41,673 bases of DNA. Origin: Phycisphaerae bacterium (GTDB lineage Bacteria; Planctomycetota; Phycisphaerae; Phycisphaerales; Phycisphaeraceae). Positions 1 through 41,673 of this stretch are shown in pieces. The DNA is taken from NCBI GenBank assembly GCA_030432595.1, contig JAUIGU010000034.1:1-41673 (forward strand). The letters run 5' to 3'. Below the pieces are notes generated by a model. The model searched no databases. It was not told where the DNA came from and saw only the letters and a program-made list of their open reading frames with translations. The position numbers were made by a program, and so were the translations under genes. Position 1 is the first letter of the stretch. Each line of letters opens with the position of its first letter.

Positions 1-325
1 GTTGGACGACAGACGTCGCGGGCAAAAGAGCCGGCCCGGGTAGCTGTCGCGGCGTGTGGCCCAAGAGCGTGGCCGGTCGTGCGCGACGGACCAGAAGAAC
101 ATCTTGACGACGAGCCGGTCGCTGACGGTGGGGCGTCGGCGGAGCGGATGGCGTCACGCACGGTCTTCCAAAGATTGCCATCCACACTTGTCGCCTGTTG
201 GTTCTGCCCGAACCGGGAGCAAGTGTGGCATCGACAACGCGTTAGCGCTAATACGCAAGACCGTGGCGCAAAAACGTCCGTGTACCCGGGATGAGCGGGC
301 CCAGTTCGATCTATGCTGTGGCTGG
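1..325. other. Left-edge stretch with a hairpin, no convincing gene
   Basis: Forward frame 2 is open from the edge to a TAG at 41-43 and may be the last 13 codons of an upstream gene, but it is too short to identify. The open frame leading into the next gene has no family-like sequence before 326. The stretch holds a 9-bp perfect stem (CCACACTTG at 182-190 with CAAGTGTGG at 220-228) enclosing a 5-bp GGTTC/GAACC stem, and a 10-bp palindrome TTAGCGCTAA at 242-251. These could form an mRNA hairpin and an operator, but neither role is shown. Confidence 0.35.
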
Positions 326-2665
326 ATGTTGCGACCCTGGCTCCAGTTGTGCGGCTCGATGCTCGTGATGCTGACGGCGGTGGCGGTGTGGCCGCAGTCG
401 AGCCGGCAGACGCTATCGGTGGACACGAAGGACGTGGGCGTCTCGGGCTTCGTTCGGCCGGGGCAGTGGACGCCGCTGCGGGTCACGGTCGACAACCCCA
501 GCATCGACGACCTCGAGCTGCGGTTTACCTGGTCGGTGCGCGACGCGGACGGCGACGAGGTGGCGGCGCAACGCACGGCCGTGATCAACGCGCAGCGGCG
601 CGAGCGGCTCTGGCTCTACGCCCCGATCCCGATGAGCGCGAGCCGGGACGCGACGTGGACGGTGCAGGCCGCGAGCACCGAGGACCCGGGCGCGTTGGCG
701 ATCGAGCCGGTGTCGGTGGGGGTGTCGGATTCGCGGTGGGTGTTGCCGGGCACGGGGGTGATCGCGCTGATGAGCGGGCAGGACCTGGGGCTGGGCGATT
801 ACGCGCAGCACGTCACACAGCACGAGCCGCTGGAGGTCGTGCGTGACCTGTCGCTGGCCGATTTGCCCGACAACGCGTTGGGGCTGGCCGGGCTGGACGC
901 GGTCATCTGGACCGCGGAGACCGGCGGCGATCCGGCGGGCGCGGACACGCCGGCGACGGTGTTCCCGGCGTTGCGGGAGTACGTGCTGCGCGGCGGGCAC
1001 CTGGTGATCGTGATGCCGACGGTGGGGGAGACGTGGACGCAGTCGCCGCTGGCGGATTTCCTGCCGGTGGCGCCGGAGCGTGTGCGTCGGGAGACGGGGC
1101 CGGTGCCGCGGTTCGGCGGGACCATGTTGCCGGACGTGGAGTCCACGTCGTTTTACGAGTTCGATGTGCGTGACGCGCCGGACGCGGCGGTGCTGTTCCG
1201 CAACGAGGCGGGCCGGCCGCTGGTGGTGCAGGCGCGGCGCGGGTTCGGCACGGTGACGCTGATCGGCATGGACCTCACGAAGGCCGAGTTCAGCCGGCAG
1301 AACGCGGCGGACAAGCAGCGGCTGTGGAACACGGTGTTCGGGTGGACCAGCCCGGTGTGGAACGCGAACCAGGTCCGGCTGGGCCTGGCGCGCGGCGAGA
1401 GCAAACCCCCGACGCTCAAGCCCGCGGACGACATGGTGCCGCGGGCCCTGGCCGGTTTCGTGCCGGGGCGGGTCGCGATGCGGGGGACGATCTCGACGAT
1501 CCTACTGGTCGCGATGGCGCTGCTGATGCTGTACGTCGCGGCGGCGGCGGTGTCGTTTTTCGTGCTGCGCGGGCGCGGGGCGGCGCGGCACGCGTGGGCG
1601 GTGTTCGGGCTGATCGTGCTGGGGTTCTCGGTGGTCGCGTGGAGCGGCGCGTGGGTCGCGCGGCCGGCCACGCTGCAAGCGCAGCACTTCAGTGTGATGG
1701 ACGTCGACGGTGCCGCGGGCACCGCGCGGGTGCGGTCGTGGGTGTCGCTGTTCGTGCCGCGCTTCGGGATCGCGGAGGTGTCGCTGCCGCCCGACGATTT
1801 CCCGCCGATCGGCCCGGTGACCAACCGGCTCGCGGCGCTGGGGTTCGAGCGCGACGGCGGGCTGGGCTTCCTCGATTCGCAGCGCTACGTCGTGGACCTC
1901 GACGACCCGGCGACGCTCAACCTGCCTGTGCGCTCCACGACGCGGCGGCTCACGCTCGACGTGCTCACGTCGCAGACCCGCGACGTCGAAGGCCCCGCCG
2001 GGCCCGCGAGTTTTGGCCCGGCTTCTTTCGTCGCGCTCGATCCACCCGCCCACGACCCCGCGGCCGGCACGCTGACCGCGCGGCTCCAGCACAGCCTGCC
2101 GGGGAACCTGCACGACGTCACCGTGGTCTACTGCCCGGGCGAGGGGTACCGCGGCCGGGATCGCGCGGTGCTGACGCCGTGGGTCTGGCGGCCCAACGTC
2201 GACGCGGGCAGCGGGCAGCGCGCGCCGTGGACGCCGGGGCAGGTCCTCGAAATCAACGGCCGGCCCAACGACGCCCAGCGCCTGGTCATCAAGCCCGACG
2301 ACATGTTCGAGGCGAAAGAACGCAACATGAAGCAGGAGGGTTTTCTGGGCGTGTTGCTGGATCAGCAGCGCGGCGTGGCCGAGCAGGTCTCGGCGGGGGA
2401 CGACACGGTGACGCGCGAGATGTTGATGCTTTCGTTCTTCGACGCGCTGCCGCCGCCGTGGTTCAGCAAGACCGATTGGCCGGTGCCCACCGCGCTGCGC
2501 CGGCCGCTGGGCCGGGACCTGGACCTGTCGGACCTGCTGTCGGGCCCGCGGCTGATCGTGCTGGGGAACCTGCCCGACGGCCCGCTCCCGGCGGACCTCA
2601 AGGTGGACGGCCGGACCCCGCCGGCCACGGGGTGGACGCTGGTGCGTCTGATTTATGATCTGTGA
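326..2665 (+). CDS. Large secreted/membrane protein of unknown function, ABC-associated
   Basis: About 779 residues. The start at 326 gives an N-terminal signal or anchor (MLRPWLQLCGSMLVMLTAVA), whereas the longer open frame upstream has no family-like features. An extracytoplasmic beta-type region follows (residues about 30-190). Next comes a segment (about 200-340) with VIWTA and RGGHLVIVMP motifs that resembles a glutamine-amidotransferase-like or DUF4350-like fold. Two membrane helices sit near residues 390-415 and 425-445, and a second large external domain completes the protein. An ABC ATPase follows, so it may be an accessory subunit of an ABC system, in the style of GldG-type partners. 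That role is inferred from context. The exact start is uncertain because no clear ribosome binding site is visible. Confidence 0.6.
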   Translation: MLRPWLQLCGSMLVMLTAVAVWPQSSRQTLSVDTKDVGVSGFVRPGQWTPLRVTVDNPSIDDLELRFTWSVRDADGDEVAAQRTAVINAQRRERLWLYAPIPMSASRDATWTVQAASTEDPGALAIEPVSVGVSDSRWVLPGTGVIALMSGQDLGLGDYAQHVTQHEPLEVVRDLSLADLPDNALGLAGLDAVIWTAETGGDPAGADTPATVFPALREYVLRGGHLVIVMPTVGETWTQSPLADFLPVAPERVRRETGPVPRFGGTMLPDVESTSFYEFDVRDAPDAAVLFRNEAGRPLVVQARRGFGTVTLIGMDLTKAEFSRQNAADKQRLWNTVFGWTSPVWNANQVRLGLARGESKPPTLKPADDMVPRALAGFVPGRVAMRGTISTILLVAMALLMLYVAAAAVSFFVLRGRGAARHAWAVFGLIVLGFSVVAWSGAWVARPATLQAQHFSVMDVDGAAGTARVRSWVSLFVPRFGIAEVSLPPDDFPPIGPVTNRLAALGFERDGGLGFLDSQRYVVDLDDPATLNLPVRSTTRRLTLDVLTSQTRDVEGPAGPASFGPASFVALDPPAHDPAAGTLTARLQHSLPGNLHDVTVVYCPGEGYRGRDRAVLTPWVWRPNVDAGSGQRAPWTPGQVLEINGRPNDAQRLVIKPDDMFEAKERNMKQEGFLGVLLDQQRGVAEQVSAGDDTVTREMLMLSFFDALPPPWFSKTDWPVPTALRRPLGRDLDLSDLLSGPRLIVLGNLPDGPLPADLKVDGRTPPATGWTLVRLIYDL

Positions 2666-2670
2666 AGGGT

Positions 2671-2807
2671 GAAATCCAGAACATGAAGAAAAGCAAGAAC
2701 ATCAAGAACATCAGGCTCCGGTCTTCGCTCTTCTGATCGGATCGAGTTCGGGTGACTTTTTTGTGATGTTCTCGATGTTCTTGATTTTTCTGCTTTTCCT
2801 GATTTCC
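2671..2807. repeat. Inverted pair of nonamer-type tandem repeats
   Basis: The left arm (2671-2714) contains AAGAACATC twice in tandem. The right arm (2764-2807) is its imperfect reverse complement. The inner 19 positions match at 18, and the outer ends share GAAATC. The arms are AT-rich against a GC-rich background and fill the whole gap between the membrane protein and the ABC ATPase. The right arm ends eight bases before the ATPase start codon. Confidence 0.8.
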
Positions 2808-2814
2808 CCCGGCC

Positions 2815-3753
2815 ATGATCGAAACCATCAACCTCACAAAGCGGTACGGCGAGCTGATGGCGCTGGCCAACCTCAACCTGACCATTGCGCCGGGGCAGTG
2901 CTTCGGGTTCATCGGGCCCAACGGCGCGGGGAAGACCACGACCATTAAGATCCTCGCGACGCTGCTCAAGCCGACCTGGGGCGAGGCGCGGATCGACGGG
3001 CTCTCGGTCGGGCCGGTCAACGCGCGGCAGGTGCGGCGGGTCATCGGGTACGTGCCGGACTACTTCGGCAGCTACGACGACATGGTCGTGCACGAGTACC
3101 TGGAGTTCTTTGCGTCGTGCTACGGGCTCGAGGGCGATTCCCGCCGGCAGACCATCGGCGACGTGCTGGACCTGACGGACCTTTCGCACAAGATCGACGC
3201 CGAGGTGAACTCGCTGTCGCGCGGGATGCAGCAGCGCTTGTCGGTCGCGCGGGTGTTGCTGCACGACCCGAAGGTGCTGCTGCTCGACGAGCCGGCGTCC
3301 GGGCTGGACCCGCGGGCGCGGATCGAGATGCGCGAGCTGCTCAAAGAGCTGCACCTGATGGGCAAGACGATCCTGATCAGCTCGCACATCCTGCTCGAAC
3401 TGGCGGACCTGTGCGACGTGTTCGGCATCATCGAGCAGGGGGACCTCAAGTTCACCGGCACGCTGGACGAGCTACTCCGCCGGGCGCGGTCGGAGACGGT
3501 GCTGCACGTCCGCGTCGCCGAGCGGGGCAAGGAGGCGGTTAAACTGTTGACGGCGTTGCCGGGCGTCGAATCGATCCAGACGGCCGGCGACGACATCAAG
3601 CTCTCGCTCGACGCCGCGGCGGATCACGGGAACCTGGTGCCGATGATCGCGTCCAAGCTGGTGTCGGCGGGGTTCGCGGTGCAGCGGCTGGACGAGGAAC
3701 GCGTGAACCTCGAGACGGCGTTTATGCGACTGACGAAAGGGCTCGTGCAATGA
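2815..3753 (+). CDS. ABC transporter ATP-binding protein
   Basis: A 312-residue ATPase subunit of an ABC exporter, which hydrolyses ATP to drive a membrane partner. The Walker A motif GPNGAGKT is at residues about 39-46. The signature LSRGMQQRLSVARVLL is followed directly by Walker B LLLDEPASGLDP, and the H-loop lies in ILISSHILLE. The C-terminal 80 residues are the usual variable tail of the CcmA/GldA/NatA-type family. No Shine-Dalgarno precedes the ATG; a repeat arm lies there instead. The stop overlaps the next start (ATGA). No permease gene is visible nearby, so it may sit left of the window, or the upstream membrane protein may be the partner. The substrate is unknown. Confidence 0.93.
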   Translation: MIETINLTKRYGELMALANLNLTIAPGQCFGFIGPNGAGKTTTIKILATLLKPTWGEARIDGLSVGPVNARQVRRVIGYVPDYFGSYDDMVVHEYLEFFASCYGLEGDSRRQTIGDVLDLTDLSHKIDAEVNSLSRGMQQRLSVARVLLHDPKVLLLDEPASGLDPRARIEMRELLKELHLMGKTILISSHILLELADLCDVFGIIEQGDLKFTGTLDELLRRARSETVLHVRVAERGKEAVKLLTALPGVESIQTAGDDIKLSLDAAADHGNLVPMIASKLVSAGFAVQRLDEERVNLETAFMRLTKGLVQ

Positions 3754-5021
3754 AGACCAAGGCAGTTCGCAAACACCACCCGGCAATCCCCCTCATGAAT
3801 CCCCGAACGGTGACGCGGTTCGCCGTATCGCTTTTGGCGGTCGTGAGCACCGCATTCGTGCTGGCGCTCCCCGCCGGTGCACAGCGGGATGCTGCCGCGG
3901 CGGCTGAACAAACACCCGATGTGGAGGCCGCTGAGCTCCGGGTCAGCGAGAGCGAGATCGCGCTGGACACATATCGCCGGCAAATGGTCGCCATGGAATT
4001 TGAGGTTCAGGCCGCTGCCGCAGCCGGCGACCCGGCCTTGGCGGGTATTCAGGCGCAGCTGGAAAAGATTCGTGCCCGCGCCGCCCAGGCGGAAACCGAG
4101 CTAAAGCAGGCGCAGGCGGAATTGAGAGAACTCCGCGGAGAGGATGCTGAGCACGACGTAGAGCGACCCGCCGCTGAGCACGCCGGGCCCGTCCAGCTCC
4201 CCGCGCGCATCCAGCGCGTCGAGCAGCAGCACCAGGTCTACTTCGACGAGAACGGCGAGCAGCGCAGCGAGTCGCACCAGCTCCGGCTGAACCTGATCCT
4301 GATGCTCGAGGACGACCGCCCGGTGCTGGGATACGAAAACCTCCGCGTGACGCGCGTCGTCACCGCCGCGGCCGAGACGCTGCGCAGCCAGGACGGCCCG
4401 CAGAACAACGCCCACATGCACCAGATCGTGGGCAACCGCCAGCCGTCGCCGCAGGTGGGCATCTACTGCCGGCTGCCGGTGCCGAGCGTGCCGGCCGAAT
4501 CGCTGCAGGAGGTGTCGGGCGACTTGACGCTCAAGCTGGGCGCCGGGCCGCTGCGCGAAGCGGTGCTCGGGCCGTTCAAAGAGGTCGCCGGCCGCGGCGC
4601 GGCGATCCGCGGCATCGAGGGCAGCGAGGTGCGCGTGCGCAACGAGGACGGCCGGCTGCGCGTGGAGATGTCGCAGGCGGTGCGCGACCTGGTCAGCCGG
4701 GTGCGGCTGGTCAACGAGCGCGGCGTCGATATCCCGACCAACTCCTGGGGCAGCGGGTCGAGCGACAACCTGCACTACGTCTCGCTGCGCGTGACGCCCA
4801 ACGACACGGATCAGGTGATCTTCGAGCTGTTCGACCGCGTGATCGAGCAGCCGGCGACGTTCAGCCTCAACGACGTACCGCTGCCGGTGCCCGATGCGCA
4901 GGGGGGCGGGGTGGAACTGGTGCTCGACGCTTTGCCGGTGGGCGAGGCCGTGGCCCCCAAGCCGCTGGAACGGTTGCCGGTGATTTTTGACGACGCCGGT
5001 CACGCGCCCGAAGCGCACTGA
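3750..5021 (+). CDS. Secreted coiled-coil protein of unknown function
   Basis: 423 residues, translationally coupled to the ABC ATPase by an ATGA overlap. There is a hydrophobic signal segment after a basic N-region (TRFAVSLLAVVSTAFVLALPAGA, residues about 18-40). An internal ATG at 3795 (MNPRTVTRF) would give a more typical signal peptide. Residues about 50-130 are rich in Glu, Ala and Gln with heptad spacing and look like a coiled coil. The C-terminal 280 residues form a soluble domain that I do not recognise. It probably acts in the periplasm together with the two genes upstream. It ends shortly before a bidirectional terminator. Confidence 0.7.
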   Translation: MKTKAVRKHHPAIPLMNPRTVTRFAVSLLAVVSTAFVLALPAGAQRDAAAAAEQTPDVEAAELRVSESEIALDTYRRQMVAMEFEVQAAAAAGDPALAGIQAQLEKIRARAAQAETELKQAQAELRELRGEDAEHDVERPAAEHAGPVQLPARIQRVEQQHQVYFDENGEQRSESHQLRLNLILMLEDDRPVLGYENLRVTRVVTAAAETLRSQDGPQNNAHMHQIVGNRQPSPQVGIYCRLPVPSVPAESLQEVSGDLTLKLGAGPLREAVLGPFKEVAGRGAAIRGIEGSEVRVRNEDGRLRVEMSQAVRDLVSRVRLVNERGVDIPTNSWGSGSSDNLHYVSLRVTPNDTDQVIFELFDRVIEQPATFSLNDVPLPVPDAQGGGVELVLDALPVGEAVAPKPLERLPVIFDDAGHAPEAH

Positions 5022-5051
5022 CCGGCGCGACCCCGACATACCAAGAAAAAG

Positions 5052-5089
5052 AAAACCGCCCGGCGTGAGGACCGGGCGGTTTCGTTTTG
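5052..5089. terminator. Bidirectional Rho-independent terminator
   Basis: A perfect 10-bp stem AACCGCCCGG (5054-5063) / CCGGGCGGTT (5072-5081) with an 8-base loop. T-rich sequence follows on the plus side, and an A-rich run precedes it, which reads as T-rich on the minus side. It lies between the convergent secreted-protein gene and glutamine synthetase and can serve both. Confidence 0.9.
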
Positions 5090-5106
5090 CTTTGACTTTG
5101 CGGGGT

Positions 5107-6144
5107 TTACGCCGGCTGCAGGGCGAGGTCCTTGCAGGCCTTCTTGACCGTGTTGATGATCACTGCGGCGACCTTGTAGGGGTCGGCGTTGGAGGCGGGG
5201 CGGCGGTCTTCGAGCCAGCCCTTCCAGCCGGCCTCGACCGTGCCGACGGGGATGCGGATCGATGCGCCGCGGTCGGACACGCCGTAGCTGAACTTGTCGA
5301 TGGACTGCGTCTCGTGCAGGCCGGTGAGGCGCTTGTCGTTGTCGGCGCCGTAGACGGCGATGTGTTCCTTGATGCGGGGCTCGAAGGCCTGGCAGATCTT
5401 GTCGTAGACGTCCTTGGAGCCGGCGGTGCGGAGGACGGAGTTGGAGAAATTGGCGTGCATGCCCGAGCCGTTCCAGTCGCCGGTCATGGGCTTGCAGTGC
5501 CAGGAGATGGCCAGGCCGTATTTCTCGCCGAGGCGTTCGAGCAGGTAGCGGCCGAGCCAGATCTCGTCGCCCGCGGCCGCGGCACCCTTGGCGAAGACCT
5601 GGAACTCCCACTGGCCGGCCATGACTTCGCCGTTGATGCCTTCGACGGTCAGGCCCGCCTGGAGGCACTGCTCGAGGTGCTCCTCGACGATCTCGCGACC
5701 GAAGGCGTTGGCGGCGCCGACCGAGCAGTAGTACGGGCCCTGCGGCGCGGGGTAGCCGCCGGCGGGGAAGCCGATGGGACGCATCGTGTCCGGGTCCATG
5801 AGGGTGTATTCCTGCTCGAACCCGAACCAGAAGTCGTCGTCGTCGTCGTTGATGGTGGCGCGGCCGTTGGACGGGTGGGCCGAGCCGTCGGCGCTGAGCA
5901 CCTCGCACATCACCAGGTAGCCGTCGCCCAGCCGGCCGGGGTCGGGGTGGCAGGCGACCGGTTTGAGCAGGCAGTCGGACGAGCCGCCGGGGGCCTGCTC
6001 GGTGGACGAGCCGTCGAAGCTCCACATCGGGCAGTCTTCGAGCTTGCCCGAGAAGTCCTTGACGATCTTGGTTTTAGCACGCAGGGACTGCGTGGGGGTG
6101 TACCCGTCGAGCCAGATGTATTCGAGTTTGCTCTTGCCGCTCAT
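5107..6144 (-). CDS. glnII: Glutamine synthetase type II (eukaryote-like)
   Basis: 345 residues, the length of GSII enzymes (GSI is about 470). It makes glutamine from glutamate, ammonia and ATP in the cytoplasm and is a main entry point for nitrogen. Diagnostic GSII motifs are present: DGSSTEQAPGGSSDC (the glutamate-binding N-domain loop), FGFEQEYTL, GPYYCSVG, NGEVMAGQWEFQ, HCKPMTGDWNGSG, RGASIRIPVGT and LEDRRPASNADPY. It stands alone on the minus strand with no nitrogen-regulatory gene beside it. The 5' leader carries an 11-bp inverted repeat that covers the Shine-Dalgarno sequence, which suggests control at the RNA level. Confidence 0.96.
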   Translation of the reverse strand: MSGKSKLEYIWLDGYTPTQSLRAKTKIVKDFSGKLEDCPMWSFDGSSTEQAPGGSSDCLLKPVACHPDPGRLGDGYLVMCEVLSADGSAHPSNGRATINDDDDDFWFGFEQEYTLMDPDTMRPIGFPAGGYPAPQGPYYCSVGAANAFGREIVEEHLEQCLQAGLTVEGINGEVMAGQWEFQVFAKGAAAAGDEIWLGRYLLERLGEKYGLAISWHCKPMTGDWNGSGMHANFSNSVLRTAGSKDVYDKICQAFEPRIKEHIAVYGADNDKRLTGLHETQSIDKFSYGVSDRGASIRIPVGTVEAGWKGWLEDRRPASNADPYKVAAVIINTVKKACKDLALQPA

Positions 6145-6240
6145 GTTCCTGTGATTCCTTGCGAGAAAAGGGGTGTAAAGGGCGCGTGCTTAAAGCGAAA
6201 CCGCATCTAAGCACAAACGAAGCAAGGAATCAAGGGGTGC
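6145..6240 (-). promoter_or_regulatory. Structured 5' leader of glutamine synthetase II
   Basis: In transcript direction, TGATTCCTTGC (6232-6222) pairs perfectly with GCAAGGAATCA (6162-6152). The second arm contains the AAGGA ribosome binding site, about 11 bases before the ATG. Inside the loop is a second perfect stem, GTGCTTA with TAAGCAC, which itself encloses a short GCG/CGC stem. The leader can therefore hide or expose the ribosome binding site. A metabolite- or protein-sensing element is possible. I do not see the conserved core of the known glnA-type glutamine riboswitches. Confidence 0.5.
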
Positions 6241-6289
6241 CGACTACTTTTTGCACACGATTTCGCGAATGCTGAAAGTGCGTGCATCA

Positions 6290-6310
6290 TTTGGGGCAGA
6301 CCGCCCCAAA
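6290..6310 (-). terminator. Possible end of the flagellar transcript
   Basis: A perfect 8-bp stem TTTGGGGC / GCCCCAAA with a 5-base loop, about 45 bases beyond the flbD stop codon. No T-run follows on the minus strand, so it may be a weak or Rho-assisted terminator. A small GCCT/AGGC hairpin with a T6 loop lies just upstream of it. Confidence 0.4.
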
Positions 6311-6353
6311 ACGTGCCTAAAAAACAGGCGACGGATGTGTTGAGTTGGCGGTG

Positions 6354-6551
6354 TCAATCGGGCGGGAGTAGTCGCCGCAGCGACCGGCCGTATTCGACGG
6401 CGCGCTCGACCACCTCCTCCATCGACTCCTTCACGATGAAGTGGTCGCCGTTGACCAGGGAGATGGTGGTGTCGGGGTTCTGCTCGACGGTGCGGATCAT
6501 CTCCGCGTTGAGCACGAACGGCCGGCCGTTGAGTCGTGTCAGGCGGATCAT
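6354..6551 (-). CDS. flbD: FlbD-family flagellar protein
   Basis: 65 residues with the small FlbD/SwrD family signature: MIRLTRLNGRPFVLNAEMIR at the start, then TISLVNGDHFIVKESMEEVV. Family members are small cytoplasmic proteins encoded beside flgE or motA, and in Bacillus the homologue SwrD raises flagellar motor power. It is the last gene of the long flagellar run, following flgE. A longer frame exists to 6605, but the family N-terminus begins at the ATG at 6551. No Shine-Dalgarno precedes this start; heptamer repeats lie directly before it. Confidence 0.88.
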   Translation of the reverse strand: MIRLTRLNGRPFVLNAEMIRTVEQNPDTTISLVNGDHFIVKESMEEVVERAVEYGRSLRRLLPPD

Positions 6552-6557
6552 GGGAGT

Positions 6558-6680
6558 GTGACGAGTGATGAGTGGATAGTGAAAGGTCAGGCACCAAGTA
6601 CCCACACGCCGGCGAATGGTTTACAGATCACATTGTTCCAGCTTGACCTGCCACGAACAACTAATCACTAAACACTTCCT
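6558..6680. repeat. Inverted pair of heptamer repeats between flgE and flbD
   Basis: Left arm units are GTGACGA, GTGATGA, GTGGATA, GTGAAAG, GTCAGGC (6558-6592), an exact 7-bp period. The right arm (6642-6680) reads, as reverse complement, AGTGTTT, AGTGATT, AGTTGTT, CGTGGCA, GGTCAAG. The two arms can pair imperfectly. The spacer holds no gene. Confidence 0.75.
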
Positions 6681-6682
6681 GC

Positions 6683-8395
6683 TCACCGCAGGTTGGCCAG
6701 CAGTTCCTGGATGAGGCGGTCGCTGGTGGAGATCACGCGCGAGCTGGCGCTGAACCCGGTCGAGGCGTTGATGAGGTTGACGAACTCTTCGGAGAGCTCG
6801 ACGTTGGAGAGTTCGAGCGTGCGGCCGACGATGGAGCCGGCGTTGGCGGTGCCGCCGGCGACGACGACGGGCTGTCCGGAGTTGGCGGTGGCCTGGTAGA
6901 GCCAGCCGCCGTCGGCGCGGAGGCCCTCGTCGTTGGCGAAGGTGGCCAGGGGGATCTGGCCGAGGTTGCGGAGCAGGCCGTTAGAGAACACACCGGTGAT
7001 CACGCCCGACGCGGAGATGTCGAAATCGTTGAGGGTGCCGATGCCGGCGCCGTCCTGGCTGACCGCGGCGATGGTGGACGCGGTATCGACGAGCGAGGTC
7101 ACCGATCCGAACGGGTCCTGGAAGCGGATGCCGATGTTCAGCGGGGTGTCGGCCCCGGTTCCGACGCGGTCGATGGGCAGGTCGACGTTGTCGATGGTCA
7201 GCAACTCTCCCTCGGTGTTGAACGAAACCAGCCCGGTGCCCAGCAGGGTATCGACGTCGGAATCCTCGGCGGAGTTGGTGAAGTAGCGCCACTGGGTGCC
7301 GTTGGAGTCGCGGTTGACCAGGGCGAGCGTCATGTCGACGTTGATCGGGTTGCCCAGAGAGTCGAAGACGGAGAACGAGGTGCGCGTGGTCTCGCCGACG
7401 GCGGCCTGGCTCTGCGTGAAGGACAGCGGGGTGGCGGGGGCGGTGGCCGCGTTGACGACGAAGTTGGCGTCGCCGATGGCGATGGCGTTGTCGACGCCGA
7501 CGTTGGACTCGACCTCGATGACGCCGGTGCCGGTGATGCGGACGCCGGCGGTGCCCTGGGTCTGGTCGATGCCCATGACGTCGTCGAGGAAGTCCATGAA
7601 GTCCTGGATGGTGGTGCCGAAGCCGTCGGAGGCGGTGGTGTTGGCGGGGCCGACCTCGAAGGTGGCGTCGGGGACATCGGCGCCGCCGCGGGTGGCGCCG
7701 GTGAGGGTGATGACGTCGCCGGTGGCGAGCGGCTGGGTGCCGCCGGCAATGAACAGCGAGGCGAGGGTGTCGGTGGCGGTGGCGGGGATGGTCGCGCCGG
7801 CGTCGGTGAACAACGCCTCGAACTGCGTGATCGACCCGAGGGTCGCGAGGTCACCGCCGGCGTTGAGGTTGCCGGCGAATTTGACCTCGGTCGTGGGCTC
7901 GGCGACGGACAGCACGCCGATGGGGACCGTGATGTCTTCGAGGACGCCCTCGACGATGTTGAAGTCGTCGTCGATGGCCCAGCCTTGCACGAGTGCGCCG
8001 TCGTTGGCGACGAGGTTGAAGTCGCGGTCGAGCGAGAAGTTGCCGTTGCGGGTGTACTTCTGGGTGCCCTGGTCGGAGACGACGAAGAACCCGTTGCCCT
8101 CGATGGCGGCGTCGGTGTTGGAGCCCGTGGGTTCGAGCGAACCGGTGGAGAAGTCCTGTGTGATGGACCCGAGTCGGACGCCCAGGCCGATCTGGGCGGG
8201 GTTGGTGCCACCGACGACGCCGTTGGGCGCCGAGCCGGGCTCGAGGGTGCGGGCGATATGGGTCTCGAAGGTGGCGCGGGACTTTTTGAAGGCGGTGGTG
8301 TTGACGTTGGCGATGTTGTTGCCGGCGACGTCGATGCCGATGGAGGCGGCCTTGAGTCCGGTGAGGGCGATGTTGAGCGAGCTGGTCAGGGCCAT
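6683..8395 (-). CDS. flgE: Flagellar hook protein FlgE
   Basis: 570 residues, the subunit of the flexible hook, exported by the flagellar type III apparatus. The N-terminus (TGLKAASIGIDVAGNNIANVNT) carries the rod/hook signature of axial proteins. Residues about 85-130 hold the GFFVVSD and YTRNGNFSLD motifs of the hook core. The C-terminus (ELSNVELSEEFVNLI, then SSRVISTSDRLIQELLANLR) is the coiled-coil D0 region. The middle (about 180-420) is long and variable, rich in Ala, Thr and Gly, as expected for surface-exposed D1/D2 domains. It is larger than the roughly 400-residue enterobacterial hook protein. It lies downstream of flgD and fliK, the usual hook cluster. Confidence 0.96.
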   Translation of the reverse strand: MALTSSLNIALTGLKAASIGIDVAGNNIANVNTTAFKKSRATFETHIARTLEPGSAPNGVVGGTNPAQIGLGVRLGSITQDFSTGSLEPTGSNTDAAIEGNGFFVVSDQGTQKYTRNGNFSLDRDFNLVANDGALVQGWAIDDDFNIVEGVLEDITVPIGVLSVAEPTTEVKFAGNLNAGGDLATLGSITQFEALFTDAGATIPATATDTLASLFIAGGTQPLATGDVITLTGATRGGADVPDATFEVGPANTTASDGFGTTIQDFMDFLDDVMGIDQTQGTAGVRITGTGVIEVESNVGVDNAIAIGDANFVVNAATAPATPLSFTQSQAAVGETTRTSFSVFDSLGNPINVDMTLALVNRDSNGTQWRYFTNSAEDSDVDTLLGTGLVSFNTEGELLTIDNVDLPIDRVGTGADTPLNIGIRFQDPFGSVTSLVDTASTIAAVSQDGAGIGTLNDFDISASGVITGVFSNGLLRNLGQIPLATFANDEGLRADGGWLYQATANSGQPVVVAGGTANAGSIVGRTLELSNVELSEEFVNLINASTGFSASSRVISTSDRLIQELLANLR

Positions 8396-8426
8396 GGTGT
8401 CTTCCGAGCTTCCGGGGGATTCGTCG

Positions 8427-8759
8427 TCAGGCGGCGGGGCGTTCGGCGGCGGGCGGGGTCGGGCCCGGGTCTTGCGCGGCGGGGCGCGGGCCTTGCGCGA
8501 TCAGGTTGCGCAGCGACGCGTTCTCGATCCGGCCCAGGTCGGCCAGCGGGCTGCGGGGCGGATCGGCCGGCGTAATGCCCTCAACGTCCGCAACGGGCGT
8601 GCCAGCGGCGGCTTCCTGATGGGCATTGAACTCCGCGAGCAGGTCGTCGAACCCGCGCTGCTCGAACGGCTGCTTGCCCGCCTTGACCGGTGCGTTGACC
8701 GGCGCGACCGGTCGGACAGCGGGTTCGAGCATCTGCAGCAGGCGGGCGCTGTCGGGCAT
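8427..8759 (-). CDS. Small unknown protein in the flagellar hook cluster
   Basis: 110 residues, between flgD and flgE on the same strand. The sequence begins MPDSARLLQMLEPAVRP, has a short acidic helix-like piece FDDLLAEFNAHQEAA near residue 37, and ends in a Pro/Ala-rich tail. I do not recognise it. It lacks the features of the flagellar operon protein often found at this place in Firmicutes. The start follows octamer repeats rather than a Shine-Dalgarno. Codon use and GC match its neighbours, so it is probably translated. A hook-assembly role is guessed only from position. Confidence 0.55.
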   Translation of the reverse strand: MPDSARLLQMLEPAVRPVAPVNAPVKAGKQPFEQRGFDDLLAEFNAHQEAAAGTPVADVEGITPADPPRSPLADLGRIENASLRNLIAQGPRPAAQDPGPTPPAAERPAA

Positions 8760-8762
8760 GCG

Positions 8763-8894
8763 GTAGAGCAGTAAATCAGTAGATCAGTAGAACAGTAAAT
8801 CAGTAAAAGAAAGCATTACGACGGCGTGTTGGTCTGCAGGTTGCGATTCATGTCATTCCGGATTTACTGCTCTACTGTTCTACTGCTCTACTGC
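8763..8894. repeat. Inverted pair of octamer repeats between flgD and the next gene
   Basis: The left arm has six units with an exact 8-bp period (GTAGAGCA, GTAAATCA, GTAGATCA, GTAGAACA, GTAAATCA, GTAAAAGA; 8763-8810). The right arm has four (TTTACTGC, TCTACTGT, TCTACTGC, TCTACTGC; 8863-8894). The arms are reverse complements of each other with few mismatches. The right arm contains the flgD stop codon. Confidence 0.9.
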
Positions 8895-9310
8895 CCGCTG
8901 ATCAGCGACACGGTGGACAGCGACAGTTGCCGCCCGGTGTCGAGTTGGAGCGTGGCCTCGCCGTCGTTGACACGCACGCTGACGACTTCGCCGCTGACCT
9001 TGTCGCTGTTGGCGTCGACGCCTTCGACGACCTTGCCGATGAGGGAGCCGGCCTGGGCGAGCGAGTTCTGGATCACGAGCTTCTCGAGCGACTCTTCCAG
9101 CGAGAGCTGGCTCTCGATGTTCCGCAGCGACGAGAGCTGTTCGAGCAGCGCCTGCGTGTCGTTGGGCGCGAGCGGGTCCTGGTTGGAAAGCTCGGTGAGG
9201 ATGATGTCGAGGAACTCGGTGGAGTCGAGCTCGTTGAGGCTCTGGCCGGTCTGGCGCGTGGACGCGTTGCCGGTCGTGGGCGAAGCGAGGTTGCTGGCGA
9301 TGGCGGACAT
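8888..9310 (-). CDS. flgD: Flagellar hook assembly (capping) protein FlgD
   Basis: 140 residues. FlgD caps the growing hook and guides FlgE assembly. The family core LDSTEFLDIILTELSNQDPL is followed by the QALLEQLSSLRNIESQ helix and the conserved SLIGKVVEG turn. The protein ends in a small beta domain and lacks the longer FlgD-Ig domain of enterobacteria, as in many short homologues. GGAG lies just before the ATG. The last sense codon and the stop (CAG TAG) lie inside an octamer repeat, so the repeat has become the end of the gene. Confidence 0.93.
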   Translation of the reverse strand: MSAIASNLASPTTGNASTRQTGQSLNELDSTEFLDIILTELSNQDPLAPNDTQALLEQLSSLRNIESQLSLEESLEKLVIQNSLAQAGSLIGKVVEGVDANSDKVSGEVVSVRVNDGEATLQLDTGRQLSLSTVSLISGQ

Positions 9311-9341
9311 GGGGGCTCCGTTTCAGGTTTCGGGCGGGCGG

Positions 9342-10673
9342 TCAGCCCGCGGCGGTGTCGAGCAGTTCGGTGAAGTCGGCGGGGGCTTCGGTCGGGTTGT
9401 CGCCGGAAGCGTCGTCGGGTGTGCGGTGTTGCGGCTGGTATTGGCCGCGGCTTCGGCCGTCGTGGGTCTGTTGTTGCGGGTCGGACTGGTCCTGGGTTTG
9501 GCCGAAGGACGAGGCGTTGCCCTGGTTCATGGATTGCACACCGAGGCGGTCGACGGTGAGGCCCTGCGATTCGAGCGCGGTGCGCAGTTGGCCGAGCTGC
9601 TGCTGGAGCATGGACCGCGCCGCGTCGGACTCGGCGTGGAACTGCGCGGACACGGCGGCGCCCTGCAACTGCATCTGGATGCGGACGGTGCCCATCTCTG
9701 GCGGGGTGAGGCGCAGCGTGACCGCGCCCCCTTGCTGGTTGAGGGCGGTACGCAGCCCGCGGGCGAGGCGGGCTTGGTTGATGTCGTCGCTGGGCGAGGA
9801 CTCGGTCGGGGGCGGCGCTTGCGCGGGGCCCGCCGCGCGGGCACCGGCTTCGTGGGTGCCGCGTGAGGTCGCATCGACCAGCACGCTTGACGACGCGGTG
9901 GCGTCAACGGTGAGACCGGCGGTGGAGTTGGATGTCGCCGTGGTGGAGGCTTGACCGTTTTGGACGGACGAAGCTTTCGTGCCCGGGGTCTGGGCCTTCG
10001 GCTCGGTGTCTGGTTCGTCCGAATCGTTGGAGGCCGCGTCTTGATTCGGGGTCGGGGCGACGACTGCTTCAGCGGGATTCAGCGCAGACTCGACGCCCGC
10101 GCGTTCCGGACTCGTCGGGACTGACGGCTGATTCCCTTTCTTGTTCAGCGCGTCGGGCGTCGCCGCAACCGGCGTCTCGGCGGCTTGGTTTGCGACACCG
10201 CCCGTGGCGGGCGTGGCCGACGCGTCTTCGTCCGCGGTGACGTTGAGTTCGTGCTGCGGGTTCGCGACGACCGCGGGTTCCTGCGATTCCGCATCGTCGG
10301 CTTGCTCGACGTCCGCTGAGGCGTCGTCTGCGCTTGTTTCACCGTTGTGGTCGGGCTTCTCAGATTGTTCGGCTTCGACGGCGGAGTTCCGGTCGTTCTG
10401 CCGCTCCGAGGTGGCGGTGCGCTCGGTCGGATCGTTGTCGGGGTCGTCGGTTTTAGGCGAGGCTTCCGTGGAGTCGTCGCGGGGCGGCGGGTTCGTGTCG
10501 TCCCGGCGTTCGACGGTCGCGGGTTTGGCCGCGCGTTGTGCGTCACGGAGTTCGGTCTGGAAGTGAGGGGTGGGCGCGGCCAGACTCGGCCCGTCGAAAG
10601 GCGTGCGGGCGCGGCCGGTCGGCAGCGGGACCGGCGGCGCGGCCGGGGCGGGGGGGAACAGCGCGGTGCTCAC
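9342..10673 (-). CDS. fliK: Flagellar hook-length control protein FliK
   Basis: 443 residues. FliK is a secreted molecular ruler that stops hook growth and switches export specificity. The N-terminal 300 residues are low-complexity, rich in Pro, Ala, Thr and Asp, as is normal for the ruler part. The C-terminal Flg_hook domain is clear near residues 305-385: GAVTLRLTPPEMGTVRIQMQ, then AQFHAESDAARSMLQQQLGQ and LRTALESQGLTVDRLGVQ. The start is a GTG at 10673 that overlaps the stop of the preceding gene (GTGA), so the two are coupled. It lies upstream of flgD. Confidence 0.93.
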   Translation of the reverse strand: MSTALFPPAPAAPPVPLPTGRARTPFDGPSLAAPTPHFQTELRDAQRAAKPATVERRDDTNPPPRDDSTEASPKTDDPDNDPTERTATSERQNDRNSAVEAEQSEKPDHNGETSADDASADVEQADDAESQEPAVVANPQHELNVTADEDASATPATGGVANQAAETPVAATPDALNKKGNQPSVPTSPERAGVESALNPAEAVVAPTPNQDAASNDSDEPDTEPKAQTPGTKASSVQNGQASTTATSNSTAGLTVDATASSSVLVDATSRGTHEAGARAAGPAQAPPPTESSPSDDINQARLARGLRTALNQQGGAVTLRLTPPEMGTVRIQMQLQGAAVSAQFHAESDAARSMLQQQLGQLRTALESQGLTVDRLGVQSMNQGNASSFGQTQDQSDPQQQTHDGRSRGQYQPQHRTPDDASGDNPTEAPADFTELLDTAAG

Positions 10674-11383
10674 GGGTTGGCTCCGGCGAGTTGGGGGTCG
10701 GTCATATCGACACCGCGCTTCCGCAGGTTTTCGAGGATCTGCATCGCGACGGCGGCTTCTTCGGGGGTGCGGAACTCTTTGAGCACGCCGGCCGACTTGC
10801 GGAGGTTCATCGCCGCGAGGTAGTCGACGACCAGGTCCATCTGGCCGTCGGCGAGCAGGTTCTGAAGCATCGTCTTGGCCTGCCGACCTTTGAGCTGCTC
10901 GAGCATCTTGACCGCCTGTTTGAAGTCGGCCTGTTGCATCAGCTCGGCGTGTTCGAGTTTGGCCTGTTCGAAGGCTGCGCGTTCGGTCTCGAGTCGGTTG
11001 AGCTGGGCGTCGACGTACGCGCGATCCTGGTCGAGGCGGGTCTGGATGGCGGACGACTCTTCCTGCATGCGGGCCAGCCGGTGCAGCGCGAAGTCGTCGC
11101 CCTGGAGTTTCTGGGCGAGGCGGTCTTCGAGCGACTGCGGGCCGTTCGCGACTTCTTCCATGCGGATGAGCTGCGCCTGTTGGGCGGCGGCCTCGTTGGC
11201 GAGGCGTTCCTGTTCGGCTTCGTTCTGCGCTTGCGCGGTGATGGTGGGCTTGAACAGATCGACGACCGCTTCGACGCGGTCACGGTTGAGCCGGTCGCTC
11301 GCGGCGAGCCAGAGGAACCCGGTGGTGGCCGCGAACAGGTGGGCCGTAACCAGGAGCACGATGACGGTGGCGATGGTCCTCAC
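10670..11383 (-). CDS. MotE/YlxF-like flagellar membrane-anchored coiled-coil protein
   Basis: 237 residues with one N-terminal membrane helix (TVIVLLVTAHLFAATTGFLWL), a long charged coiled coil (about 50-150) and a C-terminal helical MgtE-N-like region (DFKQAVKMLEQLKGRQAKTM). This matches the MotE/YlxF family encoded between fliJ and fliK in many bacteria. Members are thought to assist motor or export function from the inner membrane. It overlaps fliJ upstream by 4 bases and fliK downstream by 4 bases, so the three are tightly coupled. The family call rests on architecture plus position. Confidence 0.78.
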   Translation of the reverse strand: MRTIATVIVLLVTAHLFAATTGFLWLAASDRLNRDRVEAVVDLFKPTITAQAQNEAEQERLANEAAAQQAQLIRMEEVANGPQSLEDRLAQKLQGDDFALHRLARMQEESSAIQTRLDQDRAYVDAQLNRLETERAAFEQAKLEHAELMQQADFKQAVKMLEQLKGRQAKTMLQNLLADGQMDLVVDYLAAMNLRKSAGVLKEFRTPEEAAVAMQILENLRKRGVDMTDPQLAGANP

Positions 11384-11865
11384 GCGACTTCTTCCATCAC
11401 TTTCGTGGCTTGCGTGACTCGCGTGGTCTGTGCGTGGTGACGGCGGGACGCGACTTCATCGAGTTCGAGCGTCTCTTTGCGGCGGCGCTCTTTCTTCCAG
11501 GCCTCGTGATCACGGTCGTGGAGCAGTTCGAGCGACCGGCGTTTGCGGGTGGCGTCGGCGAGGTCGCTCCGGGCGCGGTCGATCTGGCCGTCGAGCCTGG
11601 CGAGCCGCTGGACGATGGCCCGGCCGCGCAGCGTGCTGTCGCCGGCGTAGCGAGCGACGGCGCCGATGGCGGCGAGATCGACCTTGCCGACCAGGCCTTC
11701 GCCGAGTTCGTGTTTGGCGGTTTGGATCGTGGTCTGCATGTCGCGCAGTTGCGTCTCAAGGATGATGCGGGTGCGTAGGCGTTCGGCCAACTCGCGTTGG
11801 CGTTGTTGTTCGTGTCTTTCCGCCTGCTTGAGCAGGGTGGCGTAGCGGAAGTGGAATCGCTGCAT
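11380..11865 (-). CDS. fliJ: Flagellar export chaperone FliJ
   Basis: 161 residues, almost entirely charged alpha helix. It begins MQRFHFRYATLLKQAERHEQ, the typical FliJ opening (F.F.. LL..A). FliJ forms the central stalk of the FliI ring, like gamma in F-ATPase, and moves chaperones in the export gate. A clear GGAGGG ribosome binding site lies about 8 bases before the ATG. It follows fliI after 66 bases that hold two small hairpins, and it overlaps the MotE-like gene. Confidence 0.88.
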   Translation of the reverse strand: MQRFHFRYATLLKQAERHEQQRQRELAERLRTRIILETQLRDMQTTIQTAKHELGEGLVGKVDLAAIGAVARYAGDSTLRGRAIVQRLARLDGQIDRARSDLADATRKRRSLELLHDRDHEAWKKERRRKETLELDEVASRRHHAQTTRVTQATKVMEEVA

Positions 11866-11892
11866 CGTGAAGGTCCCTCCCTGGGGTGACGC

Positions 11893-11928
11893 GTCGGCTC
11901 CGCCGACTCCGAAGAGCGTTTAACGCTC
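11893..11928. repeat. Two small palindromes between fliI and fliJ
   Basis: GTCGGC-TCC-GCCGAC (11893-11907) is followed by GAGCGTT-T-AACGCTC (11914-11928). Both are perfect stems and fill the only gap in the otherwise tight fliH-fliK group. They could be RNA-processing or repeat-type elements. No T-run makes them a terminator. Confidence 0.6.
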
Positions 11929-11931
11929 GCC

Positions 11932-13311
11932 TCAGCGCGGGGGCGCGGGCGGGCGTTGGCGCTGCGATTGCGCGAGCTGCTGCCGGGCCTGCTCGACGCG
12001 CTGGTGCAGGGCGAGCAGTTGGGCGCGGGTCTGGGCGAACGCGGCGGGTTGGTTCTGCGTGCGTTCGGTCTGGACGACGAGTTGGTCGATGACGGGCTTG
12101 CAGGCGATCGCGAGGTCGAACGCGGGGTTGGAGCCGGCGGCGTAGGCGCCGATGTTGAGCAGGTCTTCGACCTCGGCGTAGTCGGCGAGGAGCTTGAGCA
12201 CGCTGCGCCGCGCATCACGGTGGTCGTCGTCGGTGACGTGGTCGGCGACGCGGCTGATGGAGGCGGTGGCGTTGACCGCGGGGAAGTGGCCGCGCTCGGC
12301 GAGCTTGCGGTCCAGCAGCAGGTGCCCGTCGAGCACGCCGCGGCAGGCGTCGGCGATGGGCTCGTCCATGTCGTCGCCCTCGACGAGGACGGCGTACATG
12401 GCGGTGATCGAGCCGACCTCGGTGTTGCCGGCGCGCTCCATGAGTTCGGGCAGGGTGGAGAAGACACTGGGCGGGTAGCCGCGCGTGGTCGGCGGCTCGC
12501 CGACGGAGAGGCCGACCTGACGCTGCGCCTGACAGAACCGGGTGATGGAGTCGAGGACCAGGAGCACGTCCTTGCCCTGATCGCGGAAGTATTCGGCGAC
12601 GGTGGTCGCGGCGCGGGCGGCGCGGAGGCGGAGCAGGGCGGGCTCGTCGCCGGTGGCGACGACGACGACGCTGCGTTGGAGGCCTTGCGGGCCGAGCGTG
12701 TGGTCGATGAAGTCGCGGACCTCACGGCCGCGCTCGCCGACGAGCGCGATGACCGAGACGTCGGCGGAGGTTTGTTTCGCGCATTGCGCGAGCAGCGTGG
12801 ATTTGCCCACTCCCGGCGCGGCGAACACGCCGACGCGCTGCCCGCGGCCCAGCGGCGTGAGCGCGTCAATCACGCGCACGCCCGTGGCGAGCGGTTGCTG
12901 TATCAGCCGGCGACGCAGCGGCGCGATCGTGGGCGGATTGAGCGGGCGCGGCGTCGTGCCGCGCAGGGGGCCGGCGTCGTCGATCGGCTCGCCCAGCGCG
13001 TTGATCACCCGGCCCAGCAGTGCGTCGCCGACGCGGACCGAGGCGTCGGTGTGCATGGCGATCACGGCGTCGCCGCGCGCGACGCCGTCGGCGGGGTTGA
13101 GCGGCATGACGTCGGCGGCGTTCCCGTCGAGACCGACCACCTGGCCGGCGACCCACGCCCCGCGTGACGTCTGGATGCGCACCGACGCGCCGACGGGAAC
13201 GGGCAGCGCGGCAACGCGGATCACCATGCCGCGCAGTTCCGTCACCACGCCGCGCAATTCCGGCGCGGTCGCGTGGCGGAGCGCGTTGATCTGATCGTCC
13301 AGCACGGGCAT
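11932..13311 (-). CDS. fliI: Flagellum-specific ATPase FliI
   Basis: About 459 residues. FliI is the hexameric ATPase that drives flagellar protein export, related to F1 beta. It shows GRVINALGEPID, a Walker A variant GVFAAPGVGKSTLL (residues about 163-176), ALVGERGREVRDF, Walker B DVLLVLDSITRF, and GEPPTTRGYPPSVFSTLPEL. The start at 13311 (MPVLDDQINAL) has an AGGAG 8 bases upstream. A longer frame to 13344 lacks this support. The C-terminus is Gln/Arg/Pro-rich (QSQRQRPPAPPR) beyond the usual end. It lies between fliH and fliJ, its complex partners. Confidence 0.96.
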   Translation of the reverse strand: MPVLDDQINALRHATAPELRGVVTELRGMVIRVAALPVPVGASVRIQTSRGAWVAGQVVGLDGNAADVMPLNPADGVARGDAVIAMHTDASVRVGDALLGRVINALGEPIDDAGPLRGTTPRPLNPPTIAPLRRRLIQQPLATGVRVIDALTPLGRGQRVGVFAAPGVGKSTLLAQCAKQTSADVSVIALVGERGREVRDFIDHTLGPQGLQRSVVVVATGDEPALLRLRAARAATTVAEYFRDQGKDVLLVLDSITRFCQAQRQVGLSVGEPPTTRGYPPSVFSTLPELMERAGNTEVGSITAMYAVLVEGDDMDEPIADACRGVLDGHLLLDRKLAERGHFPAVNATASISRVADHVTDDDHRDARRSVLKLLADYAEVEDLLNIGAYAAGSNPAFDLAIACKPVIDQLVVQTERTQNQPAAFAQTRAQLLALHQRVEQARQQLAQSQRQRPPAPPR

Positions 13312-13340
13312 CGTCAAACTCCTGCGAACGCGGTGCCAGA

Positions 13341-14123
13341 TCACGCGACGTCGGTCGGCTTGTTCGGCTCGTGCGGTTCGGTCTGGTCGGGGTCGGGGGT
13401 GGAAGCGTCCGGGGGCTCGTCGACCGCGCCCTCGCCGAGCAGGTGTTCACACAGCCGACGCAACTGCGTCTCCACGGTGGCGTCGATACGCCCGGCCCCG
13501 CTGGCGACCACGCAGCCGCCGCGGCCCACGGCCGGGTCGTCCACCAGCTCGACGCCGCGCACGCGGTCGAGCTGGGCGGTGATCTCGGGCAGCCCCGCCT
13601 CCACGGCCGCACGGTCGTCCGGGCAGATGCGGACTTTCACCGCCGCGGGTTCGAGCACGCGTTCCAGCGCGGCGCGGACCTGGCGCACCGCGGTCTGGTC
13701 GTCCTCGTCCACGCAGCGGTGCACGACCATCTCCGCCAGCCGGACGGCGAGACGCAACGCCGACGCGGTTGCCTCGGCTTCGAGCGCGTCGCGAGCACCG
13801 TCAAACCTTTCAATGGCCTCAGTCCATTGGGAGGTCAACGTCGTGAGCGTTTCGGTGTGCTCGGCGATGGCTTCGGATCGGCCGCGCTCCAGGCCTTCCT
13901 GCAACCCGCGCTCGAGCCCTTCGGCGTAGCCGCGTTCGTCACCGAGCTGGGCCGCGTGGCTCGTGAGTTCGTCCGCCCGCGCCCGCGCCTCGGCCAGGAT
14001 ACGCTCCGCCTTGCTCTCGGCGATCGCGCGGAGCTTCGCCGCCTGCCGGCTAAGGTCGCCCAGGTCGAGCACGACGGCGTCTTTGCTCGCGGGGCGGAAG
14101 GTTTGATTCTTTAACACCGGCAT
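13341..14123 (-). CDS. fliH: Flagellar export stator FliH
   Basis: 260 residues. FliH holds the FliI ATPase at the export gate and regulates it. The N-terminal region is charged helix with GxxxG-like repeats (GYAEGLERGLQEGLERGRSE, residues about 66-85), typical of FliH. The C-terminal domain (about 110-235) resembles the V-type ATPase subunit E fold: RLAVRLAEMVVHR, then VKVRICPDD, and GGCVVASGAGRIDATVETQL. The last 25 residues are acidic and Pro-rich. It sits directly before fliI. Confidence 0.92.
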   Translation of the reverse strand: MPVLKNQTFRPASKDAVVLDLGDLSRQAAKLRAIAESKAERILAEARARADELTSHAAQLGDERGYAEGLERGLQEGLERGRSEAIAEHTETLTTLTSQWTEAIERFDGARDALEAEATASALRLAVRLAEMVVHRCVDEDDQTAVRQVRAALERVLEPAAVKVRICPDDRAAVEAGLPEITAQLDRVRGVELVDDPAVGRGGCVVASGAGRIDATVETQLRRLCEHLLGEGAVDEPPDASTPDPDQTEPHEPNKPTDVA

Positions 14124-14177
14124 CCTTGCCGCTCCGTTTCACGAGGCGCGTGTGATTGGATCGCGCCGGCCACGCAA

Positions 14178-15203
14178 TCAAACAATCATGTCCTTGTCCC
14201 CGCCGCGGCCGGAGATGATGATCTCGCCGGCGTCCTCGAGGCGGCGCACGATGTCGACGATGCGCTGCTGGGAGGACTCGACGTCGCTGATGCGCACCGG
14301 GCCCATGAACTCCATGTCTTCCTGGATGAGCGCCGACGCGCGTTCGGACATGTTGCGGAAGATCTTCTCTTGGAGCGGCTCGCTGGCGGTCTTGAGCGCG
14401 AGTGCGAGTTCGTCGTTCTCGACCTCCTTGAGGACGCTCTGGATGCCCTTGTCGTCGACCAGGTTGATGTCCTCGAAGACGAACATCAGCCGGCGGATCT
14501 CTTCGACCAGGTCCGGGTCCTCGGACTCGAGGCCCTCCATGATCGACTTCTCCGTGGTGCGGTCGGTGAGGTTGAGCATCTCGGCAACGGTCTCGACGCC
14601 GCCCATCTTCTCGAAGCTCTGGTTGAGCATGTTCGCCAGCCGCGCTTCCAGGCCCGCCTCGACCTCGCTGACCACTTCGGGGTTGGTCTGCTCCATGTTC
14701 GCGACGCGTTTGACGACCTCGATCTGTTTCGCGGCGGGCAGGCCGGAGAGGATTTCGGACGCTTTGCTGTATTGCAGGTGGCTGACGATCAGCGCGATGG
14801 TCTGCGGGTGCTCGTCCTGGATGAAGGTCAGGAGGTTCGTGCTCTCGGCCTTCTGTAAAAACGAGAAGGGCGTCTTGCGCACGTGCTGGCTGATCGAGCC
14901 CATGATGCGCTCGGCCTCGGACTTGTCCAGCCCGGCCATGAGCATCGAACGCGCCCGGTCCAGCCCGCCCTCGCACGCCCACGACTGCGACACCGCGAGC
15001 TGGTAGAACTCCGTAAGCACCCCGTCGCGCAGGTCCTGGGGGATCGGGCCCATGGACGCCAGCTCGCGGGTCACTTCTTCGACGGCCTTGGGCGCCATCT
15101 CCTTGAGGATCGATCCCGACGCCTCGGCGTCCAGCGACAACAGCAACACCGCGGCCTTGCGGATCGTCGGCAGTTCGGCGAGTTGGGTGGCGAGGTCGGC
15201 CAT
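14178..15203 (-). CDS. fliG: Flagellar motor switch protein FliG
   Basis: 341 residues, the normal length. FliG forms the upper rotor ring on FliF and meets the stator. It shows the N-terminal RKAAVLLLSL motif, the middle EHPQTIALIVSHLQ motif (about residue 130), and the C-terminal domain with MFVFEDINLVDDKGIQSVLK and LALALKTASEPLQEKIFRNM, which includes the charged torque helix. It lies between fliF and fliH. No Shine-Dalgarno precedes the ATG at 15203; three TGACCAC units (minus strand) lie directly before it. Confidence 0.97.
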   Translation of the reverse strand: MADLATQLAELPTIRKAAVLLLSLDAEASGSILKEMAPKAVEEVTRELASMGPIPQDLRDGVLTEFYQLAVSQSWACEGGLDRARSMLMAGLDKSEAERIMGSISQHVRKTPFSFLQKAESTNLLTFIQDEHPQTIALIVSHLQYSKASEILSGLPAAKQIEVVKRVANMEQTNPEVVSEVEAGLEARLANMLNQSFEKMGGVETVAEMLNLTDRTTEKSIMEGLESEDPDLVEEIRRLMFVFEDINLVDDKGIQSVLKEVENDELALALKTASEPLQEKIFRNMSERASALIQEDMEFMGPVRISDVESSQQRIVDIVRRLEDAGEIIISGRGGDKDMIV

Positions 15204-15210
15204 GAGAAAG

Positions 15211-15231
15211 TGGTCAGTGGTCAGTGGTCAG
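15211..15231. repeat. Three tandem heptamers before fliG
   Basis: TGGTCAG occurs three times without interruption, 7 bases from the fliG start codon. The same unit recurs in register before flgC. The rest of the fliF-fliG gap (15232-15294) contains GTGCAA- and CGTTGCAC-like words but no clear inverted partner arm. Confidence 0.9.
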
Positions 15232-15294
15232 CGGACAAGGCGTGGAGAATGGTGTTGGACTTTGCACTCTGCGCTTCAGACGTTGCACGTTTCC

Positions 15295-16932
15295 TTAATC
15301 GTCGTAATCAACCCAGCGGCCCAGCAGGTTGCCGGCTTCGCCGGGGTTGGCTTTGATCAACTCGCCGATCTGTTCGGCGATCTTGCGGCTCTTGAGGTCG
15401 TCTTCGCTGACTTCCAGGCCTTCCATCGTGGATTCGACGTCCTGGGCTTCGCCGATCAGGTCCTCATCCGCGGGCAGCACGTCGGGCACGCCGGCGAGTT
15501 CTTCGACCGTGGGCAGCGGTTCGTCCTGGGTGGCCTTGCGGACGAGCATGAACATCAGTCCAACCGCGGCCAGCGCGAGGGCGCCGACGGTCGCGGTGCC
15601 AAACCACGGCGTGCTCATGAACGCGACGACGGCACCGCCCGGTGACGCGGCCTCGGGGGCCCCGAACACGCCCGCGTCGTAGACCATCTTGGCGACGACC
15701 ACGCCCGGCACGTCCTGCCCGCCGACGCGGGTGGCGATCAGCGGCTGGGCCTGCTCTTTGATCTCGTCGAGCTGCCGGTCGATCAGCGGTTGCAGCGTCG
15801 CGTCGTCGGGCGCGTCTTCGGTGTCGGGGTTGCCGAGGCGGTAGAGGTTGACGAAGTACGTCCGCGGGACGTTGATGGTGACGCTGACGTGGTCGGCCAT
15901 GTGCCCGGCGAGCTGCTTGGTGCTGCGGCTGGTCGGCAGCGAGTCGGCGAACTCGGTGGTGCTCTGGACGTCGGACACCGAGCTGGTCTCGGTGCTGCCG
16001 GTGCTGATGGACATCTCGGTGTTGGGCCGAACGCCCGCGGGCCCGCCGGCCTCAAAGTTTTTCTCAACAAGCTCCGAGTCGGTCTGCTTTTTCAGCGGTT
16101 GCGACTCGGCGTACTGGATCGACTCGACGCTCTCCTGCCGGGTCGGGTCCAGCGAGACGTTGACGGCGATGCGGACGCCCTGGATGTAGCCCAGCACGTC
16201 CATCAGTTTTTCCTTGCGTTGGGTCTCGACGGCGGCGATCAGCTCGAGCACGTCGGTGGGGAACATCTCCGACTCGGGCGCGATCGGGTAAGCGCGGCCA
16301 CCCTTGTCGGCGATCTGCACGTCACTGGGGTCGAGGTCCTCGACGGCGCCGCTGACCAGGTTGGCGATGGCTCGGGCCGTGCCTTTCGAAAGGCTGCCGC
16401 CGCCGCGGACGTCGACCAGCACGGACGCAGTGGGCTTGCTGAAGGTGTCGCCGAACCCGGTCGTCTCGGGCACGTCGAGTACGACGGTTGCGTCGTTGAG
16501 GGTCTCAAACTCGGAGACCATCCCCGAGAGCATCTGCATCATGGTCTTTGTGTACTGCTGCCGGCTGCGGGCGTTGCTCATCCACGGGCTGTCGTGCATC
16601 GCGTCGAAGACCGAGAACAGGTCGTTGGTGAGCAGGTTGCCCTCGGCGAGCGCACCGACGGCGCGTTCGAACTGATTCGAGGGAACCTTGATCTGTCCGC
16701 CGTCCATATCAACGTCGATGCCGCGCGCCTCGAGGCGCGCGACGGCAGGGCCGGGGTCGCCGTCGATGAACGCCGATACCGAGCGCATCGTGGACTGCCC
16801 GGCATAAAGCACGGCAAGGAAGCCGACCAGCAGCAGGATGACCACGAGCGACCCGATCAGGAGTTTGGTCGTTGCGGCCATGCCCTCGAACTGGGCTCGA
16901 ATGTAGCTCCACTGCCGGTTAACGAAATCCAT
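15295..16932 (-). CDS. fliF: Flagellar MS-ring protein FliF
   Basis: 545 residues. FliF forms the MS ring in the inner membrane, the base of the flagellum. A first membrane helix (LLIGSLVVILLLVGFLAVLY) lies near residues 25-44. The periplasmic ring-building motifs follow: GDPGPAVARLEARGIDVDM, TTGFGDTFSKPTASVLVDV and LSKGTARAIANLVSGAVEDL. A Ser/Thr-rich linker is at about 295-330. The second helix (GALALAAVGLMFMLVRKA) is near 445-465. The acidic C-terminal tail (IAEQIGELIKANPGEAGNLL) is the FliG-binding segment. GGAGG lies 8 bases before the ATG. The fliE-fliF gap carries an inverted repeat pair. Confidence 0.96.
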   Translation of the reverse strand: MDFVNRQWSYIRAQFEGMAATTKLLIGSLVVILLLVGFLAVLYAGQSTMRSVSAFIDGDPGPAVARLEARGIDVDMDGGQIKVPSNQFERAVGALAEGNLLTNDLFSVFDAMHDSPWMSNARSRQQYTKTMMQMLSGMVSEFETLNDATVVLDVPETTGFGDTFSKPTASVLVDVRGGGSLSKGTARAIANLVSGAVEDLDPSDVQIADKGGRAYPIAPESEMFPTDVLELIAAVETQRKEKLMDVLGYIQGVRIAVNVSLDPTRQESVESIQYAESQPLKKQTDSELVEKNFEAGGPAGVRPNTEMSISTGSTETSSVSDVQSTTEFADSLPTSRSTKQLAGHMADHVSVTINVPRTYFVNLYRLGNPDTEDAPDDATLQPLIDRQLDEIKEQAQPLIATRVGGQDVPGVVVAKMVYDAGVFGAPEAASPGGAVVAFMSTPWFGTATVGALALAAVGLMFMLVRKATQDEPLPTVEELAGVPDVLPADEDLIGEAQDVESTMEGLEVSEDDLKSRKIAEQIGELIKANPGEAGNLLGRWVDYDD

Positions 16933-16953
16933 GCCACGGCCTCCATGCCTTCG

Positions 16954-17078
16954 GAAGTAGCCGGTAGTCAGAAGTCAGTAGCCAGAAGACCGGCTTTTGA
17001 CTTTTCGGGTGACGGTGAGTCGGAACATCCATGTTCCGACTGCTGTCTTCTGACTACTGGCTCCTGTCTACTGACTCC
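16954..17078. repeat. Inverted heptamer arms around a perfect hairpin, fliE-fliF gap
   Basis: Left arm: GAAGTAG, CCGGTAG, TCAGAAG, TCAGTAG, CCAGAAG (16954-16988). Right arm: TGTCTTC, TGACTAC, TGGCTCC, TGTCTAC, TGACTCC (17044-17078). Both have an exact 7-bp period and pair with each other (14 of 15 in the inner part). Between them, AGTCGGAACAT-CC-ATGTTCCGACT (17018-17041) forms an 11-bp perfect stem. Confidence 0.9.
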
Positions 17079-17085
17079 ATCCGCG

Positions 17086-17403
17086 TCATACGCGGATCTG
17101 CTTCACCTCTTCGTACGCGTCCATCATTTTGTTCCGGACCTGAAGCAGCATCTGGAACGCGAGGTCGGCCTTCTGTTTGGCGGTCATCACGGCGGCGACG
17201 TCGTCGCGCTTGCCGGCCACGACATCCTCGATCGCGGTCTGCGCGTCCTGTTGGAGCGCGTTGACGCGTTCGAGGTTCTGCATGAGCACGTCCTTGAAGT
17301 CCGGGCCGGCGGCGGGACCGGCGGCACCGGGCGCGGACGGCGGGCGTCCCGGCTGGATCGGGCCGGGGCCTTGGGCGTTGATGAGTCCGAGGGGGTCGGT
17401 CAT
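17086..17403 (-). CDS. fliE: Flagellar hook-basal body protein FliE
   Basis: 105 residues. FliE joins the MS ring to the rod. The N-terminal third is a Pro/Gly/Ala-rich stretch (PGPIQPGRPPSAPGAAGPA) longer than usual. The conserved part follows: FKDVLMQNLERVNALQQDAQ, then VMTAKQKADLAFQMLLQVRN and KMMDAYEEVKQIRV, the family end. It lies between flgC and fliF in the standard flgB-flgC-fliE order. No good Shine-Dalgarno is visible before the ATG. Confidence 0.94.
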   Translation of the reverse strand: MTDPLGLINAQGPGPIQPGRPPSAPGAAGPAAGPDFKDVLMQNLERVNALQQDAQTAIEDVVAGKRDDVAAVMTAKQKADLAFQMLLQVRNKMMDAYEEVKQIRV

Positions 17404-17453
17404 GGTCGGGGGTCCGGGGCGTCGCGGCGCTCAGCCCTGGCTTGGGGCGTTCG

Positions 17454-17855
17454 TCAGGAAAGCAGGGTCAGCGAGTTGGCGATCATGCGCTTGGTCGCCT
17501 CGGCGGCGGTGATGTTGGCTTCGTAGGCGCGGCTGGCGTCGATGGCGTTGATCTGTTCGTTGATCGGCTCGATGTTGGGGTGCCAGACGACGCCGTTCTC
17601 GTCGGCCATCGGGTGGTTGGGCATGATCCGGGCGACGAACGGCGAGTCGTCGAGCTCGATGCGTTTGACGTGGACGCCGCCGCTGTTGCCGCGCCCGTCG
17701 CCGGTGGTAAGGATCGCGATGCGCCGGCGGAAGGGCGAGTTGGTCACGCCGTCCTGGGTGATGGTGTTCGCGTTGGCGACGTTGGCGGCGACGGTGTCGA
17801 GTCGCGTGCGCTGGGCGACGAGGCCGGAGGTCGAGATGTCGAGGGCGCCGAACAT
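17454..17855 (-). CDS. flgC: Flagellar proximal rod protein FlgC
   Basis: 133 residues, normal length. FlgC is a subunit of the proximal rod. The N-terminus FGALDISTSGLVAQRTRLDT and VAANVANANT carry the axial-protein signature. The C-terminus NPHYMP-like region reads MPNHPMADENGVVWHPNIEP, then INAIDASRAYEANITAAEA and MIANSLTLLS, all typical. No Shine-Dalgarno precedes the start; seven heptamer repeats lie there instead. Confidence 0.96.
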   Translation of the reverse strand: MFGALDISTSGLVAQRTRLDTVAANVANANTITQDGVTNSPFRRRIAILTTGDGRGNSGGVHVKRIELDDSPFVARIMPNHPMADENGVVWHPNIEPINEQINAIDASRAYEANITAAEATKRMIANSLTLLS

Positions 17856-17859
17856 GTTG

Positions 17860-17908
17860 AGTGGTTAGTTCTTAGTGGTCAGTGGTCAGTGGTCAGTGAT
17901 GAGTCATG
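17860..17908. repeat. Seven tandem heptamers before flgC
   Basis: Units in order: AGTGGTT, AGTTCTT, AGTGGTC, AGTGGTC, AGTGGTC, AGTGATG, AGTCATG. The period is exactly 7 bp. They fill most of the flgB-flgC gap and end 4 bases from the flgC start codon. No inverted partner arm is visible in this gap. Confidence 0.92.
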
Positions 17909-17948
17909 AAGGAATGTCAGCGACGAGATTCATCGCGTCTGCCCCGGC

Positions 17949-18383
17949 TCACACGCGTTCCCGGATGGCGGTGCGGATCAGGTCGAACTGGTTCTTGAGC
18001 ATGGCGACGCCCATCTGGTGGGCCATGGTGTTCTCGGCGACGTCCTGCATGATGCGTTCGAGGTCGCGGTTGTTCTGGTCGTGGAACATGACGTTCTCGT
18101 CCAGGGGCCCGGGGGCGATGTCGAGGCCGTCGGGCCGGAAGCGCACGTCGCCGGTGTCTTCGAAGTCCGGAGCGCTGCGGTCGGGGGTTTCGCCGCTGCG
18201 CTTACGGGCCAGGGCGTCGCCCAGGGACCGCTGAAACGCCTTGACGTCCAGGTCGCGCGGGCGGAAGTAGGGCGTCGAGAGGTTCGCGACGTTGTCGGCG
18301 AGGACCTGTTGCCGCGCCTCGGTGAACTGGACGAGGCGCTCGAGCGCGGGCAACGCGCCGCCGTTGAACATGTCGCCGATCAT
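17949..18383 (-). CDS. flgB: Flagellar proximal rod protein FlgB
   Basis: About 144 residues. FlgB is a proximal rod subunit. The axial signature lies in ARQQVLADNVANLSTPYFRP (residues about 22-41), followed by DLDVKAFQRSLGDAL. The C-terminal helix (VAENTMAHQMGVAMLKNQFD) is typical. The start at 18383 (MIGDMFNGGA) fits the family better than the longer frame at 18416, and only the shorter start lies downstream of the candidate -24/-12 promoter with room for transcription start. It is the first structural gene after the two-component regulators. Confidence 0.93.
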   Translation of the reverse strand: MIGDMFNGGALPALERLVQFTEARQQVLADNVANLSTPYFRPRDLDVKAFQRSLGDALARKRSGETPDRSAPDFEDTGDVRFRPDGLDIAPGPLDENVMFHDQNNRDLERIMQDVAENTMAHQMGVAMLKNQFDLIRTAIRERV

Positions 18384-18411
18384 CGCCGCACCTGCTTTCC
18401 GGCGGTTCCGC

Positions 18412-18428
18412 AGCAATCCTGATGCCGG
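18412..18428 (-). promoter_or_regulatory. Candidate sigma-54 (-24/-12) promoter for flgB
   Basis: On the minus strand the sequence CCGGCATCAGGATTGCT has GG (18426-18425) and GC (18414-18413) separated by exactly 10 bases. GGCA and TTGC match the consensus. The predicted transcription start is about 18 bases before the flgB ATG. The gene directly upstream encodes a sigma-54 activator, which supports the call. Confidence 0.6.
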
Positions 18429-18478
18429 GCGCGGGTCGGCGTTGAAGGCGCGAGCGTCGAGGCCAGCCCGGGGCGAGT

Positions 18479-18513
18479 GCGCAGATGTTGCGCGGCCGGC
18501 GCATCAACTGCGC
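18479..18513. promoter_or_regulatory. Inverted repeat upstream of the flgB promoter, possible activator site
   Basis: The left arm GCGCAGATGTTGCGC (18479-18493) and right arm GCGCATCAACTGCGC (18499-18513) match at 13 of 15 positions around a 5-base centre. It lies 50-90 bases upstream of the -24 element, where NtrC-type activators bind dyads. It could also be a hairpin ending the regulator transcript, but no T-run follows on the minus strand. Confidence 0.4.
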
Positions 18514-18545
18514 GTCCATCAAAGACGGGGGTGATCGGTTTGGAC

Positions 18546-20044
<1,499 letters not shown>

Positions 20045-20048
<4 letters not shown>

Positions 20049-21043
20049 GGTTGTGCGTTCTCCGATGGAGCGTCCGTCGCTGGGATGGGTGAGTCGGTTT
20101 GGCCGGGCAAAGTCAGGGTGAAGACCGCGCCGCCGTGGCCCGGGTCGTTGTGGACGCCGATCGAGCCGCCGTGCGCGTCGATGATCCGGTGGACGATCGC
20201 CAAACCCAGGCCCGTGCCCGTGCTGCGGGTGGTGAAGAAGGGGTTGAAGATGCGGTCCACCGCGTCGTCGGCGATGCCGGGCCCGCGGTCGGCGATGCAG
20301 ATGCGCACGTCTTGGCTGTCGTCCCGGTCGAACTCGATCTGGATCCGACGTTCCGTAAGCGTGTCCGTAGACGTCTGCCCGCCCTCGCCGTCCTGCATCG
20401 CGTCCACGGCGTTCCGCAAGAGGTTCAGCAGCGCCTGTTGCAGAAGCCCGGCGTCGGCGAAGAGTGAATCGACGCCCAGCCGGACCTCGACTTCAACGCC
20501 TTGCCGCTGAAGCTCGGGCCGGTGCGCTTCGAGGACGCGGGAGATCAGGTCGCGCACGGCGATGGGCTTGGCGTCGGGCTCGACCTGCCGGGAGAAGCTC
20601 AGGACGTCGTTGACCACGGCCGAGAGCCCACGGACCGCGTCGCCGATACGCCCGGCGTTGGTGCGGACGCCGTCGGCGAGGGCGTGGCCACCCAGCAGCG
20701 GCGCGTCGTTGCCGATCATCTCGGCGTAGAGCCCGATGGCGGCGAGCGGGTTGCGGACCTCGTGGGCGATGCCCGCGGCCATCTCGCCCAGTGCCGCCAA
20801 CCGCTTGGACCGCTGCAACTGCGCGTCGGCGGAGGCGAGCTCACGCCGCAGCCGAAGCACCTCCTGCTGCAACGTTTCGTGGCTGTGCTGAAGCCGTTCG
20901 GTGACGGCGTGGTAGGCCTCGATCACCTCGCGCAGGTCGGACGTGCTCAAGACCGCGGGCGGCGCAGCGGCGGCCGACGCACCGTCCGCGGCGGGGCGGT
21001 GCGCGTCGGCGGCGTCGAGGCTCGGCGAGGCCAGCGCGGTCAT
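20045..21043 (-). CDS. Soluble histidine kinase (NtrB/FlgS/FleS type)
   Basis: 332 residues with no membrane helix. A short coiled coil (EVIEAYHAVTERLQHSHETL) precedes the DHp domain with the H-box GEMAAGIAHEVRNPLAAIGL; the His is at about residue 113. ATPase motifs follow: LNLLRNAVDAMQ (N box), DRGPGI and GTGLGLAIVHRI (G boxes). There is no visible PAS or other sensor domain, as in FlgS of epsilonproteobacteria, which senses the export apparatus. It should phosphorylate the regulator encoded directly downstream (4-base overlap). It is coupled to the flgN-like gene upstream. Confidence 0.9.
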
Positions 21044-21543
21044 CCGCGGCGGTCCGTGAAGCGGGCGGCGCCGGACGGGGCGGCGACCTTGTAGGCCGAC
21101 AGCGCGGCGGGCGTGCGGGCGGTGCGTTCGAGCTGCTGCTTGACCGCATCGCGGCCGGCGCTCAGCTCGGACTTGTCGCGCTCGTCCTGCTGAATGATGT
21201 CTTCGAGCAGGCCCTGCACGTCGTCGACCAACTCGCGCAGGTGGGTGCGGACCTCGGGCTGGGCGTCCTCGGCGATCTGCGACATCCGCGGCCGCAGCGG
21301 TGCGAGTTGTTCGTTGAGCGTCGTCAGCGCCTCGACGTGTCCCTGGCGCTGGCCGAGCACGGTGAGCAGTTGCTCGGCCTGGCCGTGGTGGATGAGGTCC
21401 TGCTGCCGGTCCGAGAGCGCCTTGAGTTGGCGGTAATGATCGCGCTGGTGGGTCAGCAGCTTGACGAGGGTGTGGGCCTCGGCGTCGCCGCCGGAAGGCT
21501 GGCCGGGCGGCGGTTCGCTGAACGCGGTGGGCGGTGGGGTCAT
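21040..21543 (-). CDS. FlgN-like flagellar export chaperone
   Basis: 167 residues, mostly helical. After a Pro-rich start come HTLVKLLTHQRDHYRQLKAL and LIHHGQAEQLLTVLGQRQGH, the arrangement of FlgN-family chaperones for hook-associated proteins. The long frame upstream to 21870 has no family-like sequence. The ATG at 21543 has a strong AGGAGG 8 bases before it, so this start is chosen. It is the first gene of the flagellar run and overlaps the kinase start (ATGA). The family call rests on helix pattern and context, because sequence conservation in FlgN is low. Confidence 0.68.
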   Translation of the reverse strand: MTPPPTAFSEPPPGQPSGGDAEAHTLVKLLTHQRDHYRQLKALSDRQQDLIHHGQAEQLLTVLGQRQGHVEALTTLNEQLAPLRPRMSQIAEDAQPEVRTHLRELVDDVQGLLEDIIQQDERDKSELSAGRDAVKQQLERTARTPAALSAYKVAAPSGAARFTDRRG

Positions 21544-21936
21544 CCTGACGGCCTCCTCTGGGGCGAGGGGATGAGGCGGCGGCGTCCTGCCGGTGCCTCG
21601 GCTGATGCGGGTTATCGGCCGATCTTGCGCGTCGGCATGAACCGAAACTTCACACGCCGGCCGAATTTGCGCTGAAGTGTTCAACCGCCAAACCGCTGCG
21701 GGGCCACGGGTTACACCCACCACAACATGTGGGGTCGCCGCGCGGAGCGCGCAAGTGATCCGGCGGGCCCGGAAGGCCGAAGGGGGGCTTACCGAGGGCC
21801 ATTCTGATCGCGTCGTTGTTGCCGCGTCGTTAAACTGTGGCCGGCTGGCACGGACGCTCGCCGCTCTCACCCGGGCACGGACGCAGGTCGTCGAGTTACG
21901 ACGCGTTTTTCCCTGTGGGGGTTACAGGAGCGTCTC
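21544..21936. other. Divergent promoter region of the flagellar run
   Basis: There is no gene in these 393 bases. They must hold promoters for the flagellar run (-) and a small gene (+). On the minus strand a GCCGATAA sequence (21619-21612), identical to the sigma-28 -10 box, lies about 70 bases before the flgN-like start, but no good -35 sits at the right distance. It overlaps a 10-bp palindrome ATCGGCCGAT. Confidence 0.5.
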
Positions 21937-22194
21937 ATGATCGGGCAACTCGTGCTACCGGTGGTCGATCCCACCTCGAATCAGCGTTCACGCCTGCGGG
22001 CGGTCTTGAACGACGACATGTGTTGGCAGTGCGACGACCCCGAGTGGGCCAACGTGCTCAACGCGCAGTTCCAGGCCTCGGACAGCGCCTACGGCGGCGA
22101 GTCGGCGGGACGCTTCCTGCTCTACCGCGCCGCAGAACGCCTCGGGGCACGGGTGCAGCTTGGCGAAGCGCAAGCGGCCGAGCCGTTGGCTTAA
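21937..22194 (+). CDS. Small unknown soluble protein, divergent from the flagellar run
   Basis: 85 residues, not recognised. It contains MCWQCDDPEWANVLNAQFQA, with two Cys three residues apart, but a lone CxxC pair is not a zinc ribbon. There is no signal peptide or membrane segment. A good AGGAG lies 8 bases before the ATG, and codon use fits the genome, so it is probably real. It shares its upstream region with the flagellar operon, so co-regulation is possible. Confidence 0.62.
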   Translation: MIGQLVLPVVDPTSNQRSRLRAVLNDDMCWQCDDPEWANVLNAQFQASDSAYGGESAGRFLLYRAAERLGARVQLGEAQAAEPLA

Positions 22195-22204
22195 TTGCGC
22201 GTCT

Positions 22205-22516
22205 ATGGACCAACCCCCACCAAACATTCGTTGGCTGGTAGTGGTTGGATTCTTTCTGGTAGGTGCTTACGCGGTTTTGGCCGCGTGTATGTTCGCGTTC
22301 GTGGTTTGGGTGGCCGTGTTCGATAGCGAAGGCGGCGAGCCCGGTGCAGAGACGCTCTATTCGGTTTTCTACTTTCTGCCGGCCGTGCTGGTGTTGGCAC
22401 TGATTGCTGGGGTTGCGAGCGTGACCAATCGTAACGCACAGATTGTGGCCGCGGTCTTAGCGGTGACTGCGTCGCTCGGCATTTACCTGGTTGGTGTTGT
22501 CAATACGGGCGGGTGA
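22205..22516 (+). CDS. Small membrane protein, three predicted helices
   Basis: 103 residues. Three hydrophobic segments: WLVVVGFFLVGAYAVLAACM, then YSVFYFLPAVLVLALIAGVA and IVAAVLAVTASLGIYLVGVV. A short acidic loop (DSEGGEPGAE) follows the first. The start at 22205 (MDQPPPNIRW) follows the previous gene by 10 bases. A longer frame overlapping the upstream gene is less likely. GC content is lower than in the neighbours. Function unknown. Confidence 0.6.
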   Translation: MDQPPPNIRWLVVVGFFLVGAYAVLAACMFAFVVWVAVFDSEGGEPGAETLYSVFYFLPAVLVLALIAGVASVTNRNAQIVAAVLAVTASLGIYLVGVVNTGG

Positions 22517-22544
22517 ACGCAATTCTTGCTGATTCATACACGGC

Positions 22545-23426
22545 TCAACCGAACCGGCCGGTGATGTAGTTTTCGGTCTGCTGCTTCTTGGGTTTGGTGA
22601 ACAGTTCGACCGTGGGGCCGAACTCGATCAGTTCGCCCTGGAACAGGAACGCGCAGAAATCGGACGCGCGGGCGGCCTGCTGCATGTTGTGGGTCACGAT
22701 GGCGATGGTGTACTGCTGCTTGAGGTCGGCCATCAGGTCCTCGATGGCCACAGTGGACTTGGGGTCCAGGGCGGAGCAGGGCTCGTCCATCAGCAGGATC
22801 TCTGGTTCGGCGGCGATGGCGCGGGCGATGCAGAGGCGCTGCTGCTGGCCGCCGGACAGGCCGAGGGCGGACTGCTTGAGGCGGTCTTTGACCTCGTCCC
22901 ACAGCGCGGCGCCGCGGAGGGAGTTTTCGACGATCTCGTCGGTCTCGCTGCCGGAGAGCTTGAGGTGCAGGCGCGGGCCGAAGGCGACGTTGTCGTAGAT
23001 CGACTTGGGGAAGGGGTTGGGTTTCTGGAAGACCATGCCGATGCGGCGGCGGAGGTTGACGACATCGACGTCTTTGTCGAGCAGGTTCTCGCCGTGGAGC
23101 ATGGCTTTGCCCTCGGCGCGGGCGCTGGGGACCAGGTCGTTCATGCGGTTGATCCAGCGCAGGAACGTGGATTTTCCGCAGCCGGAGGGCCCGATGAACG
23201 CGGTGACGCGTTTCTCGGCGATGGGCATGGAGATGTTTTTGCACGCCTGGAAGCTGCCGTACCAGCAGTTGAAGTCTTCGATTTCGATGAGCGCGGGCGC
23301 GTCGGCGGCGCTCTGAATGTCGGAGGCCTTGAGCCCCAGGGCCGCGGTGGGCGGCGGGGGCGCGGCACGCAGCGGGCTGGCGTCACCGGCGGCGGTCGGG
23401 GGCGTGTCGGTCATGGCTTCGTGCAT
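22545..23426 (-). CDS. pstB: Phosphate ABC transporter ATP-binding protein PstB
   Basis: 293 residues. PstB powers high-affinity phosphate import. It shows Walker [14 protein letters not shown], the Pst-type [19 protein letters not shown], the signature [19 protein letters not shown], and Walker [14 protein letters not shown]. The N-terminal 45 residues are an Ala/Pro-rich extension before the usual start ([20 protein letters not shown]). GGAG lies 8 bases before the ATG at 23426, which supports the longer form. It is last in the pst group; no phoU gene follows in this window. Confidence 0.97.
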
Positions 23427-23474
23427 GGTACGGGCTCCGGCAAGACGGACCCGGGGGCATCGGGTGGGTCGGGG

Positions 23475-25046
23475 TCAGTTCTTCTGGGTGAACTTCTGAC
23501 GGATCAGCACCGCCAAGGCGTTGAACGAGAGCAGCACCACCAGCAGGACGATGATGCCGGCGGCGGCGGCGTCGCGGAAGCCTTCGTCGGGCATGCCGGT
23601 CCACTGGAAGATCTGTAAGGGCAGGGCGGAGAAGCTGTCCATGAGCGTGCCCTCGCCGAACCCGGGCTTGGGCCCGGGGACGAAGGTGATGAAGACGGCA
23701 CCAAGCATGAGCAGCGGCGCCGCCTCGCCGATGGCGCGGGACATCGCCAGGATCGACCCGGTGCAGATCCCCGGGATCGCACCTGGGAGCACAACCTGAC
23801 GGATCGACTGCCACTTGGTTCCGCCTAACGCCAGGCAACCGGCCCGCATGCTCGGCGGCACGGAACGGATCGCCTCCTGGCTGGCCACAATGACCACGGG
23901 CAGCACCACGAGCATCAACGTCAGCCCGCCGGCGAGCAGCCCGCGGCCGAACGGTAACTGCAGGTAATACCACGCGCGGTAGTCGATGGGCGTGGCCTTG
24001 GTGCCGGCCGGCACGATGTCGCCGGCCCCGGAGGCGGCGATCTCGGCGGCCTTGAGCTCGCCGGTCAGAGAGCGCCGCGCCCGCGTCACGGCCAGGCCGT
24101 CCAGCCCGTTCATCGCCAGGAACTGCGCGGTCGCAATGCCGCTGAGTTTGCCGACGTCGGCCTGCATCACCACGCCCTCGAAGACCTGCTCGGACATCGC
24201 GGCCGCTTGTTCTTCGGTGATGGCCACCGGGCCCCGCCCGTTCTCGCGCCGCTCACGGATCAACCGGTTGATCCGCCCGTCCAGCGCGCTGAAGTTGCGG
24301 TCGATGCCTGCTTCGATCGGGCCGACTTCTTCGGCCGACATCACGCGGACCGATGCCGACTCTGCCCCCGGCACCGGCGCGATCAGGAACTCCATCGTCG
24401 CCTCGACCGGGCGCTCCGACTTGGCCTCCGCCTCGTCCGCCGCCGCCACATAGAAAAACGATCCGCCCAGGCCTTCGTAGGTGTGGTACCAGCGCTGCCC
24501 GACTTTGAAGAACGGGTCGCCGGCGTGGCCCGCGAAGAAGATGAACTGCGCGAACACGGTCAAGCCCAGGATGCCGTACACGATCGACGGCACACCCGCG
24601 AGGTTGGTGATGTTGAGCTGGACGAACCCGTGCAGCCAGCCCAGGAAGCGGTTCCGGGGCTTGTACTCCTCGAGCAGGATGGCGGTGCCCACGCCCAGCG
24701 GGATCGCGGTCAGGGCGGTGATGATCAGCAGCCAGATGGTCCCGACGATCGCCGGGGCCAGGCCGGCCTCTTCGGGCTGCGAGCTGTGGAACCCGGTCAT
24801 GAACTCGCCGAAGCTGCCGAACAGACGCGGCGCCCCGCGGAAGGTGATCGCGGCGATGAGCACGACGAGGATGACGATGGCCAGCAGCGCCGCCGCGATG
24901 CAGACGACCTGGAACCAGCGGTCTTTGGCGCGGCGGACGCCGCGCGGCCGGGGCTGATACTTCGGCGTCGGCGCGGCCGGACCGGCGGATTCACCGGTTG
25001 CGGGGGCCGGCGGCTTGGGCGGGGGCGGGGCGGTGGCAGAGGTCAT
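23475..25046 (-). CDS. pstA: Phosphate ABC transporter permease PstA with a large insertion
   Basis: 523 residues, compared with about 290 in most PstA proteins. The N-terminus is a cytoplasmic Pro/Ala-rich tail of about 40 residues, then a first helix (VVCIAAALLAIVILVVLIAA). The permease core includes FVQLNITNLAGVPSIVYGIL and the coupling loop ALGGTKWQSIRQVVLPGAIP, which contacts PstB. An extra region of about 180 residues (about 170-350), charged and hydrophilic, sits between two helices and probably faces the periplasm. It contains IDRNFSALDGRINRLIRERR. It lies between pstC and pstB. Confidence 0.94.
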   Translation of the reverse strand: MTSATAPPPPKPPAPATGESAGPAAPTPKYQPRPRGVRRAKDRWFQVVCIAAALLAIVILVVLIAAITFRGAPRLFGSFGEFMTGFHSSQPEEAGLAPAIVGTIWLLIITALTAIPLGVGTAILLEEYKPRNRFLGWLHGFVQLNITNLAGVPSIVYGILGLTVFAQFIFFAGHAGDPFFKVGQRWYHTYEGLGGSFFYVAAADEAEAKSERPVEATMEFLIAPVPGAESASVRVMSAEEVGPIEAGIDRNFSALDGRINRLIRERRENGRGPVAITEEQAAAMSEQVFEGVVMQADVGKLSGIATAQFLAMNGLDGLAVTRARRSLTGELKAAEIAASGAGDIVPAGTKATPIDYRAWYYLQLPFGRGLLAGGLTLMLVVLPVVIVASQEAIRSVPPSMRAGCLALGGTKWQSIRQVVLPGAIPGICTGSILAMSRAIGEAAPLLMLGAVFITFVPGPKPGFGEGTLMDSFSALPLQIFQWTGMPDEGFRDAAAAGIIVLLVVLLSFNALAVLIRQKFTQKN

Positions 25047-25086
25047 GGCGTCAACAATTCAGGGTTGCCGAAGAAAGCCGGGCCGC

Positions 25087-26124
25087 TCAGTCGTACGCCT
25101 GGCGGAAGCGCTGGCGCACGTACCCGCCGAACACGGTCAGCAGCAGCGTGATCAAAAACAGCATGAAGCCCACGGCGTACACCGAGAGGTACTCCACGCT
25201 CGCGTGGGACACGTCGCCCAGGAAGATCTGCACGATGTACCCGGTCATGGTCTGCGTGTCGCTGGTCACGTCGAATACCGACGCGGGGTTCTCCGCGAGG
25301 TTCGGCGGCAACGCACCCGCCGCCAGCGCGACGATCATCGTCTCGCCCACCGCCCGGGCCACCGCCAGCAGAAACGCGGCAACGATCCCTGAAAGCCCCG
25401 CCGGTACCACCACCTTCACCGCCGTCTCGAAACGCGATGCGCCCAGCCCGAAGCTGCCTTCGCGCAGCGCCCGCGGCACCGCTCGCAGCGCGTCCTCCGA
25501 CAGCGAGGTCACGATCGGCAGGCACATGATCCCCACCGCCAGCCCCGCGGCCAGCACGTTGTAGGTCCCGATGTCGAACGGGTTCCAAACCTGCCCGTTC
25601 TCGTCCGTGATGAACGAGAACCGCAGCACCGGTGTGATAAACGTCAGCGCGAAAAACCCGAACACCACCGTCGGCACGCCCGCGATCACCTCGAGCACCG
25701 GCTTGATGAACGCACGCACCCGCGGCGAGGCGTACTCGCTCAGCCAGATCGCCACGACCAGCCCCAGCGGCAGCGCGAACGCCATCGCCACGAACGTGAC
25801 CTGCAGCGTCCCGACGATCAGCGGCCAGATGCCGAAGTGCTTCTCGGCGCCCAGCAGCGGGTTCCATTCCCCGCCGGTCAAAAACTCGGTGAGCGAGACT
25901 GTGACCTCTTCGCCGGACACGTCCTTGATCGCGTGGCCGAAGAAGTCCGCCGCGTTGGTCAGCAGGATGTAGAGGATCATCACCATCGTGCCGACGGTGA
26001 ACAGCCCGCAGCCGATGAGCAACGCGACGATGAGTTTTTCGCGGACATCCCGGAGTTTCACGGAGCGCGGCTTGCCGAAGGCGGAGCCGGGCGTGGGGGG
26101 GGTGCCGGTCGGCAGGGCGGTCAT
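25087..26124 (-). CDS. pstC: Phosphate ABC transporter permease PstC
   Basis: 345 residues, about six membrane helices. The first is LIVALLIGCGLFTVGTMVMI. GLVVAIWLSEYASPRVRAFI and VLEVIAGVPTVVFGFFALTF are typical of PstC. The coupling loop is FGLGASRFETAVKVVVPAGL, and RAVGETMIVALAAGALP is the family motif. A moderate extra loop near residues 80-100 (GGEWNPLLGAEKHFGI) is also normal for PstC. It pairs with PstA to form the channel. AAGGA lies about 11 bases before the ATG. Confidence 0.96.
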   Translation of the reverse strand: MTALPTGTPPTPGSAFGKPRSVKLRDVREKLIVALLIGCGLFTVGTMVMILYILLTNAADFFGHAIKDVSGEEVTVSLTEFLTGGEWNPLLGAEKHFGIWPLIVGTLQVTFVAMAFALPLGLVVAIWLSEYASPRVRAFIKPVLEVIAGVPTVVFGFFALTFITPVLRFSFITDENGQVWNPFDIGTYNVLAAGLAVGIMCLPIVTSLSEDALRAVPRALREGSFGLGASRFETAVKVVVPAGLSGIVAAFLLAVARAVGETMIVALAAGALPPNLAENPASVFDVTSDTQTMTGYIVQIFLGDVSHASVEYLSVYAVGFMLFLITLLLTVFGGYVRQRFRQAYD

Positions 26125-26214
26125 GCCTGGGCGTCCTTGAGCCCGAAGCGCGGCGGGGAGGGCCGATTCGGGCGGGCGTTGTGGGGCGAGTGCGGTGGGT
26201 CGATTCTTGTAAAA

Positions 26215-26246
26215 CCGCGGCGGCGGACGTTGATCCGCCGCCGCGG
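26215..26246 (-). terminator. Strong hairpin between pstS and pstC
   Basis: A perfect 13-bp all-but-one G+C stem (CCGCGGCGGCGGA / TCCGCCGCCGCGG) with a 6-base loop, followed on the minus strand by TTTTAC. It can partly terminate transcription or protect the pstS mRNA end, so that the binding protein is made in excess over the permeases. Confidence 0.75.
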
Positions 26247-26307
26247 AAAGTGGGTCTTCGCGCCGAAGCCCGGGCGGGCCGGTCCCGGCGGTCGGCGGGT
26301 CGCCGGA

Positions 26308-27291
26308 TTACTCGACGGAGAAGACTTCGGTCACCGAAGCCTCGGGGTGCTCGGCCATCATCGAGCCGGTCTTGCCGTTCTCGACGTTGGCGATCGCGGC
26401 CTGGTAGACGCTGGCGGGCAGGCGGACGTAGCCTACGGCCTCCGACGCGTCACCGGCGATGTCGAAGTAGAAGTCCACGAACGCCTTCACAGCCGGCTTG
26501 CTCAGCGACTCCTGGTTGACGTAGATGAACAGCGGGCGGCTGAAGGGGTTGTAGCTGCCGTCCTCGATGGTCTCGGGCGTGGGGTTGACGAACTCGCCCT
26601 TGCCGTTCTTGATCGCGACGGCCTGGAGTTGGTCCTGGTTGGCGAAGTAGTACGACGAGCCGAAGAAGCCGATGCCGCCCTGGTTGCCGGTCACGCCGCG
26701 CACCAGCACGTTGTCGTCTTCCGACACCGAGACGTCCGAGCGGACCTCACCGGTCTTGCCCGCGACGACCTCCTTGAAGTAGTCGAACGTACCCGAGTCC
26801 GTGCCGGGGATGTACATCTTGATCGGGATGTTCGGCCAGGCCGGGTTAACGTCCGACCAGTTCTTGACCGTGTTCTGGTTCTCCGACAGGAAGATCTTCT
26901 TGAGGTCATCGACGGTCATCTCCGTCGCCCAGTCGTTGTTGCTGTTGACGACGATGCTCAGGCCGTCGTAGGCGACGGGGATCTCGAAGAAATTGATGCC
27001 GTTGGCGGTCGCGGCGTCGGCCTCTTTGGCCTTGATCGGACGCGAGGCGTTGGAGATGTCGGTCTCGCCGATGGTGAAACGCTTGAAGCCGCCGCCGGTG
27101 CCCGACACGTTCACGGTCACGTCGACGCCGGGGTACTCGTTCTGGAACTCGCGCTGGACGGCCGCGGTGATCGGGCCGACCGTGCTGGACCCGTCGATCT
27201 CGACGCTGCCGCGCAGCTGGGCGGAGGCACCCGCGCTGAAGGCCAGCGACAAACCGGTGGTAACAAGTAGGGCAGTGGACTTGAGGTTCAT
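26308..27291 (-). CDS. pstS: Periplasmic phosphate-binding protein PstS
   Basis: 327 residues with a signal peptide (MNLKSTALLVTTGLSLAFSA, cut after ASA). Phosphate-binding motifs: EIDGSSTVGPITAAVQREF, then VSGTGGGFKRF, TDISNASRPIK and IPGTDSGTFDYFKE. These bind phosphate tightly and deliver it to PstCA. The ATG at 27291 has AGGAG about 9 bases before it. The longer frame upstream has no signal-peptide logic. It is the first gene of the pst group, with a Pho-box-like direct repeat about 107-133 bases upstream. Confidence 0.96.
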   Translation of the reverse strand: MNLKSTALLVTTGLSLAFSAGASAQLRGSVEIDGSSTVGPITAAVQREFQNEYPGVDVTVNVSGTGGGFKRFTIGETDISNASRPIKAKEADAATANGINFFEIPVAYDGLSIVVNSNNDWATEMTVDDLKKIFLSENQNTVKNWSDVNPAWPNIPIKMYIPGTDSGTFDYFKEVVAGKTGEVRSDVSVSEDDNVLVRGVTGNQGGIGFFGSSYYFANQDQLQAVAIKNGKGEFVNPTPETIEDGSYNPFSRPLFIYVNQESLSKPAVKAFVDFYFDIAGDASEAVGYVRLPASVYQAAIANVENGKTGSMMAEHPEASVTEVFSVE

Positions 27292-27397
27292 AAGATGCGT
27301 TCTCCTGAGGAGGGTGCGGGGATCACCTTCCGAAGTTCTGGCAACCGGGCGAGCCACACGGCCCGCCGTCTGTTCGCGCGAACATTAGAACCAGAGC

Positions 27398-27424
27398 GTG
27401 TTAGTTCAGGGTTAGCGATGTAAG
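27398..27424 (-). promoter_or_regulatory. Candidate PhoB box upstream of pstS
   Basis: On the minus strand, CTAACCC and CTAACAC are spaced 11 bases start to start (7-base units with 4-base spacers, the PhoB box layout). A third related unit, CTTACAT, lies 9 bases earlier. The unit resembles the CTGTCAT half-site only in part. Confidence 0.5.
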
Positions 27425-27580
27425 AACTTCATGTGGGTTGGCCAGTTAGCCTTTGGTGCTCCCCTAATGCATGAACTATGTTCATTTAAGGGCAGGGCAC
27501 GGCCGGCTCAACGACCGTCGCGTCGCCGCCGTCGCCCCTTCTGGCCTCCTCGGTCCAGCCGAACCGATACAGTGGAACCC

Positions 27581-28477
27581 ATGGTTCTCGGACCCGCCCG
27601 CATCCCGTCACTGAGGCGTTCTCGAAGTCCGTTGCGGCCTCTCCGCCCTCGAAAGGCCCGTTGGATCGCCCGGCTCGCCGTCTGCGCCGCCGTCGTGACC
27701 GTCCTGGTCGGCTGCGACTCGACGCCGTTCGCCAACAGCGACGACGATTCCCCGCTGCTGGTGGATCTGGCCCGCAACCTCGCCGGGCCCACGCCGCAGC
27801 AGGCCGCGCGCGAGGCTTTTGACCGCGAAGACCCCGACAAACGCCGCCGCGCCATCGCGCTGCTTTCTTCTGCCGAGTGGGGCGGCGAGCCCGCGTACCT
27901 CTCGGTCTACCGACTCATCCTCTCCGACCCCGACCCCACGGTCCGCGCCGCATGTGCCTCTGCGCTGGGCCGACACGGCACCCCCGACGACGCGCTACTG
28001 GTCGCCAACCTCCTCGCCGACGACCACGCGCCGCTCCGCTGGGAGGCCGCCAAGGCCCTGCGCGCCCTGCACCAGCCGCTCGTGACACCGAAGTTGATCG
28101 ACGGCCTGCTCCGCGACGAAAACGCCGACGTCCGCATGGCCGCCGCCGAGGCCTTGGGCCAGTACCCCCGCCGCGACGTCTTCGACGCCTTGGTCACCTC
28201 GCTCACCGACAGCGAGTTCGGCGTCGCCCACGCCGCGCGACGCTCGCTCACCACCCTCACCGGTGCCGACCTGGGCCCCGAGCCGGCCGACTGGCACCAA
28301 CTCGCCAACCAGAAGTCCGCCGAAGGCAACACGGCCCTCTTCACCAACGCCCGCCCCTACACCTACCGCCAATACGTCAAGCCCCCCGGGCTGTTTGAAA
28401 AAGCCCGGTTTTGGGAAGACCCCGAAGCCGAAGCCAACCAACAACCCGCCGGCCTCGAAGACGAACGCGAGTCGTGA
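27581..28477 (+). CDS. HEAT-repeat lipoprotein
   Basis: 298 residues. A strongly basic N-region leads to a hydrophobic core and lipobox LVGC (Cys at about 45), so it should be lipid-anchored. Residues about 80-225 hold four to five HEAT or PBS-lyase-type repeats (DPDPTVRAACASALGRHGTP, then DHAPLRWEAAKALRAL and ENADVRMAAAEALGQY), a scaffold for protein contacts. The C-terminus is Pro/Glu-rich. The start at 27581 is chosen because the frame upstream is Arg-rich and not family-like, though the N-region stays unusually long. It diverges from pstS. Function unknown. Confidence 0.75.
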   Translation: MVLGPARIPSLRRSRSPLRPLRPRKARWIARLAVCAAVVTVLVGCDSTPFANSDDDSPLLVDLARNLAGPTPQQAAREAFDREDPDKRRRAIALLSSAEWGGEPAYLSVYRLILSDPDPTVRAACASALGRHGTPDDALLVANLLADDHAPLRWEAAKALRALHQPLVTPKLIDGLLRDENADVRMAAAEALGQYPRRDVFDALVTSLTDSEFGVAHAARRSLTTLTGADLGPEPADWHQLANQKSAEGNTALFTNARPYTYRQYVKPPGLFEKARFWEDPEAEANQQPAGLEDERES

Positions 28478-28570
28478 TCCAATGAGGGATTTGTCATGCT
28501 GGGGTTGTGCGCAGGTTGTGAATGCTCGGCGCGAACGGCGTTGCAGTGCGGCTGAAAAAAACTCGTTGCG

Positions 28571-28597
28571 TCTGTGTAGTCTCTGTGCCTCTGTGGT
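28571..28597. repeat. Three nonamer-type repeats
   Basis: TCTGTGTAG, TCTCTGTGC, CTCTGTGGT: a 9-bp period built on CTCTGTG, followed by a T-rich tract. The left flank contains GAAAAAAAC. Similar CTCTGTG words are known from intergenic repeats of several bacterial groups. Confidence 0.65.
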
Positions 28598-28809
28598 TTT
28601 TCTTTCTGCGCAAGCAAACAGTTCTGCCTCCCGTGTTATCCCCTGGGCTTGAGTTTCCGTGGGCATGCCTGCAGATTGTCGCGCTGTTCCAGTTCGGCGA
28701 GGCCGTGTATGGAATAATGTTGCATATCTCTCATCGGTTGACCATCCGGTGACGAACGCCGACGGGGCATACGCCAAGGGAGTCCGTCCGAACGCGATGG
28801 CTCGCCGGG

Positions 28810-29165
28810 GTGGCTGATTGCGTGATCCGCAGACAGGTAGTCTGTTACATTTGATCAGACGCGCGAAAGAGATGCTGAAGTTGGGGGCCGCCTTCGCGTG
28901 GGATGAAAGTCCGACCGTGGTGAAGGTGGGATGTGAGTTAATGCCCGGAGATGGCTATCTCCGGGCTTTAGGGGGCACACGAAGTGCAGCACATCCTTCC
29001 GGCTCTTTGACAAGTGAAGCAGGAGCGTTGTCGCTCTACAAAAGCGTCGAGAGAAGGGAAGTAGCCTACGGATTCGTCCTCAAGGCTTGGGGGATAGTGT
29101 GTGCATCCGTCTCGATGCTGATACGCTATGAGTCAAACGGGAAGCGAGTAATCCAGCGATAACCT
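28810..29165 (+). ncRNA. Highly structured non-coding stretch, possible RNA or group II intron remnant
   Basis: Ordered perfect stems on the plus strand: CAGAC-AGGTA-GTCTG (28830-28844); GCCCGGAGAT-GGCT-ATCTCCGGGC (28943-28966); GCAC-ACGAA-GTGC (28975-28987); GAGCG-TTGT-CGCTC (29023-29036). The second and third are enclosed by GGATGTG (28929-28935) pairing with CACATCC (28990-28996), making a three-way junction. Base composition is less GC-rich than the genes. The GATGAAAGTCCGACC stretch and overall look recall domain I of bacterial group II introns. No domain V, no reverse transcriptase and no clear 5' GTGYG were found, so the identity is open. The plus strand is assumed. Confidence 0.4.
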
Positions 29166-29197
29166 TGAAGTGTTAGTAAAGATCCTTGTTGAAAGAA

Positions 29198-29222
29198 AAA
29201 GGAGGCCCGTCGGGCCTCCTTA
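29198..29222 (-). terminator. Terminator of tRNA-Ser
   Basis: A 10-bp stem AAGGAGGCCC / GGGCCTCCTT with a 3-base loop (29200-29222), followed on the minus strand by TTTCTTTC. It lies 8 bases beyond the tRNA 3' end and is a strong Rho-independent signal. Confidence 0.9.
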
Positions 29223-29229
29223 ACGCAAG

Positions 29230-29316
29230 CGGAGAGGGTGGGATTCGAACCCACGGTGACGCGGACGCCACACCGGTTTTCGAAACCGGCTCCTTCAGCC
29301 ACTCGGACACCTCTCC
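29230..29316 (-). tRNA. tRNA-Ser(CGA)
   Basis: 87 bases. The acceptor stem is GGAGAGG / CCTCTCC with discriminator G. The anticodon loop is TTCGAAA in an ACCGG/CCGGT stem, so the anticodon is CGA, reading UCG. A long variable arm, as in all tRNA-Ser, and the T-loop GGTTCGAATCC are present. No CCA is encoded. It decodes serine UCG, a common codon in this GC-rich genome. Confidence 0.95.
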
Positions 29317-29491
29317 GTGGTTTGGGCCACCGAGCCGGGCATGATAACACGGACATCGGCCCGTTTGTCCCCCGCGCTGAAGTCGGCGGGGCGCGCTCTT
29401 CGATGACCCCGTGCCGGGCCGGCTTGGTTCCGGGCGTGGGTGGGGGTATTGTTTTGTCGGACGCGCCTCCGGGATTGCCGATACGCCCACC

Positions 29492-29794
29492 ATGGACGAA
29501 GCCACCCCCACTCCTCTGACCGTCGGCCATCGCGTGACCGTGGTGCAGCAGGTGCAGCACAAGGGCTGGACGAATCGGCTGACCGGCACGGTCCGCGGCT
29601 TCGAGCAGCGCAAGACCGGGTCGTGGTTCGCTCACGCCAAGGACGACCGGCTGTGGCTGGACCGGCTGGTCCTCGAACTCGACGACGGCGAGATCGTCAC
29701 GGTCAACCTCGACCAGTACAGCCGCGTCGAACCGGCGGACACGGGATCGGACAGCGTGGCGCCGCCGGACGACCCGGGTACGGAAGCGGCCTGA
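29492..29794 (+). CDS. Small conserved-looking protein of unknown function
   Basis: 100 residues, soluble, probably beta-rich. The central part reads VGHRVTVVQQVQHKGWTNRL, then GTVRGFEQRKTGSWFAHAKD and DRLWLDRLVLELDDGEIVTV, with an SH3-like or small-barrel pattern. The tail is acidic. The start at 29492 (MDEATPTPLTVGHRV) is chosen because the upstream extension overlaps unrelated sequence. Its stop overlaps the start of the rhodanese gene by one base (TGATG), so the two are co-translated. No function is assigned. Confidence 0.68.
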   Translation: MDEATPTPLTVGHRVTVVQQVQHKGWTNRLTGTVRGFEQRKTGSWFAHAKDDRLWLDRLVLELDDGEIVTVNLDQYSRVEPADTGSDSVAPPDDPGTEAA

Positions 29795-30168
29795 TGTCGA
29801 ACGACGCCGCCGACCCCGGAACCGCGGAGATGCCTCACGACCCGGATTGGGAAGTCACCGTTGCACAGGCCGATGCCCTTCGGAAATGCGATGGCGTATC
29901 GCTGTTTCTGGACGTGCGGACACCGGCCGAGCTCGAAACCGCGGCGATCGACGGCGCAACGGCCGTGCCGATGAGCGATATCCCGGAGGTCGTGGAGCGG
30001 CTGGCCGAGCATCAGCAAGGGAAGGTCGTGGTGTTCTGCCACCACGGCGGGCGATCGCTGCGGGTGACGCAGTTTCTTCGCCAGCAGGGTTTCACGGACG
30101 CGTGGTCGATGGCCGGCGGGATCGACGCGTGGTCGCGTATCGTGGACTCGGCGGTGCCGCGGTACTGA
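29794..30168 (+). CDS. Rhodanese-like domain protein
   Basis: 124 residues, a single rhodanese domain. LFLDVRTPAELETAAIDGA is the first conserved motif. The active loop CHHGGRS contains the catalytic Cys at about residue 84 and is complete, so sulfur transfer is possible. AWSMAGGIDAW is the C-terminal family motif. It has no signal peptide and is cytoplasmic. Coupled to the upstream small gene by TGATG. Confidence 0.9.
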   Translation: MSNDAADPGTAEMPHDPDWEVTVAQADALRKCDGVSLFLDVRTPAELETAAIDGATAVPMSDIPEVVERLAEHQQGKVVVFCHHGGRSLRVTQFLRQQGFTDAWSMAGGIDAWSRIVDSAVPRY

Positions 30169-30197
30169 ATCGCGGTTCGTCGCACGGAGACCCGACC

Positions 30198-31232
30198 ATG
30201 GCCTTGACGGACTGGACCGCGCACCACGGCGACTTTTTTGCCGACACGTCCTGCGTCGTGACCGGCGGGGCGGGTTTCATTGGTTTTCATCTGTGCGAGG
30301 CGCTGCTGTCGCTGGGGGGATCGGTGACGGTGTTGGATGATCTGTCGCGCGGGTCGGCCGAGAACGTCGAGGCCTTGCGGGCGCGGGGCGGCGACCGGTT
30401 GGCGTTTTCCGAGCACTCGATTGTGGATGGCGCACGGACGCGTGACACGCTCGCTGGGGCGGACTTCGTGTTCCACCAGGCGGCGTGGGGGAGCGTGCCC
30501 GGTAGCGTGGACGACCCCGCGGGGTACCACGCGGTCAACACGACCGGGACGATGAACGTGCTCGAAGCGGCGCGGGACGGCGGCGTCAAGCGGGTGATGT
30601 TCGCGGCGAGTTCCTCGGCGTACGGCGACACGGAGGTGCTGCCCAAGGTCGAGACGATGCCGGTGCTGCCGCGCAGCCCGTACGCGGCGAACAAGGTCGC
30701 GTGCGAGGCGATGGTGCGGGCGTGGGCGTGCAGCTACGGCCGGGCGGGCGGGCGCGGCGACCTGGACACGGTGAGCCTGCGCTACTTCAACATCTTCGGG
30801 CCGCGTCAGAACGCCAACTCGGCGTACGCGGCGGTGATCGCGGCGTTCGCCAAGGCGCTCTTGAACGGCGAGCGGCCGAAGATTCATGGCGACGGCACGC
30901 AGTCGCGCGACTTCACATTTGTCGACAACGCGGTACACGCCAATCTTCTTGCCGCGCGGAGTGACGGCACGCTGGGTGGCGCGGTGTTCAACGTGGCGTG
31001 TGGCGAGGCCGTGACGATCAACGAGCTCGCCGAGCGGATGGCGTCTCTGCTGGGTCGGCCTGACCTCACGCCCGAGCACGGTCTCGACCGCGCCGGGGAC
31101 GTGAAGCATTCGCTGGCGGACCTCGATGCCGCCCGTGCGGCGCTGGGCTACGAGCCGGTCGTGGATTTCGAGGCGGGGTTGGCGGCGACGGTGGCGTGGT
31201 ACCGGGAATCGCTGGCCGCGGCGACCGCGTAG
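30198..31232 (+). CDS. NAD-dependent sugar epimerase/dehydratase (extended SDR)
   Basis: 344 residues. NAD is bound by VVTGGAGFIGFHL (residues about 20-32). The catalytic Ser lies in AASSSAYGDTE and the YxxxK pair in PRSPYAANKVACE. LRYFNIFGPRQNANSAYAAV and GDGTQSRDFTFVDN are typical of UDP-GlcNAc or UDP-glucose 4-epimerases of the WbpP group. It probably makes a nucleotide sugar for cell-surface polymers; the precise substrate cannot be read from sequence. The start at 30198 is 29 bases after the rhodanese gene. Confidence 0.9.
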   Translation: MALTDWTAHHGDFFADTSCVVTGGAGFIGFHLCEALLSLGGSVTVLDDLSRGSAENVEALRARGGDRLAFSEHSIVDGARTRDTLAGADFVFHQAAWGSVPGSVDDPAGYHAVNTTGTMNVLEAARDGGVKRVMFAASSSAYGDTEVLPKVETMPVLPRSPYAANKVACEAMVRAWACSYGRAGGRGDLDTVSLRYFNIFGPRQNANSAYAAVIAAFAKALLNGERPKIHGDGTQSRDFTFVDNAVHANLLAARSDGTLGGAVFNVACGEAVTINELAERMASLLGRPDLTPEHGLDRAGDVKHSLADLDAARAALGYEPVVDFEAGLAATVAWYRESLAAATA

Positions 31233-31316
31233 TGTCGGCCCGATGAGTTTGACAAAGCGCTGCGAAAGCGTTGAAACAGTCTTTACGCCGGTGACGCCCG
31301 GATTTAGCATTCGCTC

Positions 31317-31826
31317 ATGTCGCAGGTCCCGACAGACACGCCGACCGCCCGGGGGTTCGAGCCGCCCAAGGCCATCCAGTTCAGCGTGTTCCTCGACAAC
31401 CGCGTGGGTCGGCTGCTCGATCTGCTCGAGGTGTTTCAGAACCAGAAGACCACGATCGCAGGGTTGAGCGTGGTCGACTCGGCGGACCACGCGGTGGTCC
31501 GGCTGGTGACGTCGAACTCGGCGCTGACGCGGCGGCTGCTCAACCGCTTCGAGCACGCGTGCAGTGAGATCGACCTGGTCGTGGTGGAGTTGCCGGACGA
31601 GTCGGCGTCGCTGCTGTCGGTGTGCGAGGTGTTGCTCTCGGCGGAGTTGAACATCCACTACGCGTACCCGCTGATCGTGCGGCCGCGCGGGCTGGCGGCG
31701 ATCGCGCTGCAGACGGACGACACGGTGCTGGCCGGTTCGATCCTGCGTCGCCGGGGGTTCTATTTGCTGGCGGAGAACGACCTGGGCGAGAACGCGCCGG
31801 GCGGCGACCCGGGCGAGCCGTTCTGA
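31317..31826 (+). CDS. Tandem ACT-domain protein
   Basis: 169 residues. After a short tail, a first ACT-like unit (about 20-90) begins IQFSVFLDNRVGRLLDLLEV and continues AGLSVVDSADHAVVRLVTS. A second (about 95-160) has VCEVLLSAELNIHYAYPLIV and GLAAIALQTDDTVLAGSIL. ACT domains bind small ligands such as amino acids. Similar stand-alone proteins occur in many bacteria and are of unknown role. It converges with the glycosyltransferase gene 20 bases away. Confidence 0.82.
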   Translation: MSQVPTDTPTARGFEPPKAIQFSVFLDNRVGRLLDLLEVFQNQKTTIAGLSVVDSADHAVVRLVTSNSALTRRLLNRFEHACSEIDLVVVELPDESASLLSVCEVLLSAELNIHYAYPLIVRPRGLAAIALQTDDTVLAGSILRRRGFYLLAENDLGENAPGGDPGEPF

Positions 31827-31846
31827 TCCATGCGGGAAGTAGGTAA

Positions 31847-33109
31847 TTAAGCGAGGCGTTCGACTTGCCGGGGGCCGCGCAGGCGGTAGCGTTTGCCGCG
31901 CCATGTGATGGTGCGTCCCCACCAGGCGCTGGTGAGCAGCGCGAAGTTGGCGAGCATCACGAGGCTCGTGCCCCACCGGTCCCAGCGCAGCGCGGGCGTG
32001 AGGCGCTCAAAAGTCCCGAACCCGAGGAGTTCGCGCACGGCGCGCCGGCGGAACCAGGCGCGGACCTGATTGGCCAGCCCGACGGTCATCAGCGTCGCGC
32101 CCGCGACCACTGCGATCCACTGTTTGTCGCCGACGAGATGAAACAACACGCCCCACCACGTGGTGAACAGCCCCAGGACGTAGAGCCCGACCACCGCCCA
32201 GCCCTTGAGGAAGAACCACGGCTCGTGCGTGCGTGTGATGAGGTATTGCCGGCGGGCGAACTCGGCGAGATCGCCCACGGTCATGTCCACGGGCGACTCG
32301 ACGATGCACTCGGGCAGGAAGTAGATGCGCTGGTCGAGCTCTCGCGCCATGCGGGTGACCTGGAAGTCGTCGGAGAGTGCGCCGGTCCAGTGCTCGGTCA
32401 GCCCGCCGCGTTGCGCGGTCTCGGCGAGCATGGCCATCGAGCCGCCCCAGGCGAAGGTGAAGTAGCGGTGGGCGGCGAAGGTGGCGATCCCGCTGTTGAT
32501 GACACTTGCGAGCTGCCCGCCGAGCTTGAACCGGCCGCGCGGGCCGCGGGCGGGGACCATCCAGCGGTACCCGGTGGTGACGGCGATGGACTCGCGCCGC
32601 ATCAAAGGCAGCACGAGGTTGCGCAGCCACTGCGGGTTGGGCACGGCGTCGCTGTCGGCGAAGACCCAGACCTCGTCGGCGGGCGGTGCCGCGCCGGCGC
32701 GCGAAGCGTCGAGGTGCCGCAAGCCGGCCAGAAGGTTGTGGACTTTCTGCCCCGTGTGCGGGTCCGCCTGGCCCGCGATGACGAGTTCGGCCGGCGCGGT
32801 GGGATACTTTGCAAGCTCTTCGGTGAGGAAGGTGTGGGCCGGGTCCGTGTCGCACTCCACGATGAGTAGCAGGCGGTAATCCGGGTAGTCGAGCTGGAAC
32901 AGGCCGTGCAGGTTGGCGACAGCGTCGACGTCGATCCCCTTGAACGGCACGAACACCACGGCGGGCGGGGCGAAGTCCCCGTAGCCCTCGCGGTCGTTGC
33001 GGGACAAGTGCCGGCTGAACTTGCGGGCCTGGATCACGCACAGCACGGCCTGGGTGCCCCACGCAACCCAGACCACGACCAGCGAGATTTCCCACCACAG
33101 GGGCGTCAT
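31847..33109 (-). CDS. Membrane glycosyltransferase, family 2/GT21-like
   Basis: 420 residues. There is one N-terminal helix (EISLVVVWVAWGTQAVLCVI) and a catalytic domain with VVFVPFKGID, the sugar-nucleotide DxD in VFADSDAVPNP, the acceptor Asp in TGALSDDFQVTR, and ARRQYLITR in place of the usual QxxRW. Two or more C-terminal helices follow (GWAVVGLYVLGLFTTWWGVL). The layout resembles ceramide glucosyltransferase and HpnI-type enzymes, which add sugars to lipids at the membrane. The actual lipid acceptor is unknown. Confidence 0.85.
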   Translation of the reverse strand: MTPLWWEISLVVVWVAWGTQAVLCVIQARKFSRHLSRNDREGYGDFAPPAVVFVPFKGIDVDAVANLHGLFQLDYPDYRLLLIVECDTDPAHTFLTEELAKYPTAPAELVIAGQADPHTGQKVHNLLAGLRHLDASRAGAAPPADEVWVFADSDAVPNPQWLRNLVLPLMRRESIAVTTGYRWMVPARGPRGRFKLGGQLASVINSGIATFAAHRYFTFAWGGSMAMLAETAQRGGLTEHWTGALSDDFQVTRMARELDQRIYFLPECIVESPVDMTVGDLAEFARRQYLITRTHEPWFFLKGWAVVGLYVLGLFTTWWGVLFHLVGDKQWIAVVAGATLMTVGLANQVRAWFRRRAVRELLGFGTFERLTPALRWDRWGTSLVMLANFALLTSAWWGRTITWRGKRYRLRGPRQVERLA

Positions 33110-33181
33110 GGGCGGAACCGGGGGGCGGCCGCGTCCCCGGCGCGCGGCGGGCAGAAGGGCGGCGGGACTGGGCGCACGGCG

Positions 33182-34864
<1,683 letters not shown>

Positions 34865-34962
34865 GGCGGGGCTCGGTCGGGCGGCGTCGCGTTTGCGCGT
34901 TGCCGGGGTGGGGCGTGGTCGGCGGGGCGGCGATTGTAAGGCAATCGCCATACGATGCCGGG

Positions 34963-35316
34963 ATGGACGCGTACTCGGGTTCGGTGCACTGCATGACGTG
35001 CGGCTACGACCTGGCGGGGTCGGCGCTGCGCGGCGACTGCCCCGAGTGCGGCAGCGCGTACAACGTGGAGTCCGGCGAGGGCGTGGTGTCCGCGGACACG
35101 CTGGCCCAGACCCGCGGCGACCGCGTGCTGATGTGGCTGAAGGTCGGCGTGCTCGGCGGGCTGGGGATGACGGCGATCGCAGTGGGCGCGATCGCGGCGG
35201 TCAACGCCGCGGACTGGACGCGCCCCATGACCGTCGGCGGCGGCGTGGGCGGCGCGCTGCTGGCCATGGCGGCAATGGTGTGGCTGATCGACGTGCTCGA
35301 ACGCCGGCAGCGCTGA
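34963..35316 (+). CDS. Small zinc-ribbon membrane protein
   Basis: 117 residues. An N-terminal zinc ribbon has CMTCGYDLAGSALRGDCPEC (two CxxC knuckles, residues about 10-29). A linker leads to two membrane helices (VGVLGGLGMTAIAVGAIAAV and GGALLAMAAMVWLIDVL). Proteins with CGYDL ribbons joined to membrane helices are frequent in planctomycetes, with no assigned role. The start at 34963 (MDAYSGSVHC) diverges from gpmI. Confidence 0.8.
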   Translation: MDAYSGSVHCMTCGYDLAGSALRGDCPECGSAYNVESGEGVVSADTLAQTRGDRVLMWLKVGVLGGLGMTAIAVGAIAAVNAADWTRPMTVGGGVGGALLAMAAMVWLIDVLERRQR

Positions 35317-35321
35317 GGGAA

Positions 35322-35353
35322 GAACAGGAAAGCAGTAGAGCAGGAAAGCAGTT
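35322..35353. repeat. Octamer repeats between the zinc-ribbon gene and plsY
   Basis: GAACAGGA, AAGCAGTA, GAGCAGGA, AAGCAGTT: an exact 8-bp period built on the same GCAGTA core as the flgD-side octamers. They follow the stop codon of the zinc-ribbon gene by 5 bases. Confidence 0.8.
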
Positions 35354-35397
35354 AATCCGGCACAACTTAGGGTAAGATCAATCTGGGATTTGTCTTC

Positions 35398-36156
35398 TCA
35401 GCTTTCGGGCGTTTCCTGCGTTTGGTGTTTTTCGTGCGTTTCACCTTTGCCGGTCCACGCGGCTTTGGGTTCGGTGCCGGCGAGGAGGCGTTTAATATTT
35501 GCTTTGTGGCGGGCGATGACCAGCGCGGCGAGCAGGGCGGTGAAGCCGGCGTAGACCGCGACCTCGGCGGGCTTGAACCCGATGACCAGGCCGTTGAGCG
35601 CGGTCAGGATCGGCAAGACGCCCGCGGCGATCACGCTGGCCAGGCCGACGTAGCCCGTGATTTTGCACACGGCGTACCAGATCGCGAAGGCGATGACGGC
35701 GGGAATGGTGACGATGGGGAACAGGCCCAGCGTCGCGCCCAGGCCGGTGGCGACGCCCTTGCCGCCTTTAAACTTGAGGAACGGGCTGAAGATGTGCCCG
35801 GCGACGGCGGCGATGGCGATGAGCACCCACTGGATCGCGAGCCACGAGCCCAGCGACTCGATCGGCCGGGCGGGTTCGGGGATGTCGGTGGCGAAGCCCA
35901 TGCCGTGCCGAACCGACAGGACGAGGACGACCAGCCCGAACGCGAGGGTCGGGATGAGCCCCTTGCCCACATCGAGGACGAAGCACAGCGCCCCCCATTT
36001 GCGGCCCAGAGCCCGGCCGAGGTTGGTCGCGCCGGGGTTGCCGCTGCCGATGGTGCGGACATCGACGCCGTTCAGTCGGCCGAGGATCACGGCAAACGGG
36101 ATGGAGCCGACGAGGAAGGCCGCCAGCCAGCAGGGCAGGTACCACGGGATCGCCAT
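35398..36156 (-). CDS. plsY: Glycerol-3-phosphate acyltransferase PlsY
   Basis: 252 residues with about five to six membrane helices. PlsY adds an acyl chain from acyl-phosphate to glycerol-3-phosphate, the first step of phospholipid synthesis. Motifs are complete: SIPFAVILGRLNGVDVR, then GSGNPGATNLGRALGRK, KFKGGKGVATGLGATLG and ARHKANIKRLLAGTEPK. The family normally ends soon after the last motif. Here about 14 extra residues (ETHEKHQTQETPES) are encoded by nonamer repeats, so the tail is of repeat origin. It converges with the zinc-ribbon gene. Confidence 0.95.
   Translation of the reverse strand: MAIPWYLPCWLAAFLVGSIPFAVILGRLNGVDVRTIGSGNPGATNLGRALGRKWGALCFVLDVGKGLIPTLAFGLVVLVLSVRHGMGFATDIPEPARPIESLGSWLAIQWVLIAIAAVAGHIFSPFLKFKGGKGVATGLGATLGLFPIVTIPAVIAFAIWYAVCKITGYVGLASVIAAGVLPILTALNGLVIGFKPAEVAVYAGFTALLAALVIARHKANIKRLLAGTEPKAAWTGKGETHEKHQTQETPES
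35409..35444. repeat. Nonamer repeats inside the plsY 3' end
   Basis: GCGTTTCCT, GCGTTTGGT, GTTTTTCGT, GCGTTTCAC: an exact 9-bp period. It is AT-richer than the gene and codes, on the minus strand, for the terminal residues of PlsY. Since 9 is a multiple of 3, extension by whole units keeps the reading frame. Confidence 0.8.
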
Positions 36157-36221
36157 CGGGCCATGCTACTTCGGCGGCGGGGCGGGGTGGGCTTAGGTGA
36201 ACGGTCGCTTGGTGGGGATCA

Positions 36222-36290
36222 GAGCCGGGAGCGTGAGCGACCGGTCCTGCTGGCCGGGGCAGGCAGACCGGTCGCTCACGCTCCCGGCTC
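36222..36290. repeat. Perfect 25-bp inverted repeat
   Basis: Arms 36222-36246 and 36266-36290 are exact reverse complements, starting GAGCCGGGAGCG, with a 19-base GC-rich loop. No T-run follows on either side, so it is more a REP/BIME-like element than a terminator. It lies between divergent plsY and a small secreted protein. Confidence 0.93.
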
Positions 36291-36357
36291 CGATGGGCCA
36301 AAGTGTTGATCCGGGTGTTTCGTTGTCCCCGCGGTCTGGCGGGCGTATCATGCGGGC

Positions 36358-36567
36358 ATGCGAAACCTGCTGTTCCGAGCGAAGTTACGGCTGATCCGGG
36401 CGTGCCTGCTGACTCTGGGCGTGTTGCTGCCCGCCGAGGCGTGGGCGCAGCCGGTCAACGCGGCGCGTGAAGGGAACAGCTGGATCGGGCTGGTGGTGGC
36501 GGTCGTGCTGGCGTTGATCATCGCGGTGGTGAGCTTCATGAGCCCCAAGCGCGGGCACCAGGACTGA
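36358..36567 (+). CDS. Small membrane protein with signal peptide
   Basis: 69 residues. A signal segment (LIRACLLTLGVLLPAEAWAQ) is followed by a short loop and one membrane helix (WIGLVVAVVLALIIAVVSFM) that ends with SPKRGHQD. It is a single-pass protein with a short cytoplasmic tail. Not recognised beyond that. First of three small envelope genes in a row. Confidence 0.65.
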   Translation: MRNLLFRAKLRLIRACLLTLGVLLPAEAWAQPVNAAREGNSWIGLVVAVVLALIIAVVSFMSPKRGHQD

Positions 36568-36666
36568 GGCTTGTTTTTTAATGAAGAAGCGCGTCCGGCG
36601 GGTTTGGTCGGGCGTGTCGGGGCGGGGCGATTCGGGGCCGGTGTTCTTTTTTGAAGGAGTGTTGCC

Positions 36667-36963
36667 ATGACGGCCCGTTCTCTTGCGTTTCTGATCGTGG
36701 TCAACGCGGCGTTGCTGGCCGCGCTGTTTGTGATGCCCTCGGCGCCCCAGAAGGCCGAGGCCCAGTTCGGCGGGGGGCGTTCGTACACGCTGATCGCCGG
36801 CAACGTGACGGGGCGTGGGAGCCAGGCGGCGCTCTACGTCATCGACCTGAAGACGTCGCAGGTGCTGCCGATGTTCTTTAACGGGGCGAAGAACGAGTTC
36901 GAGCCCTTCGACGGCACGAACGTGGCGGACGACGCCTCGCGCGTCGGGCAGAGCCAGCGGTAA
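36667..36963 (+). CDS. Small secreted or anchored protein, paralogue of the next gene
   Basis: 98 residues. The N-terminal hydrophobic segment (SLAFLIVVNAALLAALFVMP) is followed by a small domain with YTLIAGNVTGRGSQAALYVI and DLKTSQVLPMFFN. The same layout (YxLxxxxxxGxxxxLYVxD, then a short strand) occurs in the next gene. AAGGAG lies 8 bases before the ATG. Probably a beta-hairpin-rich periplasmic domain. Function unknown. Confidence 0.7.
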   Translation: MTARSLAFLIVVNAALLAALFVMPSAPQKAEAQFGGGRSYTLIAGNVTGRGSQAALYVIDLKTSQVLPMFFNGAKNEFEPFDGTNVADDASRVGQSQR

Positions 36964-37032
36964 GCCGCGCGTTCTCTGTCTCGTGTTTGTTTCCCGCTTG
37001 ACCCGCCCCTCAGTTCTCATTGGAACCCCGAC

Positions 37033-37365
37033 ATGAACCGCATCCACACCGCCTGCTGGTGCCTGATCGCCTCGGCCATCGTGCTTTCGGCGATGCTCGT
37101 GACCCGCCTGTCCGACAACGTCCGCAACGACGCGGAGGCGTCGCTGGTCATCTCCCGCGACACCTACTCGCTCATGACCGCCAAGACGCGCGGCGACGAA
37201 GAGTCGCTGTTCATTCTCGACAACAGCTCGGGGATGCTGCTGGTCTACAACCTCAACGTCCAACGCGGCCGGATGGAACTCGCAAACGGCCTGCAACTCA
37301 ACGAGTACTTCGACCGCGTCAGTCGGGGCGGAGGCGGGGGCGGCGACGAGCGCCGCGGCCGCTGA
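37033..37365 (+). CDS. Small secreted or anchored protein, paralogue of the previous gene
   Basis: 110 residues with a hydrophobic N-terminal segment (ACWCLIASAIVLSAMLVTRL), then YSLMTAKTRGDEESLFILDN and SSGMLLVYNLN. These align by eye with the previous gene. The C-terminus is a Gly/Arg-rich tail (RGGGGGGDERRGR). Same strand, 69 bases after the previous stop. A terminator follows. Confidence 0.7.
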   Translation: MNRIHTACWCLIASAIVLSAMLVTRLSDNVRNDAEASLVISRDTYSLMTAKTRGDEESLFILDNSSGMLLVYNLNVQRGRMELANGLQLNEYFDRVSRGGGGGGDERRGR

Positions 37366-37408
37366 CCGCATTCCGGCTTCGAACGGCCGACCATTCACCG
37401 TGTCAACG

Positions 37409-37446
37409 AAAACGCCGCGCCCGGCAAGGGCGCGGCGTTGTTTTTC
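37409..37446. terminator. Bidirectional Rho-independent terminator
   Basis: A 12-bp perfect stem AACGCCGCGCCC (37411-37422) / GGGCGCGGCGTT (37428-37439) with a 5-base loop, then GTTTTT. It separates the small envelope genes (+) from the convergent membrane-protein gene (-). Confidence 0.92.
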
Positions 37447-37470
37447 GGTTTGGATGGGAGGCGAACCGCC

Positions 37471-38304
37471 TCAGCCGTTCCCGTTGCCCTCGGGCCGGGT
37501 CTCCTGGAGGATCAGCCCGATCGCGGCGGGCACGAACACCAGCAGGGGCACGACCAGGTGGCTGGCCTGCAGGCCGTCGCGGACGGCCGGCTGCCACGCG
37601 TCGACGCTCAGCAGCAGGGCCAGCACGCCGATCACCGCCAGCGTCGAGCCCGACACGGACGTGTACACCACGATCGAGAGCTTCCAGAGCACGAACGCGA
37701 GCATGCCGCAGATGATCAGCCCGATCAGGGCGCCGACCCAGTACATGCCCGGCTGCATCGCCGACGCCGCCCCGGTGCCCGGTTCGGCCGACATCTGCGC
37801 CGCCGTCTTGGCCACCCCCGCCCACAGGTTCGCGCCCAGGAACGCGCCGGCCAGGCCGCCCAGGATCGCCACCATGTATTTCATCAGCGGGAACGCGATG
37901 ACAAACAGCAACGCCCCCATGCAGCCCGCCACCACGAACGGCGCGCCCAGCATGTCCCCGAGCATGTAGCCGGCGAACAGCCCGATGAGCAGCGCCGTCG
38001 TCACCGTCGAAAACTTGTACCAGCGGTAGCCGTTGAACATGCACAGCAGCCCGACCGTAATGAAAACCACCGACCACACCAGTCCCAGCGACTGCAGCCC
38101 TTGGACCAGGTGCTCCGGGTCGGCCAGCGCGTCGCCGCGGCTGAAGATGGTCGACATGGACTCGAACAGGTTTTCGAGCTCGCCGAACATCGCGGCACCG
38201 GTGCCGCCGGGTGACGGGGTCGGCGTGGCCGGGACGGCGGGGGCCGCGGGCGCGGCTTGGGCCAGGGTCGGGACGAACGATCCGGACAGCGGCGATGCGG
38301 GCAT
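37471..38304 (-). CDS. Multi-pass membrane protein, DUF4203-like
   Basis: 277 residues. After a Pro/Ala-rich N-terminus (about 40 residues) and a short acidic helix, about seven helices follow: LVWSVVFITVGLLCMFNGYR, then TALLIGLFAGYMLGDM and GALLFVIAFPLMKYMVAILG. The GGLAGAFLGANLW repeats of small residues recall DUF4203/TMEM198-type membrane proteins. The start at 38304 is chosen over a frame with no family-like sequence. It lies 113 bases after the next gene on the same strand. Function unknown. Confidence 0.75.
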   Translation of the reverse strand: MPASPLSGSFVPTLAQAAPAAPAVPATPTPSPGGTGAAMFGELENLFESMSTIFSRGDALADPEHLVQGLQSLGLVWSVVFITVGLLCMFNGYRWYKFSTVTTALLIGLFAGYMLGDMLGAPFVVAGCMGALLFVIAFPLMKYMVAILGGLAGAFLGANLWAGVAKTAAQMSAEPGTGAASAMQPGMYWVGALIGLIICGMLAFVLWKLSIVVYTSVSGSTLAVIGVLALLLSVDAWQPAVRDGLQASHLVVPLLVFVPAAIGLILQETRPEGNGNG

Positions 38305-38417
38305 GGCGGGGCTCCGGGGACACGACAAGAACGACGCCGCCGCGGCAACACATCCCCAAGACGGCGTCCCCGTCGGCTCACGGCGCGTGGACCACGCGTC
38401 GACGCCGACCGACACCG

Positions 38418-39569
38418 TCAGTCATCGGATTTCTTCTTGAAGACCGTGCACTGAAGCAGCAGCCCGATCAGCGTTATCAGACCCACCGTCAGCAGCACCG
38501 CCCGAGGCGTGGTCGGCAGCCACGAACCGGCACCGACCTCGCCTTCCACGTCGCCCCCGCCGAAGCTCACGAACTTCGAAAGCAACGCCCCGCCCGTGAA
38601 GAACATCAACACCGACCCCACCAGCGCCGTCTGCACCGACGCCGCAAACTGCGGCAGGATCAGCCCCAGCAGCAGCCCCAGCACGCCGCCCAGCACCGCG
38701 CCGCCCATCACCGTTGTGCGTTGACGCCCGCCCAGGCCGTCCCACCACTGACCCAGCGCCGCCTTCTGCTCGGCCCACACCCCGCGCAACACCTCGAGGA
38801 ACGCCTTGGCGTGCTCGCTCGCCGCGGCCTTGAACTCGTCGCTCGTGAGGTCGGTCTTCAGGTCGCCGGTCAGGCTCTCGGCCACGGCCGGGTCCGACAT
38901 GATCTCCCGGCCGGCCTCCACCGCGGCGTCCCGCACGTCGTCCACCGCGTCCCGCAACGAAGCGGGCTCGATGGCTTCGTCGACGTTGCTGTTTTCGGCT
39001 GGGGCGGGCTCGTCCACCTCAACGTCGCTTTCAACATCTTCGGCGTCTTCCACCAACTCGGCCGCCGCGCCGCTGGGTTCGCTTTCAATGTCGGCGTCGC
39101 CGATCGCGGTGCCCGTCCAGATCAGCACCGCCGCGGGAATCACCGCCGCCAGCACCACGGCCGCCGTCAGCGCGATCCACAGCCGGTACAGCAGCAACGC
39201 CAGCAACGCCCCCGCGATCGCCCCGCCGACGCCCAGCGCGATCAGGAAGATGCCCCCGCCGCCGCCCGAGTTCGGAACACCCTCCGCCGCCGCGACATCG
39301 CCCGCCGCCTCCGCGCCGCCCGCACCTCCGGCCGCCGCGACGTCCGCCGCCACCGCCGCGCCCTCGGCCGTCCACGCCAGCGCGACCGACGTCAACGCCA
39401 GCCCGCCCAGCACAAACCCCGCCATCACCACGCCCGCCTTGGCCAGCTTCCCGCCCAGCAGCCACAGGATCAGCCCGATCAGGAACCCCACGCCCAGCGC
39501 GATCGCCCACGCCAGGGGCACCGCGTCGAGCACCTGCTGCACATCCGCATTGAACACGTCGGTGGGCAT
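38418..39569 (-). CDS. Ala/Gly-rich multi-pass membrane protein
   Basis: 383 residues. The N-terminal helices (LAWAIALGVGFLIGLILWLL, then LAKAGVVMAGFVLGGLALTS) resemble the small-residue helices of the neighbouring protein. A Gly/Ala loop, two more helices, an acidic soluble stretch (about 170-275, many Asp, Glu and Ala) and three C-terminal helices follow. It ends in KKKSDD. It may act with the downstream membrane protein; nothing shows how. Not recognised. Confidence 0.7.
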   Translation of the reverse strand: MPTDVFNADVQQVLDAVPLAWAIALGVGFLIGLILWLLGGKLAKAGVVMAGFVLGGLALTSVALAWTAEGAAVAADVAAAGGAGGAEAAGDVAAAEGVPNSGGGGGIFLIALGVGGAIAGALLALLLYRLWIALTAAVVLAAVIPAAVLIWTGTAIGDADIESEPSGAAAELVEDAEDVESDVEVDEPAPAENSNVDEAIEPASLRDAVDDVRDAAVEAGREIMSDPAVAESLTGDLKTDLTSDEFKAAASEHAKAFLEVLRGVWAEQKAALGQWWDGLGGRQRTTVMGGAVLGGVLGLLLGLILPQFAASVQTALVGSVLMFFTGGALLSKFVSFGGGDVEGEVGAGSWLPTTPRAVLLTVGLITLIGLLLQCTVFKKKSDD

Positions 39570-39641
39570 GACATCATCCTAATTCGCCGGGCGTTCCGCG
39601 TCTGCATCTTTGTGCGCAGCGGGTCGCCGGGCCGCAATCCT

Positions 39642-39797
39642 CCACCGCTGGGGGAGGTGGCCCGCGAAGCGGGTCGGAGGGGGTGCATGGGAAAATGCTG
39701 AAGGTGTGTCCGGTGATCCACGGGGCGTTCGGGTCAGCGCCAGGCTCTCAGACTTCGGCTTCCTGCACCCTCCCCCAACCCCTCCCGACGGGAGGGG
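39642..39797. repeat. GC-rich palindromic repeat upstream of pheA
   Basis: Stems: CCACC/GGTGG (39642-39660), CCCGC-GAA-GCGGG (39661-39673) and CCCCTCCC-GAC-GGGAGGGG (39779-39797). GGAGGGGGTGCA on the left can also pair with TGCACCCTCCCCC near 39764-39776. This type of GGGGAGGTGGCCCG sequence recurs in intergenic DNA of many bacteria. It fills the space before the pheA start. Confidence 0.8.
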
Positions 39798-39826
39798 AGT
39801 TCCCATCCCATTACAATCGCTCCGAC

Positions 39827-40945
39827 ATGTCCCAAGCCGACGACACCCAGCAGAAGCTCGCCCCGCTCCGTGCCCGCATCGACCAGCTCGACGCCCGGCT
39901 CGTCGCCTTGCTCAACGAGCGCGCCGCCGTCGTCGTCGAGGTCGGGCAGATCAAACGCGCCGGCGGCGAGGCCGTCCCCATCTACGCCCCCGACCGCGAG
40001 CACGCCGTCCTCGAGGCCGTCCGCAAACACAACCAGGGCCCGCTGCCCGACCGCTGCCTCGAAGCCATCTGGCGCGAGCTCATGTCCGGCAGCTTCGCCC
40101 TCGAACGACCGCTGCGCATCGGGTACCTCGGCCCGCCCGGGAGTTTCTCCCACCTCGCCGCGCAGCGAAAATTCGGCGCATCCGTCGAATACGACGAGCT
40201 CACCGACTTCCCCGCCATCTTCGACGCCGTCGCCCGCGGCCACGCCGACTACGGCCTCATCCCCATCGAGAACTCCACCCACGGCGGCGTCACCGCCTCG
40301 CTCGACTGCTTCCTCGACACCGAGGCCCGCATCTGCGCCGAGACGCTCGTCGCCATCCACCACAACCTGCTCTCGCGCATCCCGCTCGAGCAGATCAAGA
40401 AGGTCTACTCCCACCCGCAGGCGCTCGGGCAGTGCCGCAAATGGCTCGCGTCGCAACTGCCGCACGCCGAGCTTTGCGACGCGGCGAGCTCGTCCCAGGC
40501 GACCCAGATCGCCGCAAAGGAAACCGCCCAAGGCGGGGTGGGTGGCGCCGCCGCGATCGGCTCGACCTTGTCGTCACGTCTGTACGACGTCCCCATCCTC
40601 TTCGACAACATCGAAGACAACCCCAACAACACCACCCGCTTCTCCGTCATCGGCCGGCAGAGCCCCAAGCCCACCGGCGACGACAAGACCTCCATCGTCT
40701 TCACCACCGAGCACCGCGCCGGCGCCCTGACCGACGTGCTCAACGTCTTCCGCGACCACGACCTCAACCTCGCCCGCCTCGCCGAACGCCCCAGCCAGCG
40801 CGAGAACTGGACCTACTACTTCTTCATCGACCTGCTCGGCCACGCCGACGACGCCAAGGTCGCCGACGCCATCGCCGAGGCCCGCAAGCACTGCCTGCAA
40901 CTCACCGTGCTGGGCAGCTTCCCGCGGGCGACGGAAGTGTTGTAA
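39827..40945 (+). CDS. pheA: Bifunctional chorismate mutase/prephenate dehydratase (P-protein)
   Basis: 372 residues that turn chorismate to phenylpyruvate for phenylalanine. The AroQ-type mutase is at residues 1-95 (LRARIDQLDARLVALLNERA with IKRAGG). The dehydratase (about 100-275) has YLGPPGSFSHLAAQRKFG, then GLIPIENSTHGGVTASLD and NNTTRFSVIGRQ. The C-terminal ACT domain has HRAGALTDVLNVFRDHDLNL with the ligand-binding ERPSQRENWTYYFFID, so feedback inhibition by phenylalanine is likely. The ATG at 39827 gives the normal N-terminus. Confidence 0.96.
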   Translation: MSQADDTQQKLAPLRARIDQLDARLVALLNERAAVVVEVGQIKRAGGEAVPIYAPDREHAVLEAVRKHNQGPLPDRCLEAIWRELMSGSFALERPLRIGYLGPPGSFSHLAAQRKFGASVEYDELTDFPAIFDAVARGHADYGLIPIENSTHGGVTASLDCFLDTEARICAETLVAIHHNLLSRIPLEQIKKVYSHPQALGQCRKWLASQLPHAELCDAASSSQATQIAAKETAQGGVGGAAAIGSTLSSRLYDVPILFDNIEDNPNNTTRFSVIGRQSPKPTGDDKTSIVFTTEHRAGALTDVLNVFRDHDLNLARLAERPSQRENWTYYFFIDLLGHADDAKVADAIAEARKHCLQLTVLGSFPRATEVL

Positions 40946-40956
40946 ATTACCGCGGC

Positions 40957-41069
40957 GGCACGGGTATCCTGCCCGTGATTCCTGCGAAGCAGGAACCAAC
41001 CCCACCCTCTTGCGTACCACCCGGCAAGACTCGGCCTGATCGGCCGACCACAGGCAGGATGCCTGTGCC
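40957..41069. repeat. Nested palindromic repeat after pheA
   Basis: CACGGG/CCCGTG (40959-40977), TTCCTGC-GAA-GCAGGAA (40979-40995) and CACAGGC-AGGAT-GCCTGTG (41049-41067). The first and last also form an imperfect inverted pair (GGCACGGGTATCCTGCCCGTG-type). It may end pheA transcription, but no T-run is present. Confidence 0.8.
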
Positions 41070-41104
41070 ACTGATTAACCCCCGGCCCGTAACCGCTTAC
41101 AGAC

Positions 41105-41673
41105 ATGAACGATTCCGGACGCTCCCACTGGTACCGTGCCCTGGACCTTTCGCCGCGCAGTTACACCTGCGCCCACTGCGGCAACCTGGTCTCTTCCCAC
41201 GTCGGCTACCGCCGCGCCGCCCAACCCGACGGCACCGGCGCCCAGGTCGCCGGCGTCTACCTCTGCCCGCACTGCGACGAGCCGACCTACGCCGCGCCCG
41301 ACGGCAGCCTCACGCCCGGCCAGCCCGCGGGCGCGCCGGTGAGCCACCTGCCCGACGACGTCGCCGCCCTCTACGACGAGGCCCGCCGCGCCGCCGCCGC
41401 CAACTGCCCGACCGCCGCCGTCCTGCTCTGCCGCAAGCTGCTCATGTGCATCGCCGTCACCCAGGGCGCCGAGACCAACCGCCGGTTCATCAAGTACGTC
41501 GACTACCTCGACGAGCAGGGCTACATCCCGCCCAACGGCAAGCCCTGGGTCCAGCACATGCGCCGCAAGTCCAACGAGGCCAGCCACGAAATCAAGATCA
41601 TGGCCCCCGACGACGCAAACGAACTCATCCGCTTCGCCGAGATGCTCCTGCGCTTCGTCTACGAGTTCCCGAA
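41105..41673 (+). CDS. DUF4145-like zinc-finger protein, cut by the window edge
   Basis: 189 codons are visible with no stop. The N-terminus holds two pairs of zinc ligands, CAHCG (about residue 22) and CPHCD (about 54). The C-terminal part (ANCPTAAVLLCRKLLMCIAV, then PPNGKPWVQHMRRKSNEASH and EMLLRFVYEF) matches the helical DUF4145 pattern. Such domains are found alone or in restriction- and nuclease-linked proteins. The ATG at 41105 lies 35 bases after the preceding repeat. Confidence 0.8.
   Translation, partial: MNDSGRSHWYRALDLSPRSYTCAHCGNLVSSHVGYRRAAQPDGTGAQVAGVYLCPHCDEPTYAAPDGSLTPGQPAGAPVSHLPDDVAALYDEARRAAAANCPTAAVLLCRKLLMCIAVTQGAETNRRFIKYVDYLDEQGYIPPNGKPWVQHMRRKSNEASHEIKIMAPDDANELIRFAEMLLRFVYEFP

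Follow-up and report, generated by a model that had tools for sequence, protein, structure and literature searches.

A dispersed family of structured, boxA-bearing elements of about 600 nt in one bacterial genus

Bacteria use the boxA signal to read through their rRNA genes, and boxA antitermination is usually associated with those genes. Among the large ornate bacterial RNAs, OLE, GOLLD, ROOL, and HEARO have a dense branched structure and no known function. REP/BIME and MITE repeats are dispersed, intergenic, and often located before a convergent gene, as is the element described here. Unlike these repeats, the element is about 600 nt long, has a covarying multi-branch structure and alternative arms, and is present as old, divergent copies. 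With rRNA leaders, the site of boxA/Nus antitermination (NusB-S10-NusA-NusG-SuhB), it shares the same boxA-like sequence and a long untranslated structured sequence, but no rRNA follows it, its boxA is at the 3' end, and it occurs in tens of copies. Activity of boxA outside rRNA is described in PMC5725501, and PMC7862264, citing eLife 2020 e58182, places boxA upstream of CRISPR arrays. As with the boxA of CRISPR leaders, that of the element would lie on a noncoding transcript other than rRNA; in contrast, no repeat-spacer array was found in positions 28400-29700 of the window, and the structured part of the element is upstream of boxA. Compared with OLE, GOLLD, ROOL, and HEARO (see also PMC12286853), the element is alike in size and branching but differs in matching nothing in Rfam, in numbering dozens of copies per genome, in its boxA, and in a range that here covers one genus. 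Group II introns and circularly permuted group II RNAs (PMC8637638) are likewise large, multi-domain, and dispersed, whereas no domain V, reverse transcriptase (RT), or Rfam match was found in the element.

The window, the whole 41,673-nt stretch of DNA that was analyzed, is contig 55 of a host genome of 4.39 Mb in 73 contigs. A first-pass annotation made from the sequence had flagged positions 28810-29165, between a HEAT-repeat gene on the 5' side (27431-28477, + strand) and a convergent tRNA-Ser(CGA) gene (29229-29316, - strand), as a large structured noncoding region. The structured region is real, but those borders were wrong: the homologous element runs from about 28508 to 29090 on the + strand. 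The flagged interval is its 3' part, about 300 nt short on the 5' side and with about 75 nt too much flank. The terminator-like hairpin of the convergent tRNA-Ser gene (29199..29221, - strand) lies outside the element. Lower GC content and the lack of a convincing protein had been noticed correctly: the GC fraction is 0.545 in 28810-29165 versus 0.674 in the whole window, and the 114-amino-acid open reading frame (ORF) at 28818-29162 has no Pfam match up to an E value of 1. A search of 28400-29400 found no sigma-70-like promoter, and a repeat search of 28400-29700 found no repeat-spacer (CRISPR) array.

When positions 28780-29230 were used as a blastn query against the host genome, 87 matches were returned; these count the query and one self-palindrome, and a copy can contribute several of them. 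These resolve into dispersed copies over which similarity spans approximately 600 to 700 nt. The proposed search for further copies revealed a dispersed family of about 45 to 60 host copies of a ~600-nt element. With up to three mismatches, the 3' motif CTTTGACAAGTGAAGCAGG occurs at 47 places in the host compared with 3 for the reversed control. For a degenerate boxA-type 3' motif the counts are 45 in the host and 39 in the sister species (G001, of the same genus), and for the core strand GAGTCC[GC][AG]TCCGAA they are 59 and 32, respectively, with controls at 0 for both; the window copy, being one base short, is not among the 59. All copy counts are approximate because, in both assemblies, contigs frequently terminate at copies, which would be expected of repeats. 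None of 398 other genomes of the order had more than two occurrences of the boxA-type motif or more than one of the core strand. An exact scan of one genome per species, which spanned 84,980 species and contigs of at least 3 kb and possibly left out the host's own records, retrieved 32 stretches, all from the sister record. Blastn searches of relatives returned nothing strong beyond the sister species, and there was no match in phages or plasmids (both queried with one copy of the A type defined below) or in viral contigs (exact pattern). The distribution is limited: among the genomes searched, the family was found in one genus. We found no paper on it among the open-access papers searched.

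Host copies of the A type were assigned at 31 places, the window included, by the exact motif, and not all of these were read over their full length. The host B/C type is shorter (15 seen), and the sister species carries a D type, with 33 distinct copies among 42 loci. The A, B/C, and D types have in common the TGCGCA at the 5' similarity edge, the GAGTCC[GC][AG]TCCGAA strand, and the boxA end, with boxA reading TTTCACAAG in B copies and TTTGACATG in C copies. The helix that includes the core strand is GGUCGG/CCGAUC in A, GGUGGG/CCCAUC in B, and GGCGGG/CCCGUC in D; as judged from the sequences, these differences are compensatory around a constant G-U pair. A covariance model, built for the B core only, gave no significant recognition of A or D copies (best E value, 3.3). 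One common fold for all subfamilies is therefore unproven, and their common ancestry rests on the TGCGCA edge, the core strand, the boxA at the end, and the arrangement of the parts. The family looks modular, with five combinations of arms among 19 A copies and with 3' hairpin types common, by eye, to some A and some B copies. The B copies also contain a conserved TANAAT hexamer, for which no -35 partner was seen at the usual distance.

In the window copy, all parts of the element are on the + strand. The 5' segment (28508..28660), delimited by multiple alignments of full A copies, begins with its edge TGCGCA (28508-28513), and a second TGCGCA lies at 28607-28612; the exact 5' end was taken from the point where similarity stops. 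This segment holds the stretch gcagtgcggctgaaaa and a low-complexity ctctgtgcctctgtggttt stretch. The latter lies at 28572-28605 and is also built into the 5' part of other A copies. Core domain 1 (28678..28801), based on the RNAalifold consensus and pair counts on the A alignment (A3, described below), has a closing helix (28678-28681/28798-28801) with nested helices inside. It contains the strand GAGTCCGTCCGAACGCG at 28780-28796, which corresponds to the family form GAGTCC[GC][AG]TCCGAA less one base. The junction recognized in the first-pass annotation is core domain 2 (28802..28923), in which a long helix (28802-28812/28913-28923) surrounds a variable arm and inner stems (A3 helix 6; 98.1% of cells paired). 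Domain 3 (28925..29000) takes alternative forms between copies; the window form is a hairpin at 28939-28970, an inverted repeat with 14-nt arms (28939-28952/28957-28970). This palindromic hairpin (CCCGGAGAT...ATCTCCGGG) recurs alone at seven other host loci (L060-L066), where it resembles a shared terminator. The boxA-like site CTCTTTGACAAGTGAA follows at 29003..29018, with the exact family motif CTTTGACAAGTGAAGCAGG at 29005-29023. Next is a small hairpin (29022..29037; A3 helix 19; 100% of cells paired), which reads GGAGCG/CGCTCT in the window and GGGGCG/CGCTCC in most A copies, the changes in the window keeping the pairs. A purine-rich strand and then a 3' hairpin occupy 29049..29087 (A3 helices 17 and 20). 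The hairpin is AGAAGCCCACG...CGTGGGCTTC in most A copies and is decayed in the window copy.

Base pairs were counted on RNAalifold structures derived from the same alignments that were scored. Alignment A3 comprised 19 of the 31 exact-motif A places, for the most part copies whose 5' side is complete; L054, which is A-like but divergent and lacks the exact motif, was left out, and L111, which has no motif, was unused. Alignment A2 held 14 B/C copies (the fifteenth, in L210, was added to A4), and A1 held 12 of the 33 distinct sister copies. In A3, 112 pairs had 97.4% of cells paired, and 18 pairs (92 cells) were changed on both sides; none of 500 shuffles scored as high. The values for A2 were 105 pairs and 98.0% of cells, with double changes in 9 pairs (2/500 shuffles as high) and 20 cells (0/500). 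Those for A1 were 84 pairs and 97.3%, with double changes in 9 pairs and 18 cells (0/500 for each). The covariation score was reached by 0 of 500 shuffles in all three alignments. When partners were slid by one to three columns, pairing fell to 37 to 50% (38.9 to 49.4% in A3). Compensatory changes thus exceed both shuffled and slid controls in A, B/C, and D. Counting against structure, the measure of further pair types was no better than in shuffles (A3, 500/500; A2, 150/500). As a check for coding, pairwise gap lengths among 18 A copies showed no bias toward multiples of three (215/967; the pairs are nonindependent).

Consensus energies on the + and - strands of the three alignments were -97.0/-84.2, -143.3/-128.7, and -110.4/-72.4 kcal/mol, so that the + strand was the stronger in all. 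Reverse-strand consensus folds nevertheless pair nearly as fully (97 to 98% of cells, with 8 to 12 doubly changed pairs), and the + strand is therefore favored rather than proven. The dense pairing reported for the window corresponds to a branched + strand fold but is weak evidence from the window copy alone, for which the z score was -2.29 on the + strand (3/100 shuffles folded as well) and -4.99 on the - strand (0/100). Because the - strand folds relatively better, the single-sequence fold of the window copy does not show a + strand RNA. Among seven intact copies, one had a better z score on the - strand, one was about equal, and one D copy had no excess stability on the + strand (z score, -0.24). 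The region is real as a structured element on account of its copies in the host genome and the covariation in aligned copies.

At the 3' end of the element, TCTTTGACAAGTGAA or a one-base variant of it matches the boxA-like site of the host 16S leader (GTTCTTTGACAAGTGAACAG). The host's own 16S boxA 22-mer agrees with the A, B, C, and D consensus motifs at 16, 18, 18, and 16 positions, respectively; elsewhere in 46 elements, the best agreement is 15 and the mean is 11.9. Contiguous bases in common with the 16S boxA number 15 in A and 16 in D. The name boxA rests on the position in the 16S leader and on the published consensus type (PMC5725501). The single 16S match in the host genome lies on another contig (C11:43933-45443), and none follows an element. 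In A copies, the CUCUUU of boxA is pairable with the purine-rich strand just 5' of the 3' hairpin (helix 17), so boxA could be open only during RNA synthesis.

The proposed covariance search of the window against Rfam retrieved the tRNA alone at gathering scores. Ten further loci (six family elements and four other boxA loci) gave no matches to Rfam 15 at gathering scores. Relaxed matches were all below gathering and comprised Plastid-psbl-rps4 (over the tRNA), sX4, MH_s15, ncS16, sR32, and mascRNA-menRNA. With 45 to 60 copies, compensatory changes, and no Rfam match, the suggestion that the region represents a conserved RNA of an unknown class gained support.

Flanks were compared between 46 host copies and 42 sister loci (33 distinct). 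One site is clearly shared (L053/L139) and one is nearby (L042/L147), which is a lower bound, with >1200 nt of the 5' side in 15 of the 42 sister loci and mostly 3' flanks compared. L053 is of the A type and L139 of the D type, and they lie beside the same 86%-identical gene; the difference in type suggests sequence conversion or replacement in place. In the sister, separate contigs carry the HEAT gene (C190) and the tRNA-Ser gene (C260), and gene order there differs from that in the window. Directly beside the sister tRNA-Ser gene lies another gene and no element. Past the sister HEAT gene, 546 nt from the stop codon and one ORF further on, is a D-type element that is cut by the contig end (L179, C190, minus strand, first 174-201 bases) and is 95 to 97% identical to two other D copies. 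It is a possible counterpart of the window copy; the common ancestor may already have had an element near the HEAT gene, and each species now carries a different type. The sister locus matching 4.9 kb around host copy L044 has no element. Gene order differed at both loci checked, and no clean empty site was found. Double-hairpin REP-like repeats (AGCCGG...CCGGACCGG...CCGGCT) were also seen upstream of the element in L103, L105, L110, and L210.

We lean slightly toward the explanation that the region belongs to an unclassified, dispersed, multi-copy family of ~600-nt structured RNA genes that, in a Phycisphaera-like genus, use boxA to recruit Nus factors. An intact copy would be a + strand unit with the TGCGCA edge, a branched core with exchanged arm forms, and boxA near the 3' end, followed by a small hairpin, to which most host A copies add a terminator-like one. 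NusB-S10 and other Nus factors would bind boxA during RNA synthesis, as in rRNA leaders, accompany RNA polymerase across the untranslated 3' end with its many hairpins, and aid folding. The 3' hairpin would then end transcription and leave a stable structured RNA. Copies would be spread and homogenized by mobility or gene conversion. Such a role for boxA would not be the standard one, since boxA lies near the 3' end of the element, whereas rRNA and CRISPR leaders carry it upstream of the protected part.

The main rival, which is not exclusive of this RNA gene explanation, is a nonautonomous mobile element, MITE-like or moved in trans by an RT or a transposase. Its structure would serve mobility, and boxA would be a passenger or would help make a full-length RNA intermediate. 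Dozens of dispersed copies, the few sites in common with the sister (and no element at the sister L044 locus), the group II-type RT adjoining one B copy, and Y1 transposase-like matches in the host genome (L212, L214, and L215, the last below the curated cutoff) all fit this account. We nonetheless consider it unlikely. The count of shared sites is a lower bound, and the D-type element downstream of the sister HEAT gene too implies that part of the sites may be old. By eye, neither terminal inverted repeats nor target duplications were seen, and the closest listed pairs are about 92% identical, which gives no sign of recent copies. The sister carries a comparable number of copies with no group II-type RT found, and the structure has been kept through compensatory change among old copies. 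Highly improbable is the idea ventured in the first-pass annotation that the element is what remains of the 5' part of a group II intron after loss of the RT. The large multi-domain structure would suit such an origin, as would the one group II-type RT in the host genome. That enzyme, the sole host RT (L210:1261-2580), has a GIIM domain and scores 189 bits for TIGR04416 against a cutoff of 300, and its stop codon is followed, after about 190 nt, by a B-type copy. As a mobilizer of the family it was considered and rejected, being one RT beside one copy, with none of the group II type found in the sister, where a retron-like RT alone was found despite the similar copy number. No RT lies inside the copies; the sole RVT_1 match of the genome is outside one. 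Rfam recognized no intron in the window, at six other copy loci (gathering scores), or at the RT locus, and for 28500-29500 no intron family appeared at E values up to 10. No domain V was found in the element, which has boxA and a hairpin at the end where an intron would have domains V and VI.

A cis-acting antitermination or attenuation leader, in which boxA-modified RNA polymerase reads into downstream sequence, would agree with the location of boxA directly 5' of hairpins and with the promoter-like sequences seen by eye about 100 nt before some boxA loci of G535 and G547, two further genomes considered below. This explanation appears quite improbable, as a crude caller based on GC3 places the nearest downstream ORF of at least 120 amino acids on the opposite strand for 27 of 42 copies, which often leaves no gene to serve, and the window copy itself faces a convergent tRNA gene. 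Compatible with the RNA gene explanation, and in our estimate rather probable, is that the window copy is a pseudogene relic without present function, whatever the family does. Its mean identity to the other 18 A copies is 66.8% (76.9 to 85.8% for the others), the lowest of the 19, and its broken pairs (19/96) are the most (0 to 11 in the others). Its GC fraction is 0.57 versus 0.66 to 0.67 in three A copies measured, and its 3' hairpin is decayed. On the other hand, boxA and the hairpin of boxA are intact, and the substitutions in the window break somewhat fewer pairs than random placement does (19 versus a mean of 23.8; 3.1% of 5,000 placements as low). The window copy is a diverged, probably decaying member of the family and is probably losing function.

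It is possible, and we propose it tentatively, that the family, which matched no known RNA family in the searches made, constitutes a new large structured RNA class with about 45 to 60 dispersed copies per genome that recombine in modules, that its synthesis uses the antitermination machinery of rRNA, and that it is the best-defined case of a wider Phycisphaerae habit of placing boxA on non-rRNA noncoding loci. A genus with one 16S gene found and dozens of boxA-bearing structured RNA-like loci would offer a natural system for asking what boxA does on long noncoding transcripts, and a little-studied phylum would gain an abundant class of RNA. Should the elements prove mobile instead, they would represent an unusual structured-RNA repeat.

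The wider genome group is called Phycisphaerae here, after the class to which Phycisphaera belongs. A looser boxA pattern (up to two mismatches) was searched for in 248 genomes of the class and occurred 9 times in G422, 11 in G535, 7 in G547, 6 in G519, and 6 in G524; controls in these five genomes were 0, and single matches may be chance. Twenty of these loci were read in G422, G535, G524, and G547. One of them is the G535 16S leader, which carries TTCTTTGACAAGTGAACAGGG. In G535, this leader locus alone adjoins the 16S match, and in G422 the one 16S match is on a different contig; the assemblies of G524 and G547 have no 16S match, so their boxA loci could include rRNA leaders. BoxA-led noncoding loci may be common in Phycisphaerae. 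In G535 and G547, the promoter-like sequences mentioned above precede some of the loci. Many of the loci resemble one another within a genome, and the sequence downstream is noncoding and partly repetitive. Compared with host and sister copies, the 20 loci gave six short matches of 21 to 49 nt, one of which is boxA itself.
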